DNA from: Arcobacter acticola
GTDB lineage: Bacteria; Campylobacterota; Campylobacteria; Campylobacterales; Arcobacteraceae
Assembly (NCBI RefSeq): GCF_013177675.1
Contig: NZ_CP042652.1
Location: forward strand, 2,728,001-2,792,000
Direction: 5' to 3'
Length of the DNA stretch: 64,000 nt
Under the pieces are notes generated by a model, which did no database searches, had not been told where the DNA came from, and saw nothing but the letters and a program-made list of their open reading frames with translations. The translations under genes and the position numbers were made by a program. Positions 1 through 64,000 of the stretch are shown here, in pieces. Each line of letters begins with the position of its first letter. Positions within the stretch are counted from its first letter, which is position 1.

Positions 1-386
1 ATATCTGAATATCTAAGTGTAGGGCTTGATAAATCACTAACATCAATTGTAGAACCATTTGACAATAGCTTAACACTAATATTTGGTAATCTAAAATTAC
101 CTTGCTTTATTTTAAAATAATAACTATTTTCATAAGTATCATTTGATACTTTTCTCCAAGGGCTATTTGGATTTAAAACACTTGCATTTGATGAGTCTGA
201 AAAAGATGTTGACAAAGTATCAAAATTATTTGTTGTAATTAAAGCTTTAACAATAACTTCTATTTTTTGATTTTTGTATGCTTGATTTGGAACTTTTTTA
301 TAAGAAAGATATAAATTTTTTGCAGCAAAAAGATTTATAGATAAGAAAATATTTAATAAAATTATTAGATAAAATGTTTTTTTCAT
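1..386 (-). CDS. Secreted protein of unknown function, partial (C-terminus outside window)
   Basis: An open frame runs from an ATG at 384-386 leftward off the window edge, so about 128 N-terminal residues are visible. The start has a lysine-rich n-region, a hydrophobic core and an LFA-A cleavage-like site near residue 20, so export to the periplasm is likely. The rest is rich in Ser, Asn and beta-branched residues, as in beta-sandwich periplasmic proteins. It lies 30 bp upstream of the purQ stop side and is read in the same direction as purS-purQ, so it may be the last gene of that transcript. A BatD-like or similar periplasmic protein is possible but I cannot name a family. Confidence 0.6.
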   Translation of the reverse strand, partial: MKKTFYLIILLNIFLSINLFAAKNLYLSYKKVPNQAYKNQKIEVIVKALITTNNFDTLSTSFSDSSNASVLNPNSPWRKVSNDTYENSYYFKIKQGNFRLPNISVKLLSNGSTIDVSDLSSPTLRYSD

Positions 387-416
387 TTTTCTTTTTACAA
401 AAAGAGAAAAATCTCT

Positions 417-1088
417 TTATTGTAAAAAACCTTTCAACATATTAATACCATCTGTTGAGCCTAATAATTCCTCGATTGCACGTTCAGGATGTGGCATTAA
501 ACCAAAAACATTTTTTTCTTTATTACAAATACCTGCAATATTTGATACTGAACCATTCATGTTTACAACACTACCATTATTATCACAGTATTTTAAAAGG
601 ATTTGTCCATTTTCTTCTAAATCTTTTAATCCAAGAGAATCAATATAATAATTTCCATCATGGTGAGCTACTGGAATATTTAATACTTCATCTTTTTTTA
701 ATAACGATAAGAAAGCATTGTCATTATCAACAACTTTTAAAGTATGGAATTTTGAAATAAAATGTAAAGAATCATTTCTTTTCATAGCACCTGGTAATAA
801 TCCAGCTTCTAATAAAATTTGGAATCCATTACAAATTCCTAATACTTTTCCGCCCTTTGCAGCATAAGCTTGAACAGAATCCATAATAGTTGCAAATCTA
901 GCAATTGCACCAGATCTTAAATAATCTCCATAAGAAAATCCTCCAGGGATTACTAATAAATCTGTATCTTCAGGAATATTTTTTTCTTTATGCCAAATAA
1001 TTTCTACTTCGCAACCTAATTGCTCAAAAGCGTATTTTGTATCATATTCACAGTTTGTTCCCGGAAATTGTAATACTGAAATTTTCAT
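417..1088 (-). CDS. purQ: Phosphoribosylformylglycinamidine synthase, glutaminase subunit
   Basis: This is the class I glutamine amidotransferase subunit of FGAM synthase, step four of de novo purine synthesis; it supplies ammonia to PurL. The 223 residues begin with the typical PurQ start (MKISVLQFPGTNCEYD). The nucleophile Cys86 sits in GICNGFQ and the His200/Glu202 pair in PHPERA, so the catalytic triad is complete. Length is normal for the small form that works with separate PurS and PurL. It follows purS after one base, so the two are a translationally linked pair. Confidence 0.96.
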   Translation of the reverse strand: MKISVLQFPGTNCEYDTKYAFEQLGCEVEIIWHKEKNIPEDTDLLVIPGGFSYGDYLRSGAIARFATIMDSVQAYAAKGGKVLGICNGFQILLEAGLLPGAMKRNDSLHFISKFHTLKVVDNDNAFLSLLKKDEVLNIPVAHHDGNYYIDSLGLKDLEENGQILLKYCDNNGSVVNMNGSVSNIAGICNKEKNVFGLMPHPERAIEELLGSTDGINMLKGFLQ

Positions 1089-1089
1089 A

Positions 1090-1335
1090 TTAACCTACTA
1101 TTTCTATATCGTAATCTTCAATAACTGTATTAGCTAAAAGTTTTTGACACATTTTTGTAACTTCTTCTTTTGCTGCTGCTTCATCTGAAGAATTTAATTC
1201 TATAATAATTTGTTTACCAATTCTTACATCTTTAACTAAATCTTTAAAACCTAATGTATCTAACGCATGATGCGTTGCTTTACCTTGATCGTCAAGTACA
1301 CCTTGTTTTAATCCTACATTTACAATTGCTTTCAT
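1090..1335 (-). CDS. purS: Phosphoribosylformylglycinamidine synthase subunit PurS
   Basis: An 81-residue protein with the PurS fold signature: an N-terminal beta strand (KAIVNVGLKQGVLDDQG), then H-x-L-x-x-LGF, then VRIGKQI. PurS dimers bridge PurQ and PurL in the three-part FGAM synthase. It is directly upstream of purQ (one-base gap) and downstream of purC on the same strand. No purL is in the window. Confidence 0.94.
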   Translation of the reverse strand: MKAIVNVGLKQGVLDDQGKATHHALDTLGFKDLVKDVRIGKQIIIELNSSDEAAAKEEVTKMCQKLLANTVIEDYDIEIVG

Positions 1336-1424
1336 TTGTCACCTTCAATTTATATTTTTGCGATTATATCTAAAACTGCCTTATAGCATTTTAGACAAGG
1401 AAGTCAATGCTTCCTTTGTTGAAA

Positions 1425-2378
1425 CTATTTACTTAATCTATTTAAGATAGTTGTATATCCACTCAGAATTTTGTCTTTAATAGTTTGAGGAACATTTACT
1501 TCTAATTTTTCACCAGGTTTAAGATCTTTTGATTTTTCTTTCCAGTTATTAGCTTTTCCAAAATCTCTTAAAAGTTGTTTATCCATTGAAATATAATTAG
1601 CCGCATCAAAATCTTCTTTTGAAATAAATCTTGAACTCTCAGGAGTTAATACTTCATCACCTAAAACCCATTCACCTTTTGAGTTAACAAATATTTCAAA
1701 TTTTGTATCAACAACAATAATACCTCTAGCTTCTGCAAATGCTGTGAAATCTTTAAATAACTTTTCAAGACTTGTAACAATTTCAGGAAATTTAATTCTT
1801 ACTTTTTCACTATTTAAAGGTTCATCTTTAATACCTTTAGTTGTAGGAGTAAAGATTGGTGTTTCAAACTTAGACCATTGTGGTAAATCTGAAGGTAAAT
1901 TTAAACCGTATGGATCATTTCCATTTTGACAAGCATCAAATAATGAACCTGTTAAATAGTTTCTATAGATTAATTCAAATTGAACTACTTCTCCATCAAT
2001 TTGCGCTTCTAATGGTTTACATAATTCCATAAGTTGACATCTTGGTGCGATTGCTAAAGATTGATCTACTTTTTCAGATAGGATAGCTGTTCTAATTCCT
2101 GCTTCTTTTGCAAATTCAGCTCCATTATTTGAAATAGCTGTTTGTGAAACACCTTTTCCATCAATTAATAGATTCAATGGAATATCAAAAACTGAACATC
2201 TATCACTTCTTACTAATAATACTTTTGCATCTTCACCCGGGCATGTGTAAAGGTCTGCATTTTTACCGATATAAAATAAGTTATATCCTAAATCTTCTAA
2301 TTCAGATATACCTTTTTGAGACGTTGTTTTTTTTGAATCAGGCCAAAGACCAAGGGCAACAATATCACTAATTTTCAT
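1425..2378 (-). CDS. purC: Phosphoribosylaminoimidazole-succinocarboxamide synthase
   Basis: SAICAR synthase joins CAIR and aspartate using ATP. The 317-residue length and motifs such as RSDRCSVFDIPL, IYRNYLTGSLF and VDTKFEIF followed by LTPESSRF match the longer PurC branch rather than the roughly 240-residue form. It is the first of the purC-purS-purQ genes on the minus strand, 89 bp before purS. It starts at the ATG at 2376-2378, just after the ctpA stop, so it could be read through from ctpA. Confidence 0.92.
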   Translation of the reverse strand: MKISDIVALGLWPDSKKTTSQKGISELEDLGYNLFYIGKNADLYTCPGEDAKVLLVRSDRCSVFDIPLNLLIDGKGVSQTAISNNGAEFAKEAGIRTAILSEKVDQSLAIAPRCQLMELCKPLEAQIDGEVVQFELIYRNYLTGSLFDACQNGNDPYGLNLPSDLPQWSKFETPIFTPTTKGIKDEPLNSEKVRIKFPEIVTSLEKLFKDFTAFAEARGIIVVDTKFEIFVNSKGEWVLGDEVLTPESSRFISKEDFDAANYISMDKQLLRDFGKANNWKEKSKDLKPGEKLEVNVPQTIKDKILSGYTTILNRLSK

Positions 2379-2386
2379 TTACTCTC

Positions 2387-3682
2387 CTACTTATTCATTA
2401 TAATTAAACTTTTTAAGATTGCAATAGAAGTGTTTAATTGATTATCTTCTAAAACATCTTCACTATTGATAACTTTTTTAGTTTCATTTTCTAAAGTTTT
2501 CGCTTCTTTTTTTACATCACTTACTTTTTCAAGTTCACTTTCAAGGTGTTTTTTTAAGTCTGCTTCTTTTATTTTAAAAGCATTATCTTCAGCTTGTGTA
2601 ACTTTTCCAGCACTTGCGATAACATCTGGAGTAACCCCTACTGCTTGAATTGTTCTACCACTTGGTAAGTAATATTTTGCAATAGTTAATTTAATATTTT
2701 CTGTTCTTTCATTATCAATTGGAAGTACTGCTTGAACAGAACCTTTACCAAAAGTTTTTTCACCAACTACAATAGCTCTCTTGTGATCTTGTAATGATCC
2801 ACTTACGATTTCAGAAGCTGATGCAGAACCTTCATTTACAAGTACCACTAAAGGTAATTTAGTTCTAGTGTTTGAACTTGATGCTTCAAATTTTTCTTCA
2901 TCTTCTGCATTTCTACCTTTTTGAGAAACAATAATTCCCTTATCAACAAATAAATCAACTACTCCAATTGCTTGAGATAATAATCCTCCTGGATTATTTC
3001 TTAAATCAAGGATAAAGCCTTTTTTATCTTTATTTTCATTAATAATTTTTTCTAAATCTTCAGTTACATTAGCATCAAAGCTAGCAACTCTTAAATATAA
3101 TAAATCTTCTTTCTCAATAGTTTTAGCAAATACTGATTGAATTTTTATAATATCTCTTTGAATTTTTACTTCTAATGGTTTTGTTTCACCTTTTCTAACT
3201 ATTGTTAAAACAATGTTAGTTTTTGGCTTACCTCTCATCAAGTTAACAGCTTCATCTAATGTCATATTTATTGATGAAGTCTCATCAATTTTTAAAATAA
3301 TATCCAATGGTTTTATTCCAGCTTTAAAAGCAGGAGTATCATCAATTGGTGAGATAACTGTTAAAGCACCATCTCTCATACCAACAGTAATTCCTAAACC
3401 ACCAAACTCACCTTGAGTTTGAACATTCATCTCTTTAGAGGCTTTTTTATCAAGATAGCTTGAGTGTGCATCAAGTTCTTGCATTAAACCTTTCAGTGAT
3501 TTATCCACAATTTCCTGCAGTTTTATGTCATCAACATAATACTTTTCAACTGTTCCTATAACTTTTGTTAATTTTGATAACGACTCAAATCTTGATTGTT
3601 CAGGTGCAATAACTTCCTCTTTTGCAAAAAGAGTTTGAGATAGAACCACAGCTAATGTAGAAGCTAATAATAATTTCTTCAT
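2387..3682 (-). CDS. ctpA: C-terminal processing protease (S41 family, PDZ domain)
   Basis: A periplasmic tail-specific serine protease of 431 residues. A signal peptide ends near residue 20 (TLFA-K). A PDZ domain covers about residues 90-170, with the carboxylate-binding segment GGLGITV. The peptidase domain carries the Ser/Lys dyad: Ser288 in GSASASE and Lys313 in TFGKG, 25 residues apart as is usual. The C-terminal 80 residues are charged and helical. The family trims or degrades envelope proteins. It is divergent from the yfgM-like gene, with a 113-bp promoter region between them. Confidence 0.93.
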   Translation of the reverse strand: MKKLLLASTLAVVLSQTLFAKEEVIAPEQSRFESLSKLTKVIGTVEKYYVDDIKLQEIVDKSLKGLMQELDAHSSYLDKKASKEMNVQTQGEFGGLGITVGMRDGALTVISPIDDTPAFKAGIKPLDIILKIDETSSINMTLDEAVNLMRGKPKTNIVLTIVRKGETKPLEVKIQRDIIKIQSVFAKTIEKEDLLYLRVASFDANVTEDLEKIINENKDKKGFILDLRNNPGGLLSQAIGVVDLFVDKGIIVSQKGRNAEDEEKFEASSSNTRTKLPLVVLVNEGSASASEIVSGSLQDHKRAIVVGEKTFGKGSVQAVLPIDNERTENIKLTIAKYYLPSGRTIQAVGVTPDVIASAGKVTQAEDNAFKIKEADLKKHLESELEKVSDVKKEAKTLENETKKVINSEDVLEDNQLNTSIAILKSLIIMNK

Positions 3683-3795
3683 ATTTTTAAAACCTTATAA
3701 ATTTATAGAGAAATATTATACAAAAAAGTTTATAAAAGTAAGATTTTATTAAAACTTTTGTATCATATTAATTACTTTTTGAAAAGGTCATAAAA

Positions 3796-4377
3796 ATGAG
3801 TATAAAAGAAAATGTTGATTATGTTAAAGAAGAATTAAATAGCCAAGAAAAATTTCTTGAAAGTTTCGTAAAAGGTGAAAGATTTTACAAAAAATACAGA
3901 ACATTAATCTTTGCAAGTATTGCTATAATTGTAATTGGAGCTATTGGTTTAGTAATTAAAAAAAATGTTGATGAATCAAATAAATTAGAAGCAAATCTAG
4001 CTTTTAATAAAGTACTTCAAAATAGCAATGATAAAGAAGCACTTGAATTATTAAAAAATAAAAATGAAAAACTCTATGAAGTTGCTTTATTCTTACAAGG
4101 GAAAAATGAAAATAAAGCTGTTGATATAAATATCCCTGTATTAAAAGAACTAGCAGAATATCAAGTTGCATTATCAAATAAAAATGTTGATGAATTAAGT
4201 AACTTATCTATGCAAGGGGATTTTTTATTGAAAGAGTTTGCACTTTTTAATAAGGCTTTATTATTATCAAACGAAGGTAAATATGAAGATGCTAAAACTG
4301 TCTTAAAATTAATTCCTCAAACATCAAAAGCGTTTGAGTTAGCTAATTTATTAAATCACTATTTACTTACAAAATAA
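3796..4377 (+). CDS. YfgM-like membrane-anchored tetratricopeptide protein
   Basis: A 193-residue protein with an acidic and basic N-terminal helix, one transmembrane segment at about residues 37-54, and a periplasmic helical domain with TPR-like spacing (ANLAFNKVL, EALELLKN, LFNKALLLSNEGKYEDA). Topology and length resemble E. coli YfgM, which works with periplasmic chaperones and Sec. The next gene encodes a BamB-like lipoprotein, repeating the yfgM-bamB order known in gammaproteobacteria. Family assignment rests on topology and context, not on strong sequence identity. Confidence 0.6.
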   Translation: MSIKENVDYVKEELNSQEKFLESFVKGERFYKKYRTLIFASIAIIVIGAIGLVIKKNVDESNKLEANLAFNKVLQNSNDKEALELLKNKNEKLYEVALFLQGKNENKAVDINIPVLKELAEYQVALSNKNVDELSNLSMQGDFLLKEFALFNKALLLSNEGKYEDAKTVLKLIPQTSKAFELANLLNHYLLTK

Positions 4378-4386
4378 GGAAAAAAT

Positions 4387-5370
4387 ATGAAATATATTTT
4401 AATTTCAATCTCTGCTCTACTTTTATTTACAGCTTGTTCTGGTAAAAAATACTTTGAACCTGAAGATGTAAGTAATAACATTGTACTAAGTAAAGAGTCA
4501 TTATCTTCATCAATCACATCAATAAATAAAATTGGTGCTACACTTGAAGATAAAAGATTCTTAACAAAAAATGGTATTTCTGATGTTGAATTACCAGAAG
4601 GATTTGATTTTTTAAATCTTACAGAAGATGGGAAAGTAATTGCCACAAACTATCTTGATAAAATATTAGTAGGAAATGTTGAAAAACCTATGAAAGATGT
4701 TGTTGTTGCAGCATCTTTAAAAGATGGAAAATTAGCACTTGTATATTCAAACAATACAATTGAATTACAAGATATGGCTACTTCTAAAACGTTATATAAA
4801 GAGTATTTACCTCTTTCTTTAGCAAATGACACTAGAATCACTAATCCATATTTTATGGGTAACTTGGTTTTATTTCCAACTTTAAATGGAAAAGTTATAA
4901 TCGTTTCATCAATAAACTATGAGTCAATTAAAAATATTGCAGTTGACCCTGATAACGAATTTAACAATATAATTTCATTAAATGTTATTGAAAGTTCGCA
5001 AACACTTATTGTTGCAAGTCCAAATAAAATAGTTTCAATTTCTCCAAAAGAAATCATATCTAAAGACTATGAAGTAAGAGATGTAATTGTAAATAAAGAA
5101 GATATTTATGTAGCTACAATTGACGGTCAAATTAAAAAGTTAACTCCTAATTTAAATGAAGTTGCTAGTAAAAAATATAAATACGCGAAAATCCATGCAT
5201 TAGCTTTTACTGATTCTTTATATGCAGTTGAATCACAAGGGTTTTTAATCAACATAAAAGAAGATTTCACAACAAGTGTTATTTATGACTTTAGCTTTGA
5301 TAATGAAGAAAGAATGATTGCAATTGGAAATAGAATATATTTTGATTCTCAATATATAACTCTACCATAA
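4387..5370 (+). CDS. BamB-like outer-membrane assembly lipoprotein
   Basis: A 327-residue lipoprotein with a lipobox ending at Cys17 (LLLFTAC). The mature part is a series of short beta-rich units with patterns such as ATNYLDKILVGN, LALVYSNNTIELQD, VATIDGQIKKLTPN and LYAVESQGFLIN, as expected for a PQQ-like beta propeller. BamB is the propeller lipoprotein of the BAM complex at the inner face of the outer membrane. It is nine bases after the yfgM-like gene and is followed by a strong terminator at 5387-5424, so the two form a short operon. Confidence 0.6.
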   Translation: MKYILISISALLLFTACSGKKYFEPEDVSNNIVLSKESLSSSITSINKIGATLEDKRFLTKNGISDVELPEGFDFLNLTEDGKVIATNYLDKILVGNVEKPMKDVVVAASLKDGKLALVYSNNTIELQDMATSKTLYKEYLPLSLANDTRITNPYFMGNLVLFPTLNGKVIIVSSINYESIKNIAVDPDNEFNNIISLNVIESSQTLIVASPNKIVSISPKEIISKDYEVRDVIVNKEDIYVATIDGQIKKLTPNLNEVASKKYKYAKIHALAFTDSLYAVESQGFLINIKEDFTTSVIYDFSFDNEERMIAIGNRIYFDSQYITLP

Positions 5371-5386
5371 ATAAAATTCTGATAAT

Positions 5387-5424
5387 AAAAAAGGGATATT
5401 TGGTTTTCCAAATATCCCTTTTTT
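5387..5424. terminator. Bidirectional rho-independent terminator
   Basis: A 17-bp perfect stem (5387-5403 with 5408-5424) and a TTTT loop, with A-runs on the left and T-runs on the right. It lies between the convergent bamB-like gene and truD and can stop transcription from both sides. Confidence 0.92.
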
Positions 5425-5443
5425 TTAGTAAATTTTTTTGATT

Positions 5444-6442
5444 TTATGAAAAGTTTCTATTAGCTAAAAACTCAACTAAAACTGTTGCATATGAACCCTT
5501 AGGTAAGATAAAATCCAAAGTACATACTTTATTAGCAGCATCATATTTACAAGATATTTCTCTTGGGAAAACGATAGCTTCTCTTCTATACCCTTTTTCT
5601 TGAACATATAGATCATCATACTTTTCTTCAATTTGTCTTGCTTTGCCCATAGCTTTAAATACTTTTCGTCCAGGAAGAAGTCCTGTTGGAGTTATTTTAG
5701 AATTTTTGAAATCATTTAAAATATTTGCAGTAATTGCTTTTGGAGTGAAAATTTTATCTTTTTCTAAATCTAAGAAAATATCCCCATCTATTAAATCAAA
5801 ATAATCTTTTGAAAGTTTTAATCTCTCAACAAGCCAAGCATTAAAAAAACTACTTTGATAAGCAGCTACTAGCATTTTTGAGAGTTTTTTATCTTTAACT
5901 AATTCTTCACCATAAACAACATCTTTAGCTTTTGCTAAATTATCAACAACATCTTTCCCAAATCTTTGATAACCAAAATAGTTTGGCATACCATCTCTTG
6001 AAATAAGTTTTATGATTTTTTGAATATGATTTACATCTGCAATTTCAACTTTATGAAGATTAATTTTAAAACGATTTCCTTCTAAATCACCAATATTTAA
6101 TTTTGCATTATGTAAAAAAGTATCAAGTATCGTAATTTTTTTATTTTTAAAAAGTTTTATTTCTTTTGAGTATTTTTTTGGAATAGTCATATATTGAATA
6201 GTTGTAGCTCTTTTATCTTTTAACCCTGCATATCCAATTTCATTTGAATAAATATTTAAAAATTTAGCTAATCTATCTATCAATTCCCAAGTATCGCAGT
6301 TTGATTTTTCTACTTTTAAAACTAAAAAACTTCCTGCACCAGAAAATTTTATAGCCTGTTCTTCTACTATAAAATCCTCTTCATTTTGTACAAACTTGAA
6401 ATTTAAAACTTTATCATTAGCAGGATAAAATCGTTCTATCAA
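5444..6442 (-). CDS. truD: tRNA pseudouridine(13) synthase TruD
   Basis: TruD makes pseudouridine at position 13 of tRNA-Glu. The 332 residues contain the catalytic Asp76 in YAGLKDKRA, the following TTIQYMTIP strand, and MPNYFGYQRFGKD with the insertion domain after it. The start codon overlaps the end of dksA by four bases, so translation is probably coupled. Length is typical for the family. Confidence 0.95.
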   Translation of the reverse strand: MIERFYPANDKVLNFKFVQNEEDFIVEEQAIKFSGAGSFLVLKVEKSNCDTWELIDRLAKFLNIYSNEIGYAGLKDKRATTIQYMTIPKKYSKEIKLFKNKKITILDTFLHNAKLNIGDLEGNRFKINLHKVEIADVNHIQKIIKLISRDGMPNYFGYQRFGKDVVDNLAKAKDVVYGEELVKDKKLSKMLVAAYQSSFFNAWLVERLKLSKDYFDLIDGDIFLDLEKDKIFTPKAITANILNDFKNSKITPTGLLPGRKVFKAMGKARQIEEKYDDLYVQEKGYRREAIVFPREISCKYDAANKVCTLDFILPKGSYATVLVEFLANRNFS

Positions 6443-6810
6443 TTTTTTGCTCTTTTTACAAACTCATGTTCATAAACTGTTCTACATTCTGTACAGAATT
6501 TTGCAAATGGTTTTGCTTTTAATCTTCCTAAAGGAATAACAATACCACACATATCACAAATACCATAAGTACCTTGCGATATTTTTACAAGAGCCTCTTC
6601 AATTTGTTTAAACTCTTCTAGTTGATGATTTGCAATCATTCCTTCTGTGAAAGAATCACTTACAAGTTCAGCATAATCTAAATCATCTTTAATATCTTGT
6701 TCTTTTAATTGATCAATATTTAATCTGCTACTATTAATATTAGATAATATATTATCTCTTCTTTCAAGTAAAATTACTTTTAGCTCATCAATTTGACTTT
6801 TATTTGGCAT
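6439..6810 (-). CDS. dksA: DksA/TraR-family zinc-finger regulator
   Basis: A 123-residue protein with an N-terminal coiled coil and a C4 zinc finger formed by Cys85, Cys88, Cys106 and Cys109 (CDMCG...CTEC). The coiled-coil tip holds DDLDYAELVSD, the acidic region that in DksA enters the RNA polymerase secondary channel. It starts from ATG 6808-6810 behind an AAGGAGAAG Shine-Dalgarno. It is upstream of and overlapping truD. Confidence 0.9.
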   Translation of the reverse strand: MPNKSQIDELKVILLERRDNILSNINSSRLNIDQLKEQDIKDDLDYAELVSDSFTEGMIANHQLEEFKQIEEALVKISQGTYGICDMCGIVIPLGRLKAKPFAKFCTECRTVYEHEFVKRAKN

Positions 6811-7006
6811 CTCTTCTCCTTAAACATTCGCGCAATTATATACTTTTTATTATATATAACTTATTAAGAATAACTTAACACCCATTTCTAGGCCTTTCTA
6901 TGAATTTTAAATAATTAACTAACACATATAAATTTGTTTTTTTTTATTTATTAGAATTTTTTTAACTATTAATTAACTAAAAATAGATAGAATACTTTTC
7001 AGACTA

Positions 7007-7022
7007 AAAGGAGTTTATTATT
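7007..7022 (+). promoter_or_regulatory. Shine-Dalgarno that points to an AUU start codon
   Basis: AAAGGAG at 7007-7013 stands seven bases before ATT at 7020. The first ATG in frame (7059) has no purine-rich sequence before it. Starting at ATT adds residues TLSKK, which supply the positive n-region missing from the shorter form. Confidence 0.55.
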
Positions 7023-7271
7023 ACTACTTTATCAAAAAAATTTATTTTTTCAATTACTATGATTTTATTGTTTTTTTTCTTCCTATTTTTTCTTAATACA
7101 AGTAAAAAAATTAATTATCCATCTAAAATAAGTGCTATTACCCAACTACCTAGCATATCTTTTTCAAATAACATACATGAAAATAGAATAAAAGAGTATA
7201 AAGATTTTTCAAATAATATTTATCCCATGAATCTGCAAATTAATTATTTGGATTTTGTATATGAAAAATAG
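7020..7271 (+). CDS. Small membrane-anchored or secreted protein of ABC operon
   Basis: I do not recognise this 83-residue protein. With the proposed AUU start at 7020 it has a basic n-region, a very hydrophobic segment (about residues 14-26) that could be a signal anchor, and a 55-residue polar tail rich in Asn, Ile and Lys. From the ATG at 7059 it would be 70 residues and lack the basic start. It overlaps the start of the FtsX-type permease by 11 bases, so it belongs to the four-gene operon 7020-10068. A periplasmic subunit or cargo of the transporter is a guess. Confidence 0.5.
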
Positions 7272-8439
7272 TGTATTTTTTAACTTTTTATTTTTATTAC
7301 TTTCTAAACATAAAAGTAAACACATAGCAATTTTTTTAATATCAATTTTAATTGTTTTTTTAAGTGCTTCAATCCTATTTATTTCAACAACACTTAAAAA
7401 AGAAATTTTTTCAACTTTAAATAATCAAAGTGACTTTGTAATTCAAAAAATTAATAGTGGAAAAACTTTATATACACCTGTTTCTTGGGTAGAGGATTTT
7501 AGAGGGATAAATGGTGTTGATAAGGTTCAACAAAGGGTTTATGGTCAATACTACTTTATGCCTGAAGATGTTTATTTTACAATTATAGGTGTTGATTTTT
7601 TTGAAGAAACTATTAATAAAAATATAAAAGATTTATTAGCACAACTAGAAGTTTCAAGTTTCTTAGAAAAAGATTCTATGATTATTGGAAATGGAATTAA
7701 AAAATTGTTTGATAAGTATCACTACTTTGATTCATATGATTTTAAACTTGTAAATAATGAATTAAAAGAGATAAAAATATTTAAAGATTTACCAAAAGAA
7801 GCAAATCTTGTAGCCAATGATTTAATAATCATGGATATAAATCTTGCAAAAGAGATTTTAAATATAAAAGATGATGAGGCTACAGATATAATACTAAATG
7901 TTCCAAATAATTTAGAAAGACAAAATGTAAAAGAACAATTAATTTTAAAACATTCAAACACAAAAATACTACAAAAAGAGAATCTTAAAAAAGAGTATGA
8001 AAATATGTTCAACTACAAAGGTGGAGTTTTTCTTATTTTATTTATTATTGTTATTTTAACCTTTACATTAATTTTATATCAAAGATATTCAATGATTAGC
8101 TTAGGAGATAAAAAAGAGATTGGAATCTTGAAAGCTGTGGGTTGGAGTATAAAAGATATTATAAAACTAAAAATCATGGAAAACTTTATAGTTTCATTTA
8201 TAGCATTTATTATTGGATGTATTTTTGCATATATTTTTGTTTTTATCTTAAATGCACCAATTTTAAAAAATGTATTTATAGGTTCATCAAATATGCAAAA
8301 TGAGTTTATTTTTAATGCAAATGTAGAAATCAGTACTTTAATCACCCTATTTTTATTTTTTATAATTCCTTTTTTAAGTGCTATTTTAATTCCTGTTTGG
8401 AAAGTAGCTATTATAGATTCAACAGAGAGTATGAAATGA
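7261..8439 (+). CDS. FtsX/MacB-type ABC transporter permease
   Basis: A 392-residue inner-membrane protein with the four-helix topology of the FtsX family: TM1 near residues 20-42, a large extracytoplasmic domain of about 210 residues, then three TM segments between about residues 255 and 385. The loop after TM2 has the conserved [13 protein letters not shown] motif that contacts the ATPase. I use ATG 7261 as start; TTG at 7255 is also open. It overlaps the small gene before it and the ATPase gene after it. Such permeases usually power mechanotransmission or lipoprotein and peptide export, not classical import. Confidence 0.9.
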
Positions 8440-9107
8440 TAAAAATCACTAAACTAAATAAAATATTTAATGAAAACACAAAAAAAGAGTTTCATGCTTT
8501 AAAAGACATAAATATACAAATAAAAACATCATCATGTGTAATACTAAAAGGAGTTAGTGGAAGTGGAAAGTCAACTCTTTTATCAATAATTGGAACTTTA
8601 TTAAAACCCACAAGTGGTGATATAAAAATTGATGATGAAAGTATTGCTAAACTTCCTGATTTGCATGCTTCTAATTTTAGAGCTAAAAAATTAGGATTTA
8701 TATTTCAGTCATATAATTTATTTAATGAACTAAATGTGAAAGACAATGTTTCTATTCCTTTAATTCCTCTTGGATATTCACAAAAACAAATAGATGATAT
8801 GAGTAAAATAGCCCTTACTCTTGCAAATATTGAACACAAAAAAGATGAGCTTGTATATAACCTATCAGGAGGAGAGAAACAAAGATGTGCAATTGCAAGA
8901 GCATTAGTTAATAATCCTGATATTATTCTTTGTGATGAGCCTACGGCTAATTTAGACCATGATAATTCTATGAAATTTATAGAAAGCCTAAGAGAGTTTA
9001 AAAAACTTAATAAAACAATTATTGTGGCAACCCATGATCCTATATTTGAAGAGCTTGATTTTGTAGATGAAATTATAAATATAAAAAATGGAATGATTTG
9101 TGAGTAG
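8436..9107 (+). CDS. ABC transporter ATP-binding protein (LolD/MacB type)
   Basis: A 223-residue ATPase with Walker A GVSGSGKST (39-47), signature LSGGEKQR (143-150), Walker B IILCDEPTANLD and the H-loop ATHD. Length and motifs match LolD/MacB/FtsE partners of FtsX-type permeases. ATG 8436 overlaps the permease stop (ATGAAATGA arrangement), which is why I prefer it over a longer TTG-started frame. Its stop overlaps the GTG start of the following membrane protein by eight bases. Confidence 0.92.
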   Translation: MIKITKLNKIFNENTKKEFHALKDINIQIKTSSCVILKGVSGSGKSTLLSIIGTLLKPTSGDIKIDDESIAKLPDLHASNFRAKKLGFIFQSYNLFNELNVKDNVSIPLIPLGYSQKQIDDMSKIALTLANIEHKKDELVYNLSGGEKQRCAIARALVNNPDIILCDEPTANLDHDNSMKFIESLREFKKLNKTIIVATHDPIFEELDFVDEIINIKNGMICE

Positions 9108-10068
9108 TATTCTTCTTTCAAATGAAATCGTAATATATTTATTTGTACAAATCGTTCTATTTGTTTTACTTTTTATTGCCTTTTATTTTTCAATTTCTAT
9201 TATCAAAAACTGGGACTATGAAAAAACTTCTACAAAACAATATAAACTAGAAAAAACTTCTTATTTAGTGATTTTAATCATAAGTTTTACTTTAATAGTA
9301 AAAATATTTCTTTTCCCTTATTTTACATATAGTTTAGATAACTTATCAAATATAGTCCCTGGAGCTATGTGTGCTGCTGGAATTGTTGGAGCGAATGAAT
9401 TTGGACAGATAAACTTAAGCCTTAAAATTCTAATTTTATTTTTTATTGGTGTTTGGTTAATAATTAATTCTTTGGATTTAAAAGCAAAAACATATCCTTT
9501 TACAAAAAAGAAGTATCTATTTTACACTTTTATTTTTACCCTTTGCACTATTGAAACTATCCTAGATTTTCTTTTTTTAAATGGAATTCCTACAACTGAA
9601 CCGGTAATGTGTTGTTCTACTATATTTGGAGTAAATAATGTAGGAACAAAAATACCATTTGACTTAAGTATTTCTTTACTTTTAATCATATTTTATCTTT
9701 TATATTTACTTATAATTTTTATAAATATTCAAAAACAGGCTTTATTAAATCTTATTGTAAATTTTCTGTTTTTATATATTGGCTATTATGCGGTTACTTA
9801 CTTTTTTTCAACGTATGTATATGAGCTTCCAACTCACCAGTGCCCTTTTTGTATGTTACAAAAGGAGTATCACTTTATAGGATATTTTATTTGGTCAACA
9901 CTTTTTTTGGGTACATTTTTTGGAGTTGCATCTTATATCTTAAAAGTATTTATTAACGAAGATCTAAATTATACTTATAAATATTCTTTGATTTTTAATA
10001 CTATTTTTGTATTTATTTGTAGTTTTTATGTGATTAGATTTTATTTTATAAATGGAGTTTTTTTATAA
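9100..10068 (+). CDS. Polytopic membrane protein with MC-x(3)-I-x-G repeats and a CPFC motif
   Basis: A 322-residue protein with about eight hydrophobic helices, GTG start inside the end of the ATPase gene. It contains two related loops, MCAAGIVGANEFG (from Met90) and MCCSTIFGVNNVG (from Met170), about 80 residues apart, which suggests an internal duplication. A third cysteine motif, QCPFCMLQ (Cys248, Cys251), recalls thiol-redox membrane proteins such as DsbB or VKOR, though the overall sequence is not clearly either. As last gene of the ABC operon it may handle thiols, a metal or a redox cofactor. Function unknown. Confidence 0.7.
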   Translation: MSSILLSNEIVIYLFVQIVLFVLLFIAFYFSISIIKNWDYEKTSTKQYKLEKTSYLVILIISFTLIVKIFLFPYFTYSLDNLSNIVPGAMCAAGIVGANEFGQINLSLKILILFFIGVWLIINSLDLKAKTYPFTKKKYLFYTFIFTLCTIETILDFLFLNGIPTTEPVMCCSTIFGVNNVGTKIPFDLSISLLLIIFYLLYLLIIFINIQKQALLNLIVNFLFLYIGYYAVTYFFSTYVYELPTHQCPFCMLQKEYHFIGYFIWSTLFLGTFFGVASYILKVFINEDLNYTYKYSLIFNTIFVFICSFYVIRFYFINGVFL

Positions 10069-10130
10069 ATCACTTATTTAGTTTATAGTCGCTAATATTC
10101 GCTTTTATTTAAAAAGTAAAGGATAAATTC

Positions 10131-11249
10131 ATGACAGAACTAATTAAGCAAAAATCAACATTAAGTTATTTTAATACTTTCTTTTTATTTTTTGGAGTCT
10201 CTTTAATAATAGAGTTTTTTTATATGGGTGTATTAGGTATTGTTCAAGGGACAACTCTTACAATTTTAGAATTAGCTTTATCATTTGATAATGCAGTTGT
10301 TAATGCTCTTATTTTAGTTAATATGTCTCCAGTTTGGAGAAGAAGATTTCTTACATGGGGTATGTTAATAGCAGTATTCGGAGTAAGATTAATTTTACCA
10401 ATTTTAATAGTTTTCGCAACAACTGATTTAAGTTTTGTTGAATCATTTACCCTAGCAATAAACAATCCAAGTGAATATGAAAAAATTATTTCAGCTTCAC
10501 ATCATATAGTTATGGCTTTTGGTGGAATATTTTTATTAATGATATTTTTATCATTTTTATTTAATGAAAAGAAAGATGTTCATTGGATTGCAATCATTGA
10601 GAAATATGCTTCAAGATGGTCAAGCATTGGTGATTTAAAAATATTAATTGCAATATTAACCGTTGCACTTATTGGTTTTTATGCTCCATCTGAAATTTTA
10701 ATTGCAGATGTTGTAAAAAAGATTGATAAAGGTGACATTATTTTACCTATGGTTTATGGTATTTTACTATTTCTTTGTATTGAATTTCTAAGAGGTATTT
10801 TAGAAGATGATGGTAGTAAACATGAGTCAAATAGTATGGAAATTGAAAGAGAAAAAATAGAAAACGTTGTAAATACTAAACTGGCAAAAGGTGGATTCGC
10901 TTCATTTGTTTATTTAGAACTTATTGATATGTCTTTCTCTTTTGATGGTGTTTTAGGAGCTTTTGCTGTTAGTCAAAATATCGTTATTATTATGTTAGGT
11001 TTAGGAGCAGGAGCATTTGCAGTTAGAAATCTTACTATTTTAATGGTAGATAGAGGAACTGTTTCTGAATACAAATATTTAGAACATGGGGCAATGTGGT
11101 CTGTAGGATTTTTAGCAATAAGTATGATTATCCAAATATTTATGCATTTACCTCATGGCTTAATTATTGCTTTTGCTATTATTCCAATTGCTATTGCGTT
11201 TTATCACTCTGTTAGAGAAAATAAATTAGATAATTTAACAGTTAATTAA
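10131..11249 (+). CDS. TerC-family integral membrane protein (DUF475)
   Basis: A 372-residue membrane protein. The family signatures ELALSFDNAVVNALIL near residue 50 and LIDMSFSFDGVLGAFAVS near residue 265 are the paired acidic motifs of TerC/DUF475 proteins, which are linked to metal-ion export and stress. About nine transmembrane helices are predicted by eye. It has its own Shine-Dalgarno (AAAGGA) 62 bp after the previous operon. The hairpin at 11285-11314 follows it. Confidence 0.85.
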   Translation: MTELIKQKSTLSYFNTFFLFFGVSLIIEFFYMGVLGIVQGTTLTILELALSFDNAVVNALILVNMSPVWRRRFLTWGMLIAVFGVRLILPILIVFATTDLSFVESFTLAINNPSEYEKIISASHHIVMAFGGIFLLMIFLSFLFNEKKDVHWIAIIEKYASRWSSIGDLKILIAILTVALIGFYAPSEILIADVVKKIDKGDIILPMVYGILLFLCIEFLRGILEDDGSKHESNSMEIEREKIENVVNTKLAKGGFASFVYLELIDMSFSFDGVLGAFAVSQNIVIIMLGLGAGAFAVRNLTILMVDRGTVSEYKYLEHGAMWSVGFLAISMIIQIFMHLPHGLIIAFAIIPIAIAFYHSVRENKLDNLTVN

Positions 11250-11284
11250 TTCTTTATTATAATTGATTTTTACTAGATAAGAAT

Positions 11285-11314
11285 ATTCCGTAATAGATTA
11301 AACTATCACGGAAT
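11285..11314. terminator. Imperfect stem-loop between convergent genes
   Basis: ATTCCGT-A-ATAG pairs with CTAT-C-ACGGAAT (12-nt arms, one mismatch, 6-nt loop). It is placed between the convergent DUF475 and lipoprotein genes. The following T-run is poor, so termination is plausible but not certain. Confidence 0.4.
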
Positions 11315-11334
11315 TTATAGATAGAAATTTAAAA

Positions 11335-11622
11335 CTATTTACCTTGCTCTTGTTCAACAGGTTCTTCATCTTGAACAGGAAGTTCTTCTTCACCCTCTTT
11401 TGGTGCTAATTCTTCTTTGTCCATTTCTTCATCAGATGGATTTAAAAGAACTGGCATTGCATCTTCTTTTTCGATTTCTTCGTTAGATGGTGTTACGATA
11501 GCTGTCTCATCTTTTTTCACTTCTTGAGTAGATGTTTGTACATCTTCAGGTGCTTTTTTTTCATCTGAACAACCTGTTAATAATGCTAATAATACAGCTG
11601 TTCCTAATAAAACTTTTTTCAT
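11335..11622 (-). CDS. Small acidic lipoprotein
   Basis: A 95-residue precursor with a lipoprotein signal (LLALLTGC, Cys18). The mature chain is about one third Glu/Asp and contains two similar units, TPSNEEIEKEDAMP and NPSDEEMDKEELAP, then a Pro/Glu/Gln tail. It looks like an intrinsically disordered, repeat-bearing surface or periplasmic lipoprotein. I cannot assign a function. It stands alone, convergent with the DUF475 gene. Confidence 0.7.
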   Translation of the reverse strand: MKKVLLGTAVLLALLTGCSDEKKAPEDVQTSTQEVKKDETAIVTPSNEEIEKEDAMPVLLNPSDEEMDKEELAPKEGEEELPVQDEEPVEQEQGK

Positions 11623-11791
11623 GGATTAGATCCTTTTAATATAAATAGTTTTTGTTTCGAAAAAACAATGTGGAATAATAGCAAAATAATTGTAGAGAAA
11701 TTGTGATAAAAATAAATTTAGAATAAAGCTATTATGAGCGGATTTAAATAAGCCTAATTGAAACTTTTATAAATTCCTACAAAAAGTATAT

Positions 11792-14080
11792 TTAAATAAA
11801 ATCATCCATAATTCCAATTGTAAAGCAAGCGCCCACATAGGATATTCCATCAAATACATACTCTTTATTTGATACAATTAGTTTTCCATTTAAATGTTTT
11901 TCTACTATCTCTTTACTCATATATAACCCAATTCCTGTACCTTGAGATTGATGTTTTGTTGTAAAATATGGTTCAAATATTCTATCTATTATATCTTCTG
12001 GTATTCCTTGTGCATTATCTTGTATTTCCAAATGCAAAGTATTGTCTTTTGAATATGCATTTATAAAAATTAATCTTCTTTGATTTTCTGCAAGATCTAA
12101 TGCATCTCTTGCATTATTTAATATATTTACCAATACTTGAATTAACTCATTTTCTATCGTCCTTATTTTATATTCTTGTATATCTTGAATAATCTCTATT
12201 TCTTTTGAAACAAATTGTGCTTTTACTAGATTTAAGGTTTTTAAAATAGTATCTTTGATATTAAATTCAGTAATTTTATTATTGCTTGGATTAAAGAAAT
12301 CTCTAAAATCATCAATTGTTTTAGATAAATATTGAGCTGAATTATTTATAGAAGTTAAAGCTGAGAATAAATCTTCATCACTCAAACAATTCATCTCTTT
12401 TTGTAATTTTGTTCCTGTTGACGCTGTTGAAATAGTAGAAAGTGGTTGTCTCCATTGGTGGGCGATATTTCCTATCATTTCACCCATTGCTGCCATTTTA
12501 CTTTGTTGATATAATAACTCATCTTTTTGTTGTTTTTCTATTTCAAGATTTTTACTTTCAGTTATATCTTGTATTATTCCAATAATAGATAATTTATCTT
12601 CATCCAATTTTCCTCTACAATCAATCCAACGAATTTCATTATTTGCTCTTTTTATTCTATAAATAATTTTATATTCTATTCCTTTATTTATGCAGTTTCT
12701 TATTACATCTTCCAAAGCAGATATATCTTCAGGAACTATTATGTCTTTTAGAAGTTCAAATCCAAACATATTCTTATCATATTTTTCAAAACCGAATATA
12801 CGAATAATTTCATCTGACCAAAAAACTTCATTTGTTTGTAAGTCTAATTTCCAATCACCAATATGCGCTACTTCTTGTGCTCTTATTAAAGTCTCTTTTT
12901 GTTTTTTATTTTCAATGATTTGTTTTTCTAAATCTTTTTTATGTAGTAAAAATTTCTTTTGTAATAATCTTGAAACAAGCATTGAAGATATTAAAAATAA
13001 AAAAGTCATAGAAGTTGCAATTATAATTGCAACATACATATGTTCATCATAATCTTTTTCTAATTCTTTTTGTTTTTCTTTTATTTTTAAACTTAGATTA
13101 TCTAAGTTAAAACCTGTTCCTATTATCCAATCATAGATTTCTACTTTTCTTAGATATGAAATTTTTGCTGACTTACTTATACGTTCATCTATACTTGTAT
13201 ATTCATATTGTGAATATTTATCTTTATCATTAGAATTTATAAAATCGTTATATGATTTAACAAATATATTTTCTTTATCAATATCACTTACATTAACAAA
13301 TTTTGTTTTAGTTAGTAAAAAATCTGCATTTTTATCTATTATAAAAATATGATTACTTCCACCATCATTTAGAACTTTTATATAATCTATAATTTGATTT
13401 TTTACTAGATTTTCAAAATCTTCTTCGAATTCTGCAGTGGTAATAATAAAGTTATATGGTTTAAATTCCTTTACAATACCAAGTTTTTTTAACTCTTTCG
13501 ATTTATCTTTTAACTTATAATAATACCAAGAAAGAAAACCTTCTGTTTTTGCTTTTGCAATAGAAATAGCCTCTCTTACAGGATAATCTCCATAAATGTC
13601 TTTTCTATTTAATACTAAAGTTCCTTCAAACTCTTTATATATTGGATGAAAAACATTTACTCCTTCCATTGTATGAATTGAAAAATAACCTCTTCCATCG
13701 TTAAATCTTACATTCTCTAAGGCTGTTTTCATTATTTCAATTATTTCTTCTTTTGTTCTTTCATTTTTATACTTATCATATATAGAAGTCATAATATCGT
13801 GAGCAGTATTTATCTCTTTTTTTAGTTTTTGTTTTAAAAGCTCATTAGATTGAGCATTTTTATTATTTATATAGTTGTATATATTGTTTATGTCACTTTT
13901 GATTAACTCTTTATTTAACTTTATATATTCATTCTCTATTTTTTCTTTTTCTTTTTTTAAAGTATTAATATAATCTAAAGAGATGTAAGCTGTAGTTAAA
14001 ATTGAAGCGATTAATATAAATATTAAAGGAGCATATTTAATTATTCTCAATACAAATTTTTCATTTGATATATCTTGCAT
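11792..14080 (-). CDS. Cache-PAS hybrid sensor histidine kinase
   Basis: A 762-residue membrane kinase. TM1 is at about residues 13-35; a periplasmic Cache-type domain (GRGYFSIHTMEGVNVFHP) fills about 55-345; TM2 lies near 350-370; a PAS domain follows at about 390-515 (AHIGDWKLDLQTNEVFWSDE). The dimerisation H-box is NIAHQWRQPLS with His541, and the ATPase domain has NILNNARDAL, DNAQGIP and GTGIGLYMS. No response regulator gene is adjacent. The kinase core is nearly the same as that of the next gene, so the two arose by duplication. Cache domains of this type bind small ligands such as organic acids. Confidence 0.9.
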   Translation of the reverse strand: MQDISNEKFVLRIIKYAPLIFILIASILTTAYISLDYINTLKKEKEKIENEYIKLNKELIKSDINNIYNYINNKNAQSNELLKQKLKKEINTAHDIMTSIYDKYKNERTKEEIIEIMKTALENVRFNDGRGYFSIHTMEGVNVFHPIYKEFEGTLVLNRKDIYGDYPVREAISIAKAKTEGFLSWYYYKLKDKSKELKKLGIVKEFKPYNFIITTAEFEEDFENLVKNQIIDYIKVLNDGGSNHIFIIDKNADFLLTKTKFVNVSDIDKENIFVKSYNDFINSNDKDKYSQYEYTSIDERISKSAKISYLRKVEIYDWIIGTGFNLDNLSLKIKEKQKELEKDYDEHMYVAIIIATSMTFLFLISSMLVSRLLQKKFLLHKKDLEKQIIENKKQKETLIRAQEVAHIGDWKLDLQTNEVFWSDEIIRIFGFEKYDKNMFGFELLKDIIVPEDISALEDVIRNCINKGIEYKIIYRIKRANNEIRWIDCRGKLDEDKLSIIGIIQDITESKNLEIEKQQKDELLYQQSKMAAMGEMIGNIAHQWRQPLSTISTASTGTKLQKEMNCLSDEDLFSALTSINNSAQYLSKTIDDFRDFFNPSNNKITEFNIKDTILKTLNLVKAQFVSKEIEIIQDIQEYKIRTIENELIQVLVNILNNARDALDLAENQRRLIFINAYSKDNTLHLEIQDNAQGIPEDIIDRIFEPYFTTKHQSQGTGIGLYMSKEIVEKHLNGKLIVSNKEYVFDGISYVGACFTIGIMDDFI

Positions 14081-14180
14081 AATGCTCCTTTTAATTAAAT
14101 TTATATTATAAAGTTTAACATAATAAGCAATGAAATCAAAATTCCAAAGTAGCTGTTTGATTTTAGGAGTTTATCAATAT

Positions 14181-16127
14181 CTAATTTATTTTAATAATAA
14201 ATTTTGCACCAACATAAGAAATACCCTCATATTCATAAGTATCATTTTCTGCACTAAGTGTTCCATTTAAATGATTTTTAACAATCTCTTCACTCATATA
14301 TAATCCAATTCCTGTACCTTGAGCTTGGTGTTTTGTTGTGAAATATGGCTCAAAAATTCTATCAATTATATTTTCAGGAATTCCACCTGCATTATCTTTT
14401 ATATTTATATATGAATGATTTTTTTTTTGATAAGCCTCTATAAAAATCAATTTTCTTTCATTTTTATTTAAAGTTAAAGCATCAGCTGCATTATTTAAAA
14501 TATTAACTAACACTTGAATAAGTTCATTTTCTATTGATAATAATTTAAATTCTTCTATATTCTTAACTAATTCAATATTTTTATCTATGAACTGTGCTTT
14601 TATGATTTCTAATGTTTTGTCTAAAATATCATTAATATTATATTCACTCATTCTATTGTTACTTGAATTAAAAAACTCTCCAAAATCATCAATTATTTTA
14701 GATAAATGTTGACTTGAATCATTTATAGTTGTTAAAGCTGTATTCAATTGTTCATCACTCAAACAATTCATTTCTTTTTGTAATTTTGTTCCTGTAGCTG
14801 CTGTTGAAATTGTAGATAAGGGCTGTCTCCATTGATGAGCTATATTCAATATCATCTCACCCATTGCTGCTATTTTACTTTGTTGTATGAGTAAATGTTC
14901 TTGTTTTCTTTTATTATCTTCATAAACAACTATTGCATTTGTATATTCTTTTATTGTTTTATCAATTTTCAAAGATACAATTATTGCTACTAAAATAGCA
15001 AAAAGAGACAGTAATCCAACCCAAAAAAGTGTTTCTTTTATTGTATGATTTGTGTAAGATGAGATTGATTCTTTCATAGATAAAATCTGTTTTTCCAAAT
15101 CATCATAATAAAAACCACTTAAAATTATCCAATTCCAATCTTTTTGGAAATATATATATGATATTTTTAATTCAGGCTGATTTGTAGATGGTTTTTTATA
15201 CCAATACTCAGTAAAACCTTCTCCTTTTTCTTTTATTAAAGTTAAGTAATCTTTTTTATACATATTCCCTTTAATATCCAAATCTTTATCAGAAGTTTTA
15301 TTCCCTATTAATTCAGGTTTATTTGAGTTTAATAATACTGTAGCAAAATCATCTCCACCTTTTAAATCGTGGACTTCAAGAATAGCTATGTATTTATCTT
15401 TTTCATAATATTTTGTTTTTGAAAATCTATTTATTATATATTCTTTACTTTGTTTTTCTATAATATCAAGATATTCTCCAATACCAAACACCAAATTTAG
15501 GGGTTCAAATTTTGTTACGCAAGTAATTTTAGGAAATTCTTTTTCTTTGTCATTAGGTTTGGCAAAATAAGTTTTAGAATAAGCTATTTCATTCTTTTCA
15601 AGTTCAGATGTAAATAATTCAATAAGATTCTGACCACTATTATTTATAAAAGTTGTCATATCATTTCCAATAAGTTCGGATAAAGGATGTTCAAGCATAA
15701 CATTAGTTTTACTATCATAAATAAAGTAATAGCCAAGACCATCATCAAATTTAATTAGTGAAAGTGTTTTTGCTATTTTTTCTTTTATCTCTTCTTTACT
15801 GTTAATATCTTTATATGTATCATAAATAGAGTTTGCTACATTTATAGCAATATTTATCTTATCTTTTAAATTAGCTTTTAGGATATTTTCTGCATCTGCT
15901 ATTTGGAAATCTATTGTTTCTTTTACAAAATCTACTTCTTGGTGCACTTTATTTTTTTGATCTTGGGTATAACTTATTTTAGTTTTTTCAATTTGTTCTT
16001 CCATATGGGATTTGAATATTTTAATTGTAATATAAGAACTTATAGAAGCTATGGATACAATAGATATAAGTACTAATGAAAGAATTGGTAGTAAAAACCT
16101 TTTTGATTTATATTTTCTATTTTTCAT
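14181..16127 (-). CDS. Cache-domain sensor histidine kinase
   Basis: A 648-residue paralogue of the neighbouring kinase without its PAS domain. TM1 is at about residues 12-34, a double Cache-like periplasmic region (GLGYYFIYDSKTNVMLEHP) at about 60-340, and TM2 near 365-387. The H-box NIAHQWRQPLS has His431; NILNNAADAL, DNAGGIP and GTGIGLYMS form the ATP site. It is 100 bp upstream of the first kinase on the same strand, so the two may be cotranscribed. It has no adjacent response regulator. Confidence 0.9.
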   Translation of the reverse strand: MKNRKYKSKRFLLPILSLVLISIVSIASISSYITIKIFKSHMEEQIEKTKISYTQDQKNKVHQEVDFVKETIDFQIADAENILKANLKDKINIAINVANSIYDTYKDINSKEEIKEKIAKTLSLIKFDDGLGYYFIYDSKTNVMLEHPLSELIGNDMTTFINNSGQNLIELFTSELEKNEIAYSKTYFAKPNDKEKEFPKITCVTKFEPLNLVFGIGEYLDIIEKQSKEYIINRFSKTKYYEKDKYIAILEVHDLKGGDDFATVLLNSNKPELIGNKTSDKDLDIKGNMYKKDYLTLIKEKGEGFTEYWYKKPSTNQPELKISYIYFQKDWNWIILSGFYYDDLEKQILSMKESISSYTNHTIKETLFWVGLLSLFAILVAIIVSLKIDKTIKEYTNAIVVYEDNKRKQEHLLIQQSKIAAMGEMILNIAHQWRQPLSTISTAATGTKLQKEMNCLSDEQLNTALTTINDSSQHLSKIIDDFGEFFNSSNNRMSEYNINDILDKTLEIIKAQFIDKNIELVKNIEEFKLLSIENELIQVLVNILNNAADALTLNKNERKLIFIEAYQKKNHSYINIKDNAGGIPENIIDRIFEPYFTTKHQAQGTGIGLYMSEEIVKNHLNGTLSAENDTYEYEGISYVGAKFIIKIN

Positions 16128-16439
16128 TTAAATATCCTAATATAGTTTGGTATTTAATTGTCTTTAATTATTTTATTATAATAAAGTATAAATAAGGTTC
16201 ATACTTTTATTATTAATACGCCTAAGAAATTATAACTACTATCTTATTAAAATATTGATTTTCTTTATTAAATTAAAAGTATTAGATTTTAATTTATAAA
16301 TTTTTCATTCTGCATTGAATATAAAATTAAACGATAAATTTTATCTTTTGATATATTTTATTAAGTAAGCTTTAATAATATATACATTATACTTTCATCA
16401 CAAAACGAAAAATTAATAAAAAATAAAAAGGATTTAAAT
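16128..16439. other. Long intergenic region upstream of the peroxiredoxin gene
   Basis: 312 bp without a gene between the divergent kinase and peroxiredoxin. It is very AT-rich. A short partial dyad (TAATATATACATTATA, about 16375-16391) resembles a Fur/PerR-type box and would suit a peroxide-controlled promoter. That is a weak reading from composition alone. A Shine-Dalgarno-like AAAAAGGA lies at 16426-16433. Confidence 0.3.
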
Positions 16440-17036
16440 ATGTTAGTAACTAAAAAAGCTCCAGATTTTACAGCAACAGCTGTACTTGCAGATGGTCAAA
16501 TTGTAGAAAATTTTAACTTATATGAAAACATTGGGGAAAAAGGTGCAGTATTATTTTTCTATCCATTAGATTTCACTTTTGTTTGTCCATCAGAAATCAT
16601 TGCATTCTCAAAAAGAATTGAAGATTTTACATCAAGAGGTGTATCAGTAATAGGTTGTTCAGTAGATTCTCAATTCTCTCACTTTGCATGGAGAGAAACT
16701 CCTGTTGAAAATGGTGGAATTGGAAGAGTTAAATTCCCATTAGTAGCTGACCTTTCAAAATCAATTTCAAGAGATTATGATGTATTGTTTGGTGAATCAG
16801 TAGCATTAAGAGGATCATTTTTAATAGATTCAGATGGAACAGTAAGAAATGCAGTAATCAATGACTTACCACTAGGAAGAAATATTGATGAAATGATTAG
16901 AATGGTAGATACAATGATTTTTACAAATGAGCATGGAGAAGTATGTCCAGCTGGTTGGGTAAAAGGTGACGAAGGAATGAAAGCTTCTACTGCTGGTGTT
17001 GCTGAGTACTTAGGTAAAAACGAAGGAAAATTATAA
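16440..17036 (+). CDS. 2-Cys peroxiredoxin (AhpC/Prx1 type)
   Basis: A thiol peroxidase of 198 residues. The peroxidatic Cys49 is in YPLDFTFVCPSE and the resolving Cys169 in EVCPAGW, so it is a typical 2-Cys enzyme that reduces hydrogen peroxide and organic peroxides. It is followed after one base by thioredoxin, its likely reductant. The pairing is functional and probably one mRNA. Confidence 0.95.
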   Translation: MLVTKKAPDFTATAVLADGQIVENFNLYENIGEKGAVLFFYPLDFTFVCPSEIIAFSKRIEDFTSRGVSVIGCSVDSQFSHFAWRETPVENGGIGRVKFPLVADLSKSISRDYDVLFGESVALRGSFLIDSDGTVRNAVINDLPLGRNIDEMIRMVDTMIFTNEHGEVCPAGWVKGDEGMKASTAGVAEYLGKNEGKL

Positions 17037-17037
17037 T

Positions 17038-17358
17038 ATGAGTAAATATATAGAAGTAACAACAGAAAATATTGATGAAGTAATAAAAAGTGGTGTAGTA
17101 TTACTAGATTTTTGGGCTACTTGGTGTGGACCTTGTAGAATGTTATCACCTGTAATTGATCAACTAGCAATAGATTTTGATGGAAAAGCAAAAATTTGTA
17201 AAGTAAATTCAGATGATCAACAAGATTTAACAGTTAAATACGGTGTAAGATCAATACCCACTCTTATTTTCTTAAAAGATGGAGAAATAGTAGATCAAAT
17301 GATTGGTAGTTCGGCAAACAAGCAAACTCTTACAGATAAACTAAACTCTTTATTATAA
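17038..17358 (+). CDS. trxA: Thioredoxin
   Basis: A 106-residue thioredoxin with the active site WCGPC (Cys30, Cys33), the FWATWCGPCRM context and the cis-Pro segment VRSIPTL. It probably reduces the peroxiredoxin encoded just upstream. The last 20 or so codons lie inside the left copy of the 372-bp repeat, so an identical 3' fragment of trxA is also present at 19328-19389. Confidence 0.96.
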   Translation: MSKYIEVTTENIDEVIKSGVVLLDFWATWCGPCRMLSPVIDQLAIDFDGKAKICKVNSDDQQDLTVKYGVRSIPTLIFLKDGEIVDQMIGSSANKQTLTDKLNSLL

Positions 17359-17373
17359 ATCTTATCATATGAG

Positions 17374-17404
17374 AAATCACATTCTAGAATTTAGAATGTG
17401 ATTT
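17374..17404. terminator. Terminator of trxA (bidirectional)
   Basis: A 13-bp stem (AAATCACATTCTA at 17374-17386 with 17392-17404) and a 5-nt loop, ending in TTTT. It is duplicated in the right-hand repeat copy, where it serves the complete diguanylate cyclase gene from the other side. Confidence 0.88.
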
Positions 17405-17434
17405 TTACACTGCCAAATTCAATACACATTTTAT

Positions 17435-17668
17435 TTATTCTGAAACTAAAACTTTATTTCTTCCACTATTTTTGGCTTTATACATAGCATCATCTGCTCT
17501 TTTTATAAATTGTTTAGTATCTTCAATATTATCAAACTGGGAAATTCCTATACTTATAGTCTTTTGTCCAACTTTCTCAAAAGAATGATTTTCTATTTTA
17601 TTTCTTAGATTTTCAGCCACTATATATGCATTATCTAAATTTGTTTGAGGAAGTAAAAGAATAAATTC
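17435..17668 (-). pseudogene. 3' fragment of the diguanylate cyclase gene left by IS insertion
   Basis: The last 78 codons of the MASE1-GGDEF gene, identical to 19466-19699. The reading frame continues into the IS as far as 17707 and could begin at an IS-borne ATG, but it lacks the GGEEF active site and most of the domain. It is a by-product of the target duplication, not a functional gene. Confidence 0.9.
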
Positions 17669-19327
17669 CCTGACTTCATCATTCGAGGCACCCAATATGA
17701 ATATCAATAATATTTTGAATTTTTAGTTGTATTTCATTAAGTTGCAACACTTCAAATTTTTTCTTATGTGTAAGTGGGTTTATATATTCTAATCCATAGA
17801 TTGTTTTTATCTCTTCGAGGGCTATTTGCACTGACAAATTCTTATCATGAAGTTTAATAATTCTTTCAAGTTCTTTATAAACTGTATATGCAATAAATGA
17901 TATTGAGATATGAGCTTCTATTCTATGTCTTAGATAATGATGAATTGGTCTTATTTTTAAATCTGTTTTAGAAATTCTAAAGGCTCTTTCTATATGCCAC
18001 AGATTTGAGTAGTTTTCAATCACTTCAGATGGACTGAGTGTTGTATTTGTGATATAACCTTTAAGACCATCCCAAAGTGCATCTTCATTAAATTTATCAT
18101 AATCAATTACTACTTCAATTTCATTTTTAAGATGTAAATATTTATTATATCCTCTACTATTGATTTGATCTTTTGTAAGTCTTCCTGATTTGATTTTCTT
18201 TTCTAATCTTTTTAAACCTTTTTCTCTATTATATTTATCTTTTTTTGCTCTTTTATCTGTATATGACAACACAAGTGTATCATCACCTTTTGCAACGGTT
18301 GCAATAGCATTATTTACATCAAGATTTAAAGATAATATTTTACTTTTTGTAATATGATTTTCATTTTTGATTCTTGCACCTAAGATATATTTATAGTTAT
18401 GAGTTTTTAGTTGTTCTATATTATTTTTAGATAACAATCCTGAATCAGCTATTACAATTGGTTTTTCTAAATTAAATTTCTTTTCAAACTTTTGAAGTAT
18501 TGGTATAAAAGTATTTCCTTCATAGCTATTCCCCTCATAAATATCATAGCCTATTGGATAACCTTTTTCTCCCACTAAAAGTCCAAGCATTATTTGTGGA
18601 GATTGAAATTTACCATCTTTACTAAATCCAATTCTTCTTAAATCATCCTCATCTTCACTCTCAAAGTAAAGTGTTGTAACATCATAAAATAAAACAGTAA
18701 TTTCACCTAATATTTTTTTTGTATGTTCAAAGGCTACTTGTTCAATCTCCTCTTTATATACAACATTAAACTTATCCATAAAGCGATATATCTTCATAAT
18801 ATCAATATCTATATTTCTATATCGTTTAAGATACTCAATAACTTTTAATTTACTTCCTGGATTAATAAGTCTTGTTACAACTAAATGTTTTAAAAGTTCA
18901 TCATCAATAATTTTACTAAATCCAATATAATCAAACAATCTTGCGATAATAAGTTCTGGGCCAATACAAACAATACTATTTGTTGATAGATTTTTTACAA
19001 AGGTATCTATTATATTTTCACTATTATCATTTGGAAATAAATTTAATATAGGTTGTTTGGTGAGTTGTGGAATAAGTTTTAATCCCTCTTCATATAAAAG
19101 TTCTATTTCTATTTCATCTTTAGATGAACCAATAGTTTGCACTACTTTATTATTTCTTCCAATTTTTTCTATTATTTGAACACTTATACTACCACTTGCA
19201 TTTCTTTTTTTACGAATAAACATACAATATTATATCGTGGGTCACCCAACTTAAAAATTAAAATACCTTAACCATGGGGTTTATTAGATATTGTTTTATG
19301 CTCTTTTTCAAAAGTGATGAAGTCAGG
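17669..19327. mobile_element. IS1634-family insertion sequence (1659 bp)
   Basis: The ends are 13-bp perfect inverted repeats, CCTGACTTCATCA at 17669-17681 and its complement at 19315-19327. The element holds one transposase gene. The flanking direct repeats are 372 bp and abut both ends exactly. The IS1634 family is known for long, variable target duplications, so this fits one transposition event. The identity of the two repeats suggests it is recent. Confidence 0.93.
17679..19223 (-). CDS. IS1634-family transposase (IS4 superfamily, DDE)
   Basis: A 514-residue transposase of full length. The DDE triad is visible as Asp181 (VLFYDVTTLYFES), Asp260 (IVIADSGLLSK) and Glu412 in the LWHIERAFRISK motif, the IS4-type YREK-like signature. 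It starts at ATG 19221-19223, 104 bp inside the right end, and stops 10 bp from the left end. No frameshift is seen, so the element may be active. Confidence 0.93.
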   Translation of the reverse strand: MFIRKKRNASGSISVQIIEKIGRNNKVVQTIGSSKDEIEIELLYEEGLKLIPQLTKQPILNLFPNDNSENIIDTFVKNLSTNSIVCIGPELIIARLFDYIGFSKIIDDELLKHLVVTRLINPGSKLKVIEYLKRYRNIDIDIMKIYRFMDKFNVVYKEEIEQVAFEHTKKILGEITVLFYDVTTLYFESEDEDDLRRIGFSKDGKFQSPQIMLGLLVGEKGYPIGYDIYEGNSYEGNTFIPILQKFEKKFNLEKPIVIADSGLLSKNNIEQLKTHNYKYILGARIKNENHITKSKILSLNLDVNNAIATVAKGDDTLVLSYTDKRAKKDKYNREKGLKRLEKKIKSGRLTKDQINSRGYNKYLHLKNEIEVVIDYDKFNEDALWDGLKGYITNTTLSPSEVIENYSNLWHIERAFRISKTDLKIRPIHHYLRHRIEAHISISFIAYTVYKELERIIKLHDKNLSVQIALEEIKTIYGLEYINPLTHKKKFEVLQLNEIQLKIQNIIDIHIGCLE

Positions 19328-19699
19328 AAATGATTGGTAGTTCGGCAAACAAGCAAACTCTTACAGATAAACTAAACTCTTTATTATAAATCTTATCATA
19401 TGAGAAATCACATTCTAGAATTTAGAATGTGATTTTTACACTGCCAAATTCAATACACATTTTATTTATTCTGAAACTAAAACTTTATTTCTTCCACTAT
19501 TTTTGGCTTTATACATAGCATCATCTGCTCTTTTTATAAATTGTTTAGTATCTTCAATATTATCAAACTGGGAAATTCCTATACTTATAGTCTTTTGTCC
19601 AACTTTCTCAAAAGAATGATTTTCTATTTTATTTCTTAGATTTTCAGCCACTATATATGCATTATCTAAATTTGTTTGAGGAAGTAAAAGAATAAATTC
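19328..19699. repeat. 372-bp direct repeat, right copy
   Basis: Matches 17297-17668 base for base on inspection. Here the trxA part (19328-19389) is only a 3' remnant, while the diguanylate cyclase part is joined to the complete gene. Confidence 0.93.
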
Positions 19700-20968
19700 T
19701 TCACCACCCCATCTTCCAAAAATATCTGATTCTCTAATATTATTGGAGATAATATTACATATTTGTATTAGTATCTCATCTCCTACTTGATGCCCATATT
19801 TATCATTTGTTTCTTTAAAATAATCTATATCTAATATCATTAAAGAGAAATCACTTTTATGTCTTTTTGATTTTGTAGTTTCTTGTGAAATATATTCATC
19901 AATCATTCTTCTATTATAAATATTTGTTAAAGTATCTTTTGATGCTAATTGAATTAACTTTTCATTTGCTTCAACTAATGATTTTGTTTTTTCTTCAACT
20001 TTATTTTCAAGGGTTTTGTTTAATTTTTTGAGTTCTTCTTTAGAATCATCTATCTCTTTGTGAAGAGCACCAACGAAAATTGTAATAATAAAAAGTAAAA
20101 ATATAAACTCTTGTAAATATATAGTAGTCTCTTTTTCTAAAAATATTGAAAAAGGTCCTATTCCTCCTACAGTATAATATATAGCTGTCCCTGAAATCAA
20201 AAGTGAAAGAATTAACGCTGGTAAAATTCCCTGTTTATAGATAATCCAAACAAGTGCTAAAATAAAAATAAATGGTGTTGCGGGTAATGAAAGATTTATA
20301 TTACTTGTAGAAAATAACTCTATGGATAAATATAAAGCAAAAACTATTACAAATATATTTAAAATATTAAAATCATATTTTTTTAAAGATTCATAATTTT
20401 CTTTTAATATAACCATTATTGGAGTTAATAATAAAATTCCAACGGCATCTCCAAAATACCAAAGTCGCCAAAATTCAAAAAAAGTTGTATGTTCGTCTAT
20501 TCTAGTAGAATATACAAGTGCCCCAAAAAGAGCACCAATTGCTGGCATAATATTTAATCCTATAAAGAAAAACATTATTACATATTTCGTATTAGTAAAA
20601 TTTACTTTCTGATTTCCAGAAAATTTCTTTATTAAAAATGCAGCTAAAGTTGTTTCAAAAATATTTATAAAAGCAAATTGTAAGGCCTGAATAATAGTAA
20701 ATGTTGAATAATCAGCTACTATTTCTGCCATCACAAAAAATGGAATGTAATATTTCCATTGCTTAATATCTTTTAGTAAAAAAAATGCAAGAAGTAAAGA
20801 GTTTGGAAGCCAAGCTATTGCGATACCAGAAGACATGGTTACATATTTCATACTTAAGATACCAAGTAACACATAAACAGTTGATAATAATAAAGCTATG
20901 GCAATATTTTTTATATTTAAAAAATTTTCTATATTAATTTCTCCATTATTTTTAAATGAGTTTTGCAT
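19466..20968 (-). CDS. MASE1-domain diguanylate cyclase
   Basis: A 500-residue membrane enzyme that makes cyclic di-GMP. The N-terminal 300 residues are a MASE1-type sensor with about eight helices (SSGIAIAWLPNSLLLAF, EFWRLWYFGDAVGILLLTP). A coiled-coil linker leads to a GGDEF domain with GGEEF at 421-425. The inhibitory I-site RESD is five residues before it, so product inhibition is likely. The IS inserted inside this gene, but the long duplication left this full copy intact. It is followed by the duplicated terminator. Confidence 0.92.
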   Translation of the reverse strand: MQNSFKNNGEINIENFLNIKNIAIALLLSTVYVLLGILSMKYVTMSSGIAIAWLPNSLLLAFFLLKDIKQWKYYIPFFVMAEIVADYSTFTIIQALQFAFINIFETTLAAFLIKKFSGNQKVNFTNTKYVIMFFFIGLNIMPAIGALFGALVYSTRIDEHTTFFEFWRLWYFGDAVGILLLTPIMVILKENYESLKKYDFNILNIFVIVFALYLSIELFSTSNINLSLPATPFIFILALVWIIYKQGILPALILSLLISGTAIYYTVGGIGPFSIFLEKETTIYLQEFIFLLFIITIFVGALHKEIDDSKEELKKLNKTLENKVEEKTKSLVEANEKLIQLASKDTLTNIYNRRMIDEYISQETTKSKRHKSDFSLMILDIDYFKETNDKYGHQVGDEILIQICNIISNNIRESDIFGRWGGEEFILLLPQTNLDNAYIVAENLRNKIENHSFEKVGQKTISIGISQFDNIEDTKQFIKRADDAMYKAKNSGRNKVLVSE

Positions 20969-21063
20969 TGTATCTTAAGTTAGAAAAATAAGTACTTTTA
21001 TAACTTTTTTTAATATATACTATTTTAGCATTAAACTCTAAAAACTGCTTTATTATCTATATT

Positions 21064-22817
21064 TTAAAGCTCAATAGGTGCGTTATTGTGAATTGTTTGT
21101 GTTTCTACAGGTAAAGTAATAGTAACTTCTACCCCGTTATATTTTTTGTTATTATAAGTAAAAACTGTATTAATTATATCAATTGCTCCTTTCATTTTAT
21201 CAACTATTAAATTATAAGTAATATAAAGACCTAAACCTATTCCTTGGGATTGATGTTTAGTTGTAATATATGGTTCAAACAATTTATTCATAATTTCTTC
21301 ACTTATTCCTTGTGCATTATCTTTTATTGTTATAATTACTTTATTATCTTCAATTGAAGTTGTTATGAATATAAGTTTTTCTTCTATTTTTCTTTCATTT
21401 AAAGCTGTTCTTGCATTATTAAAAATATTAATGAAACATTGAATTAACTCATTTTCATATCCATTGATTTTTATATCTTTTTCTAAATTTAATATTATGT
21501 TTATATGATCATTTGTAATTAATGCACTAACTAAATTTAAGAAATCCTCTATTGCATTTTCTAAATCAAATACTTTTTTATTATTATCATTATCAATAAA
21601 GTTTCTGAAATTATCAATTGTTTTAGAAATAAATTGAACATTATTATCTATCATAATACAATTATCTCTAAACTCTTTATCATCTAGTAAACCATACTCC
21701 TTTTTTAATAGCATTCCACTTGATATAATTGATATTATAGAAAGAGGCTGTCTCCATTGATGAGATATATTATTTATCATTTCTATCATTGATGAGATTT
21801 TTTCTGCAGTAAAAAGTTGTTTTCGTATTTTTATATTTTTATCAACTTCCTCTTTTATTTTTATTTCTAAGTCTTTATTATATTGTTTTAAAATCTGTTC
21901 ATTTATCTTTAACTTCTTATTAGAGTCAACAAGTAATTTAGTTTTTTTATTAACTTCTTCTGCTAGTTTTTTATTCATATTTCTTAAATAGAATTGTTTA
22001 TATATAAAAAAACATGCCAAAATAAATACTAGAAATAGGATTTGATAAACTAAAGTATAATCAATAGAAGTATTATATTTAATATTTATCCAGTTGTTCA
22101 GTACTTTGTTATGAAAAGATTCATCAATATTTTCTACTTGATTTTGTAAGATATCAAAAAGTATAGGGTCATCATTTCTAACTCCTATTCCTAATTCTAA
22201 ATTTACTTTATCTGTTTTCCCTGCAATTTTAAGAGAACCTATAAAATCTGTGATAAAAAAATATCCAATACTAGCTAAGGTTCCTACTTGTCCATATAAT
22301 TCACCATCTATAACTTTTTTTAAACCATCTTTTATTGTTGGTACTTCAACATAATTTATATTAGGATAGATTTTTTTTAGTTCTTCAACATAAGCATAAC
22401 TTTTAGGTACACCTATTTTTTCATTTGTTAAATCTTTAAAATCTGAAATAAAAGGTTTATCATTATTTGTAGCAATTACAACAGGTGTTTTTAAATAAGG
22501 GCTTGTAAAATTTAGATATTGTTTTCTTTCTTCTGTCTGCATAGCTGATATAATATCGCATGTTCTATCTTTTGCTAAGTCTATAGATTCTTTCCATGTT
22601 TTAACAGGTACAACATTGATTGGGATATTTAGATTTTTAGAAAATATTTTATAATAGTCTGATGTAAGTCCAATATATTCGCCATTTTCTCCAAAATCTT
22701 CAAAGGGCATAGAATCAGGGCCAATACATAATTTTAGTTCTTTTTTATTGCTAAGATAATTTAATTGAGATAGCGTAGGCCCAATATAACTTCCTAGTTC
22801 TTGCGCAAATATATTAA
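21064..22817 (-). pseudogene. Sensor histidine kinase with periplasmic solute-binding domain, 5' end cut off by IS5
   Basis: This is the body of a kinase with a periplasmic SBP_bac_3-like domain (KELKLCIGPDSMPFE and TCDIISAMQTEERKQYLNFTSPY), one TM helix, a coiled coil, and a transmitter with His364 of the now-open frame in NISHQWRQPLS, NIFNNARTAL, DNAQGIS and GIGLGLYI. The IS5-type element entered at 22818, within the signal peptide. The frame remains open into the IS as far as a TTG at 22849-22851, giving a protein with an IS-coded start and no export signal. The true first codons are at 24162-24196. Confidence 0.88.
22814..22817. repeat. TTAA target-site duplication, left
   Basis: TTAA directly before the left inverted repeat. 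The same TTAA follows the right end at 24162-24165. YTAR-like targets are usual for IS5-type elements. Confidence 0.85.
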
Positions 22818-24161
22818 GGGAACCTCTAAAAATACCTTTTAAAGCTCCCAACTTTTACTTTTTTTGATTTTTAAAAAATCTCAGCCCAATTCTAACTGAA
22901 CTTTACTAAGAATTTTGTGGAAATCACCCTAATATTTTGGATATTTCATCCATTTCCCAACTCTTTTCATATCAATTTTACCTTTTGTAATCTAACCATC
23001 TGTTCGTATCTGACTAAGTTGTAGGTAAGGTTCGTAAGTCCTATTGTGGACTTTATCCTATCTATTCCAATTGAGAGAAGATTAAGTGCATTATGCATTT
23101 GAGTTGTAAGTGTTCCAAATATATGTTCAACTCTTACTCTTGTTTTAGAGTGTTTATAATTTTCTTTATGCTGGGCATTGGTTAAGGGTTTGTTTCTGTA
23201 GGCTCTTTTGATAACTTTTGATTTCACATTTTTACTTTCGAGATATTGCTCAGTCTCTTCAGATTTATAAGCACTATCAGCATAGAGGGTATTATCATCT
23301 CCATCTATCAAATCTTTAACCACTTGTGAATCATGGGTTGAAGCTGGCGTCACTTCATATTTAGTGATAATTTTAGTTTTCTGATCTGAGGCTACATGAT
23401 CTTTATATCCATATTCTCTTTGACCTCCTTTTGTTGTCCATCTTGCATCACAATCTTTTTGAGCTTTTTTATTTGGATTGTCTTCAAAGCTTTGTGGCAT
23501 TTTATCCTCTTTGATTTGTTTATTTTCATCTCTTGTATTTCTTTGTTTGGGTACATTTACAAATGAAGCATCAACGATTGTCCCCTCTTTGGCAACTATT
23601 CCATTTGAGATAAGTTTAGAGGTAAATAGTTCAAATAATTTTTTGGATAAACCTTTCTCTTTTAGTTGCTCTTTAAACAACCATATAGTCTTTTCATCTG
23701 GTACATCATCACCGATTTGCAATCCTAAAAAATCTAAAAATGATAATCTATCTTTGATCTGAAATTCTGTTTGTTCATCTGAAAGATTATAATATCGTTG
23801 AAGTATTAAAATTTTAAACATTAGCAATTTATCGTATGGCTTTCTTCCTGCATTTGACTTTCTATCCTCTTTTTCTAAAGCTGATTCAATTGTTTCTCTA
23901 AACATCTCCCAATCAATAATCTTGTTTAGTTTTTGTAGCGGTGGTTGATGTTTATTGATTTTTTCCAATTGAAATTCGTAGTCAAATAGTCCTGCCATTT
24001 TTTAACCTTTGTACCTATATTTATATAGATATTTTAGCTAAAAAGTCCTACAAAAAGCCTTACATAAAGGGTTTTGTCGCTTTATTGCAAAGTATACATC
24101 ATCAGTGATTTTATGAATATTTTCAATTTTTATGAATATTGACTAATTTTTAGAGGTGCCC
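22818..24161. mobile_element. IS5-type insertion sequence (1344 bp)
   Basis: The ends are inverted repeats GGGAACCTCTAAAAAT on the left and GGGCACCTCTAAAAAT (complement strand) on the right, one mismatch in 16. TTAA flanks both sides. It contains one intact transposase gene. It splits the start of the solute-binding sensor kinase gene. Confidence 0.93.
22967..23998 (-). CDS. IS5-family transposase
   Basis: A 343-residue DDE transposase with Asp143 (TIVDASF), Asp241 (TLYADSAYKSEE) and Glu291 (RVRVEHIFG), and the usual N-terminal helical region ending in RKPYDKLLMFKIL. The GDDVPDEKTIWLF motif before the first Asp is typical of the IS5 group. It has full length, one frame, ATG at 23996-23998 and no visible damage. 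Confidence 0.94.
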   Translation of the reverse strand: MAGLFDYEFQLEKINKHQPPLQKLNKIIDWEMFRETIESALEKEDRKSNAGRKPYDKLLMFKILILQRYYNLSDEQTEFQIKDRLSFLDFLGLQIGDDVPDEKTIWLFKEQLKEKGLSKKLFELFTSKLISNGIVAKEGTIVDASFVNVPKQRNTRDENKQIKEDKMPQSFEDNPNKKAQKDCDARWTTKGGQREYGYKDHVASDQKTKIITKYEVTPASTHDSQVVKDLIDGDDNTLYADSAYKSEETEQYLESKNVKSKVIKRAYRNKPLTNAQHKENYKHSKTRVRVEHIFGTLTTQMHNALNLLSIGIDRIKSTIGLTNLTYNLVRYEQMVRLQKVKLI

Positions 24162-24196
24162 TTAAGTGTTATTATTAATAAAATTAATAATCTCAA
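24162..24196 (-). pseudogene. Original 5' end of the interrupted sensor kinase gene
   Basis: A TTG codon at 24194-24196, six bases after AAAGGA, opens a short frame encoding MRLLILLIITL. Across the TTAA it joins in frame to NIFAQELGS at 22817. The rejoined product starts with a classical signal peptide that would place the solute-binding domain in the periplasm. The insertion therefore falls at codon 11-12. Confidence 0.85.
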
Positions 24197-24298
24197 ATAT
24201 AATCCTTTACATTAATATATAAACATATTAACACTTAGTAAATAAAATATTGTTTAACAAATAAAGAATTTGTTATATAAGAATAAATTATATCAGGC

Positions 24299-24418
24299 AA
24301 AAAAAAAGCTTCTTTTACAAGAAGCTTTTTTTCTAAGGAGAACAAAATTTATAATCTAAGTTTAAAGGTTCGCGGCTTTTAAACTTTTTAAGAAGATTCG
24401 CATTTCCTCTTAAGTTAT
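24299..24418 (-). ncRNA. Small-RNA candidate, copy 1
   Basis: About 120 nt with its own promoter, two hairpins and a terminator, closely matching copy 2 at 28879-28991. The -10 TATACT (24425-24430) predicts a 5' end near 24418. Hairpin A is 24388-24395 with 24406-24413 (7 of 8 pairs); hairpin B is a 9-bp stem, 24358-24366 with 24378-24386, with an 11-nt loop identical in both copies. All loops contain GCGAA on the RNA strand. The linker at 24334-24346 reads TTTGTTCTCCTTA in the RNA, complementary to a Shine-Dalgarno. No convincing reading frame is shared by the copies. Confidence 0.7.
24301..24332 (-). terminator. Terminator of small-RNA copy 1
   Basis: A 14-bp stem (AAAAAAAGCTTCTT with its complement) and a TTAC loop. 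On the minus strand it ends in nine T, on the plus strand in seven, so it is strongest for the minus-strand RNA. Confidence 0.88.
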
Positions 24419-24424
24419 ATAGAC

Positions 24425-24467
24425 AGTATAATATCCGAGCATTAACTAAACTATAATCAATAGTTAA
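24425..24467 (-). promoter_or_regulatory. Promoter of small-RNA copy 1 with shared operator
   Basis: On the minus strand the operator at 24467-24442 reads TTAACTA-TTGATTATAGTT-TAGTTAA: two 7-bp inverted half-sites around a 12-bp spacer. Exactly 11 nt later comes the -10 hexamer TATACT. The same spacing occurs at 28998-29040 and 43314-43356. The operator takes the place of the -35 box, as expected for a class of activator sites. Confidence 0.68.
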
Positions 24468-24479
24468 TAAATAATTAAC

Positions 24480-25784
24480 TTAAGATACAATTTCATCTAA
24501 TCGCTCTAATATCTCTTTAAATAAGGGTCTTTTATTAGGGATTTCACTTAAACATGATATTTGTAATTTCAATAAAGCATCTTTTATTTTTTCACTTTTA
24601 TTATCTTCCTTTGATAAAACCAATAAATCTTCAATCAAACATCCAAAAGCTCTTACTTCTAAATGTTCTAAGGCGTTATGCATTTGCAAATCTTCTGCTT
24701 CATAATATGATGCTCCACCAAAATCACCTAAAATACTATTATCATTTTTATCTATCATAATATTATGTGCATAAAAATCACCATGCATTATATTTCGTTC
24801 ATGCATATGAACAGCAGCATTTGCCATTCCTTTTAGAATTTTTAAACAAGATTGAAGTGAGAGTTTAAAGTTTTCTTTATAAACATCCCTTGTACAAGTC
24901 TCAAAACTAGGAGGCAATCCTAAGTTTGAAAAAGAAGATGGAATTAGTTCTAACATCAATACATCTTTATTTTGGGGATGATTTACTACTTGAGCTAAAA
25001 CATCAATAAGATTTTCATGTACACCCATAGAGATATTTATATCCATTTCTTCTTGGGGTAAACCATCTGATGTCATATCTCCTTTAAATACTTTTATAGC
25101 AACTTCTTTATTTTCATATATTGCTTTATAAATATTCCCAGAAGCACCCTCCCCTAATAGTTCTTTTATTTCTAATTCATTCCATGAAATTATTTGCAAT
25201 TTTGTATTAGAGTTTGGATGTTTTTTACAAAAAGGGTTTCCACTATATGCAAGCCATGAAAGTTTTGGTAATGAAAGTAAAATATTAGGGAAAGAGCTAA
25301 GTTTATTTGCAGAAATTCTTAAAAGTTCTAAATTTTTACAATTACTAATACTAGAAGGTAAAAACGTTAATTGATTTCCTGAAATCATAAATTTTTGAAG
25401 TAAAGATAAATCACCAATAGACTCAGGTATAGCTTGCAAATTGTTATCAGTTAATATTAACCATCTTGTACTAAGAGGTAATGAATTTTCTTCAAATATT
25501 TCAATATGATTATTTCTTATTCCAATCATTGATAAAACAGGAAGTTTAGCTAATACTTTTGGAACATGATTAAATTGATTATTTGATAAAAAAAGTCTTT
25601 TTAGTTTTTTAAATCTATAAAAATCATCTGGCAAAGAAGATAGATTATTATCAGTTAAATCCAAAACTTCCAAGCTATCTTCTAAGGTATATAATTCAGA
25701 AGGAAAGATATCAAGACTACATGCTATTTTGATATGTGTTGAGTTTTTTAATTTGCCAGATTTCAGTTCTTTTAGTGTTTCCAT
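24480..25784 (-). CDS. Leucine-rich-repeat protein kinase
   Basis: A 434-residue cytoplasmic protein with no signal peptide. Residues 35-180 are about seven leucine-rich repeats (LEVLDLTDNNLSSLPDDF, LKRLFLSNNQFNHVPKVL). Residues 205-430 are a eukaryotic-type Ser/Thr kinase: glycine loop GEGASG (211-216), Lys231 in EVAIKVF, catalytic loop HGDFYAHN with Asp336, and DFG at 354-356. The kinase looks catalytically complete. Target unknown. Its stop is 13 bp from the operator of small-RNA copy 1, and both are read in the same direction. Confidence 0.88.
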   Translation of the reverse strand: METLKELKSGKLKNSTHIKIACSLDIFPSELYTLEDSLEVLDLTDNNLSSLPDDFYRFKKLKRLFLSNNQFNHVPKVLAKLPVLSMIGIRNNHIEIFEENSLPLSTRWLILTDNNLQAIPESIGDLSLLQKFMISGNQLTFLPSSISNCKNLELLRISANKLSSFPNILLSLPKLSWLAYSGNPFCKKHPNSNTKLQIISWNELEIKELLGEGASGNIYKAIYENKEVAIKVFKGDMTSDGLPQEEMDINISMGVHENLIDVLAQVVNHPQNKDVLMLELIPSSFSNLGLPPSFETCTRDVYKENFKLSLQSCLKILKGMANAAVHMHERNIMHGDFYAHNIMIDKNDNSILGDFGGASYYEAEDLQMHNALEHLEVRAFGCLIEDLLVLSKEDNKSEKIKDALLKLQISCLSEIPNKRPLFKEILERLDEIVS

Positions 25785-25927
25785 ATATAATATAATCCTA
25801 GATTTTACTGTATTTTGTTTTATTAATATTAGATAATAACATAAATCATCTTGGCAAATTATTTATAATTTAAATATGATAAAAGCTAAAGAAAAAGCCC
25901 TCTCATAATAAATAGTGTTATAGTATT

Positions 25928-27343
25928 TTATTCATATGGTAATTCTATTCTGAACTCCGCACCTGCATATTCATTTTTATTATAAGTAAAAGAAACATTA
26001 TAAGCTTCCATTGAACCATCCATACCTTTTGTTACTAGATTATATGTAATATTTAAACCTAATCCTGTACCTTTACTTTTATCTTTTGTTGTAAAATAAG
26101 GTTCAAATATATGAGGTAAAACACTATTTGCTATTCCATGGGCATTGTCTTTTATTTTAATAATTACATGATTTTTTTTAATTTTAGAAGAAATAAAAAC
26201 ATATTTATTCTCAACTTTTTTTTCTATTAATGCATCTTTTGCATTATTAAAAATATTGAATAAACACTGCAAAAGTTCGTTTGGATAATTATTAATCTTG
26301 ATATTTTCTTCAAGATCTAAAACTATATTTATATTATGAATTTTAATAGAACCTTGAACCAAAGTTAAAAAGTTATTTATATTATCTGCTATATCAAATA
26401 CAACTTTATTTCGTTCACCTTTTATAAAATCACTAAAATGATCTATTGTTTTTGATAAATATTGAGCATTGTCATTTATTGCTTGACAAGTTTTATCAAA
26501 TTCTTCATCATTTAAAATTCCATATTCTTTTTGTATTTTCATTCCTGTGACACCTGTAGAAATAACAGATAAAGGCTGTCTCCATTGATGGGCTATATTT
26601 GCAATCATTTCACCTAATGCAGCCATTTTCTCTGACCTCATAACTTCATGTTCCATCATAATATTTTCTAAAGTTTTTTCTTTTATAGATAAATATGTTG
26701 TAAATATTATTGGAAGAGTTAGTAGAAGATATAATAGTGTTTCTTCAAGATATTTATATTTTATATCATCGATAATTTTGTTAAAAACTTCCATTGAAAC
26801 CTCAGCAGATATTACAATAACCTGTGAATTTTCTAATGTCATTGGAATATGTACAGCTCTAAAAGAACTCCATTTATCAGTATAATTATCATAAAGAATT
26901 TCTTTTGATTCAAAAGAATTAACAAGTGATTCTCCCGCATCTTCATAATGGTGAAAATAGTGTAATTCACTTTTTTCTTCTAATTCTTCTTTTGAAGCAC
27001 TTGAAGAAGTTAGATACACTTTATTATCTTTTTTAATTGATGAATAGATAAAAGCTAAGTTTGCATGATTGTTATAATATGATAATTTGTTTATATTTTC
27101 CCAATCTTCTTCTTGGGAAATTGAATCTTTATTTATTGCTTTTTTAAAAAAATCTTCACCTAATATATTATATACAGTATAAGCACCAATTTTTAATTTG
27201 TCATCTACAACTTCTATTTCTTTTTGTTTATAGTCCATATATGAAGAATAATTGTAAAAAAATATACTTATTACATAAAAGATAGAGGCAAGGAATATTT
27301 TATAATATTTAAACAAAACCTTCTCCTTGATAAAAAGAATCAT
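25928..27343 (-). CDS. Sensor histidine kinase with small periplasmic domain
   Basis: A 471-residue kinase with TM1 at about residues 13-30, a periplasmic domain of about 150 residues (DFFKKAINKDSIS, SSFRAVHIPMTLENSQVIVIS), TM2 near 200-218 and a transmitter. The H-box NIAHQWRQPLS holds His252, and the ATPase domain has NIFNNAKDAL, DNAHGIA and GTGLGLNIT. The sensor resembles single-Cache heme- or redox-sensing domains in size but I cannot name the ligand. No response regulator is next to it. Confidence 0.88.
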   Translation of the reverse strand: MILFIKEKVLFKYYKIFLASIFYVISIFFYNYSSYMDYKQKEIEVVDDKLKIGAYTVYNILGEDFFKKAINKDSISQEEDWENINKLSYYNNHANLAFIYSSIKKDNKVYLTSSSASKEELEEKSELHYFHHYEDAGESLVNSFESKEILYDNYTDKWSSFRAVHIPMTLENSQVIVISAEVSMEVFNKIIDDIKYKYLEETLLYLLLTLPIIFTTYLSIKEKTLENIMMEHEVMRSEKMAALGEMIANIAHQWRQPLSVISTGVTGMKIQKEYGILNDEEFDKTCQAINDNAQYLSKTIDHFSDFIKGERNKVVFDIADNINNFLTLVQGSIKIHNINIVLDLEENIKINNYPNELLQCLFNIFNNAKDALIEKKVENKYVFISSKIKKNHVIIKIKDNAHGIANSVLPHIFEPYFTTKDKSKGTGLGLNITYNLVTKGMDGSMEAYNVSFTYNKNEYAGAEFRIELPYE

Positions 27344-27436
27344 TACACTGTAATCATATCACTTTTTTACCAATTATATAATAATAAATTTGGCTATAAA
27401 ATAATAAAAAAGCCAAAATTCACTTTTTAACTCTTT

Positions 27437-28741
27437 TTATTTTATATTTCTAACACATCTTGCAAAATTTAAGCCCCTAATAACATCTCCTTGTGGTCCA
27501 CGAATGATTGCACCATTTACAACTTTAAAACCATTTTGCTTTACATTTATTTGTGATATATCTTTAGGAGCACTTCTTTGAGCACCTGCTCCATGAACAT
27601 CTAAATAAAAACCATGAAAATATCCTAATGCTCTCCCAAAACTTATATATACAGCATTTCTAGCATTTGACATATTTTCATGGCTAGTACTACTCCAATA
27701 AAAAGCAAAATCTTTTTGTTTATTTTCATTTATTATAGGAGTTGCATTAAAAACTGAATTAATAGCAGCAGAATTACTTGTATCTGGTGAACGTGTATAA
27801 TCTACTATACTTTGAAGCTCTTTTGCATCTGGTAGTTTCCAATTGCTATATCCTGCTTCTCTAGAGTTTTCACAATACTCTAATGCATCGCTCCACTTTA
27901 CACCAAGACCATTATCATTTTTTTGCCACATAAGATTTGTTGCAAGATCTGTGATTGTTCCATCTTTATGATCTATAAAATTGTTTTTCCCATAATTTTC
28001 ATTTCCACGAACACATTGAACATAAAACTTTTTATCTTTACCCCTTGCCGTAAGTGGATAGCCTTTTATTCTTCCATCTGCAAAATTAACCCCAAACATT
28101 GTATTGTTACCATTCATTGTATTAGATACATATTTTGTTGATGTTGCCCACTGAGCATCTATAAGTCTTTCTTTTTTACTTCTATCTCCATATCCAAAAC
28201 CAAAGACATAATTATTAATAAATGGTGTTAATTTACTATCTTCTTCATCATAAGCACTTATATCCTTACCATTAAAATCAATTAATGAATATATAGATTT
28301 AATATCTGGAAGTCTCCAATCAGATTTTTTGGCAAGAGTTAAATTCTCGCAATATGATATTGCATCACTTTGACTCATTTTATCATCATAATTAACTTTC
28401 CCATCACCATTTATATCTGCTGTTTGTTGCCATACTAATTTTGTAATATGATCACTTACCGTTCCGTCATTATTATCTGAAAAAGAAGGACTTAGAGTTT
28501 TATACTGTGCATCTTGTCCTGTTTGCATACATGAAATCTGCACTCCACTTACATCAAAACATTTTTCTTGGTTTGTATCTACTATAGGGTATTGAGAACT
28601 TGTACTTGTTATTGGACTATTATTGATTTCTTCATTTTTTTCTATCTGTGTTTTTTGTGCTGGTAAACCTAAAGAATTGCAAGATAATAACATAGAAATT
28701 ATTCCCACGAGGAAAAGTTGTTTAGAGTATTTGAAATTCAT
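27437..28741 (-). CDS. DUF1566-domain lipoprotein with Ca-binding-like loop
   Basis: A 434-residue lipoprotein (lipobox ISMLLSC, Cys21). It contains two DUF1566 (Lcl C-terminal) repeats. The first, from about residue 100, has DNNDGTVSDHITKLVWQQ and KKSDWRLPDIKSIYSLID; the second, from about 255, has DHKDGTITDLATNLMWQK and GYSNWKLPDAKELQSIVDY. Between the start of the first and its WRLP motif is an EF-hand/dockerin-like loop DINGDGKVNYDD. Lcl-type proteins are surface adhesins in Legionella; a surface role is inferred here. Confidence 0.85.
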   Translation of the reverse strand: MNFKYSKQLFLVGIISMLLSCNSLGLPAQKTQIEKNEEINNSPITSTSSQYPIVDTNQEKCFDVSGVQISCMQTGQDAQYKTLSPSFSDNNDGTVSDHITKLVWQQTADINGDGKVNYDDKMSQSDAISYCENLTLAKKSDWRLPDIKSIYSLIDFNGKDISAYDEEDSKLTPFINNYVFGFGYGDRSKKERLIDAQWATSTKYVSNTMNGNNTMFGVNFADGRIKGYPLTARGKDKKFYVQCVRGNENYGKNNFIDHKDGTITDLATNLMWQKNDNGLGVKWSDALEYCENSREAGYSNWKLPDAKELQSIVDYTRSPDTSNSAAINSVFNATPIINENKQKDFAFYWSSTSHENMSNARNAVYISFGRALGYFHGFYLDVHGAGAQRSAPKDISQINVKQNGFKVVNGAIIRGPQGDVIRGLNFARCVRNIK

Positions 28742-28878
28742 AATTTTATTACCTTTATATATATTTTTTTGAATTATATATTTGTGATATTAATTATGTT
28801 TTAACAAGAAGTAAATAAGAGTAAATAATTATCATTATTTTTAATATGTAGGGTTTCTTAGAGTTAAATATTATAGGC

Positions 28879-28991
28879 AAAAAAAAAGCTCCTTTTTTCA
28901 AGGAGCTTTTTTGTAAGGAGAACAAATTTTGAAAGTTTAAAGGTTCGCGGCTTTTAAACTTTTTAAGAAGCTTCGCGTTTCTTCTTAATAT
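28879..28991 (-). ncRNA. Small-RNA candidate, copy 2
   Basis: A paralogue of the RNA at 24299-24418. Hairpin A is a perfect 8-bp stem (28963-28970 with 28981-28988, 10-nt loop) and hairpin B a perfect 10-bp stem (28932-28941 with 28953-28962, loop identical to copy 1). The segment TTTGTTCTCCTTA (complement of 28914-28926) is the same in both. Where stems differ between copies, pairing in hairpin A is kept at most positions. The predicted 5' end is near 28991. A 79-codon frame overlaps it but has no counterpart in copy 1. Confidence 0.7.
28882..28912 (-). terminator. Terminator of small-RNA copy 2
   Basis: A 13-bp stem (AAAAAAGCTCCTT with its complement, TTTTC-type loop). Nine T follow on the minus strand. 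The stem sequence differs from copy 1 (GCTCCTT against GCTTCTT), but both arms changed together, so pairing is preserved. Confidence 0.88.
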
Positions 28992-28997
28992 AAAGTA

Positions 28998-29040
28998 ATT
29001 ATAATAGACCACGATTAACTGAAATACAATCAATAGTTAA
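28998..29040 (-). promoter_or_regulatory. Promoter of small-RNA copy 2 with shared operator
   Basis: Operator on the minus strand, 29040-29015: TTAACTA-TTGATTGTATTT-CAGTTAA, then 11 nt, then a perfect -10 TATAAT (complement of 28998-29003). Half-sites, 12-bp spacer and 11-nt gap match copy 1 and the htrA promoter. Confidence 0.7.
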
Positions 29041-29093
29041 CAGAAGGTTAATTTGCTAATAAATACCATATAATATGGAGTAATAAAAAGCAA

Positions 29094-29900
29094 TTATTTA
29101 GTTTTCAGGTTATTTTCTATTAAAAATTTAAGCTCACCTATTTCTGCTCTTAATTGTCTTATCTCATCATTTACATGTATTTCATTTGAATGAACTTCTT
29201 CTAAAATCGTTTCTTCTTCTTTTTTATTTAATATAGCCATTGCATCAACAATGATTGCCACAACCAAATTTATCATAACAAAAGTTACAACAAATATAAA
29301 AGGAACAAAGAAGACCCATGCATATGGATATACTTCCATTACAGGTCTTACAATTCCCATAGACCATGATTCTAAAGTCATAACTTGAAATAAAGTATAA
29401 AAAGATTCTCCTAATGTTCCAAACCATTCAGGAAACTTCTCAGAAAAAAGCTGTGTTGCCATAATTGCAAATATATAAAAAAACAAAGTCATTAATGCAA
29501 TTACAGATAACATTCCAGGAATTACACTAATTAAAGCTGAAACTATTTTCTTCATTTGAGGTACAGCAGTAATAAGTCTAAATAATCTTAGTACTCTTAA
29601 AACCCTTACTATTTCAAAACCTGCACTTGTTGGAATTAATGATATAGAAACAACAAAGAAATCAAATAAACTCCATGGATCTTTGAAAAAAGAAGTTCTA
29701 TAAACATAAATTCTAAGTGCTATTTCTATTGTAAATATTGTTATAACTATTTGATTAAATAATAAAGCATAATCTCCAAAACTCAACATAAATGATTTAG
29801 AAGTTTCTAATCCCATAGTAATACCATTTAAGATAATCAAATAAATAATAAATTTTGTAAATAAATTACTCTCCACAAAATCTTTTATTTTTGTATTCAT
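29094..29900 (-). CDS. Voltage-gated sodium channel of the NavAb type
   Basis: A 268-residue single-domain channel with six helices, S1-S4 voltage sensor and S5-S6 pore, which assembles as a tetramer. S4 carries Arg99, Arg102, Arg105 and Arg108. The selectivity filter is TLESWS with Glu177, the same residue numbers as in the structurally known NavAb. S6 ([19 protein letters not shown]) is followed by an acidic neck and a C-terminal coiled coil (ELKFLIEN). It starts at ATG 29898-29900. It is an orthologue of NavAb as judged by motif and spacing. Confidence 0.95.
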
Positions 29901-30041
29901 ATTCTTTTCTCCGAAATTTTTAGAATAATAGCAAAAAAAGACCTTTGAAAGTTATTAAGTTTTAGAAAAAACCATCAAAAATTTTTGCTAGTAATTTGAA
30001 AAAAGATATACTAACGTTATATCAAAAATGGAAATACAACA

Positions 30042-30500
30042 ATGAGATTAATTGGTAATTTTTTATGGTTTATTTTAGGTGGAGTATTAATGGGAATACT
30101 TTGGTGGATAATGGGATTAATCTGTTTCATCTCAATCATTGGTATACCTTGGGCTAAAGCTTGTTTTGTAATAGGACAATTTACATTTTTTCCATTTGGC
30201 AAAGAAGCTATTAGTAGAGAAGAGTTACATCAAGCAAAAGATATTGGAACAAGTGGATTTGGAGTAATTGGAAATATCATTTGGTTTTTACTCTTTGGAT
30301 TATGGTTAGCGATTGCACACATAATGAATGCTATAGCTTGTTTTATAACAATCATAGGAATACCTTTTGGGATTCAACATTTAAAACTAGCTGGCATTGC
30401 ACTTTTTCCAATAGGTCAAACAATAGTTGATAAGGAAGTTGCAGCAGAAGTTAGAATGCAAAATGCTAAAGAAAAAGTTAGTCAAATGAGAAAAATATAG
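30042..30500 (+). CDS. YccF-domain membrane protein
   Basis: A 152-residue inner-membrane protein made of two related YccF (DUF307) units. The first has IGNFLWFILGG...ISIIGIPWAKACF; the second IGNIIWFLLFGLWLA...ITIIGIPFGIQH. The E. coli YccF is 148 residues, so length agrees. Function is not known. It is monocistronic, with its own upstream region shared with the divergent channel gene. Confidence 0.9.
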   Translation: MRLIGNFLWFILGGVLMGILWWIMGLICFISIIGIPWAKACFVIGQFTFFPFGKEAISREELHQAKDIGTSGFGVIGNIIWFLLFGLWLAIAHIMNAIACFITIIGIPFGIQHLKLAGIALFPIGQTIVDKEVAAEVRMQNAKEKVSQMRKI

Positions 30501-30502
30501 AA

Positions 30503-30642
30503 TTAAAATTCTTCTACCTCTTTTTTTGTTTTTATTACTGCTTCTTTACATTCTTTTAAAATTAATTCATATTCACTATTTGTCAATCCACAACTTTGTT
30601 TTGCAAAAGTTTTATTTCTTTACCTAAATCATTAAGTTTCAT
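30503..30642 (-). pseudogene. Short frameshifted gene
   Basis: An ATG at 30640-30642 with AAGGAAA eight bases before it opens MKLNDLGKEIK, then the frame stops after 19 codons. Adding one A to the AAAA run after the EI codons would restore a frame of about 46 codons continuing TFAKQSCGLTNSEYELILK and ending with TAA at 30503-30505. This is either a decayed gene or a homopolymer sequencing error. Function unknown. Confidence 0.35.
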
Positions 30643-30785
30643 AGATATTTTCCTTAAATATGAAGTTTATTTCTTATTATTAGTCAAAATAGATAAAATA
30701 TGAATTATATTTCTTATAATATACAAGATTATTCTCTGATAATTTTAATCCTGACATTCATATATTAGTTTTATACTATAAGTCA

Positions 30786-31166
30786 TTATACAACCCACAG
30801 TTTATTTTTATATTGTCCTTGTAGGAATTCTTTTTCAAACTTATGTATAATTTTGTCTAAAGAATCTTTTTCTAAGCCTTGAAATTCTAAAGTTGATGTA
30901 CTTTGAACTAAAGATGCCATAAATAAAGCTTTTTCTTTTGCTCTTTGTTTTTGTAATTGATTTAGCGGGATTACTTCATTTCCTGCAAAATCAAGCCCAA
31001 GTAGATTTGTGATTTTTTCTATAGTACTAAATTTTACATCATCACCTGCGAAAAATCTATTGACAGTTCTAACACCTAGATTACTTAATTTTGCTAAATT
31101 TTCAATACTTATATTAATTTGCTTTTTTCTATTCTGGATTTTTTGAATTAATTCTAATCTAGTCAT
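30786..31166 (-). CDS. XRE-family helix-turn-helix regulator
   Basis: A 126-residue protein. The first 60 residues form a lambda-repressor-like HTH (ISIENLAKLSNLGVRTVNRFFAGDDVKFSTIEKITNLL split by turns). The C-terminal half is a helical region without a known domain, maybe for dimerisation. It is a solitary gene; its target is unknown. The divergent 31167-31249 gap has no clear operator. Confidence 0.8.
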   Translation of the reverse strand: MTRLELIQKIQNRKKQINISIENLAKLSNLGVRTVNRFFAGDDVKFSTIEKITNLLGLDFAGNEVIPLNQLQKQRAKEKALFMASLVQSTSTLEFQGLEKDSLDKIIHKFEKEFLQGQYKNKLWVV

Positions 31167-31249
31167 TTAAGTCCTTCGTATGATTATGCCATAAGTGACA
31201 TATATGTTTAAACATGAGTTAAAATATTTTTTGCTTACATGTACCTAAT

Positions 31250-31609
31250 TTACGCTTTATTCTTAAAATACAAAGCTATTTTTCGGAAAATTTTTAAAGC
31301 ACTATATACAAAAGGGGCTAAATTATTATTTGAAAATATAAACTTTTGGATTTTAAAAATCAAACCTTTAAATATACAAATATTATCAAGATATGCTATT
31401 GCTTCGACACCTTGCAATATTGTGAAATCTTCACTTAATAATAAAATAATACCATCATCAAGGTTCAAGTTTGGATTAACTTCTTTCCAGAGTAGATTTT
31501 CTCTTGCATCTACAAGTTCAATATCAATACACTCTCTAAGTTCTCTAAACTTAGCATATTGATTACAAAATGGACATTCACCATCATAAAAAAGATATGC
31601 TTTTTTCAT
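31250..31609 (-). CDS. DCC-family thiol-disulfide oxidoreductase-like protein (DUF393)
   Basis: A 119-residue protein with the family start LFYDGECPFCN (Cys12, Cys15), a thioredoxin-like CxxC after the DG motif. The middle segment DDGIILLLSEDFTILQGVEAI also fits DUF393. It may act in thiol redox chemistry in the cytoplasm. It is the third gene of a SOUL - DUF2071 - DCC group with three- and thirteen-base gaps. Confidence 0.9.
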   Translation of the reverse strand: MKKAYLFYDGECPFCNQYAKFRELRECIDIELVDARENLLWKEVNPNLNLDDGIILLLSEDFTILQGVEAIAYLDNICIFKGLIFKIQKFIFSNNNLAPFVYSALKIFRKIALYFKNKA

Positions 31610-31612
31610 GGA

Positions 31613-32275
31613 TTAAATAAGCTGTAATTTTGAGGTAGTAACCTCTAAAGATTTACAAAACAGTATATCTTTGTGTTGAGATACTATATTGTATGGTTTT
31701 AATACTTCTAAATTTTGATTATTAACTTTTGCAGTTGTTAAAACCCATGGCTTGTGAGTTATATTTCCCATAAAACTAAATCCTAAATATTTGTTTGCAA
31801 AAAAGTATCTCTCAGTTGCCCAAAAAGCGAAACTACCTTTTTTATATATTTTAAAATCATTATCTATAGAATATTCACATTTAAAAATATCATTGTTATT
31901 ATGCAAAGTTTCTATTGATTTATTTTCTACTTTATAATTTCTATATCGATAAGGTAGGCCATAAAAAACTCTTGCACCAAAAACCGAAATTAAAGAGTCA
32001 ACATCTAAACTTAAAAATAAAACTCCAGGTTTATTTTTATATGTAATATAAGCTCTTACATTAAGTTCATTATATTCTTTAAACCATACAAAATCTTTTG
32101 TTGATTTATGGCGTACATTAGTCATTTGCATACTAACTAAGCCAATGTAATATTTTCCTTCAAAACTATCGAGATAACAATCTTTTGGCAAATATTTTTC
32201 TAAAAAACTTTTATCTTCAATCTCAAAATGTTGAAAAAGTAAATTTTCCCATGTTTGTTTCCAGCCTTTTTCCAT
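31613..32275 (-). CDS. DUF2071 (YqjF-like) protein
   Basis: A 220-residue soluble protein with the DUF2071 pattern: LEKYLPKDCYLDSFEGKYYIGLVS near residue 25, FKEYNELNVRAYI near 85, GVLFLSLDVDS near 105 and GLPYRYR near 125. Function is unknown. It lies between the SOUL and DCC genes, so a shared role in thiol or heme handling is possible. Confidence 0.8.
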   Translation of the reverse strand: MEKGWKQTWENLLFQHFEIEDKSFLEKYLPKDCYLDSFEGKYYIGLVSMQMTNVRHKSTKDFVWFKEYNELNVRAYITYKNKPGVLFLSLDVDSLISVFGARVFYGLPYRYRNYKVENKSIETLHNNNDIFKCEYSIDNDFKIYKKGSFAFWATERYFFANKYLGFSFMGNITHKPWVLTTAKVNNQNLEVLKPYNIVSQHKDILFCKSLEVTTSKLQLI

Positions 32276-32288
32276 AAACTATCCTTCT

Positions 32289-32912
32289 TTATCTTTGCAC
32301 TTCTATCATAATTTCATTTCTACGCATAAACCAAAGTGCAAATGGAGAATTGTATCGTGCAAAACTTGGCTCACCTATGATCTTAATATTAGCATCTTGG
32401 AGTGCTTTAATAAGTATGGCTTCATGCTCTTTATATCTTTTCTCTGTCCATCCACCTGAGTATTGTAGTACAGCAACAATCTTTGCTGGTATTTCTCTAA
32501 GAGTAATACGATTATCTAATGGAGAAGGAAGAGTATCTAATGTAAAGCTTTCAGGCATTACAAAACTAATAATGGCACTGTTAGAATCTTCTTTACCTTT
32601 TTCTTGTATCACTGGAGCTGTCATTGATATCTTTTGTCCTTCTTTATCTGAACTTTCTTGTATCACAGGCGCCGTCATTTTTATATTACTTTGCTGCTGA
32701 TTCTCACCTGAGATATATTTAATAAGAATTCTAAATGCTTTGCCACCTCTTTCATCAAATGTACCCGAAACCTCAGTTTGTGCTACAAGATATGGTGAAT
32801 ATTTTCTGATTTCAAATGCCTCATATTTTTCCATGAGAGTATACTTTGGTTCTTCTATTGCCATAAGAACTCCTTTTAATGTTAGAAATATTATAAATAC
32901 TATTCTCAACAT
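32289..32912 (-). CDS. SOUL-family heme-binding protein
   Basis: A 207-residue protein with an N-terminal hydrophobic signal or anchor (IVFIIFLTLKGVLM) and a SOUL domain: EPKYTLMEKYEAFEIRKYSPYLVA, KISMTAPVIQE and FARYNSPFALWFMRRNE. SOUL proteins bind heme. The segment KMTAPVIQESSDKEGQK is followed by a near-repeat SMTAPVIQEKGKED. It is first of a three-gene group. Confidence 0.9.
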   Translation of the reverse strand: MLRIVFIIFLTLKGVLMAIEEPKYTLMEKYEAFEIRKYSPYLVAQTEVSGTFDERGGKAFRILIKYISGENQQQSNIKMTAPVIQESSDKEGQKISMTAPVIQEKGKEDSNSAIISFVMPESFTLDTLPSPLDNRITLREIPAKIVAVLQYSGGWTEKRYKEHEAILIKALQDANIKIIGEPSFARYNSPFALWFMRRNEIMIEVQR

Positions 32913-33337
32913 GTAATTCCTTTATTTTAATCACATTTTAAATTATAATGTTTATTTATTATTTTGGAAGTTCAAATATGTCGATTTGTCTTTATCTTAT
33001 TTAAAAATGCTTATTAATAATTCATTTGAAGGATACAATTTCATTTCTAAGATAGGGAAAACTGTTTTATAAAATATTCTCTCCCCCAATGATCTTAATG
33101 AACTAAAGTGGAATTTTACTAAGAATAAGGCAGGTTTTAGACAGAGAAAAAAATCAAAATTAGCTAGACAGCCTATTTCTCGACTCCCTTTTTATGTACC
33201 TCGCCGGATAAGAGAATCGGCTAGATGTTTTTCATATGAATTTATTTCAATAATTAAATTAGAGAAAGTTCTAAAACTACAAGTTATTGAATTTCTAAAT
33301 AAATATCTTATATAATTCAGGATATGTAATATATTAA
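32913..33337. other. Intergenic region with an ORF lacking a usual start
   Basis: 425 bp between the SOUL gene and a lipoprotein gene. On the plus strand 33073-33315 is open for 80 codons, with basic segments (KNKAGFRQRKKSKLARQ, VPRRIRESARC), but has no ATG, GTG or TTG near its start. Its middle (33165-33225) is richer in G+C than its surroundings. It may be a remnant of an acquired gene. Nothing else is clear. Confidence 0.25.
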
Positions 33338-33802
33338 TCAAAAACTATCTAATAATTCCTTTCTTTTTTTGTCATATTCATCCTTAGTTATTAATTTATT
33401 TTCATACATATCTTTAATTTTTTCTAATTTATCCATAGAATCATTTGAGCTAGAATTTTTTGATATTTTTGTATTTCTGTAGTTATATCCTTCAGGACAT
33501 TTGTAAATACTAAAACTTGCATTACCCGCTTCTCCAAAACCTGCAGATAAATAGTGTTGTAAATAAGCATTCCCATTATTCATGATAACATCGTTTATCA
33601 TTAAAATTTTTGCATTTTCGACATGCATATCATGTCCAAAGCCAATTAGATTTAATACTCTAGATTTTTTAATAAATTCACAACCCATTGTTGCAGATTC
33701 ATTAGGAAGTTCTAAAATATTGTTTGAACCAGGGATAGGCTTATGTGCACAACCTGAAAATAAAAATATTCCTATACTTAAAACAATTGAAGTAATTTTC
33801 AT
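33338..33802 (-). CDS. DUF4156/SHOCT-like lipoprotein
   Basis: A 154-residue lipoprotein with lipobox LFSGC (Cys18). The middle, MGCEFIKKSRVLNLIGFG to NDVIMNNGNAYL, resembles DUF4156 lipoproteins. The last 30 residues (KLEKIKDMYENKLITKDEYDKKRKELL) form a SHOCT motif, a short helical pair seen at the C-terminus of many membrane-linked proteins. Function unknown; monocistronic. Confidence 0.78.
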   Translation of the reverse strand: MKITSIVLSIGIFLFSGCAHKPIPGSNNILELPNESATMGCEFIKKSRVLNLIGFGHDMHVENAKILMINDVIMNNGNAYLQHYLSAGFGEAGNASFSIYKCPEGYNYRNTKISKNSSSNDSMDKLEKIKDMYENKLITKDEYDKKRKELLDSF

Positions 33803-34311
33803 AATAGTACCTTTATAATAGTTTTTTATGATAACAAAATTTTATCTAAAAGTGTCTCATAAAAGACTCCATTTTCTTAGAAGTTTTTAAAAAAGTATAT
33901 GATAAGTATATTTAACAATTATGTTAACTTAATAATACATTTTTCATAAGTTATTTGTTAAAAAATTTTCACTCATTGAATAAAGCTTAAAAGTTTTATT
34001 ACATAATGATTTTTCATAAAGCAGTTTTTGTTAAGAAAAAACTTGTTATTAATAGAATTGAATTGGTGAATATACCCAGAAGGTACAAGTGTTGAACTTC
34101 TTATTTTAACTCATATTCTCTATTATTTAGACATTAAAAAGTAATTTTTTATCGTTATTCCAATATAATTATTTTATTTATTTAAAAATATGTTCCTATA
34201 ATATTTTTAAACTATTATAGGAACATATTTTTGTCCTGATAATAAGAATAAATTTGATATTTGGACATTATGTCCGATAATAAATAGCTATGCATAATAA
34301 GGATAATACAC
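33803..34311. other. Intergenic region with a 20-bp hairpin and operator-like repeats
   Basis: 509 bp before the DUF5677 gene. Its right half contains a 20-bp perfect stem at 34184-34232 and the palindrome GGACATTATGTCC near 34263. TGTCC-x-GATAATAA occurs twice, near 34232 and 34269. Such sites suit regulation of the DUF5677 gene. The left half (33803-34180) shows no gene or clear signal. Confidence 0.4.
34184..34232. terminator. Strong symmetric stem-loop
   Basis: A 20-bp perfect stem (34184-34203 with 34213-34232, core ATATGTTCCTATAATA) and a 9-nt loop, with five T at the right end and A on the left. It could be a terminator in either direction or a boundary of the two-gene block to its right. 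Confidence 0.6.
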
Positions 34312-35352
34312 ATGAAAATTTTAACTCATACATTTTATGAAACACTAGAAGATGAGCTAAACAAATCATTAGTTTCTCTTGGTGAAAATGAAGTTAATAA
34401 TTTAGAAGAAAGTATGATTCAAGAAATAATACCTGATTTAGTAAAATCTATAAAAAAAACATTATTATCAGACGCCCCAAAAATGCTTGAAGAAAGAAGA
34501 ATACTATTTTCAGAATTTTGCAAAAGAAATCACAAAAGGTGGAACATAGCTTTTGACTTGTTTGAAACATTTATTGTTATATGTACTGAAGCAGGTGAAG
34601 AATTCAACAAATCATATCGTTCTACAGCAGTAAAAGAGAATAATCTCGTTTTTGATATTGTCGTTAGACACCATGCTAGAGCATGTCATATTTCTCAAGA
34701 AATCTTATGCTTACTAAAATCTGGATTTGCAGATGGAGCTCATGCAAGATGGCGTGCATTGCATGAGGTGATAGTTACTGCGATATTTATATTAAAACAT
34801 GGACAAGAATGTGCAGAACGGTTTTATTGGCATGATATAGTTGAATCATACAAAGGGATGATTCAACATAAAGAGTATGAGCATAGATTAAATGAAAAAG
34901 GAAATTCAGAACAAGAAATACTTCAATGCAAAAAAGTATATGATGAAGTGATTGCAAAATATGGAAAAACTTTTAAAGAATCATATGGTTGGGCTTCTAA
35001 TTTTATAACAAATAAACGTGTCACTTTTGCTGATATAGAGAAAGATGTATTATTGGACCATATGAGACCTTATTATAAGTGGGCTAGTCAAAATATACAC
35101 GCTGGGACTAAAGGCATCAATAATAAGCTAGGAATGTGTGAATCTACAGAAGATTTTCTTTTAGTTGGACAAAGCAATTCAGGAATGACAAACCCTGCAC
35201 ATTCTTCTGCAATTTCTCTTGCTCAAATAACTATTAAGCTATTAAATATAGAACCAAATATTGATAGGCTAGTTATTATGAAAATTATTTTAGAAATGGA
35301 AAATGAAATTGGTGAAGCTTTTTTAAAGTGTGACAAAAGTAGAGAAGCATAA
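34312..35352 (+). CDS. DUF5677-family protein
   Basis: A 346-residue helical protein. The family motif is visible as LLKSGFADGAHARWRALHEVIVTAIFI near residues 138-164 (quoted in parts: GFADGAHARWRALHE, VIVTAIFI), and a second conserved region is HMRPYYKWASQNIHAG. DUF5677 proteins have no settled function and often occur in variable or defence-rich regions. It starts at ATG 34312 after AAGGATAA. It is followed by a stem-loop and a PLD-family gene. Confidence 0.75.
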   Translation: MKILTHTFYETLEDELNKSLVSLGENEVNNLEESMIQEIIPDLVKSIKKTLLSDAPKMLEERRILFSEFCKRNHKRWNIAFDLFETFIVICTEAGEEFNKSYRSTAVKENNLVFDIVVRHHARACHISQEILCLLKSGFADGAHARWRALHEVIVTAIFILKHGQECAERFYWHDIVESYKGMIQHKEYEHRLNEKGNSEQEILQCKKVYDEVIAKYGKTFKESYGWASNFITNKRVTFADIEKDVLLDHMRPYYKWASQNIHAGTKGINNKLGMCESTEDFLLVGQSNSGMTNPAHSSAISLAQITIKLLNIEPNIDRLVIMKIILEMENEIGEAFLKCDKSREA

Positions 35353-35359
35353 TAAATCA

Positions 35360-35396
35360 GTGGAGCCAATAAATTACTTGAGGGCAGTTTATTAGT
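35360..35396 (+). repeat. Imperfect stem-loop after the DUF5677 gene
   Basis: GAGCCAATAAATTA near 35363 can pair with CAGTTTATTAGTTC, with 12 of 14 positions pairing (two G-U). It begins with GGAGCCAATA, the same ten bases that begin the stem-loop after the next gene (36652). Confidence 0.45.
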
Positions 35397-35429
35397 TCAT
35401 TTAAAACATAATAACATCAAAGGATATTA

Positions 35430-36632
35430 ATGACATTACTAACAACCCCAAATGAGATCGAAACAACTATATGCCATTTAATTAAAACATATAAATCTAT
35501 TTCATTTGCAAGTGCTTGGGCTTCTGCAAGTTCAAAGGCATTTCCATTATTGTTAAAATACTCAAATAAAATAAATAAAGTTGTAGTTGGTATTCATTTT
35601 TATCAAACTCATCCAAATTTTATTAAAGAATTTATTGATGATGAAAAAGTAAAATTCAAAACAAATCCTAATGGGATTTTTCATCCAAAAATCTATTTAT
35701 TTCAAAACAATGAAAATGATTGGGAATGTTTAATAGGTAGTGCTAATTTTACAAAAGCAGCAATGCAAAATAATTCAGAAATAATAGTTCATATTAATAG
35801 TAATGACACAGATGCGCATGGAGTATATAAAAAAACTATTGAGGCAATTGAAAACTATTTTGAAACAGCAGTTAGTTTTACAAATAATGACTATCAAGCA
35901 TATTTAAAAGTCTGGAATAAAAAGTCGAAAGAATTATTAGATATTCAAGATGAATTTAGTTCTGAAACTGATATTAAACCTATTTTTAAATCGAAAATTA
36001 TTATGCAAGATTGGAATAGCTTTTTTGAAGAAGTTAAAAATGACAAAAACAATTCATTTGAAATTAGATTAGAGTTACTGAATAAAACACAAGAATATTT
36101 CCGAAATAGTTCTTTTGCAAATATGACAGATATAAAAAGACGTCAAATTTCTGGTATAACTAGCAAGGATACAAATAATCCAGAACTTAATTGGATGTAC
36201 TTTGGAAATATGGTTAGTCCAAGATTTAAAACAAGAATTAGTGAAGATTATATAGATATTTCAGAGGCACTGGATTGTATCCCGATGAATGGTATTGTTT
36301 CAAAAAATGACTATATGAATTATATAGAATATTTTAAAGAGCATAGTGGTTATGGTTATGGTGTAATTACAATTAGTAGACTTTTAGCAATGAAAAGACC
36401 TGATGTGTTTTTTTGTATCACAGGTGGAAATAAAAAATATCTGTATGAAGATTTTGGTTTAACAAAAGATATAAAAAGTAATGAGTATGAAAGATATTGG
36501 GATGAAATAATTCAAAGAATTCATAAATCAGAATGGTACAATACTGACGAACCTAAAGATATTATTGAAAAAGAGTTATGGAGTAAGAGAGTAGCAATGT
36601 TGGATACAATTTTTTATGATGGTGATTTGTAA
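35430..36632 (+). CDS. Phospholipase D-family (HKD) protein, probable nuclease
   Basis: A 400-residue protein. The N-terminal 170 residues form one PLD domain: FASAWASASSKAFPLLLK, then the HKD motif HPKIYLFQNN followed by LIGSANFTKAAMQNNSE. One HKD per chain means it acts as a dimer, as in PLD-type nucleases. The C-terminal 200 residues have no domain I recognise. Such proteins are common in restriction or defence settings. It follows DUF5677 by 77 bp in the same direction. Confidence 0.8.
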   Translation: MTLLTTPNEIETTICHLIKTYKSISFASAWASASSKAFPLLLKYSNKINKVVVGIHFYQTHPNFIKEFIDDEKVKFKTNPNGIFHPKIYLFQNNENDWECLIGSANFTKAAMQNNSEIIVHINSNDTDAHGVYKKTIEAIENYFETAVSFTNNDYQAYLKVWNKKSKELLDIQDEFSSETDIKPIFKSKIIMQDWNSFFEEVKNDKNNSFEIRLELLNKTQEYFRNSSFANMTDIKRRQISGITSKDTNNPELNWMYFGNMVSPRFKTRISEDYIDISEALDCIPMNGIVSKNDYMNYIEYFKEHSGYGYGVITISRLLAMKRPDVFFCITGGNKKYLYEDFGLTKDIKSNEYERYWDEIIQRIHKSEWYNTDEPKDIIEKELWSKRVAMLDTIFYDGDL

Positions 36633-36652
36633 AAAGCTATAACAAAACGCAG

Positions 36653-36692
36653 GAGCCAATATTTTACCCACCCTTGGGTAAAATATTGGCTC
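36653..36692 (+). repeat. Perfect 18-bp stem-loop after the PLD gene
   Basis: GAGCCAATATTTTACCCA (36653-36670), loop CCCT, and its exact complement at 36675-36692. No T-run follows, so it is not a standard terminator. It is flanked by ACGC on the left and CCGC on the right, which recalls cassette recombination sites in outline but lacks a proper GTTRRRY core. Confidence 0.6.
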
Positions 36693-36878
36693 TCCGCAAC
36701 CGTTTCACAATCTCTTAATTTTGGAACATGAAGCACTCATATTAGTTTTCCATGTTCCACAAAGTGTTCAGAAAGTTAAAATGACAAAACTCCACAACCT
36801 TTAAGAAAATTTGGAACAAAAAAAAGTAGTTGATTGTAGATTCACATTATCTGATTGAAAAAAAAGTATATAAATTTA

Positions 36879-36918
36879 CCCTGACAAATTCCGGTCAAAA
36901 ATGCGTCTAATTTGAGAA
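36879..36918. repeat. Direct repeat left of tRNA-Ser (copy A)
   Basis: CCCTGACAAATTCCGGTCAA and the following TCTAA-TT region. It matches 37121-37161 (copy B) with a few differences. The two copies are 242 bp apart and enclose tRNA-Ser(GGA). Each contains the dyad TGAC...GTCA. Confidence 0.7.
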
Positions 36919-36951
36919 AAAAAATGATGAGTTTGATTTAATTTAAAGTAA

Positions 36952-37039
36952 TGGCAGACAATGTCGGATTTGAACCGACGGTAGGTTGCCCTACGCTATC
37001 CTTCCAAGATAGTGGATTAAACCGCTCTCCCAATTGTCT
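36952..37039 (-). tRNA. tRNA-Ser(GGA)
   Basis: An 88-nt class II tRNA with encoded CCA. The acceptor stem is AGACAAT/ATTGTCT, the anticodon stem CTATC/GATAG with loop TTGGAAG, giving anticodon GGA. The long variable arm (CGTAGGGCAACCTACCG) is typical of serine tRNA. The T loop is GTTCAAATC. Confidence 0.95.
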
Positions 37040-37120
37040 GTATAAAAAAAGTATGTTATATTATAACTCGCCGGTTATAAATATCGGTGCATAATAATTC
37101 TTAAAATGTAAGTATTTTCA

Positions 37121-37161
37121 CCCTGACAAAATCCGGTCAAAAATAGGTCTAAATTGTAAAA
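37121..37161. repeat. Direct repeat right of tRNA-Ser (copy B)
   Basis: CCCTGACAAAATCCGGTCAA and the following AAATAGGTCTAAATTG; partner of 36879-36918. Confidence 0.7.
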
Positions 37162-37274
37162 AAATTGATTGTTTTTAAAATGATTATTTATATAGAAAGA
37201 GTGGAGGTAGTCTCTTCCTACATTAATACCATATAATCCATAAAATAGGAACTTTTTTCATTGACTTCTTTTTA

Positions 37275-37298
37275 AACCCCCAAATATACCCCCAAATA
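37275..37298. repeat. Integrase arm-type repeat, left
   Basis: AACCCCCAAATATA followed by CCCCCAAATA; identical to 40929-40952. Confidence 0.75.
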
Positions 37299-37509
37299 TA
37301 ATTTTTTATCAAGTGAAAACTACATATTGGAGCATATAAAATAATGGAAGTCTAATCAAAAAAGAATTAAAAGATGATAAAAGGGCAAAATCAAGTGATT
37401 TTATTAAAAAAGAGGTTCAAGAGTAAAAGATACAATGATATTCCCAAAAATATTAGAGAATATCTACTTACAGAAATGATATAAAATTGTAAAAAGATTT
37501 AAAAAAGTG

Positions 37510-37530
37510 GGTGTAGAATTAAACTACACC
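37510..37530 (-). terminator. Terminator after the small secreted protein gene
   Basis: GGTGTAG (37510-37516) pairs with CTACACC (37524-37530); on the minus strand the stem is followed by CAC and six T. Confidence 0.7.
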
Positions 37531-37541
37531 TAAAAAGAAAA

Positions 37542-37784
37542 TCAACGTCTTTTTTTAACTTCCCAAAATTGTTCTGTTTTGTTAACATCATAAGATGTAT
37601 CATTGGTGCAAATAACAAGCCAATTCCCATCATAAGAGCTTTGAAATGCTGATTCTATTCCTTCACAAGAATAATTACTTGCTCTAATTATGTTAATCAA
37701 TAACTTTTCTTGATTAGCGGTAGCATTACCTCCATATAAACTACCCACTAATAACACAAACAAAATTAAACTCTTTTTTAGCAT
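37542..37784 (-). CDS. Small secreted protein of the integrative element
   Basis: An 80-residue precursor with a clear signal peptide (LKKSLILFVLLVGSLYG, cleavage near residue 18-20). The mature part has two cysteines (NYSCEGIES, WLVICTN), which could form a disulfide, and a basic end (KKRR). I do not recognise a family. It has its own terminator at 37510-37530 and a gap of 245 bp upstream, so it is probably a cargo gene. Confidence 0.6.
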   Translation of the reverse strand: MLKKSLILFVLLVGSLYGGNATANQEKLLINIIRASNYSCEGIESAFQSSYDGNWLVICTNDTSYDVNKTEQFWEVKKRR

Positions 37785-38029
37785 AAATACTCCTATAAAT
37801 TATTTAGTTATTGTATCAATATAATCCTTTAGTTAGAATAAAAATATTTCTACTATTTAGACAATAAAGAGAGTGGGGATAGTGGAAAAAAAATATTAAA
37901 CGAGATATACAAATTAAGCGTTCAAGCACCCATGGTTAGGCTTTAATCACGCAACAGTACCTTTTTTTATATGATGAGTATTGTCCAATATGATGGACTT
38001 TTCTTTATTGTTGATACTGTTACAATAAT

Positions 38030-38131
38030 CTATTTCTTTTCTTTAAATACTATTGTTACTTTTACACCTTTGTACTTTTTATCTTTCGATAAGATTTCTT
38101 TTATTTTTTCTTCTACTTGTTGCTTAGTCAT
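38030..38131 (-). CDS. 33-codon gene coupled to the initiator gene
   Basis: The frame starts at ATG 38129-38131, which overlaps the stop of the initiator gene as ATGA, with AAAGG just upstream. It encodes a highly charged 33-residue peptide, MTKQQVEEKIKEIL... ending VTIVFKEKK. The tight overlap and Shine-Dalgarno support expression by coupling. Small basic or charged proteins next to replication initiators often bind single-stranded DNA or control copy number; that is a guess here. Confidence 0.5.
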   Translation of the reverse strand: MTKQQVEEKIKEILSKDKKYKGVKVTIVFKEKK

Positions 38132-38799
38132 TCTATACCTTTTAGTAAATCTGTAATGCGTTTAAACTCTTGAAGTGGTAAAGCTAACACTTTTATATTA
38201 GGAATACTAATAAGAGCTTCTATTCGCCATAAGACACAATCTAAGCCATTCTTTAAAGCCTTGTCATAAATTACAATCTTTTCTATCATAGAAGCATTGG
38301 TATTGTTAATATAATGAGTATCTGTTGATACACCATCTTTAGTTATAAACTGTTTTAACGTGAAATAGTTTTCTAATAATTCTATCTTTGGCTTATATGG
38401 AATATCTAAACAAATATCAATATTAGTTACATTATTCAAAATAGATAACACCTTACTAACTATGTGATGAGGTGGTGGGGATTTATGGTATTGCTTTAAT
38501 CCAAATATTACCATTGTTGCAGTTCTGTATTTTGGTTTATCTTTGTTGCTGTTGTAGTAATAAATATTATGTTTTTCTAACCTCATCACACTTGTAACCT
38601 CATCTACTCCTAACCTATTTTTCAATTTATGCAAAATATTAGAATTCTTTTGTAATTTTTCCCATTTACCTATTCCATCTAATTTCTTCTTTTTATGTTG
38701 TTTACTAAATTCAATCCTAATACTATCTATGCTAAATTCTTCATTATTATCTTGATTAAATTCATTAATAAAATTTTCTAATTCTTGTAGTATATTCAT
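38128..38799 (-). CDS. Rolling-circle-type replication initiator-like protein
   Basis: A 223-residue protein. The C-terminal pattern IVIYDKALKNGLDCVLWRIEALI matches the YDK...RxE region found in filamentous-phage gpII/RstA-type and related initiators, quoted in part as IYDKALKNG and LWRIEAL. Earlier, NIDICLDIPYKP and PPPHHIV could be part of the nuclease core. It is shorter than usual, so it may be reduced. It is followed by a coupled short gene. The family call rests on motif shape only. Confidence 0.5.
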   Translation of the reverse strand: MNILQELENFINEFNQDNNEEFSIDSIRIEFSKQHKKKKLDGIGKWEKLQKNSNILHKLKNRLGVDEVTSVMRLEKHNIYYYNSNKDKPKYRTATMVIFGLKQYHKSPPPHHIVSKVLSILNNVTNIDICLDIPYKPKIELLENYFTLKQFITKDGVSTDTHYINNTNASMIEKIVIYDKALKNGLDCVLWRIEALISIPNIKVLALPLQEFKRITDLLKGIE

Positions 38800-38970
38800 A
38801 ATTTTTCTTTCTTACATTAAGAAGATGATTCCTTAAACTGTATATTTGTATATTGAAGTAAGCCACTATTACGGGAATCTTTACGACTTATTATTCTTTT
38901 TTTATTTTAATAGTTAGATTACCTTGATACACATTATAAGGGGTATTTTTTATAATCTTAAAGCATAAAA

Positions 38971-38995
38971 AAAGAGAAATTTTTAGGCTTCTCTT
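38971..38995 (-). terminator. Terminator after the 87-residue protein gene
   Basis: AAGAGAA (38972-38978) pairs with TTCTCTT (38989-38995), 10-nt loop; seven T follow on the minus strand. Confidence 0.65.
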
Positions 38996-39257
38996 ATTTA
39001 TTATTTTGTAATCTTTTAAGATGAACTTTTGCTTTTTCCAAGTTATCAAATGCTAAATCTAATTTTCTTTCAAGATGATAAGCTCTATTGGTTAAATTCT
39101 GTTTTTTTACCTCAATAAGATTAATACCCCATTTTTTAATTATGCAAAAATATTGATTAGCATTACTTGCACGGATATCTGTTGAGATTAATATTTTACC
39201 CTCAATTAAATCACTTAATATACTCACCAAATGTGATGGCTGTTCACAATTATTCAT
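38994..39257 (-). CDS. Hypothetical protein of the integrative element
   Basis: An 87-residue protein with no family I can name. It has a mixed N-terminal half (LIEGKILISTDIRASNANQYFCIIKKWG, quoted in parts: LIEGKILIS, DIRASNANQYF) that looks like a small DNA-binding or winged-helix fold, and a C-terminal helix (HLERKLDLAFDNLEKAKVHL) likely to be coiled coil. It follows the AlpA-like gene after one base, so the two form a regulatory pair. Confidence 0.55.
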   Translation of the reverse strand: MNNCEQPSHLVSILSDLIEGKILISTDIRASNANQYFCIIKKWGINLIEVKKQNLTNRAYHLERKLDLAFDNLEKAKVHLKRLQNNK

Positions 39258-39258
39258 T

Positions 39259-39459
39259 TTAAGCCACTTTCCTAAATAAAGCTATTTCAACTTCATCAAT
39301 ATTAAATACTGTTACTTTATCGCTTATTTTATATGCTGTAATTTTCTTTTGTTTCGCATATAACCATATTGTAGATAATCCTACTCCTAAATATTCTGCT
39401 AATTCTTTTGCTCTATACATTTTTTTTGTTTGTATATCGACGTATTCAATTTTACTCAT
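39259..39459 (-). CDS. AlpA/excisionase-like helix-turn-helix protein
   Basis: A 66-residue HTH_17-type protein: KKMYRAKELAEYLGVGLSTI followed by WLYAKQKKITAYKISDKVTVF. This is the winged HTH of AlpA and excisionases. Such proteins direct excision or switch on the integrase of P4-like elements. It lies between the integrase and the 87-residue gene, as expected. Confidence 0.85.
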   Translation of the reverse strand: MSKIEYVDIQTKKMYRAKELAEYLGVGLSTIWLYAKQKKITAYKISDKVTVFNIDEVEIALFRKVA

Positions 39460-39613
39460 ATTGAGCCTTTAATTTAAATTGTTAAATCATTATCATGTTA
39501 GACTGATTTAAACTTAAATGAATTGTATAAGTTGAATACCGATATTTTCTAAGAGATTATATGTATTGTGTTTTTTGTTAGATTTTGTTTATAAAAAAGA
39601 ACTAATTGCGACT

Positions 39614-40867
39614 TCATAATTCATTTATTTCTCTTAAACTTTTAATGAAGTTGCTCCAATAAGTCATCAACTCTTGTAACTGCTCAAAATAATCCCCTTT
39701 ATGAGAATATGCTCTTACAACTTTACTTTTTTCGTGATGGTCTAAGGCTCTTTCTTTTACTTCATAAGTAAATTGTCCTTTTGTATCTAAAGTATCTATC
39801 ATACTCCTAAATGTACCTCTAAATCCGTGTAGTCTTATTTTTCTACCCTCTCTATTAAATTCCATAATCTTTAATGCTTTATTTGGACTCTCTTTATTTA
39901 TGTGTGTATTATTATCAAAACCAAGAAATACATAATCTTGATTATTAGTGTGTAGGATTAATTCTCTTTTTTGTTCTTTTAGTATAGATATTACCTCATC
40001 GGATAAAGGCATTTTAAAATCTTCATAATTTGGATTTTTCAATTTCATCTGATTTCTAGGAATAGTCATAAGCTTTTTATCAAAATCTATTTGACTCCAT
40101 TTAAGTGTACATAAATTTTCTGCTCTTAAAGGTATATGCAACACTAATCGCAAACAGTTCTTTACACTAAAACTACCGTGATAATTGTATATTGAATTTG
40201 TAAGCTCTTTCAATACTTCTTTATCTGTAATTTGAGCCATATGCTTAACTGTTCTTTTAGTGATAAGATGTGTTTTATTTACTTCTACTAAAAGATTTCT
40301 TTCACAGTATCCATTTAATACAGCAAACCCAAATAAGCTTTTTAGGTATCCGAATAATTTAGATGCAGTTTCTGGTGCTGTTTTATTTTTTGCTTTAATA
40401 ACTGTTACAATATCTTGTATTGATACATCATTCATTTTTTTGTTTTTTAAATATGGTAAAACATCTTTTTCAAAACGATTCTTTTTCCAATCGTATTGTT
40501 CTATTTTTGCATTTGGTTTTTCATTTTCTAACCATTGATACATCACGTTTTTAAAGCTGTTTGTTTCTTCTTTCTTTTGTTGTTCTTTTTCTTTATTGAA
40601 ATAATCTATTGGATTTATATTGTTATCTATGAGTTTTTTATATTCTGCTCTTTTTTCTCTTGCTTCTTTTAGTGTAGTAGTTGGATAACTTTTGAAGGTA
40701 GTTTCTTTTGAGCTACCATTTAACATAAACCTAAAAACCCATATTTTACTACCATTAGGTTTTATTTGAAGTCTTAACCCTCCACCATCATTTAAATAGT
40801 ATTGTTTTTCTTTTGGTTTAGCTTGTTTAACTTCAGTATCTTTTAGTTGATTTAGTTCTCTACTCAT
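39614..40867 (-). CDS. P4-type tyrosine integrase (DUF4102 arm-binding domain)
   Basis: A 417-residue site-specific recombinase. The N-terminal arm-binding domain has YYLNDGGGLRLQIKPNGSK and WVFRFML. Catalytic residues are visible as Arg248 (IPLRAENLCTLKW), His347 and Arg350 (LHGFRGTFR), His377 and Tyr387 (VVRAYSHKG). Its start faces tRNA-Cys 197 bp away, the usual place for an integrase next to its tRNA attachment site. It seems intact. Confidence 0.93.
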   Translation of the reverse strand: MSRELNQLKDTEVKQAKPKEKQYYLNDGGGLRLQIKPNGSKIWVFRFMLNGSSKETTFKSYPTTTLKEAREKRAEYKKLIDNNINPIDYFNKEKEQQKKEETNSFKNVMYQWLENEKPNAKIEQYDWKKNRFEKDVLPYLKNKKMNDVSIQDIVTVIKAKNKTAPETASKLFGYLKSLFGFAVLNGYCERNLLVEVNKTHLITKRTVKHMAQITDKEVLKELTNSIYNYHGSFSVKNCLRLVLHIPLRAENLCTLKWSQIDFDKKLMTIPRNQMKLKNPNYEDFKMPLSDEVISILKEQKRELILHTNNQDYVFLGFDNNTHINKESPNKALKIMEFNREGRKIRLHGFRGTFRSMIDTLDTKGQFTYEVKERALDHHEKSKVVRAYSHKGDYFEQLQELMTYWSNFIKSLREINEL

Positions 40868-41063
40868 TAAAGCCCCTCATAGGATTCTTTATCCATAAAT
40901 TGGGGGTATGTCTTTTTGAGTAAAATATAACCCCCAAATATACCCCCAAATAAATATTAGTTTAATATGAATTAAGTTAGATTACATTAACATAAGAATG
41001 CTTTAAAAATGTTGATTTATTGGGATTTGTTTAGATTAAATTAGATTGATTGAAATTATGAAG
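40868..41063. promoter_or_regulatory. Integrase upstream region with arm-type repeats
   Basis: Contains the 24-bp repeat at 40929-40952 and a third unit TGGGGGTATG at 40901-40910 in the opposite orientation. These CCCCCAAATA/TATGGGGG units surround the integrase promoter and would suit binding by its N-terminal domain. Confidence 0.6.
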
Positions 41064-41139
41064 TGGAGGAGGTAGTCGGACTCGAACCAACGCATGTCGG
41101 ATTTGCAATCCGAGGCATTACCAGCTTTGCTATACCTCC
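41064..41139 (-). tRNA. tRNA-Cys(GCA)
   Basis: A 76-nt tRNA with encoded CCA. Acceptor GGAGGTA/TACCTCC, anticodon loop TTGCAAA between GGA/TCC pairs, anticodon GCA; T loop GTTCGAGTC. It is the presumed integration site of the neighbouring element, whose 3' end sequence is partly repeated at 37203. Confidence 0.96.
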
Positions 41140-41206
41140 AACAGAAATGTATAGTGGTTTATAAATCACATAAATTGAAAAAAGTTAGATGATTTATTTT
41201 AAATAA

Positions 41207-41295
41207 TGGCAGAGGGCAAGGGATTCGAACCCTCGGAGGCTTTCACCTCGCCGGTTTTCAAAACCGGTACGATAGACCAACTCTGTCAACCCTCT
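41207..41295 (-). tRNA. tRNA-Ser(UGA)
   Basis: An 89-nt class II tRNA with encoded CCA. Anticodon stem CCGGT/ACCGG, loop TTTGAAA, anticodon TGA. A long variable arm (CGAGGTGAAAGCCTCCG) and T loop GTTCGAATC are clear. Confidence 0.95.
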
Positions 41296-41304
41296 ACATT
41301 ATAA

Positions 41305-41391
41305 TGGTGCGAATGATCGGAATCGAACCGATACTCCGAAACCGGAATTGGATTTTAAGTCCAACGCGTCTACCTATTCCGCCACACTCGC
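41305..41391 (-). tRNA. tRNA-Leu(UAA)
   Basis: An 87-nt class II tRNA with encoded CCA. Acceptor GCGAGTG pairs with the 3' CATTCGC. The anticodon stem TTGGA/TCCAA encloses CTTAAAA, anticodon TAA. It is the most upstream of three tRNA genes read together toward the element. Confidence 0.95.
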
Positions 41392-41585
41392 AATATACTT
41401 TAGGTAAGCAACTTAGGTATTATCTACTTAAATTGGACGGGAATTATAATAGATTTTTTTTACCTTGTCAAGAGTTTTTTGAAAGAATTTTAAAATTTGT
41501 AAAAATTTATCTATTTAATAAAAATTGAACAGCAAAAAATGTATAATCTAGCATATTAATTATGCATATTTTAAAGGATAATACA

Positions 41586-43274
41586 GTGAGAAGTGATGAA
41601 GTAAAAAAAGGATTTGATAGAACGCCACATAGATCGTTATTAAGAGCTACAGGACTTAAAGACGAAGATTTTGAAAAACCATTTATTGGAGTTGCAAACT
41701 CTTTTATTGAGTTAATTCCAGGACACTTTTTCTTAGATAAAGTATCAGCTATTATAAAAGAAGAAATCAAAGCAAATGGTTGTGTACCATTTGAGTTTAA
41801 TACTATTGGTGTTGATGATGGTATTGCTATGGGTCATGATGGTATGTTATTTTCATTACCTTCAAGAGAGTTAATCGCTAATTCTATTGAAACAGTAATG
41901 AATGCACATAAATTGGATGCAATGATTGCCATTCCTAACTGTGATAAAATTGTTCCAGGTATGATTATGGGTGCTTTAAGAGTAAATGTTCCTACAATAT
42001 TTGTATCAGGTGGACCAATGGAAAAAGGTTATACTCAAGATGGAACTCCTATTGATTTAGCAACTGCTTTTGAAGCTGTTGGTAAACATGAAGCAGGTGA
42101 AATGAGTGATGAAGAGTTAAAAGATATCGAATGTAATGCATGTCCAAGTGGTGGTTCATGTTCAGGTATGTTTACAGCTAACTCTATGAATACACTTATG
42201 GAAGCTATGGGTATTGCACTTCCTGGAAATGGAACAATCTTAGCTTTAACACCTGAAAGAGAAGTTTTATATAGACAAGCTGCTAGAAGAATCTGTGAAA
42301 TTGCACTTGATGCACAAGCAAGAGAAAAATATAAATTAACAAATATTTTAAATGATAATGCAGTTAGAAATGCCTTTGCAGTTGATATGGCAATGGGTGG
42401 TTCTTCAAACACTGTTTTACATATGTTAGCAATTGCAAGAGAAGCAAAAGTTAATTTCAATCTTGAAGATATTAATAAAATCTCTAAAAGAGTTTCACAT
42501 ATTGCAAAAATTTCTCCATCTTTATCTACTGTTCATATGGAAGATATCAACAAAGCTGGTGGTGTAAACGCTGTTATGAAAGAGATGAGTAAAAGAGGTG
42601 ATGATATTTTATTAGATAACCTTACAATCTCTGGTGAAACATTATTAGAAAAAATCAAAGACTCTTATATCAAAGATACAAATATTATTCACACTATTGA
42701 TAATCCATATTCACAAGTTGGTGGATTAGCTATTCTTTATGGTAACTTAGCGCAACAAGGTGCTGTTATTAAAACTGCTGGAATTACAGGAGCTAGAGCA
42801 ATGACTGGTAAAGCTGTTTGTTTTGATGGACAAGCACAAGCTATCAAAGGAATTGTAAGTGGAAAAGTAAAAGCTGGTGATGTTGTAGTTATCAGATATG
42901 AAGGTCCAAAAGGTGGTCCTGGAATGCAAGAAATGCTAGCACCTACTTCACTTATTATGGGAATGGGACTTGGAGATAAAGTTGCACTTATTACTGATGG
43001 AAGATTTTCAGGAGCTACAAGAGGTGCATCTATTGGTCACGTGAGTCCTGAAGCTGCTGAGGGTGGAATGATTGGATTATTAAAAGATGGTGATGAAATT
43101 CATATTGATGTAGATGCATATGTTTTATCAGTAAATTTAAGTGATGAAGAAATCGCAAAAAGAAAAGCTGAGTTTGTACCTCTTAAAAAACCTCTTAACT
43201 CTTCTTGGTTAGGTCAATACAGAGCACTTGTAACAAATGCAAGTTCTGGAGCAGTTTTAAAAACTGATTTATAA
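41586..43274 (+). CDS. ilvD: Dihydroxy-acid dehydratase
   Basis: An Fe-S enzyme of valine, leucine and isoleucine synthesis, 562 residues. Family motifs include [38 protein letters not shown] and [20 protein letters not shown] choose GTG 41586 because AAAGGA stands eight bases before it and the product then starts [20 protein letters not shown], like known IlvD. The ATG at 41562 would place the Shine-Dalgarno inside the gene. A hairpin follows at 43277-43304. Confidence 0.95.
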
Positions 43275-43276
43275 AA

Positions 43277-43304
43277 AATAAATAGGGAGGAACCCCTATT
43301 TATT
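43277..43304 (+). terminator. Stem-loop after ilvD
   Basis: AATAAATAGGG (43277-43287) pairs fully with CCCTATTTATT (43294-43304), 6-nt loop. The T-run is short. The htrA operator begins 10 bp later. Confidence 0.6.
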
Positions 43305-43313
43305 AACCATGCA

Positions 43314-43356
43314 TTAACTATTGATTGGAAAATAGTTTACTCTTTTAGCTTAGAAT
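43314..43356 (+). promoter_or_regulatory. htrA promoter with operator shared with the two small RNAs
   Basis: TTAACTA (43314-43320), 12-nt spacer starting TTGATT, TAGTTTA (43333-43339), 11 nt, then -10 TAGAAT (43351-43356). The layout is the same to the base as in the promoters of the two small-RNA genes. Confidence 0.66.
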
Positions 43357-43390
43357 CATACATATATAAAAATTAAAAAAGGATTTAAAA

Positions 43391-44824
43391 GTGAAGAAAA
43401 AACTTTTGATTATTTCTACATTAATTGCAACTCAACTATTTGCAAAAACTATAGATTTTGAGATGATGGATAAAAATCCAGTAAGAGTTACACCAAATTC
43501 AAATAATGAAATTTTATCTTTTAATGACAGTGTTAAGAATTCAGTAAATTCAATAGTAAATATTTCCGCAAAAAAACACGTTGATACAAATTTAGATTCA
43601 GTTCCATTACAACAAATGTTCAACGATCCATTATTTAAAAGATTTTTTGGTGATCAATTTGGTGAAAATCAATTTAAACAAAATAGAGTTCAAAGATCTT
43701 TAGGATCAGGTGTTATTGTTTCAAAAGAGGGATATATTGTAACTAATAATCATGTTATTGAAAATGCAGATGAAATCACAGTTACAATTGGTGATGATAC
43801 AACTGAATATAATGGAAAATTAATAGGTCGTGATGCAGACAGTGATATGGCTGTTATTAAAATCGAAACAGAAAAAACATTAACTCCAATCAAAATTGGT
43901 GATTCAAATAGTTTAAAAGTAGGAGATCTAATTTTTGCAATTGGAAATCCATTTGGTATTGGAAGCACAGTTACTCAAGGAATTATCTCAGCTTTAAATA
44001 AAAATAAAGTTGGAATTAATAGATATGAAAACTATATTCAAACAGATGCTTCAATAAACCCTGGAAACTCAGGTGGTGCCTTAGTTGATAGTCGTGGTGC
44101 TTTAATTGGTATTAATACAGCTATTATTTCTAAAAGTGGTGGAAATAATGGAATTGGCTTTGCAATACCAATTGCAATGGTTCAAGATGTTGTTACAAAA
44201 CTAGTAGCAGATGGAAAAGTAACACGTGGTTATTTAGGTGTAGCTATTGGTGATGTTGATAATGAACTAGCAAAAGTTTATAAAAGAAAAGAAGGTGCTT
44301 TAATTTTAGATATATCAGCTGATACTCCAGCTTCTAAATATGGACTAAAAAGAGGTGACTTAATTTATGCAATAAATGGAAAAGCTGTAAAAGATAGAAC
44401 TTCTTTACAAAATACAATTGCATCTTTTAAACCTGAAGAGAAAATTGTACTTCAAGTTGAAAGAGATAGAAAAGATATTGATTTAAATATTGTATTAGGA
44501 GATAGAACTTCAAGTCTTGCAGAAGTTCAAACGGATAGTTCAGTACCTGTTCTTGGTGGATTAAAATTAAGTTTAATTGATGCAGAAAATCAAAAGAAAT
44601 TTAGATTACCAACAGAAATAACAGGAATACTGATTTCAGATGTTGAGCCTAAATCACAAGCTGAGGAATCAGGTTTTCAATCAGGCGATGTTATTATTCA
44701 AATTGAAGACATTGAAATCAAAACGTTTGCAAATATTGATGCAGCATTAAAAAAATATAAAGAAAAATATAAAAGAGTTTATGTAAATAGATATGGTCAA
44801 ACTATTCTATTCGTAACACAATAA
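43391..44824 (+). CDS. htrA: Periplasmic serine protease/chaperone HtrA (DegP)
   Basis: A 477-residue envelope quality-control protease with GTG start and a signal peptide ending at about residue 18 (TQLFA). The triad is His121 (NNHVIENAD), Asp152 (DSDMAVIKI) and Ser227 (NPGNSGGAL). Two PDZ domains follow (RGYLGVAIGDVDN from about residue 275 and GILISDVEPKSQAEESG from about 415). It is the first gene of an operon with a response regulator and a kinase, the order seen around htrA-cprR-cprS in Campylobacter jejuni. Confidence 0.95.
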   Translation: MKKKLLIISTLIATQLFAKTIDFEMMDKNPVRVTPNSNNEILSFNDSVKNSVNSIVNISAKKHVDTNLDSVPLQQMFNDPLFKRFFGDQFGENQFKQNRVQRSLGSGVIVSKEGYIVTNNHVIENADEITVTIGDDTTEYNGKLIGRDADSDMAVIKIETEKTLTPIKIGDSNSLKVGDLIFAIGNPFGIGSTVTQGIISALNKNKVGINRYENYIQTDASINPGNSGGALVDSRGALIGINTAIISKSGGNNGIGFAIPIAMVQDVVTKLVADGKVTRGYLGVAIGDVDNELAKVYKRKEGALILDISADTPASKYGLKRGDLIYAINGKAVKDRTSLQNTIASFKPEEKIVLQVERDRKDIDLNIVLGDRTSSLAEVQTDSSVPVLGGLKLSLIDAENQKKFRLPTEITGILISDVEPKSQAEESGFQSGDVIIQIEDIEIKTFANIDAALKKYKEKYKRVYVNRYGQTILFVTQ

Positions 44825-44837
44825 AGGATTTCCCATT
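44823..44837 (+). promoter_or_regulatory. Shine-Dalgarno deciding an AUU start for the response regulator
   Basis: AAAGGA (44823-44828) is six bases before ATT at 44835. The next in-frame ATG (44850) would delete the first beta strand of the receiver domain. Confidence 0.65.
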
Positions 44838-45512
44838 ACAAAAGTACTTATGATAGAAGATGATTTAGAATTAGCTCAAATCATCTCAGATTATTTAAAA
44901 TCATTTGATATAGAAGTTACAAATACAGATAGTCCATATAATGGTCTATCTATGTTAAATGTACACAAAGACTATCAACTTATTATTTTAGATTTAACTC
45001 TTCCTGAAATTGATGGACTTGAATTAATTCCAAAAATCAGAGAAAAGTCAAATATACCTATTATCATAAGTTCAGCTCGGGATGACATTCTCGATAAAGT
45101 TATGGGATTAGAAAGAGGGGCAGATGATTATCTTCCAAAGCCTTATAACCCAAGAGAACTTCAAGCTAGAATTAAAACTATTCTAAAAAGAGTTGAAACA
45201 AAAAACGAAACAAAAAAAGTTGAAACAAACTCTATGTTTCAAATTAAAGAAAGTGATATGCAAATATTATTTAAAGACACTGCACTTACTTTAACACTTG
45301 CAGAATATGATATTTTGAAATTACTTATTCAAAGAAATCATGGTGTAGTTGCACGTGAAGATTTTATTTATGCAAGTGATAATATAGAAGATGATTCATC
45401 ACTTAAAAATATTGATGTAATTATTTCAAGAATTAGAACAAAGCTAGGGAAAATCGATCATAACAACACACATATTAAATCAGTAAGAGGTATCGGATAT
45501 CAGTTAATATGA
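44835..45512 (+). CDS. OmpR-family response regulator (CprR-like), AUU start
   Basis: A 225-residue regulator. From ATT 44835 the product begins TKVLMIEDDLELAQ after the initiator, giving the complete first strand and acidic pocket; the phosphoacceptor is then Asp53 (LIILDLTLPEIDG). The usual Thr/Ser-Ala position and Lys (YLPKPYNPREL) are present. A winged-helix DNA-binding domain follows (LTLAEYDILKLLIQ, ISRIRTKLGK, VRGIGYQL). It sits 10 bp after htrA and overlaps the kinase gene by four bases. It is a candidate activator of the shared operator at 43314, 24442 and 29015. Confidence 0.85.
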   Translation: MTKVLMIEDDLELAQIISDYLKSFDIEVTNTDSPYNGLSMLNVHKDYQLIILDLTLPEIDGLELIPKIREKSNIPIIISSARDDILDKVMGLERGADDYLPKPYNPRELQARIKTILKRVETKNETKKVETNSMFQIKESDMQILFKDTALTLTLAEYDILKLLIQRNHGVVAREDFIYASDNIEDDSSLKNIDVIISRIRTKLGKIDHNNTHIKSVRGIGYQLI

Positions 45513-46732
45513 TTAGAAATGTTTCCATATCGACTTTTATTAATATTATTTTTTCATTAGCTCTTGTATCTATTTTTATAACTTTTGGAATGTTTATTAA
45601 TCATGATAAACAAAAACATGAGATTGCTTTACAAAATAGATATGAGTTGATTGCAGAAAACTTTTTAAGTTCATTTCAAAATCAACCAACCGTTGAATCT
45701 TTACTTGCTTTATATAAGAAATTTAAAGTTACGCCTATTGAAGATAGAGATAGAAAATTAAAAATCATTAAAAATGCACAAGAATTAACAATAACACAAA
45801 ACTATTTAGGAACTTATAGGGTATATAAATATGCTGATAAATACTACATTTACGTACAGCAATATGGTTATAACTTAATGCTAAAAGATTCTGACAACAA
45901 CAACTACAGTATGGCTTTTATAATCGTTGGATTTGTTATATCTTTACTTACATTTTTATTTTTATATGAAGTTCTAAAAAGAAAATTAAGACCTTTAAAA
46001 ATATTAAATAAACAAATTATTGAGTTTTCAAATGGAAATAAAGACATAAAACTAAATTATACAAGTACAGATGAAATTGGTACCATTGCAAAAAGTTTTA
46101 ATGAAGCTATAAATATCATAAATAATCAATCTAAATCAAAAGATTTATTTATGAGAAATATGATGCATGAGCTTAAAACCCCTATTACTAAGGCTATGTT
46201 TATTGCAGAAACTTTAAATGATGACAATAAAAGAGAAACTCTTCAAAGAGCATTTAAAAGAATGGATGATATTATCAAAGAGCTAGCGACTGTTGAAAAG
46301 CTAACTTCTAAAAATACTATGATTTATAAAGAAGAAACATCTTTTTTTAATATCTATACAAGAACCTTAGAAATCATGATGATAAATCCTGAGAATATAG
46401 CTACTAAAATAAGAGATTTCAAATTTGAAGTTGATGTATCTATGATGTCAATTGCACTAAAAAATTTAATTGATAATGCTATAAAATTCTCTCCAAATAA
46501 AAAAGCAATTATAAATGCAAATAAAGAAAGAATAGAAATCATTTCTTTAGGAGAACCTTTGAATAATGAACTTGCATACTATACAGAAGCGTTCTCTCAA
46601 GAAGAAAAAAGAAGTGATGGATTCGGGCTTGGTCTTTATATTGTAAAAACTATTGTATGTTTACATGGATATAAACTTGAATATAAATACGAGGGTGGAA
46701 GAAACTTTTTTATCATAAATATGATGAAATAG
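45509..46732 (+). CDS. Sensor histidine kinase (CprS-like)
   Basis: A 407-residue kinase with TM1 at about 8-27, a periplasmic domain of about 110 residues, TM2 at 135-155, a HAMP domain and an H-box MMHELKTPITKAM. N-box LKNLIDNAIKFSPN and the G-box GFGLGLYIVK are present, with a shortened ATP-lid region. It is read with the regulator upstream, so the pair forms a two-component system controlling envelope functions, by analogy with CprRS. Confidence 0.88.
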   Translation: MIRNVSISTFINIIFSLALVSIFITFGMFINHDKQKHEIALQNRYELIAENFLSSFQNQPTVESLLALYKKFKVTPIEDRDRKLKIIKNAQELTITQNYLGTYRVYKYADKYYIYVQQYGYNLMLKDSDNNNYSMAFIIVGFVISLLTFLFLYEVLKRKLRPLKILNKQIIEFSNGNKDIKLNYTSTDEIGTIAKSFNEAINIINNQSKSKDLFMRNMMHELKTPITKAMFIAETLNDDNKRETLQRAFKRMDDIIKELATVEKLTSKNTMIYKEETSFFNIYTRTLEIMMINPENIATKIRDFKFEVDVSMMSIALKNLIDNAIKFSPNKKAIINANKERIEIISLGEPLNNELAYYTEAFSQEEKRSDGFGLGLYIVKTIVCLHGYKLEYKYEGGRNFFIINMMK

Positions 46733-46752
46733 TTTCCTCTTTATTTTTATAT

Positions 46753-47184
46753 TTAAGGCTTTGGTCTTACATCTTTCATTACTTCAAACCAATTTCTATT
46801 AAAATGTTTTTTAATATATTTAGCTCTATGAGGCACTATACAGCCTGAACAGTTCTGATGAATATAATCCTCACCTATATATTGAGAACCATCTCTAGAC
46901 TTGATATTACAAACAGAAAATAAAGTTTTCCCATCATCTGTTTTTTCAAAACCTTCCATTTTATATCTAAAATTTGGACAGGCACACAAATAGCAATTTA
47001 AATCTTCCATATCATGGCATTTTTTATTGTCTTTATAAAGTGGACAAAAGTCTGGTTCATTTTTCACCATATTTTCAAATTTGAAATACTCTATTACCTC
47101 ATCAACTGATTTATCTGTTAATTTTTTCATTACATTAGCATGTAGATTACCCTGTTGGATAAACCACTCTTCATAAGTCATCAT
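46753..47184 (-). CDS. Cysteine-rich small-domain protein next to cbiB
   Basis: A 143-residue protein with ten cysteines. The arrangement FCPLY...KKCHDMEDLNCYLCACPNFR, then FSVCNIKS, then QNCSGCIVPHRA matches the cysteine-rich small domain family, a presumed metal- or Fe-S-binding unit often found near cobamide genes. It overlaps the cbiB stop by four bases, which ties it to cobalamin biosynthesis. Its biochemical role is not known. Confidence 0.7.
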   Translation of the reverse strand: MMTYEEWFIQQGNLHANVMKKLTDKSVDEVIEYFKFENMVKNEPDFCPLYKDNKKCHDMEDLNCYLCACPNFRYKMEGFEKTDDGKTLFSVCNIKSRDGSQYIGEDYIHQNCSGCIVPHRAKYIKKHFNRNWFEVMKDVRPKP

Positions 47185-48068
47185 AAAACTCCTAAAATTA
47201 ATACAATTATAATAAATACATCTAAACGATTTCTAAGTTTCAAAGCATGTAAAACATCGCTATCTTCTATATTTATTTTTCCATCCCCAAAATAAGGCTT
47301 ATTTTTTATTTTTCCAAAATATGAAGTTGGACCGCCAAGTCTAACATTAATAGCTAGTGCTAAAGCTGATATAGGTAGTCCTGCATTGAAACTTTCATGT
47401 TTCTTTCCATATTTTCTAAAGTTAAATAATGCCTTTTTACTAAAAAATAATATAGCAATTAAAACAGCTGTTATTCTTGCTGGTATAAAATTTACCACAT
47501 CATCCAAACGTGCAGAAAACTTACCAAATCGTTCATACTTATCATTTCTATATCCAACCATAGAATCAAGAGTATTAACAGCTTTATACATAAAAGCACC
47601 TACAATTCCAAAACATAAAAGATAAAAAAGTGGCGCAATCACTCCATCATTTAAGTTTTCACCATACGTTTCAATGGCTGCTTTATTTACACCTGTATTA
47701 CTAAGATTTGATGTATCTCTACTTACTAACATAGAGATCTTCTTTCTTTTTATTTTAATATCATCATTTGAAATCACATCTTTTACTGCATCATAAAGCA
47801 TTCTAGATGAAAGTGCAAAAGATGCTAAAAATCCTTGTACATAAATATTATCAAATAAGGAAAAGAAATAAGACACTATAAAAACAATAATCAATAATGA
47901 CGATGATAAAAGAATACCTCTAAAAATTGAATCCTTATAAAAAATTTTCTCAAACCAAGAGATATAATCTCCTATGAAAACAATAGGATGTTTGAGAAAT
48001 TTTAATTCATGGAATTCTCCAAAAAATCTATCTATAATATATGCGATTAAAGCTACTTCATAATACAT
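47181..48068 (-). CDS. cbiB: Adenosylcobinamide-phosphate synthase
   Basis: A 295-residue membrane enzyme that attaches aminopropanol phosphate to adenosylcobyric acid. The motifs DRFFGE..KHPIVFIGDYISWFEK, SRDTSNLSNTGVNKAAIET and GAFMYKAVNTLDSMVGYR (the GxxYKxxNTLDSMVGY signature) are clear. About five TM helices. It is coupled to the cysteine-rich protein gene downstream. Confidence 0.94.
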   Translation of the reverse strand: MYYEVALIAYIIDRFFGEFHELKFLKHPIVFIGDYISWFEKIFYKDSIFRGILLSSSLLIIVFIVSYFFSLFDNIYVQGFLASFALSSRMLYDAVKDVISNDDIKIKRKKISMLVSRDTSNLSNTGVNKAAIETYGENLNDGVIAPLFYLLCFGIVGAFMYKAVNTLDSMVGYRNDKYERFGKFSARLDDVVNFIPARITAVLIAILFFSKKALFNFRKYGKKHESFNAGLPISALALAINVRLGGPTSYFGKIKNKPYFGDGKINIEDSDVLHALKLRNRLDVFIIIVLILGVL

Positions 48069-48160
48069 TGAACCTACAAATTCCCTATTTCTAAATTTTC
48101 AATTAGTGATATAATTAATTTTATGGAATATTAGCATTAGTTTAGTAAAAGGAGTCCATC

Positions 48161-49579
48161 ATGAAAGTTTTATTAACAGGCTCAACTGGATATATAGGAA
48201 GAAGATTAAAACAAAAGCTTCTAGAAGATAAAAATATAAAACTAAGACTTTTGGTTAGAAATAAAAAAAGTGTCTGCGAGTTAGAAAAAAAAGTAGAAAT
48301 AATTGAAGGTGACACTTTTAATAAAGATGCTCTAAAAATAGCTCTTCAAGATGTAGATACTGCTTATTATCTAATACACTCTTTAAGTAATGAAAACTAT
48401 AAAGACCTAGATAAAATCTCAGCTCAAAACTTTTTAGATGTAGCAGTTGAATGTGGGGTAAAAAGAATAATCTATCTAGGTGGTCTTGGAGTTAAAAATG
48501 ATGATACAAGCGAACACTTACTTTCTCGTATTGAAACAGGAGAAATACTTAGTTCTAATAAAAATGTTCAAACAATATGGTTTAGAGCAGGAGTAATAAT
48601 AGGTTCAGGAAGTGCTAGTTTTGAAATCATCAGAAATCTAACAGAAAAACTTCCAGTAATGACCACTCCTAAATGGGTAAATACTATAGCTCAACCAATT
48701 GCAATAGATGATGTTTTATCATATTTACAGGAAGCTATAAATCTAGAAACAAAAGAAAATCTAATAGTTGATATTGGAAGTAAGGCTTTAAGTTATAAAG
48801 AGATGATGATAGGAACGGCAAATGCCTTAGGACTAAAAAGAGTTATTATTCCTCTTCCTTTTATGAGTATTAATATCTCATCATATTGGCTGAACCTTTT
48901 TACACCCGTTCCTTTTAGTGTGGCAAAAGCATTAATAGAAGGACTTAAATCAGAAGTAACCATACAAAATGACCATGCTAAAAAATATTTCCCTCAAATA
49001 CAGCCTATTTCATATGAAGACTCTGTAAGAAATGCAATAAAAGAGATAGAAGAAAATCAAGTAATAAGTAGATGGAATGATACAGCAAATGGTGTTTGGG
49101 AAAAAAATAGCTCAAATGAAATCTCACAAGCTTTATATATGGATAGAAAAGAAGCAGACATCTCACATATTCAAGCTCAAAAAGTATATCAAGCTTTTAC
49201 TTCTATTGGAGGAGAAAATGGTTGGTTTGCTTTTGACTTCCTTTGGGAACTAAGAGGTTTCATAGATAAGATGATTGGTGGAGTTGGTTTAAAAAGAGGA
49301 AGAAGAAGCCAATGTGATTTAAGAATTAGTGATTGTTTGGATTTTTGGAAAGTTGTAGATTTGAAAGAAAATGAAAGACTTTTATTATACGCACAAATGA
49401 AACTTCCAGGAGAGGCATGGCTTGAGTTTAAAATCAAAGATAATAAACTAATCCAATCAGCCTACTTCTATCCAAAAGGAGTATTTGGAAGACTCTATTG
49501 GTATAGCCTAGTTCCCCTACACTACTTTATATTTAAAAATATGATAAATAGTATTATAAAAAAAGCATCAACTCTTTAA
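48161..49579 (+). CDS. NAD(P)-binding epimerase-like protein with DUF2867 domain
   Basis: A 472-residue protein. Residues 1-300 are an atypical SDR with the nucleotide motif TGSTGYIGRRL (6-16), plus AYYLIHSLSN and RIIYLGGLG. Residues 320-470 match DUF2867 (GGENGWFAFDFLWELRGFID, in parts; GRRSQCDLRISDCLDFW). It resembles YbjT-type proteins thought to act on quinones or lipids. It is divergent from cbiB and convergent with cobQ, with stop codons overlapping. Confidence 0.88.
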   Translation: MKVLLTGSTGYIGRRLKQKLLEDKNIKLRLLVRNKKSVCELEKKVEIIEGDTFNKDALKIALQDVDTAYYLIHSLSNENYKDLDKISAQNFLDVAVECGVKRIIYLGGLGVKNDDTSEHLLSRIETGEILSSNKNVQTIWFRAGVIIGSGSASFEIIRNLTEKLPVMTTPKWVNTIAQPIAIDDVLSYLQEAINLETKENLIVDIGSKALSYKEMMIGTANALGLKRVIIPLPFMSINISSYWLNLFTPVPFSVAKALIEGLKSEVTIQNDHAKKYFPQIQPISYEDSVRNAIKEIEENQVISRWNDTANGVWEKNSSNEISQALYMDRKEADISHIQAQKVYQAFTSIGGENGWFAFDFLWELRGFIDKMIGGVGLKRGRRSQCDLRISDCLDFWKVVDLKENERLLLYAQMKLPGEAWLEFKIKDNKLIQSAYFYPKGVFGRLYWYSLVPLHYFIFKNMINSIIKKASTL

Positions 49580-49592
49580 GTGATGCTTTTTA
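49558..49592. terminator. Bidirectional terminator containing both stop codons
   Basis: AAAAGCATCA (49561-49570) pairs with TGATGCTTTT (49581-49590). The overlapping stops of the epimerase gene and cobQ lie in the 10-nt loop, a very compact convergent end. Confidence 0.85.
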
Positions 49593-50967
49593 ATATATGA
49601 TTGACATCTAGTTTTGCTTTTAATGTAGAAATAAAACTATCTATGGTTTGTTTTTTATACTCTTGAAAATCAAAACCCATATATTCATTTTTAATTGATT
49701 TGAAGTATTTTGTTCTAAACTCATTGTTATCAAAAATTCCATGAACAAAAGTACCTTTGAAATTTTCCTTTTCAAAAGATAGTGGATACTTTTCACACAT
49801 ACCGTGGTGTATCTCAAAACCTTCTATTTTTTCTTCAAATAAATCATAAGTTTTTTTCTCTAAAATCTTCTCTTTTTCAAAAACCACAATATCATCTATA
49901 AGACCAAAGCCCTGCTCTTTTACTGCTTGTTCATTTTCTAAAGCATACTTATCATCAAGAAAATTAAACATCATTTCATAACCACCACAAATGGCACAAA
50001 TATCTTTTTTGTAGTTTTGTATTTGTTCAAATAAACCAGTCTCTTTTAGCCAAAGTAAATCTTTGATTACAAGCTTACTTCCTGGAAGTATCACTAAATC
50101 AAACTTTTCAAGGGAAATATTAGAACTCACAAACTCTACAAAAACTTCTTCATCTGCTATTAAAGGTTCAAAGTCATTGTAGTTACTCATATGTGGATAT
50201 GAAATAACTGCAATATCAAGTTTTTTATTTCTTGGATGTTGAACAAAGTTTTTCAAAGATGCACTATCTTCAAATCCTAAATTAAAAGGAAGATATGGCA
50301 ATACTCCCAAAACTGGAATTTTAAAATCCTCTTCTATGATTCTAATACCCTCATCAAAAAGTGATAAATCACCTCTAAATTTATTTACAATTACACCTAT
50401 TACATTTTTTCGTAACTTTTCTGGAAGAAGATTATAAACTCCCCAAATCGAAGCAAAAACTCCACCTTTTTCTATGTCTGCTACTAATATGATTTTTGTG
50501 TTATATTCTGTTGCAATAAAAATATTAGATAAATCCTTATCCATAAGATTTAACTCCACAGGACTTCCAGCACCCTCACAAACAAGACAATCATACTTTG
50601 CATCTAAATACTCAAAACATCTCTTTACAGCAGGTTTAAGTAAGTCTAAATCACGGTAATACTCTAATACATCTTTATTACTCACAACTTTCCCCTCAAC
50701 TATTAAAGAAGCCGAACTTCCACGACCTGATTTAAGTAAAATAGGATTTAGATGATATGAAGTCTCAACACCTAAAACCTCCGATTGAAAATACTGAGCG
50801 ATAGCTATTTCACTTCCATCATCACAAACATGAGAATTATTTGATACATTTTGAGCTTTAAAGGGAGCAACACTATGACCTAAGTCTTGAAGTATTTTTG
50901 CTATTACAAAAGTGATAGTTGATTTTCCTGCATCACTACTTGTACCAAAGATTGAGATGTTATTCAT
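49576..50967 (-). CDS. cobQ: Cobyric acid synthase
   Basis: A glutamine-dependent amidase of cobalamin synthesis, 463 residues. The N-terminal ATPase-like part has IFGTSSDAGKSTITF and FKAQNVSNNS; the class I GATase part has the nucleophile in AICGGYEM, and EIHHGMCE and FVHGIFDN near the end. Slightly shorter than the usual 480-500. It overlaps the convergent epimerase. A different allele of its first 28 codons is found at 52395-52487. Confidence 0.94.
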   Translation of the reverse strand: MNNISIFGTSSDAGKSTITFVIAKILQDLGHSVAPFKAQNVSNNSHVCDDGSEIAIAQYFQSEVLGVETSYHLNPILLKSGRGSSASLIVEGKVVSNKDVLEYYRDLDLLKPAVKRCFEYLDAKYDCLVCEGAGSPVELNLMDKDLSNIFIATEYNTKIILVADIEKGGVFASIWGVYNLLPEKLRKNVIGVIVNKFRGDLSLFDEGIRIIEEDFKIPVLGVLPYLPFNLGFEDSASLKNFVQHPRNKKLDIAVISYPHMSNYNDFEPLIADEEVFVEFVSSNISLEKFDLVILPGSKLVIKDLLWLKETGLFEQIQNYKKDICAICGGYEMMFNFLDDKYALENEQAVKEQGFGLIDDIVVFEKEKILEKKTYDLFEEKIEGFEIHHGMCEKYPLSFEKENFKGTFVHGIFDNNEFRTKYFKSIKNEYMGFDFQEYKKQTIDSFISTLKAKLDVNHILKSIT

Positions 50968-50976
50968 TTATTAATC

Positions 50977-52332
50977 CTATAAAATATTTTCTACTAGTTT
51001 TATACTTCTATCTTCTAAACTAATTTTTATTAACTCATCTGTATAACCTGATTTAGAAAAGAGCATAAATTTTTTTATAGGTAGTTTTAATTCAATTTGC
51101 TTTGATTTTTCTTTTAAACTATTCAAAATATCAATACCTACTTTTTTATTTGTGTACTTACATTCACCTACGATTAAAAAATCTTCACCAACACCAACCA
51201 TATCAATCTCTTCATTTTTGTTCCACCATCTACCACACTTTAATAGTTCTTCATTTTTAAGTGTGTATTCTATACATATATCTTCATAGGTTTTTGAAAT
51301 ATGATTTGTAAAACTCTCTTGTATTTTTGTTAGAACAAACTTTGTATTGTCCATTTCAAGTTGGCTTTTATATGGTAAACAATATGAAAACCAAAATCTA
51401 AAGAAGTTATCTTTTATAAAATACAATCCCTTTTTACTTTTTTGCGGATTTATTTCAGTTATTGGTACATCTTTATAAATAATATCAAGTTCCATCAGTT
51501 TTGAAATAAACGATGTTATATTTTGAACATTTTTATTTAATCTTCCTGCAATATTGCCAAGTTTATGTTCACCTCTTGCAATAGTTTCTAATATAGTAAA
51601 ATAAGTAATTGGCTCATTTACTTCATTTTGTAATATAAATCTTGGTTCATCATAAAGAAAAGAGTTTTTATCTAAGATATTTTTTTCAATTGATTTATAT
51701 ATATCTTTAGTATCTTTAAACATTTCAAGATATTTAGGTACTCCATATAAAATAGAATATAATTCAATTAGTTCAATTTCACTCTTTTTTGAGAAAAACT
51801 CTTTTATATACTCAAATTTTATAGCTTCTAGTTTTATAGCACTTGTTCTTCTTCCATATAAAGGTGAATTATAAGAAAGTGTTTGCTCATACATCATAGA
51901 TATAATCGAACCACATAATATAAGATGTATATTTTTTTGTTTTAATAACTCATCTATTATATATTGAAAAATCGAAGGAATAGAAGAATTTATTTTTGTT
52001 AGATATTGAAATTCATCTATGATTATTATTAGTTTCTTTTCAAAAGTTTTTTGAGATATATATTTAAAAATTTGCTCAAAACTATCTATTTTTAACTCTT
52101 TTAAAAAATCATCATTTAAATAATTGGCAATAATATCTTGAAATCTTTTTAAAACAATATTTTCACTTTCTAATGTAACTAAGAAATAAATAGACTCTTT
52201 ATTTTGAATATACTCTTTTAAAAGTGTTGTTTTACCAACTCTTCTTCTTCCATAAAGTACTGAAAATCGAAAACTCTCTTCTTTATATTCATCATTCAAA
52301 AGTTGAAGTTCTTTTACTCTATTTACAAACAT
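50977..52332 (-). CDS. DUF234-type P-loop ATPase with nuclease-like C-terminus
   Basis: A 451-residue ATPase of the archaeal-type family: Walker A LYGRRRVGKTTLL (about 28-40), Walker B KLIIIIDEFQYL, and sensor LCGSIISMM. The C-terminal part is DUF234 with EEIDMVGVGEDFLIVGECKY, an Asp...Glu-x-Lys pattern like PD-(D/E)XK nucleases. Such proteins are frequent in mobile or defence contexts. It separates cobQ from a stray cobQ fragment, so it was inserted at the cobQ start. It uses ATG 52330-52332. Confidence 0.88.
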   Translation of the reverse strand: MFVNRVKELQLLNDEYKEESFRFSVLYGRRRVGKTTLLKEYIQNKESIYFLVTLESENIVLKRFQDIIANYLNDDFLKELKIDSFEQIFKYISQKTFEKKLIIIIDEFQYLTKINSSIPSIFQYIIDELLKQKNIHLILCGSIISMMYEQTLSYNSPLYGRRTSAIKLEAIKFEYIKEFFSKKSEIELIELYSILYGVPKYLEMFKDTKDIYKSIEKNILDKNSFLYDEPRFILQNEVNEPITYFTILETIARGEHKLGNIAGRLNKNVQNITSFISKLMELDIIYKDVPITEINPQKSKKGLYFIKDNFFRFWFSYCLPYKSQLEMDNTKFVLTKIQESFTNHISKTYEDICIEYTLKNEELLKCGRWWNKNEEIDMVGVGEDFLIVGECKYTNKKVGIDILNSLKEKSKQIELKLPIKKFMLFSKSGYTDELIKISLEDRSIKLVENIL

Positions 52333-52394
52333 TTTATTCCTTTATCGTTTTTCAATTATGATAATATCAAAACGATAAATATTTGTAAAGGATT

Positions 52395-52487
52395 TTATTT
52401 ATAATCTTGAAGTATTTTTGCTATTACAAAAGTTAGTGTTGATTTTCCTGCGTCACTTGAAGTTCCGAAGATTGAGATGTTATTCAT
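52395..52487 (-). pseudogene. Divergent 5' fragment of cobQ
   Basis: ATG 52485-52487 opens MNNISIFGTSSDAGKSTLTF and continues to ILQDYK before a stop. It matches residues 1-28 of CobQ except I for L at one site, but differs by many synonymous bases (TTC for TTT, GGAACTTCA for GGTACAAGT). So it is not a recent copy of the local gene; it comes from another cobQ allele. Its start overlaps the end of the KAP gene. Confidence 0.85.
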
Positions 52488-53686
52488 TTATTAGGATTCC
52501 TGTTTCTATGAATTTGTTGATTTTTTGGAAGGTTTTATTATCTACATCTTTTGAAATATCTAGTTTATTTGCTAAAAATTTACTTTCATAATTTTTAAGA
52601 TTACTTTCTAAAAAATTATTATGATATTTTCTTTTTTCCTCAGGTTTTTCTTTACCAGAGAAAATACTTTCTTTCAATTTTGAATAATAATCTTGAAACG
52701 TTGAAAGCAGCTTGAGATTTTCTCCTATTCCTCTTTCACTAAAATTGTTAGAATATTTTTCATGAATATCATAAAATCCTCTAAGTAAATATATGTTTTC
52801 TACTTTATGATTACAAATTGTATGAAATAGAATAAAATTGATATTCACCAAAATCAAACATCTTAAAACATCATCATTTATTTCTTGTTCTTTCTCTATC
52901 CATTCAACCAAATTATCTAAAACTTGAATATAAATTCTTGCATTTAATTCTTCTGTTTCTTCAATAGTTTTTAGGATAATTTCTTTATGCTCATCTAAAA
53001 CTCTATATTTTTCATTACTAAAAATAGTTTCAAATAACTCTTTTATACTTGGTTCATATTTCAAAAACTTAGATACAGATTTCTCTTTTACTCTTGAAAA
53101 TACATTTTTTTCTTCACCTTCAAAAACATCATCATTTAAAATTATCACAACTTTACAATTTAAATCAATTGCTAAATGAGAAATAAATCCAAACAAATCA
53201 TTTAAATCTATGTCCTTAGATTTTCTCTCAAAATCATCAAAACAAACTATTCCACCATTTTCAAGATATGATAATGCACTTCTTTTAATATTTTTTTGTT
53301 GAATATCATCTATTCCATCTACTAATTTTGATACATCAAGAAGTGAGCAAAAACTTCCAAATCGTTTTCCAAAATCTTTTACTTTTTCATATCCAGATAG
53401 TACTGCATTTTTCCCACCAACTGAACAAAGATAAGCTTGTGCATAAATATTATCTTCTATTTTATCAAGTGTTCTGTTTCCGTATAAACTACTATATACA
53501 TAAGCTTTTTGTTTTTCTGTTTGATTTTGTATTAACTCTTTTTCAATAATATTTTTCCAAAAAAAAGTTTTACCACTTCCCCCATTTTCCAGAAAGCATA
53601 ATAACTTTACCATTTGAAATTTCTTTTCTTAAATAACCATCTTCACCAATTAAATATTTTTCTAATCTTTTTTGATTACTCATCAT
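52480..53686 (-). pseudogene. KAP-like P-loop NTPase gene with a homopolymer frameshift
   Basis: The intended start is ATG 53684-53686 after AAAGGTGG. It encodes SNQKRLEKYLIGEDGYLRKE, then KVIMLSGKWG, where a run of five C (53579-53583, G on the coding strand) shifts the frame. With four G it would read SGKWGSGKTFFWKNII, a normal Walker A. The rest (residues 15-377 of the downstream frame) has Walker B GGIVCFDDFERK and ILNDDVF, typical of KAP-like NTPases. An internal ATG would yield a protein with an altered P-loop start. Either a pseudogene, an error, or a switchable gene. Confidence 0.75.
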
Positions 53687-53771
53687 CCACCACCTTTAAA
53701 TTCTCATTTTCAAAATGTGCTTCTATCTCTTCAATACTTGGCAACGATGATTTATACTCTTTTTTTATATT
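53676..53771 (-). pseudogene. Short C-terminal remnant upstream of the KAP gene
   Basis: An open frame without start codes KKEYKSSLPSIEEIEAHFE and ends NLKVVDDE. Its stop overlaps the KAP start as a coupled pair would. It is preceded directly by the stop of the broken toxin gene, so the body of the gene has been lost. Probably the former partner of the KAP NTPase. Confidence 0.4.
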
Positions 53772-54058
53772 TTAGTTCCAAAGATTTTGATTAAAAATAC
53801 CTAAGATGATGATTTTATGATTTTCTTTATCTTAAAAGGTATAGTATAACCTTTATAGATAAGTTCTCGTAAATTCTCATCTTTTGCATCTTCTCTTTTT
53901 CTGTAGATATAAGGATTATTTGGTATTGTTTTAATTTTAGAAATAATATCTTCGAAAAATTTATACACGCTATTAGGACAATCTATTTCTATAAAAAGAA
54001 TTATTTCATCAAGTTCTTTTTTGAATCTTTTTGATTGTTCTAAGGTTAAAGTTTCGAT
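53772..54058 (-). pseudogene. Broken RelE/ParE-family toxin gene
   Basis: The frame after the antitoxin reads ETLTLEQSKRFKKELDEI and later NLRELIYKGYTIPFKI, then goes off frame. One added base in the AAAA run near 53845 would restore KIIILGIFNQNLWN, a normal ParE-type C-terminus. No standard start codon exists; the codon in the expected place (54062-54064) is GTT, one base from GTG. Both ends are thus damaged. Confidence 0.7.
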
Positions 54059-54255
54059 AGTAACCTTTCTCTTATCTCATCTAATCCCGTACCAAAAGGT
54101 TCTGTTTCCATTTTTCCACTTCGATATTCTAATGATCTTTTTTTGATTTCTTCATCTAGTGATTTTTTTACTTCAACGGCATCTTTTGGTAAAGTTTTTA
54201 ACATCTGTTCAAACTGTTCTAAATATTCATCTTTTATAGTTAATTTCATCGTCAT
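54046..54255 (-). CDS. Orphaned antitoxin-like protein
   Basis: A 69-residue protein with a strong AAGGAGGT Shine-Dalgarno before ATG 54253-54255. N-terminal LTIKDEYLEQFEQMLKTLP is followed by an acidic/basic helix and a C-terminal FGTGLDEIRERLL, the kind of tail that neutralises RelE/ParE toxins. Its end overlaps the start of the broken toxin gene. It remains intact, as expected if loss of the toxin came first. Confidence 0.7.
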   Translation of the reverse strand: MTMKLTIKDEYLEQFEQMLKTLPKDAVEVKKSLDEEIKKRSLEYRSGKMETEPFGTGLDEIRERLLSKL

Positions 54256-54381
54256 AACAAGATACCTCCTTGCATTTTATATTTGATTATATCAAAACTA
54301 TTTGTAAAATCTCAAAATATGCGTAACCGCTCTTAGTTTAGTTTCAAGTATTTCCATATCAAAGAAATTATATTTAAAGAT

Positions 54382-54548
54382 TTATTTTAAAAGATTATTT
54401 AGACTCTGTTTTTTTAAAGTTCTATAAATATCAAAATCAATATCTATACTTACTATATTTTTAATATTTTCTTTATTTGCTATATACAGCAAAGTCGCAT
54501 CAGCTAAATACTCTTTCAATCTTTTTTGATTTGCAAATAAGTATTCCT
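54382..54548 (-). pseudogene. C-terminal fragment of a PIN-domain toxin
   Basis: The frame reads YLFANQKRLKEYLADATLLY followed by IANKENIKNIVSIDIDFDIYR and stops at 54382. ADATLLY...IVSIDIDFDIYR is the end of a VapC-like PIN domain (last acidic residues). The N-terminal part is missing: at about 54525-54550 the sequence overlaps in another frame with the DUF1016 C-terminal region, so a recombination joint lies there. Confidence 0.6.
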
Positions 54549-55494
54549 ATGGCTGGGTTGTCATTTTTGTCTTTTATCTCTTCATCAACTGCTGATGTAT
54601 AAAAGCTAAGTTTTCCTGCAAATTCTGGTTTGAACTCTGTGGCTTTTAGCTCTACTACCACATAACATTTTAGTTTTATATGATAAAAAAGTAAATCTAT
54701 TCTAAACTCATCACCGCCAACAATTAGCTTGTATTGTCTGCCAACATATGCAAATCCACTTCCCAGTTCAAGTAAAAATTTCGTGATATTGTCTGTTAGG
54801 GCATTTTCTAGCTCTTTTTCTTGATAGCCTTTTGTAAGGCATAAAAATCAAAATTATAAGGGTCTTTTGTGATTTCTTTTGCTAAATCTGATTGAAGAGG
54901 TGGAAGAGTAGCTTCAAAGTTAGTGATGGCTTTGCCGTCTCTTGAATAAAGATTTGTTTCTATTTGATGAATAAGTACATTTCTACTTATTCCATTTTTG
55001 ATTGTGTTTTGTACATAATATAGGGCTTCTTCGATAGTTTTGCATTTTTGAATAATTGCGATATTATGTCCCCAAGGTATCATCAAAATTTGAGCAACAA
55101 CTTGTTGGCTTTTTTCTTCATCAAATTTCGAAACAAATTGTTTCGTATTTTCAATACTACTTTCGCCCACAACTTGTTGGCTTTTTATAGTTTTCAATTC
55201 ACTCACAAGTTGTTGCCAAAATAAAAACCATTGTCTGATATTTTTTATATTTGTATATGAAAAACCTTTTACATCAGGAAATTCTGCAATCAAATCAACA
55301 CTAAGTTGCTGTAAAAACCCACTTCCCCAAGTGCTATTTTTTGCTTTTCAACAATCTCATTTCCTAAATTCCAACAAAATTCTAATAATGTGCTATTTAC
55401 TTGAATTATGCTTTTATTTGAGAACTTTAAAACTTTTGTTTTATTTGGCTTTGCCACTCTTTGTATTCAGATGTGATAATTTAATGGATTTCAT
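54500..55494 (-). pseudogene. Decayed DUF1016 (YhcG-type) PD-(D/E)XK nuclease gene
   Basis: The N-terminal part is still open at 54808-55293 (VKGFSYTNIKNIRQWFLFW, IPWGHNIAIIQKC, DPYNFDF). A shift in a T-run near 54840 leads to the nuclease part in another frame: KGYQEKELENAL, GSGFAYVGRQYKL, GGDEFRIDLLFYH, YVVVELKATEFKPEFAGKL, DNPAIGILIC. Further stops upstream of 55293 break the start (YKEWQSQIKQKF). The C-terminus is cut short at the PIN joint. So the gene is dead by several mutations. Confidence 0.8.
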
Positions 55495-55537
55495 TTTTTA
55501 GCACCTTTGAAGATAGGTAATTGGTTTTTATTTTATC

Positions 55538-55825
55538 TTATTTCCTATAAGAATTTTCCCTAGATTTTACAGCTACGACTAAAATAATTAGTCTATCTTC
55601 TTCTTTTTTATAAATTACTCTATAAGTTCTTAGTTTCAATCTATAAAGTTCTTCATTTAATCCTTGAAGTTTTTTGATTTTGCCAGTTTTTAAAAGTTCT
55701 TGTTCAAATTCAAAAGAGAAATTATTAGTAAACTCTAAAATAGAATCAGTCAAAAATTTTAGATTTGATTTATCTATACGTTTAAAATCATTAACAGCTG
55801 TTTTTTGATAAACAACGCTATACAT
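55538..55825 (-). CDS. RelE/ParE-family toxin
   Basis: A 95-residue protein with the family pattern: YSVVYQKTAVNDFKRIDKSN at the start, KKLQGLNEELYRLKLRTYRVIY in the core and IILVVAVKSRENSYRK at the end. Members cleave mRNA at the ribosome or poison gyrase; the basic core (RLKLRTYRVIY) is like RelE. It starts one base after the antitoxin gene and appears intact. Confidence 0.9.
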   Translation of the reverse strand: MYSVVYQKTAVNDFKRIDKSNLKFLTDSILEFTNNFSFEFEQELLKTGKIKKLQGLNEELYRLKLRTYRVIYKKEEDRLIILVVAVKSRENSYRK

Positions 55826-56047
55826 TTAAATACCAAGTTCTTTTAATAATTCATCATGAGTTATTGTTCCTGTACTATCATTCAATCTTTTTTTAGCAAG
55901 TTGAATATCTTGATAATCCATATACATTTCAAGTGCTTCTGAAACTATCGCTGTTTTTTTCTTACCCATCTCTTTAGACATAGCATCTAAATCTTCTAAT
56001 AATTCTAATGATAAAGTAAAGGTAGTTGGTTTAACTGTTTTATACAT
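55826..56047 (-). CDS. Ribbon-helix-helix antitoxin
   Basis: A 73-residue protein. TTFTLSLELLEDLDAMSKEM and KKTAIVSEALEMYMDY form a ribbon-helix-helix DNA-binding domain; the tail THDELLKELGI would bind the toxin. It precedes the toxin by one base and probably represses its own promoter at 56071-56099. Confidence 0.88.
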   Translation of the reverse strand: MYKTVKPTTFTLSLELLEDLDAMSKEMGKKKTAIVSEALEMYMDYQDIQLAKKRLNDSTGTITHDELLKELGI

Positions 56048-56060
56048 AATAAACTCCTTT

Positions 56061-56099
56061 TATATTGTCTATTATATTGTTTATTATATTTATTGTCAA
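56061..56099 (-). promoter_or_regulatory. Consensus promoter and repeats of the toxin-antitoxin pair
   Basis: On the minus strand TTGACA (56099-56094) is 17 bp from TATAAT (56076-56071), an almost ideal sigma-70 promoter. ACAATA-TAATA units occur three times across it (from 56097, 56084 and 56070), suiting binding by the RHH antitoxin. AAAGGAG follows before the ATG. Confidence 0.8.
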
Positions 56100-56786
56100 C
56101 TAAACATAAATCATCTTTTTAGTCATTCCACCATCTATTACAAAATCACTTCCTGTTATAAAACCTCTATTTTTTAATAGGAATTTTACAGTATCAACTA
56201 TATCATCAGGTGTTCCCACTCGTCCACTTGGGTGTTGTTCATTATCTACTTTTGTTGGAAGATACTCTTCATTTGTATTTATCCATCCTGGGCTTATTGA
56301 GTTTACTTTTACATCTGGACTCAAAGTTATAGCTAATGCATGAGTTAAAGAACTAATTCCTCCTTTTGATGCACTATAAGCTTCAGTTCCTGCTTCACTC
56401 ATTGAAGCTCTTGTTGAAGAGATATTTATAATATGACCTTTTGATTGTTTTAACATAGATGCAAACTCTTTTGAAAGAATATATGGAGCAGTTAGATTTA
56501 TACTTATGATATTTTCCCACTCTTCTAAAGTCTGTTTTTCTAAACTTTTTGATGAAAAAAGTGCTGCATTATTTATTAGAGCATATAGTGAATCTATATT
56601 TGTTTTTATCTTTTCAATAGTTTTTAAAAGTTTACTCTTATCAGATAAATCACACTTATAAAAATCAACTTTATCCATCTTATTTTCAACTATATCAATA
56701 TTTATAATATGATATTTTTTACTTAGTTTTTTTGCCAGTGCTCTACCAATACCATGTGATGCACCTGTTATTATAATATTTTGCAT
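56100..56786 (-). CDS. Short-chain dehydrogenase/reductase
   Basis: A 228-residue SDR with the NAD(P) motif TGASHGIGRAL (6-16), NNAALFS, active-site Ser in INISSTRASM and YSASKGG (Tyr/Lys). The PGWIN motif follows. Substrate unknown. It lies between the TA pair and the transglutaminase-like gene on the same strand as the cob genes. It has no strict link to cobalamin. Confidence 0.9.
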   Translation of the reverse strand: MQNIIITGASHGIGRALAKKLSKKYHIINIDIVENKMDKVDFYKCDLSDKSKLLKTIEKIKTNIDSLYALINNAALFSSKSLEKQTLEEWENIISINLTAPYILSKEFASMLKQSKGHIINISSTRASMSEAGTEAYSASKGGISSLTHALAITLSPDVKVNSISPGWINTNEEYLPTKVDNEQHPSGRVGTPDDIVDTVKFLLKNRGFITGSDFVIDGGMTKKMIYV

Positions 56787-56801
56787 TTTTACTCCAAAAT
56801 T

Positions 56802-57407
56802 CTATTTATATTCTAAACTATTTACTACTAATTTTTTATTTACAAATGGGTCAACAATTGCGCTTATTTCTTCAAATTTATAATTTAAAGGGAAACCTAT
56901 TTTAGAAGCTGTTGCTGTACTTTCTAAGATATAAAAAGGCTTATTATTTACATATAACGCTTTTTTATTTAGTTTTATATTTTCCAAATTTATTATCACA
57001 AAGATATGTTTTGGCACCAAGACAAAATATGCTTCATATCCTCGCACTTTAAGTAATGAAATCAATAGATTTGATTTATCATCACAGTCTCCAAAATTTT
57101 GAGTAACCACTTGTTTTGAATTTCTTGCGACACTTTCATTTATTTTATATGGAATTGCAGTTACAAAATCTAGCATTGATTGAACTTCACAAAGCTTATT
57201 ATCATTACAATTTTTTGTTAGATATGTTGCAAGTTTTATGGTGTAGTCATCAGTTCTTACTTGATTTACATAAGTTGAATCACCAATATCTATAAACTGA
57301 TTTCTAACTATAAAAAATGATGTGATTATCATATAAATCACATAGGCTATAAAAATAGCTGATAAGAAAAAAGAAAAATATTTTATAAAACTATTTTTAA
57401 TTAACAT
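56802..57407 (-). CDS. Membrane-anchored transglutaminase-like protein
   Basis: A 201-residue protein with one N-terminal TM helix (about residues 9-32) and a transglutaminase-like domain. The candidate nucleophile is Cys108 (NFGDCDDKSNLL) and the His is His134 (VPKHIFVI). The domain is outside the cytoplasm by topology. Function unknown; these are often cysteine proteases. It overlaps cobC by seven bases. Confidence 0.8.
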   Translation of the reverse strand: MLIKNSFIKYFSFFLSAIFIAYVIYMIITSFFIVRNQFIDIGDSTYVNQVRTDDYTIKLATYLTKNCNDNKLCEVQSMLDFVTAIPYKINESVARNSKQVVTQNFGDCDDKSNLLISLLKVRGYEAYFVLVPKHIFVIINLENIKLNKKALYVNNKPFYILESTATASKIGFPLNYKFEEISAIVDPFVNKKLVVNSLEYK

Positions 57408-58414
57408 ATCTGTTTTAAGGCCTCACTCAAAATATCATTTGCAGTTGAAGATTTAACTGCAACTCGTACATATTTCTCATCTAGACAATCAAAGTTTGAA
57501 CAATCTCTAACCATTATTTTATATGGTTTTAATTTTTCTTGAAACTCTTTTGCCTTTAATGATGCTAGTTTTATAAGCACATAATTTGCACTACTTTCAA
57601 GTACAACTTCAACTAAATTTGAATTTTTTAAAATATTTTCTAACTCTATTTTATTTTTTATATTTATAGCTTTTGAGATAGATTTAAAAAGTTTATCATC
57701 TAAAGCAGCTTGTAAATAATTTGAATCAAATTGAGATAGTTTCCACATGGGTTCAAATCTTTTTAGTTTTTCAATATTCTCTTTTCTTGAAACCATTGTT
57801 CCAACTCTTATTCCCGCACTTGAATAAAACTTTGTCATTGATTTTAAGATATATAATTTATCATAAGATTTTAGATATTTTATTGCACTTGGCTTATCAC
57901 AAAAATCTAAAAAACTCTCATCAATCAAAATTGTACAAGATTTTTTTATCCATGTTTTCATCAACTCTTCAAGCTCATAATATTTTCCATCAGGAGTTGA
58001 AGGATTTACAAATATCACAAATGAACCCTCTTTTACAGGCGCTGTAATATCATCAAATCTGTTTATAATATCAAGCTCATAGCCAAAATTTAAAGAGGCT
58101 TTTTTATACTCTAAATATGCAGGTGAATAAATTGTGCAAGATTTTAAATCAAGATGTTTAAACAAAGTAAAAATAGCAGAACTTCCACCATTAAACAGCT
58201 CTATTTCAGAACTTTCAACTGCATAATTATCTGCGATTTTTTTATATAATTTATCATAAGTTGGATATGAAGATATATCTAAAGTATTAAAATCAATATT
58301 TATTTGTGGTTTCACAAAATTTATATTTGAAGATAAATCAATTATTTCACTTACCTTGCATCCTAAATCAAATGCGAATTTTTCTATTTGACCACCGTGT
58401 TCAAAAGTTTTCAT
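57401..58414 (-). CDS. cobC: Threonine-phosphate decarboxylase
   Basis: A PLP enzyme of 337 residues that makes aminopropanol phosphate, the linker used by CbiB. Fold-type I features are EHGGQ near the start, LSSNINFVKPQ, ELFNGGSSAIFTLF, FVNPSTPDGKYY, LIDESFLDF and the PLP lysine in LKSMTKFYSSAGIRVG. In family naming this gene is cobC in Pseudomonas and cobD in Salmonella. It overlaps cobS by four bases. Confidence 0.9.
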   Translation of the reverse strand: MKTFEHGGQIEKFAFDLGCKVSEIIDLSSNINFVKPQINIDFNTLDISSYPTYDKLYKKIADNYAVESSEIELFNGGSSAIFTLFKHLDLKSCTIYSPAYLEYKKASLNFGYELDIINRFDDITAPVKEGSFVIFVNPSTPDGKYYELEELMKTWIKKSCTILIDESFLDFCDKPSAIKYLKSYDKLYILKSMTKFYSSAGIRVGTMVSRKENIEKLKRFEPMWKLSQFDSNYLQAALDDKLFKSISKAINIKNKIELENILKNSNLVEVVLESSANYVLIKLASLKAKEFQEKLKPYKIMVRDCSNFDCLDEKYVRVAVKSSTANDILSEALKQIC

Positions 58415-59157
58415 AGTATTATCATAAGTCCTATATTTAAAAGTACAAGTTCAGTGTGTTCAAGAGTAAAACCTAAACAATCACCATTTACAAAGCCAAA
58501 TTTTTTATCCAAAACTTTTAGTATAAAATAAAAACTAAGAAGTGATAAGATAAATAAAAGCAACACATTTGAGCCAATAATAAAAGCAAAAATCAAATAA
58601 ATCAAAGAAAGAATTTTTAAGGTAAAAACACTACCATTTGCAAAAGCCAAAGATAAAAAACTATCCTTACTAAATTTATAATATTCAAGTAAATAAATCA
58701 AGTTTAATCTTGAAAAAATGCAAACTATGAGAAAAAGAGCATATTGTTTTTCATATAAAACATAAGTAATAATTCCAACTTTTAAAAGCACAAAACAAAA
58801 AGCATACAAAGCCCCAATAGCTCCAATAGTTGACTCTTTCATAATCTTATAGACATCTTTTCCACTATAAGAAGCAAACCAAGCATCTACAACATCACAA
58901 ATAGCTTCTGTATGTAAAAATCCATATAAAAATAGATAAATAACAGCAACCACAAAAGATGAATAAAGTGGATTAAAAAATTCATTTAAAAATAGATTTA
59001 AGGCTATTACAATTAATCCTAAAATAGCTCCAACTAAAGGAAGAAAAAACAGAGTATATTTATAAGTTTCTTCTTTTATTTCCATATTTTTTACAAATAC
59101 AGGAATAATAGAGAAGTATGAAAGTGCAAAATAAAATGCGTTTAATATCTGTTTCAT
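58411..59157 (-). CDS. cobS: Adenosylcobinamide-GDP ribazoletransferase
   Basis: A 248-residue membrane enzyme that joins adenosylcobinamide-GDP and alpha-ribazole phosphate. The motifs ALSYFSIIPV, FLHTEAICDVVDAWFASYSGKDVYKIMKE (parts) and STIGAIGALY match CobS, whose DxxDxxxA-like region binds metal. Six or seven TM helices. It overlaps cobU by four bases and cobC by four. Confidence 0.92.
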   Translation of the reverse strand: MKQILNAFYFALSYFSIIPVFVKNMEIKEETYKYTLFFLPLVGAILGLIVIALNLFLNEFFNPLYSSFVVAVIYLFLYGFLHTEAICDVVDAWFASYSGKDVYKIMKESTIGAIGALYAFCFVLLKVGIITYVLYEKQYALFLIVCIFSRLNLIYLLEYYKFSKDSFLSLAFANGSVFTLKILSLIYLIFAFIIGSNVLLLFILSLLSFYFILKVLDKKFGFVNGDCLGFTLEHTELVLLNIGLMIIL

Positions 59158-59651
59158 TTTAGTTTTTTCTCAATTGAATACTTTACTTCATAAACCTCAT
59201 CACAAAGTTTTGCCAACTCTTGCCCTAAAATTCCTGAAAAATCCACAAATCTTCTTGACTCTTTATCAAGTGGTATTACACCACATGAAACATCATTTAA
59301 AATAAATATTATATTTGCATCTATTTTAAAAAGCGCTCTTAACTGCTCTTTTAAAAGTTCTTCTTTTTCTTCTAGATTATTTAAGATCCACATAGAAACA
59401 CAATCTATCAAATAAGTTTTATTTGCTTTTATTACTTTTGTTAAATCATGTGATTCTTCAATAGTTATAAAATCATCTTTTCTCTCAATAATATGTTTAT
59501 TAATTCGCTCAATCATTGAAGAGTCATTATATGTGTTATCATAAGTAGCCACATAATATGGCTTTTCATCTTTTGATAACGCTAATGCTTTTTTGATTCC
59601 AGCATTTGTTTTGCCTGATTTTTGCCCACCAAAATAAAATACTTTTATCAT
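59154..59651 (-). CDS. cobU: Adenosylcobinamide kinase/guanylyltransferase
   Basis: A bifunctional enzyme of 165 residues. P-loop FGGQKSGKTNAGI (residues 7-19), YYVATYDNTYND, the acid pair in TYLIDCVSMWILN and the late VSCGVIPLDKESRRFVD (parts) match CobU. It phosphorylates and guanylylates adenosylcobinamide, feeding CobS. Its gene overlaps both neighbours by four bases. Confidence 0.92.
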   Translation of the reverse strand: MIKVFYFGGQKSGKTNAGIKKALALSKDEKPYYVATYDNTYNDSSMIERINKHIIERKDDFITIEESHDLTKVIKANKTYLIDCVSMWILNNLEEKEELLKEQLRALFKIDANIIFILNDVSCGVIPLDKESRRFVDFSGILGQELAKLCDEVYEVKYSIEKKLK

Positions 59652-60247
59652 AATTCTAAAAAGCCTTTAATTCCAGTAAATACAATTTGAGCAGAAAGGG
59701 CAGCTAAAAAAAGTCCTGTTATTTTTGAAATAACCAAAAGACCTTGCTTTCCCATTAATCTTTCAAAAACACTTGAAGTATAAAGCATAACTCCTATAAC
59801 TAAAACGGCACAAACTAAAGCTAAACTTCCCATTAACATAGAAGAAGTATTTTCAAAAGTGGCACCCATTACAAGTAAAATACCTATAGTTCCAGGGCCA
59901 ATAGTCACAGGAATAGCAAGGGGAACAACTGCTAATTGTAAGATATCTTTATCCCCTACTTTTGCAGTATCTTTATTTCCTCGAACTAATTCAACTGCTG
60001 TTAAAAATAGTAATGCTCCAGCACCAATTCTAAAAGCATCAAGTGTAATACCAAAAATTTCAAAAATATGTTTTCCAAAAAACAATAATACTAAACTCAT
60101 AACAATAACAGAAGTGGTAACTTTGATAGCTAATGCTTTTCTTTCTTTTGATGTTGCATCGTGAGTAACCGTTAAAAAAACTGACAACACAAAAAATGGT
60201 GTCATAATAAAAAACATTTTTAAAAATGTTGAAATAAAAATTTCCAT
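59648..60247 (-). CDS. MarC-family membrane protein
   Basis: A 199-residue protein with six TM helices in two related halves (FGITLDAFRIGAGALLF and the LAIPVTIGPGTIGILLV segment). The MarC family has no proven function. Its four-base overlap with cobU puts it in the cobalamin transcript, which may be chance or may hint at transport of an intermediate. Confidence 0.88.
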   Translation of the reverse strand: MEIFISTFLKMFFIMTPFFVLSVFLTVTHDATSKERKALAIKVTTSVIVMSLVLLFFGKHIFEIFGITLDAFRIGAGALLFLTAVELVRGNKDTAKVGDKDILQLAVVPLAIPVTIGPGTIGILLVMGATFENTSSMLMGSLALVCAVLVIGVMLYTSSVFERLMGKQGLLVISKITGLFLAALSAQIVFTGIKGFLEL

Positions 60248-60314
60248 AAAAATCCTATAATATATTGTATTTAATAAATAGCTTTTATTCTAGCTACTAT
60301 CTTTTATAAAGCAA

Positions 60315-60968
60315 TTAAAAATATTTTCTAATCTCTTGTGCCCAAAGTTTATAAGCAGTCCCATTTAAATGTAAATCATCAAAGGTAAACTCTTTTTTCA
60401 ACACTTTATTTGGTGCAAAAATTGGATTTAGATTTATAAATGTTATATTATTTTCTTTTGCATATTTTTCTAATCTTTTATCTAAATCTTCAACTTTAAT
60501 ATTAAAATTTCCAGCCCTTCTTTCACCTATAAATAGTGTTGATTGAATATATACTTTGATATTTCTGTCTTGAAAGAATTTTATGATTTTTAAATAGTTA
60601 GAATAAACCTCATCAACTTCTTTTCCTCTCATAATATCATTTACACCAATCATTATAAAAACTTGTTTTATACTTTTATTTATACTATCAAGTCTTTCTA
60701 AAACACCATCTGTTGTATCGCCACTTATTCCTCTGTTTTGTACAAGTGGATTATCTAGTAATTCATCCCATTGTCCTTCGTCTGTGATTGAATCACCTAA
60801 CATTACTGTTGTGTATTTTGTATTTTGAGATAACATTTGAAATTGACTCTTTTTGTGTTTATAGTATGGATCATTTTGTATTTTCCATGCTTCTATCTGT
60901 TTTGGCTGTTTTATATTGCATCCACTTAATAAAAGTGCAAATAAAAATCCTGATAATATTTTTTTCAT
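60315..60968 (-). CDS. SGNH/GDSL hydrolase lipoprotein
   Basis: A 217-residue lipoprotein (LLLSGC, Cys17). SGNH blocks are visible: Ser60 in MLGDSITDEGQW, Gly in NRGISGDTT, Asn in MIGVNDIMRG and Asp/His in FDDLHLNG. It likely hydrolyses esters in the periplasm, for example in envelope or glycan acetyl groups. It lies between marC and cobT on the same strand. Confidence 0.9.
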   Translation of the reverse strand: MKKILSGFLFALLLSGCNIKQPKQIEAWKIQNDPYYKHKKSQFQMLSQNTKYTTVMLGDSITDEGQWDELLDNPLVQNRGISGDTTDGVLERLDSINKSIKQVFIMIGVNDIMRGKEVDEVYSNYLKIIKFFQDRNIKVYIQSTLFIGERRAGNFNIKVEDLDKRLEKYAKENNITFINLNPIFAPNKVLKKEFTFDDLHLNGTAYKLWAQEIRKYF

Positions 60969-60981
60969 TTTTTATCCTATT

Positions 60982-62046
60982 TTATACTAAGAAGCTTTCA
61001 ACTTTTTTTGTAACTTGCTCTTTTGTTAAGCCATTAATTGCACCATAACATAAAGCACCACCACAACCAACTCCTTCTTTTGCTTCACCTTCGTCATAAA
61101 GTTTGAGTGCAGGATGTGAAGACTCTGAAAAGTCAAAATCACTTGCATAAGCATTTATAGGAAAATCCAGTTGCTCTAAAAGTGCTTTTATATTTGAATT
61201 TTCATCTTTATTTATCCATTTAGTTGTACAAAGTGCAAGGTTTGAGCTATCTATCTGCCCATCCATACTTCTTAAAATAGAATTTACAACAAGTAAAACA
61301 GCAGCCATTTGTGTACCACCTGCAAGTATTACTTTTAGATTATTTGCTCTACTTCCTAGTATAAATCCTGCATTAAAAATAATCATATTATCACTTAGAA
61401 AGCCTAATTTCTCAAATAAATCATTTTTTGATTCTACTCTTTTTAAAGCATTTACTATTGTTTCATTTTTTATATCACTTGGATTATTTTTATATGAACT
61501 TGAAAAATATCCTTCACATTCATAACCTAAAGCTAATGCAGTTGCATTTGCCGTTGTAGTTCCTGCTGGTATTGATTCAGCTAATATTACATAATCATCA
61601 TTTGTTTTATAAGATTGACCAAACTCTATTGCTTTTTGAAAAATCTCTAAGGCTTGAATTCTTGCACCATCATCGATTCGTCCACTTGGTTTCATATTAA
61701 AATCATGTATTTTAAAATGACTTATTTGAGGTAATGTTTCTAATCCAAGATTTAAAATCTCAATATTTGAAAAAGCATTTAGTTCATGAACTGCTCTTGT
61801 AATTAAAGCAGGTGTTGGTACACCCTTTGGAGTTTGAGCTATTTGTGGCATTGAACGAACTTGTTTTGTGCATAAAAATTCAGCATCTAAAATAGGAGTC
61901 AAATGTAAAAAGCCAGGAATCCCTGCTTGTGAGATATTTGGAATTTCACAAGTTTTTGTAACACTAGCACTTAATAAAAATGTAGCTTTTTTACCCCTTA
62001 AAAACTCTAAAAAATCCACTTTCCCTAAAATTGTTTCAAAGTTCAT
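60982..62046 (-). CDS. cobT: Nicotinate-nucleotide--dimethylbenzimidazole phosphoribosyltransferase-like protein
   Basis: A 354-residue CobT-type enzyme, which activates the lower-ligand base as alpha-ribazole phosphate. Motifs are ISQAGIPGFLHLTP, MKPSGRIDDGARI, AESIPAGTTTANATALALG, LAGGTQMAAVLLV and a glycine-rich KEGVGCGGALCYGAI. The sequence is closer to the CobT-like/UPF0284 branch than to E. coli CobT, so base preference is uncertain. It is the first gene of the cob run read leftward. Confidence 0.85.
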   Translation of the reverse strand: MNFETILGKVDFLEFLRGKKATFLLSASVTKTCEIPNISQAGIPGFLHLTPILDAEFLCTKQVRSMPQIAQTPKGVPTPALITRAVHELNAFSNIEILNLGLETLPQISHFKIHDFNMKPSGRIDDGARIQALEIFQKAIEFGQSYKTNDDYVILAESIPAGTTTANATALALGYECEGYFSSSYKNNPSDIKNETIVNALKRVESKNDLFEKLGFLSDNMIIFNAGFILGSRANNLKVILAGGTQMAAVLLVVNSILRSMDGQIDSSNLALCTTKWINKDENSNIKALLEQLDFPINAYASDFDFSESSHPALKLYDEGEAKEGVGCGGALCYGAINGLTKEQVTKKVESFLV

Positions 62047-62115
62047 CTAAACCCTTTTTAATTTTTTGCAAAGTATAACAAATCTTATATAAAGCTCTAG
62101 TTTCAAATATTTTTA

Positions 62116-62775
62116 TTAATTAAATTTTCTAACTATGTTTAAGATATATCCCATTCCACCTTGAGAAAGTATTGTATCTTCTGGAAGTTTTTTTCTAAGC
62201 CTTTTGATTAGTGCTCTTATATTATCATTTGTGGTTAAATCACCTTCCCAAACATACTGTTCTATTTGTTCAAAAGTGATAATTTTTTCTAAATTTTTTG
62301 CAAACAAATTAAATACTAGTATCTCTTTTTTTGCAAGTTTGATTTCCTCTTTTTTATCATCTAAAAGTTTTTCTAAATCTAAATTATAGGTATATCCATT
62401 TGGTAGATTTATATCTTTTGAAACTTTTTTACAAAGCTTATCAATTCTAGTTTCAAGTTCATAAATATAAAAAGGTTTTTTTATATACTCATCACAACCT
62501 TTTACATAAGCATCTTTTATAGTTTCTAATTCCACATTTGCACTTATTATAATAGCAGGCGTTGTTTCATCCATAACTCTTAATTCTTTTAATAAACTCA
62601 AACCATCAATTCCTGGAACATTTATATCCAAAATAAAACAATCATATCCATTATGAATAGATTGTAATGCAAGTTTTCCATCTTCAAACCAATCAACCTT
62701 ATAGTTTTTTTCTTCTAAAGCTTCTATAATCAAATTTGAAAGTCGTTTGTTATCTTCTAATAATAATATCTTCAT
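62116..62775 (-). CDS. OmpR-family response regulator
   Basis: A 219-residue regulator with receiver (MKILLLEDNK, Asp50 in FILDINVPGIDG, Lys in YIKKPFYIYEL) and winged-helix domain (LAKKEILVFNLFAKN, NIRALIKRLRKKLP, QGGMGYILNI). It lies 24 bp after the kinase gene and is surely its partner, the only HQW-type kinase in this window with an adjacent regulator. Confidence 0.92.
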   Translation of the reverse strand: MKILLLEDNKRLSNLIIEALEEKNYKVDWFEDGKLALQSIHNGYDCFILDINVPGIDGLSLLKELRVMDETTPAIIISANVELETIKDAYVKGCDEYIKKPFYIYELETRIDKLCKKVSKDINLPNGYTYNLDLEKLLDDKKEEIKLAKKEILVFNLFAKNLEKIITFEQIEQYVWEGDLTTNDNIRALIKRLRKKLPEDTILSQGGMGYILNIVRKFN

Positions 62776-62799
62776 AAACTTACCTATCTTTATATATTT

Positions 62800-64000
62800 T
62801 TACACATTTTTACTAAGAGCAATTAAAATATTAGCTCCATTTTCTTGTTCTACAGCTTTTATATTTCCATCCATTTTATCTTCAATTATTAACTTCACCA
62901 TATAAAGTCCAAAGCCATCACCATTTATTTTATCTGTAAAAAAAGGCTCAAATATTTTTTCTAAATTTTCTTTTTTTATTCCTGTTCCATTGTCTTTTAT
63001 ACTTATATGAATATGGTCATTCTCATAAAATGTATCTATAGTGATTTTCCCTTGAAAATACTCTTCTTCTCTTTTTTTCAAAATACTATCTCGTGCATTA
63101 TTTATAATACTCAAAATTGCTTGTTTAAATTCATTTGGATATCCACTTATTATATATTTTTTATTTTCTTGAAAATTCACTTCAACATCAATATAGTTAT
63201 ATTTAATATTATGCTCTATAATTCTTAGTAACTCTTCAATAGCTTCTCTTATTTCAAAATCACTTTTAGACATAGATGGTTTTATAAAAGATCTAAAGTC
63301 ATCAATTGTTTTTGTCATATACTGAACTTGTGTCATTATTTCATCTACAAACTCTTTACTATCTTCTTTTGATAACTCTTTTTTATTTCGTTTATAAAGT
63401 AACTCTTGAGCAATTGTAGAAATCTCAATTAGTGGCGTTTTCCATTGGTGGGCGATTGATGTCATTATTTCACCAATTTCTGATAGTTTTGATCTTTGAA
63501 TAATAAACTGCTCATCTTTTTTTCTTTGATTTTGTAGTTTTTTAATATCTGTCATATCATTTATTATAGTTACTATTCCTGCTTCTTGATTCTTTTTATT
63601 AAAATATTTTTTTCTTCTAATCAATACTTCCATAGAAATATTTTTAAAAGTTAATGTTGTTTCTAATTCATTTATAAAGGCATCACTATCTTTCATTTGA
63701 TTACATAAAGAAGGAAGAATTTCTTCTATTTCTCTACCTATAATTTCTTCTTTTTTCATATCTAGAAGTAAACATAAAGCTTCATTACATCCTAAAAATA
63801 TACCATCATTTGATTTCCAATATATAATACTTTTAATATTATTAAGTAAAACATTATCAAGTTTATTTTGTTCTACTAGTTTTATTTCTAGATTTATTCT
63901 TTTTGTTATATTTACAATCAATCCAATTATTAATAAAAATAATAATGGTAATAAAATAAAGGTGCCATCAATAAATTGTCTATTTTTCTCAAAGAAATTT
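62800..64000 (-). CDS. PAS-containing sensor histidine kinase, partial (N-terminus outside window)
   Basis: The frame is open to the window edge. Visible parts are the end of a periplasmic loop (NFFEKNRQFIDG), a TM helix ending near 63930, a PAS domain (IIYWKSNDGIFLGCNEALC, LDMKKEEIIGREIEEILP) and the transmitter with SIAHQWKTPLIEIS, NINNARDSI-like N-box, DNGTGIK and DGFGLYMVK. The K-T in HQWKTPL departs from the HQWRQPL of its paralogues here. A TTG at 63919-63921 could start a soluble form, but the TM helix before it argues for the longer protein. Confidence 0.88.
   Translation of the reverse strand, partial: NFFEKNRQFIDGTFILLPLLFLLIIGLIVNITKRINLEIKLVEQNKLDNVLLNNIKSIIYWKSNDGIFLGCNEALCLLLDMKKEEIIGREIEEILPSLCNQMKDSDAFINELETTLTFKNISMEVLIRRKKYFNKKNQEAGIVTIINDMTDIKKLQNQRKKDEQFIIQRSKLSEIGEIMTSIAHQWKTPLIEISTIAQELLYKRNKKELSKEDSKEFVDEIMTQVQYMTKTIDDFRSFIKPSMSKSDFEIREAIEELLRIIEHNIKYNYIDVEVNFQENKKYIISGYPNEFKQAILSIINNARDSILKKREEEYFQGKITIDTFYENDHIHISIKDNGTGIKKENLEKIFEPFFTDKINGDGFGLYMVKLIIEDKMDGNIKAVEQENGANILIALSKNV

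Follow-up and report, generated by a model that had tools for sequence, protein, structure and literature searches.

Two small-RNA genes of Arcobacter acticola represent a predicted Arcobacteraceae family with a putative link to an htrA envelope-stress operon

The window, a 64,000-nucleotide stretch of the Arcobacter acticola genome (G000), contains two predicted small-RNA (sRNA) genes, both on the minus strand: copy 1 at 24299..24418 and copy 2 at 28879..28991. Each is built from hairpin A (24388..24413 in copy 1, 28963..28988 in copy 2), hairpin B (24358..24386 and 28933..28961), an unpaired linker, TTTGTTCTCCTTA (24334..24346 and 28914..28926), and an intrinsic terminator with a T9 end (24299..24333 and 28879..28913). 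All four hairpin loops contain GCGAA. These assignments come from computed folds, with arm-swap tests in relatives for the copy 1 hairpins, alignment for hairpin B of copy 2, a genome-wide exact search for the linkers, and sequence, fold and arm-swap tests for the terminators. Copy 1 is predicted to start ~6–7 nt past its -10 box. Its fold is better than that of dinucleotide shuffles (z -4.2; 0/200 equally good), as is that of copy 2 (z -3.6; 1/200).

A sequence-only reading of this DNA had listed the same parts (promoter, GCGAA hairpins, linker and T9), and all of them were recovered, on the minus strand and at the same positions. Alignment confirmed that the hairpin B loop is identical in the two copies. 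The terminator stem has changed in a compensated way, from U-A to C-G. The neighbouring LRR kinase and sodium channel genes, the latter annotated here as an ion channel, are indeed on the minus strand as well. However, since each copy has its own promoter and terminator, the two are separate units. The gene neighbourhood of these RNAs differs from genome to genome (inspected members lie beside helicase-like, HAD-type, LRR-kinase or ion-channel genes), and the kinase and channel genes look incidental to the small RNAs.

The copy 1 promoter (24425..24478, minus strand; PWM score 46.2, supported by alignment) consists of the direct repeats TTAAT/TTAAC/TTATA/TTAAT with an 11-bp period, followed after N10 by a TATACT -10 box at 24430-24425. 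Copy 2 (28998..29051, minus strand; PWM score 54.2) has TTAAC/TTAAC/TTGTA/TTAAT with the same period and spacing and a TATAAT box at 29003-28998. The PWM was made from 79 sRNA promoters. In the family pattern, TTAAC occurs four times in direct orientation at 11-bp intervals, with 10 bp between the last repeat and the TATAAT -10 box. Such an 11-bp direct-repeat layout is common among OmpR/PhoB-type regulators, and the TTAAC array is a predicted OmpR-type site, for which there are no binding data. An alternative view of the promoter, as a TTAACT...AGTTAA palindrome, was abandoned, as the 11-bp direct repeats fit all members.

That the two RNAs are paralogous, as the sequence-only reading had it, holds, but they are not a set of two: the genome has four such genes, the others being divergent members of class B (genome position 786,782, upstream of a helicase-like gene) and class C (1,917,083, upstream of a HAD-type gene). 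A homologue of the sRNA body was found in a second genome (G014, locus L005) beside a relative of the LRR kinase, and the family is spread through Arcobacteraceae, frequently as tandem copies. With up to one mismatch, the promoter pattern occurs in 81 of 104 Arcobacteraceae genomes, and a reversed control gave far fewer matches. Almost every promoter site that was inspected leads into one or two hairpins, an anti-Shine-Dalgarno (anti-SD) linker and a terminator; the predicted RNAs are ~80–130 nt long and usually have GCGAA loops. One match in another genome (G077) lies upstream of a CpxP/Spy-like open reading frame rather than of an sRNA.

RNAalifold misfolded the MAFFT alignment because of unequal loop lengths, and the resulting model (R1) was set aside in favor of arm-swap tests on ~20 close (class A) sequences from across Arcobacteraceae. 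Stem arms paired better with their own partners than with swapped ones, with a permutation p of 5e-5 for hairpin A and 0/20,000 permutations for both hairpin B and the terminator. Homologues in other genomes keep the stems together with the anti-SD linker; loss of both would have refuted the initial proposal. The suggestion that the layout belongs to no described family also stands. At gathering score, Rfam 15 found only tRNAs in the window, and a relaxed search (E <= 1) of twelve sRNA loci gave only unrelated sub-threshold matches, the best at 31.3 bits against a gathering score of 55. The Rfam models of OmrA/OmrB, MicA and RybB matched neither the window nor the twelve loci. Judged by sequence, both genes belong to a previously unrecognised sRNA family. 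No match to Hfq (PF17209) was found in the 104 Arcobacteraceae genomes, while control genomes were positive; this tests the presence of Hfq, not dependence on it.

Besides the two sRNA promoters, only one site in the window scores above 12 with the PWM: a four-box array, TTAAC/TTAAC/TTGGA/TTTAC, N10, TAGAAT (43303..43356, plus strand; score 30.9), upstream of htrA. The operon that follows, on the same strand, encodes an HtrA/DegP-type periplasmic serine protease with PDZ domains (43391..44824; PF13365, PF13180), a CprR-like response regulator of the OmpR type (44850..45512; PF00072 and PF00486) and a CprS-like histidine kinase (45509..46732; HAMP, HisKA and HATPase_c). The functional class of response-regulator-controlled, OMP-repressing sRNAs calls for OmpR-type sites in the promoter, and the sRNA genes satisfy this, having the four boxes in common with this operon. 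From these shared sites, the regulator is the inferred controller of the sRNAs. The order (43391-46732) is that of htrA-cprR-cprS in Campylobacter, and is also found in C. jejuni (GP013, L297) and C. taeniopygiae (L295). In C. jejuni, CprRS and HtrA are associated with cell-envelope functions (Svensson et al. 2015, cited in PMC7887314). The gene order is identical, but the TTAAC array is absent from the two Campylobacter htrA promoters scanned, and no sRNA tied to CprRS/HtrA of C. jejuni was found in the literature examined.

HtrA matches are present in 90 of the 104 Arcobacteraceae genomes, and the 14 without one (E <= 1e-60) have no recognised sRNA of this kind. Bare TTAACN6TTAACN6TT occurs 79 times in the A. 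acticola genome and 138 times in the reversed control; because there is no excess, no other protein-coding members were called from this search, and fetching and scanning 19 of these places in the same genome yielded none.

It remains conceivable, though improbable, that the RNAs are regulated as proposed but by another OmpR-type protein, responding for example to phosphate or redox, and that htrA is merely co-regulated. Candidates are plentiful, with 38 PF00486 matches in the genome, and the repeat layout is one shared by many such regulators. However, the sRNA-promoter PWM scored 15.6–41.4 upstream of htrA at all 30 Arcobacteraceae loci scanned, compared to ~0 or less in control stretches, and TTAAC sites likewise precede htrA outside Arcobacteraceae (L265, L273, L286). 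Moreover, the promoter model (R2) finds the four sRNAs and htrA in the A. acticola genome plus a single weak site. A CprR-like envelope-stress regulator probably controls the sRNAs, an inference from the shared sites that lacks binding data.

The complementarity of the linker's UCUCCUU to Shine-Dalgarno sequences, pointed out at the outset, is a property of both window copies and of their homologues. Linker cores CCUUA, CUCCU and CCUCC recur in all classes, while the flanking letters differ. The exact linker occurs at three places in the 3.02 Mb genome: the two sRNA genes and one place antisense to a start region, where its complement lies at the start of a LivJ-like binding-protein gene (1806762-1806776). 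For the linker UUUGUUCUCCUUA of this genome, the LivJ-like ABC binding protein is the best predicted target of the window copies. A 13-nt match at a Shine-Dalgarno sequence is in part mere SD/anti-SD complementarity.

More extensive pairing is predicted in two other genera (g33 and g38), where the linker UUUGUUUCCUUGUGUGU is complementary, over up to 18 bp, to the ribosome-binding sites (RBSs) of outer-membrane porins. HP_OMP_2 porins are the predicted targets there, together with at least one TonB receptor. In these genera, linker and porin RBS paired with a mean of -17.8 kcal/mol; the corresponding values were -11.4 for porins from other genera (p = 4e-5) and -10.6 for the remaining genes at the same loci (p = 1e-8). 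These events are not fully independent, as porin RBSs are kin within a genus. Three of the porins were first found via the motif. Nor is pairing seen for every porin paralogue. In a motif scan of the g33 and g38 genomes, five of six non-self matches were outer-membrane or OMP-like proteins, and in G079 a TonB-receptor RBS matches the sRNA of its own genome over 19 nt exactly, both partners carrying an additional GU/AC unit. The functional-class test for extended complementarity to outer-membrane mRNA RBSs was met in g33 and g38, the A. acticola porins being outside this comparison. The generic RBS motif alone was rejected as evidence of targeting, as it also picks up ribosomal protein L25, among others, in genomes that lack the sRNA.

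A slightly weaker contender than a different regulator is that the linker acts as a mimic of the 16S rRNA 3' tail, broadly lowering translation from strong Shine-Dalgarno sequences under stress, without dedicated targets. This would suit the shared cores with variable flanks, as well as the near-matches in A. acticola, which include housekeeping (rpsF-like and EF-P-like) open reading frames. However, conservation of UUUGUUUCCUUGUGUGU reaches well past the Shine-Dalgarno complement, its additional letters specifically fit the RBSs of porins and TonB receptors, other SD-bearing open reading frames of the same genomes pair much less, and a match of 19 nt such as that in G079 also speaks against it. 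That the elements do not act in trans but serve neighbouring genes as short untranslated leaders, attenuators or terminators is very improbable: class B and C members do lie upstream of genes and an element sits inside the htrA leader at two loci (L286, L301), but the RNAs have strong terminators of their own, exist as tandem copies, have different downstream neighbours in copies 1 and 2, and carry a conserved linker complementary to distant genes.

The favored reading, with a probability of roughly 0.7, is that these are trans-acting, CprR-controlled, Hfq-independent envelope-stress sRNAs that repress outer-membrane and exported proteins; expression, regulator binding and repression are all inferred. 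Under envelope stress, the CprR-like regulator from the htrA operon (43.4–46.7 kb) would bind the four TTAAC half-sites and activate transcription. The RNA would form one or two hairpins and a strong terminator, with an unpaired C/U-rich linker. It would work without Hfq; its fold and the lack of Hfq are computed, its stability is inferred. The linker could then pair with mRNAs encoding outer-membrane and exported proteins, at the Shine-Dalgarno or start region, and keep ribosomes from binding, a step for which complementarity is demonstrated and repression is not. The net result would be a lower load of outer-membrane and periplasmic proteins while HtrA is induced. The early suggestion that the RNAs are translation repressors gains support from the linker matches to these RBSs, while repression itself remains an inference. 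That first account lacked the further members, the four-box OmpR-type promoter, the htrA operon that carries this promoter array elsewhere in the window, and the likely targets.

MicA, RybB and MicF are E. coli sRNAs that repress porins, MicA and RybB being under sigma-E-type control. The predicted outcome here, less porin through RBS pairing upon envelope stress, is similar, but the Arcobacteraceae RNAs involve an inferred two-component system and no Hfq, and have no Rfam sequence relation to them. OmrA and OmrB are EnvZ-OmpR-controlled twin sRNAs of Enterobacterales (PMC12692685). They too are paralogous, answer to an OmpR-type regulator and act on outer-membrane mRNAs by base pairing, although in Arcobacteraceae both control and action are predictions. 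In contrast to OmrA/OmrB, which use Hfq, the Arcobacteraceae RNAs have an internal anti-SD linker, a candidate regulator encoded with htrA, no Hfq that could be found and no Rfam match. The best reading is that they would be functionally like OmrA/B or MicA.

Anti-SD sRNA families include LhrC of Listeria, the CcsR “cuckoo” RNAs of Rhodobacter and RepG of Helicobacter. Points of resemblance to the present RNAs are C/U-rich pairing regions and, in LhrC and CcsR, multi-copy siblings, but promoters, targets and layout differ, and the Arcobacteraceae RNAs have no Rfam match. RepG is an anti-SD sRNA from a Campylobacterota host (PMC8295292), as are the present ones. CJnc230 of Campylobacter jejuni has a similar size (about 98 nt), but it is RpoN-dependent, overlaps the flagellar hook gene region and serves flagellar control (PMC11187230), where neither a TTAAC-box promoter nor a link to htrA is described. 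Family members do not fit its description as an RpoN-dependent RNA downstream of flgE, as they have TATAAT and TTAAC boxes.

The linker-pairing mechanism leaves the conserved GCGAA loops unexplained. A tentative and rather doubtful extension is that throughout Campylobacterales the htrA-linked CprR-type regulator runs fast-evolving, Hfq-independent anti-SD RNAs. In Arcobacteraceae these would be free RNAs; in family f20 (L277-L280) a different RNA would lie by a gene for a peptide-binding-protein-like product, and in other lineages (L286, L301) the htrA leader would hold anti-SD hairpins. Linkers and outer-membrane RBSs might then co-evolve, and the GCGAA loops might recruit an RNA-binding partner that replaces Hfq.

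The control of the outer membrane by sRNAs in Hfq-free Campylobacterota is poorly known. The present analysis offers a defined sRNA family marked by a promoter signature, points to a candidate envelope-stress regulator encoded within the same window and proposes outer-membrane targets whose complementarity is long, so the circuit is directly testable. It would be an independent evolutionary parallel to MicA, RybB and OmrAB, and its tandem copies and shifting linkers offer natural material for the study of sRNA–target co-evolution.

Two small RNAs (sRNAs) are predicted on the minus strand of the window, at 24418-24299 (copy 1) and 28991-28879 (copy 2). Both exist as the sequence-only reading had described them: each consists of a promoter, two hairpins (A and B), an unpaired C/U-rich, anti-Shine-Dalgarno (anti-SD) linker and a terminator. 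The copies share hairpin A with its GCGAA loop, an identical hairpin B loop region (GCCGCGAACC), the linker TTTGTTCTCCTTA and a T9 terminator end, and their fold energies lie 4.2 (copy 1) and 3.6 (copy 2) standard deviations below those of dinucleotide shuffles. The 3,019,071-base genome contains the linker three times: in the two sRNA genes and at one antisense site. The sRNAs had been thought to belong to no described family, and none is matched in Rfam even at relaxed thresholds. Within the window, Rfam matched only tRNAs; a tRNA-Ser(gga) found by ARAGORN at 36952-37039 was not reported by the Rfam tRNA model at its gathering score.

A gene for a protein with LRR and Ser/Thr kinase domains lies at 24480-25784, and a relative of it adjoins the one homologue of the sRNA body that a search of relatives gave (L005, in genome G014). 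Two transposase-like genes near the sRNA region, at 22967-23998 (Pfam DDE_Tnp_1 match) and 17679-19223 (judged by eye), suggest local rearrangement.

Several relatives match the promoter alone, and downstream of it are other RNAs of the same plan. The pattern TTAAY-N6-TT-N8-GTTAAT-N10-TATAAT, with at most one mismatch, was found in 81 of the 104 Arcobacteraceae genomes searched, far above a reversed-pattern control, although a minority of the one-mismatch matches are due to chance. The sequences 3' of these sites fall into recurring classes: class A, to which the window copies belong; class B, which lies before a UvrD-like helicase gene and has the linker TTATGTTTCCTTGTG; class C, with the linker TTTCTCCTCCTA and a HAD-type gene downstream; and some other variants. 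The two copies had been presented as a paralogous pair; both are present, but the A. acticola genome has four members, including one of class B (genome position 786,782; L037) and one of class C (1,917,083; L067). Tandem pairs or triplets occur at six loci (L073, L083, L085, L089, L090 and L093). On the minus strand of L085, three diverged members with CCUCCUU linkers and separate promoters fit into about 700 bp.

The compensated stem changes noted in the two copies are borne out across class A, where arms pair better with their own partners than with those of other sequences (hairpin A, permutation p = 5e-5; hairpin B and terminator, 0 of 20,000 permutations each). Over all classes, the first hairpin averages -8.3 kcal/mol with its own arms versus -4.5 with swapped arms. 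These tests are uncorrected for relatedness between sequences.

A gapless alignment of 63 promoter sites shows four head-to-tail boxes (TTWAC-N6, TTAAC-N6, TT-N9, TTAAT), followed by N10 and TATAAT. The 11-bp period of these boxes is typical of the sites of OmpR/PhoB-type response regulators. A position weight matrix (PWM) made solely from sRNA promoters found one further strong site in the window (43303-43356, score 30.9), directly upstream of htrA (43391-44824); next come genes for a response regulator of the OmpR type (44850-45512) and for a histidine kinase (45509-46732). This shared site is the basis of the hypothesis that the regulator also controls the sRNAs. Upstream of htrA, the PWM scored 15.6-41.4 in all 30 Arcobacteraceae htrA genes scanned, versus about 0 or lower in control stretches, and in a profile search of 299 genomes of the order, the A. 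acticola matches, apart from one weak site, were htrA and the four sRNAs. An HtrA match at E <= 1e-60 is missing from 14 of 104 genomes, mainly in genera without a recognised sRNA of this kind; this co-absence tracks genus boundaries and is therefore not an independent test. In one genome without an HtrA match (G077), an exact promoter-pattern match (L100:1461, plus strand) precedes a gene for a small CpxP/Spy-like periplasmic protein.

The window gene order equals htrA-cprR-cprS of Campylobacter jejuni (L297), which makes the CprR-like regulator the most economical inferred controller of the sRNAs. In C. jejuni, CprRS has been linked to surface structures (PMC7887314). Neither of the two Campylobacter sequences scored upstream of htrA shows the TTAAC array, and no paper joining CprR, sRNA and Campylobacter was found in the open-access literature searched.

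Outer-membrane protein genes are candidate targets in two Arcobacteraceae genera, g33 and g38, where the linker reads UUUGUUUCCUUGUGUGU or UUAUGUUUCCUUGUGUGU. In these genera, a search for ACAAGGAAACA no more than 6 nt from an ATG gave six non-self matches ahead of ORFs; five of the ORFs encode outer-membrane or OMP-like proteins, namely a TonB receptor, three porins and one OMP-like protein. Porins were afterwards gathered by homology, these three being already known through the motif, and in many of those from g33 and g38 (U)ACACACAAGGA precedes the start codon. Runs complementary to the linker, some including G-U pairs, reach 18 nt in G102, 16 in G088, 15 in G107, G104, G083, G087 and G081, 14 in G089 and 13 in G091, G086 and G103. 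Duplex energies average -17.8 kcal/mol over 23 g33/g38 porins; the averages are weaker over 18 porins from other genera (-11.4, p = 4e-5) and over 66 non-porin ORFs at the same loci (-10.6, p = 1e-8); porins within a genus share descent, and some paralogues do not pair with the linker. In G079, the ribosome-binding site (RBS) of the TonB receptor, ACACACACAAGGAAACAAA, is a 19-nt exact complement to that genome's own sRNA, and an extra GU/AC unit is present in both partners.

In A. acticola, the sRNA genes aside, the exact linker complement TAAGGAGAACAAA has a single occurrence, which runs from the SD to the first base of the ATG in a LivJ-like binding-protein gene of 371 codons. The duplex energy of this RBS with copies 1 and 2 is -18 to -19 kcal/mol; for 57 window ORFs, the median is -7.4 and the best value -16.4. 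The latter belongs to a DksA/TraR-like gene (6442-6810), a possible secondary target, and exported proteins lie behind several of the genome's next-best matches.

Outside Arcobacteraceae, another family of the order likewise has such sites ahead of htrA (L265, L273). In two other lineages, sequence that may form hairpins exposing an anti-SD lies between the TTAAC-type promoter and htrA: in L286 (864-1017), a hairpin and a TTACCTCCTTT stretch come after the promoter site, then a further hairpin and htrA, and the htrA leader of L301 has two possible hairpins with anti-SD loops 3' of four TTWAN-like boxes, which score only 7 with the PWM. A four-box array, N10 and TATACT in family f20 are followed by a conserved ACAATTACCTCCTTTTTGT-like stretch and then by a strong terminator, with an exported solute-binding-protein-like gene downstream (L277, 906, plus; L278, 987, L279, 975, and L280, 1074, all minus). 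These few sequences per case, read by eye, suggest that the pairing of a TTAAC-type promoter with an anti-SD RNA predates Arcobacteraceae.

No description of these RNAs was found in the open-access titles and abstracts on Arcobacter sRNAs, which is not proof of absence. CJnc230 of C. jejuni carries a 12-nt stretch with an anti-SD between two stem-loops (PMC11187230) and resembles them in plan, but differs in promoter, position and role. A search of the 104 genomes for Hfq (PF17209) gave no match, while control genomes were positive.

Taken together, the circuit probably runs from stress through the regulator and the sRNA to RBS pairing, with regulator binding and repression both inferred. Envelope stress would switch on the kinase/regulator pair, and the regulator, for which there are no binding data, would bind the TTAAC boxes at htrA and the sRNA promoters. 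The hairpins would stabilise the sRNAs; the conserved GCGAA loops, unexplained by this mechanism, possibly bind a protein. By the computed pairing, the linker would anneal to the RBSs of mRNAs for outer-membrane and exported proteins and presumably block translation initiation, so that the envelope load would fall while HtrA removes damage. MicA/RybB and OmrA/B of E. coli follow the same logic of lowering the envelope load, whereas the Arcobacteraceae sRNAs would act without Hfq. With control and repression inferred, the sRNAs are rated as a known kind, the response-regulator-controlled, outer-membrane-repressing type; what is new is an unrelated sequence family in an Hfq-free lineage.

Follow-up and report, generated by a model that had tools for sequence, protein, structure and literature searches.

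Does one operator govern htrA and several small RNAs?

The stretch of Arcobacter acticola DNA analyzed here (the window; 64,000 nucleotides, positions 2,728,001-2,792,000 of a genome consisting of a single contig of 3,019,071 bases) carries three strikingly similar promoters, one in front of the protease gene htrA and two in front of small RNA (sRNA) genes. This raises the question of whether they share an operator and, if so, which protein would bind it. A first-pass annotation had described the sites, at 43314-43356 (+), 24467-24425 (-) and 29040-28998 (-), as two 7-nt arms separated by 12 nt and followed at a fixed distance by a -10 hexamer, and re-reading of the sequence at all three positions matched that description. 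The core TTAACTATTGATT-N6-YAGTTWA occurred exactly three times in the genome, at the three window sites, and not at all in the reversed control. When the -10 hexamer was included and up to three mismatches were allowed, the genome scan returned four sites against none in the controls, the fourth also lying upstream of an sRNA-like unit. In the window, a loose version of the motif showed no enrichment, with 10 matches at up to two mismatches where 12.4 were expected. The equal spacing of the three sites had been taken as unlikely to arise by chance; the observation is confirmed, with the qualification that sRNA1 and sRNA2 are paralogous by alignment, so that their two operators are not independent. 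Sites of the form TTAACTATTGTTTTAAGTGCAGTTTA, common among the two-mismatch matches, were rejected as coding conservation: the one at locus L108 lies inside a coding sequence, that of a gene we take to be NADH-dehydrogenase-subunit-like, and L109 has the same gene.

Table 1. Coordinates of the operators, promoters and genes discussed in the text (window positions unless stated otherwise)
Feature	Position	Strand	Remarks
htrA operator	43302..43340	+	ATTAAC 43302-43307, ATTAAC 43313-43318, weak ATTGGA 43324-43329, GTTTAC 43335-43340; four-repeat pattern with 0 mismatches
htrA promoter -10, TAGAAT	43351..43356	+	10 nt after repeat 4
htrA, Do/DegP-family periplasmic serine protease, GTG start	43391..44824	+	Pfam Trypsin_2 and PDZ; TIGR02037, 458.9 bits (cut-off 416.2)
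OmpR/PhoB-type response regulator, proposed operator binder	44850..45512	+	Response_reg and Trans_reg_C; nearest solved structure BaeR 4b09
Sensor histidine kinase, ArsS family	45509..46732	+	NCBIfam NF038389, 405.2 bits (cut-off 250)
sRNA1 operator	24441..24479	-	Repeats 24479-24474, 24468-24463, 24457-24452 (weak), 24446-24441
sRNA1 -10, TATACT	24425..24430	-	Sequence and sRNA-promoter matrix
sRNA1 (type A)	24299..24419	-	Fold z -4.0; model match; covariation in family
sRNA2 operator	29014..29052	-	Repeats 29052-29047, 29041-29036, 29030-29025 (weak), 29019-29014
sRNA2 -10, TATAAT	28998..29003	-	Sequence and sRNA-promoter matrix
sRNA2 (type A), paralogue of sRNA1	28879..28992	-	Fold z -2.9; alignment; model match
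sRNA3 (type B)	786,770 of genome		Upstream of UvrD-like helicase gene
sRNA4	1,917,071 of genome		Between lysine-decarboxylase-like and HAD-like hydrolase genes
Calcineurin-like metallophosphoesterase gene	G000:C1:2980272-2981450 (L139)		Operator repeats upstream

The RNAs carry conserved hairpins and exposed anti-Shine-Dalgarno linkers

Type A RNAs have two hairpins with GCGAA loops, a single-stranded anti-Shine-Dalgarno (anti-SD) linker (UUUGUUCUCCUUA in the window, UUUGUUUCCUUGUGUG elsewhere) and an intrinsic terminator. Type B RNAs have a single 5′ hairpin (with a GACGCAGCGA-like loop in the model set), the linker UUUUUAUGUUUCCUUGU and a terminator, and this linker, which hardly varies among 41 sequences, is more conserved than any other part of the type. 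In most copies of sRNA4 the hairpin has a UUGCGAUG loop, and the linker reads CUCCUCC or a near form. A C-rich, anti-SD linker is thus present in every sRNA, and sequence analysis places these RNAs with trans-acting anti-SD sRNAs in having their own promoter, a terminator, a conserved structure and an exposed anti-SD stretch. The families were described by covariance models derived from examples chosen for their operators (type A, 13 sequences, the window pair among them; type B, 7); the models cover the transcribed part only and are blind to the promoter. Two-sided changes were found in 14 of the 32 model pairs of type B and 14 of the 20 of type A, a count reached by none of 500 shuffles, in alignments fitted to the models, which favors the counts. 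Rfam returned no sRNA match at the gathering threshold, and a permissive-threshold search gave sub-threshold matches only. Type A is multicopy in several genomes. The two members of a pair lie about 0.2 kb apart, in tandem, in L124, L216, L217 and L218 and about 1 kb apart in L127 and L215, with a separate promoter for each copy.

Several features adjoin these genes. A DDE transposase gene just downstream of sRNA1 (window 22967-23998, -) may be connected with a duplication of that locus, and the gene at 24480-25784 (-), which adjoins sRNA1, encodes a bacterial fusion of leucine-rich-repeat and protein-kinase domains. Just upstream of sRNA2 lies a gene for a voltage-gated-channel-like protein of 268 aa (Ion_trans; 29094-29900, -). 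Downstream of sRNA4, the HAD-like frame (L138:1676-2113) has 145 aa against the 178 positions of the domain model and is possibly truncated in this genome. In genome G086, an operator-driven unit (L137, ~982-746) encodes an RNA unlike types A and B, with a linker containing AUUCUCCUUUUG, which both models missed. Rfam also identified a cluster of three tRNA genes in the window (41067-41391, -).

Because the linkers are complementary to Shine-Dalgarno sequences, translational repression is the proposed mode of action. Duplex energies between the sRNA linkers and the 57 gene starts of the window gave no clear outlier target. A genome search with the complement of the type B linker (up to two mismatches) found 11 sites, one of them the RNA itself, fewer than the 31 of the reversed control; a single site, at dapE with two mismatches, coincided with a ribosome-binding site. 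Neither search yielded a convincing mRNA target.

The operator consists of four 11-bp direct repeats

The promoter collection comprised 83 model matches (42 type A, 41 type B), matches found by both models being counted once and one type A match (G068:C1:1932248, E 8.1e-6) being left out. Sixty-three matches had been absent from model building, and 60 of these were usable after three had been dropped for a truncated contig or the lack of a good -10. Since the 63 include near-identical genomes, the profile was down-weighted to an effective number of 39, while the position counts given below are unweighted. When the 60 promoters were anchored on the -10 alone, RTTAAY appeared at -49, -38, -27 (weakly) and -16; relative to the -10, TTWA started at -15 in 59, at -37 in 54 and at -48 in 47 of them. 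The operator is therefore made up of four tandem 11-bp direct repeats, RTTWAY-N5, of which the third is weak and the fourth ends 10 nt before the -10. This is the layout of OmpR/PhoB-type response regulators, whose tandem direct repeats lie about 11 bp apart and close to the -10.

Autocorrelation of the profile peaked at lags of 11 (0.137) and 22 (0.114), compared with 0.035 and 0.019 at lags of 10 and 12. The inverted symmetry of the profile was also high (0.118 versus 0.137 for the direct form), because the half-site GTTAAC is self-complementary. A palindrome as the basic unit was rejected: self-complementary GTTAAC makes copies 2 and 4 look inverted, and the RTTTAC variants keep one direction. 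Position 6 of the repeat was C or T; G accounted for 9% in copy 2 and for no more than a few per cent in copies 1 and 4. The 7-12-7 palindrome of the first-pass annotation, which had seen copies 2 and 4 and missed copy 1, thus gives way to four direct repeats that begin 12 nt further upstream.

The operator is conserved in front of htrA in relatives

The annotation had also stated that the htrA operon encodes an OmpR-type regulator, and the two domains of the protein confirm it (Table 1). Of the start given for it, 44835 is an ATT codon and the first ATG is at 44850, although an upstream start at 44835 is possible. The receiver Asp of the regulator was conserved in 80 relatives. Its recognition helix was nearly invariant in the closer ones; the putative helix, NIDVIISRIRTKL, was nearly invariant where the operator is present. 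The nearest regulator matches came from Aliarcobacter and Arcobacter genomes; the named genomes of the family searched include Arcobacter caeni, Poseidonibacter and Malaciobacter, and were Arcobacteraceae where looked up.

A matrix trained only on sRNA promoters gave the htrA operator of the window a score of 32.2, the next best non-site scoring 11.0. The htrA upstream region was measurable in 52 of the 80 regulator loci. With the same matrix, the htrA promoter ranked top of its locus in all 40 Arcobacteraceae-like loci (HtrA >51% identity); among 12 loci from further afield it did so in 4. The 12 distant htrA-regulator-kinase loci, which include a Sulfurospirillum arcachonense strain, have a regulator about 54% identical. 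In 8 of them, two repeats and a -10 with at least 5 of 6 matches, in the arrangement RTTWAY-N5-RTTWAY-N10-(-10), lay upstream of htrA, and none was found elsewhere in 253,788 positions. The two-repeat element was absent from 26 loci that have a related regulator with no htrA found beside it, some of these being short on the upstream side. In a stricter test, a matrix made from type B promoters alone scored the window sRNA sites at 42.1 and 29.0, well above random windows (maximum 19.2, n=60), whereas the htrA site, at 16.8, fell within the random range. The htrA operator has thus diverged from the rest of the set: its fourth copy reads GTTTAC and its -10 TAGAAT.

Genome-wide, the operator marks six sites

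Allowing at most one mismatch, the four-repeat pattern with its -10 was found at six sites in the genome, corresponding to the htrA-regulator-kinase operon, four sRNA genes, two of which (sRNA3 and sRNA4) lie outside the window, and the metallophosphoesterase gene. The five sites with two mismatches lacked a convincing promoter of the operator layout, and at up to three mismatches there was no excess (29 matches against 27 in reversed controls). The genome-wide scan proposed with the original motif therefore did not find it to be common at random positions, the exact core being present three times and the four-repeat pattern six. The suggestion of a single operator for htrA and two sRNAs is supported and extends, in this genome, to four sRNAs and one further gene, and beyond it to the family. 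Further operator-driven sRNA families are likely to exist.

The ATG of the metallophosphoesterase gene begins 5 nt after the -10, so that its mRNA is predicted to be leaderless or nearly so, and this short spacing is kept in most genomes of the genus. In 22 of 30 genomes the operator outranked every other site of the locus; copy 1 was mostly absent, leaving copies 2-4 as the usual form. Because the resemblance of the protein to LpxG/YaeI falls below curated cut-offs, its possible link to the envelope is only suggestive. Counterparts of sRNA4 were found in 15 other genomes of the genus (31 searched, best match E ≤ 1.6e-5), and in all 15 the operator was the best site on the match strand.

The sRNAs occur only together with the htrA-linked regulator

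In 104 genomes of the family, the covariance models found type A in 43 and type B in 54 at E ≤ 0.01. At E ≤ 1e-5, sRNAs were present in 64 of the 104 genomes, that is, in 64 of the 79 with an orthologue of the regulator and in none of the 25 without, counting as orthologues proteins of about 70% identity or more (G052, at 59%, was counted as without). Fifteen genomes with the regulator had no sRNA model match. A naive Fisher test, which ignores phylogeny, gave 5e-14 for this co-occurrence. Many of the 25 genomes lacking the regulator do retain a paralogue (46-50% identity). At E ≤ 0.01, weak sRNA matches (E 0.001-0.006) appeared in 6 of the 25, and these were taken for terminators. The co-occurrence, combined with the conservation of the operator at the operon's own promoter, favors the encoded regulator as the putative binder. 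With the tandem 11-bp direct repeats as a further argument, control of the operator by the OmpR-type protein encoded with htrA is well supported, if by circumstantial evidence, and the shared element is probably the binding site of this CprR/ArsR-type, OmpR-family response regulator.

Other explanations

We consider it unlikely that a different OmpR-family protein, either an HP1043/CosR/CemR orthologue or a paralogous response regulator, binds the repeats and that the htrA-linked regulator is merely one of its targets. HP1043 likewise recognizes 11-bp direct repeats, and a paralogue of 44-50% identity occurs in most genomes of the family. However, the HP1043/CosR half-site, given as TTTAAG-N5-TTTAAG in the accessible text of PMC5253667, differs from the one found here, in which position 6 is C or T. 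Moreover, genomes that have the paralogue and lack the htrA-linked regulator gave no sRNA matches at E ≤ 1e-5, and the repeats were absent at regulator loci without htrA.

The sRNAs might instead be 5′ leaders or attenuators of the genes that follow them, an idea to which we attach a low probability. In this genome a UvrD-like helicase gene follows type B and a gene for a HAD-like hydrolase follows sRNA4; L247 and L248 show the beginning of a gene resembling the latter, and both window RNAs are co-directional with the next gene. Yet strong terminators that show compensatory changes close the units, type A is found as tandem pairs 0.2 kb apart, and the downstream genes have no common theme. It is harder still to believe that the promoters resemble one another through duplication of a single promoter, or by chance in AT-rich DNA, with no common regulator. 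Such an origin would fit the paralogy of sRNA1 and sRNA2 and the failure of loosened motif searches to exceed their controls (29 vs 27 at up to three mismatches). But the operator precedes sequences that bear no relation to one another (htrA, sRNA4, type B and the metallophosphoesterase gene), and the phase of the repeats and their distance from the -10 are nevertheless kept across genera or across the genus.

Proposed mechanism

If the htrA-linked regulator is the binder, the ArsS-family kinase would sense envelope stress and phosphorylate it. Two regulator dimers could then bind the repeats from one side of the helix, covering the -35 region, and recruit RNA polymerase to a promoter that has a -10 and no evident -35. 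HtrA and the sensor pair would both be raised, amounting to positive autoregulation, and the same regulator would turn on several short RNAs that end in terminators. The linkers of these RNAs, single-stranded and C-rich, may pair with the Shine-Dalgarno regions of target mRNAs and block translation, the net effect being repair of the periplasm together with reduced synthesis of envelope or other proteins. Binding by the regulator and the targets of the sRNAs are what we infer here; the identity of the regulator is likely, and the sRNA mechanism plausible.

The best reading of these data would be an envelope-stress regulon of the CprRS/ArsRS family that comprises HtrA and multicopy sRNAs and is convergent with the streptococcal CiaRH-csRNA system. 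Arcobacteraceae probably evolved, independently of CiaRH, a two-component regulon in which an htrA-linked CprR/ArsR-type regulator acts on four RTTWAY 11-bp repeats to drive its own expression, that of HtrA and that of three anti-SD sRNA families, of which one is multicopy. An isolated motif thereby becomes a regulon that can be tested and whose operator is defined, in a family whose members include gut organisms of humans and animals. If the reading is correct, it would also provide an operator consensus for a regulator family that has no clear one.

Comparison with known systems

In Escherichia coli, a single envelope-stress signal acting through sigma-E raises the periplasmic protease DegP together with the repressing sRNAs MicA and RybB. 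The logic proposed here, protease plus repressing sRNAs, is similar, but it would be run by a two-component system in place of an ECF sigma factor and with unrelated RNAs; outer-membrane targets belong to the E. coli case. If real, the Arcobacteraceae regulon would give Campylobacterota an equivalent of the DegP-plus-sRNA response that does without sigma-E.

Within this phylum, the CprRS system presumably adjoins htrA in Campylobacter jejuni; at the Campylobacter majalis locus (L051), no htrA lies next to the regulator-kinase pair. The available portions of the literature on CprRS (PMC4518328, PMC9449129) describe an OmpR-like regulator with its kinase that influence envelope genes, htrA among them; CprR is reported there to be essential, with little known of its regulon. 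Those portions mention neither sRNAs nor an operator consensus for CprRS. A 2026 paper, as far as its accessible text goes, reports that the Crp-Fnr protein NssR binds the C. jejuni htrA promoter and that a pull-down in the same study yielded CosR, NssR, Fur and Cj1000 as predicted transcription factors, and not CprR (PMC13189099), which argues against assuming the same CprR control of htrA in that species. The kinase described here belongs to the ArsS family, as in ArsRS of Helicobacter pylori. H. pylori ArsR, which serves the acid response, is described in the part of PMC11162790 available as having no clear consensus site and preferring long AT stretches. The repeats now offer a concrete sequence to look for in relatives.

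None of the titles and abstracts retrieved in searches of the open-access literature described an Arcobacteraceae sRNA regulon or an RTTWAY-N5 operator. A GC-content screen of intergenic regions in Arcobacter sp. L left most novel, Arcobacter-confined regions unnamed, according to the accessible text (PMC6429828), and these may overlap with the sRNAs described here.

The closest parallel is found in streptococci, where, as stated in the accessible parts of PMC3091779 and PMC8186281, CiaR recognizes NTTAAG-N5-TTTAAG at a distance of 10 nt from the -10 and controls htrA together with 2-6 csRNAs that bear anti-SD sequences. Both systems have an OmpR-type regulator, hexamer-N5 repeats 10 nt before the -10, htrA and several terminator-ended anti-SD RNAs. 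By contrast, the Arcobacteraceae belong to another phylum, their half-site is RTTWAY and not TTTAAG (position 6 is C or T, where the CiaR site has an essential G), the repeats number four against two, and htrA shares an operon with the regulator and kinase. The RNAs, too, are unrelated to csRNAs, the Rfam csRNA family RF02379 scoring 23.4 bits against a gathering threshold of 57. Because half-site, repeat number, phylum and RNA sequences all differ, the Arcobacteraceae system works like CiaRH-csRNA but is not a member of it; the same wiring would thus have arisen convergently in two phyla.
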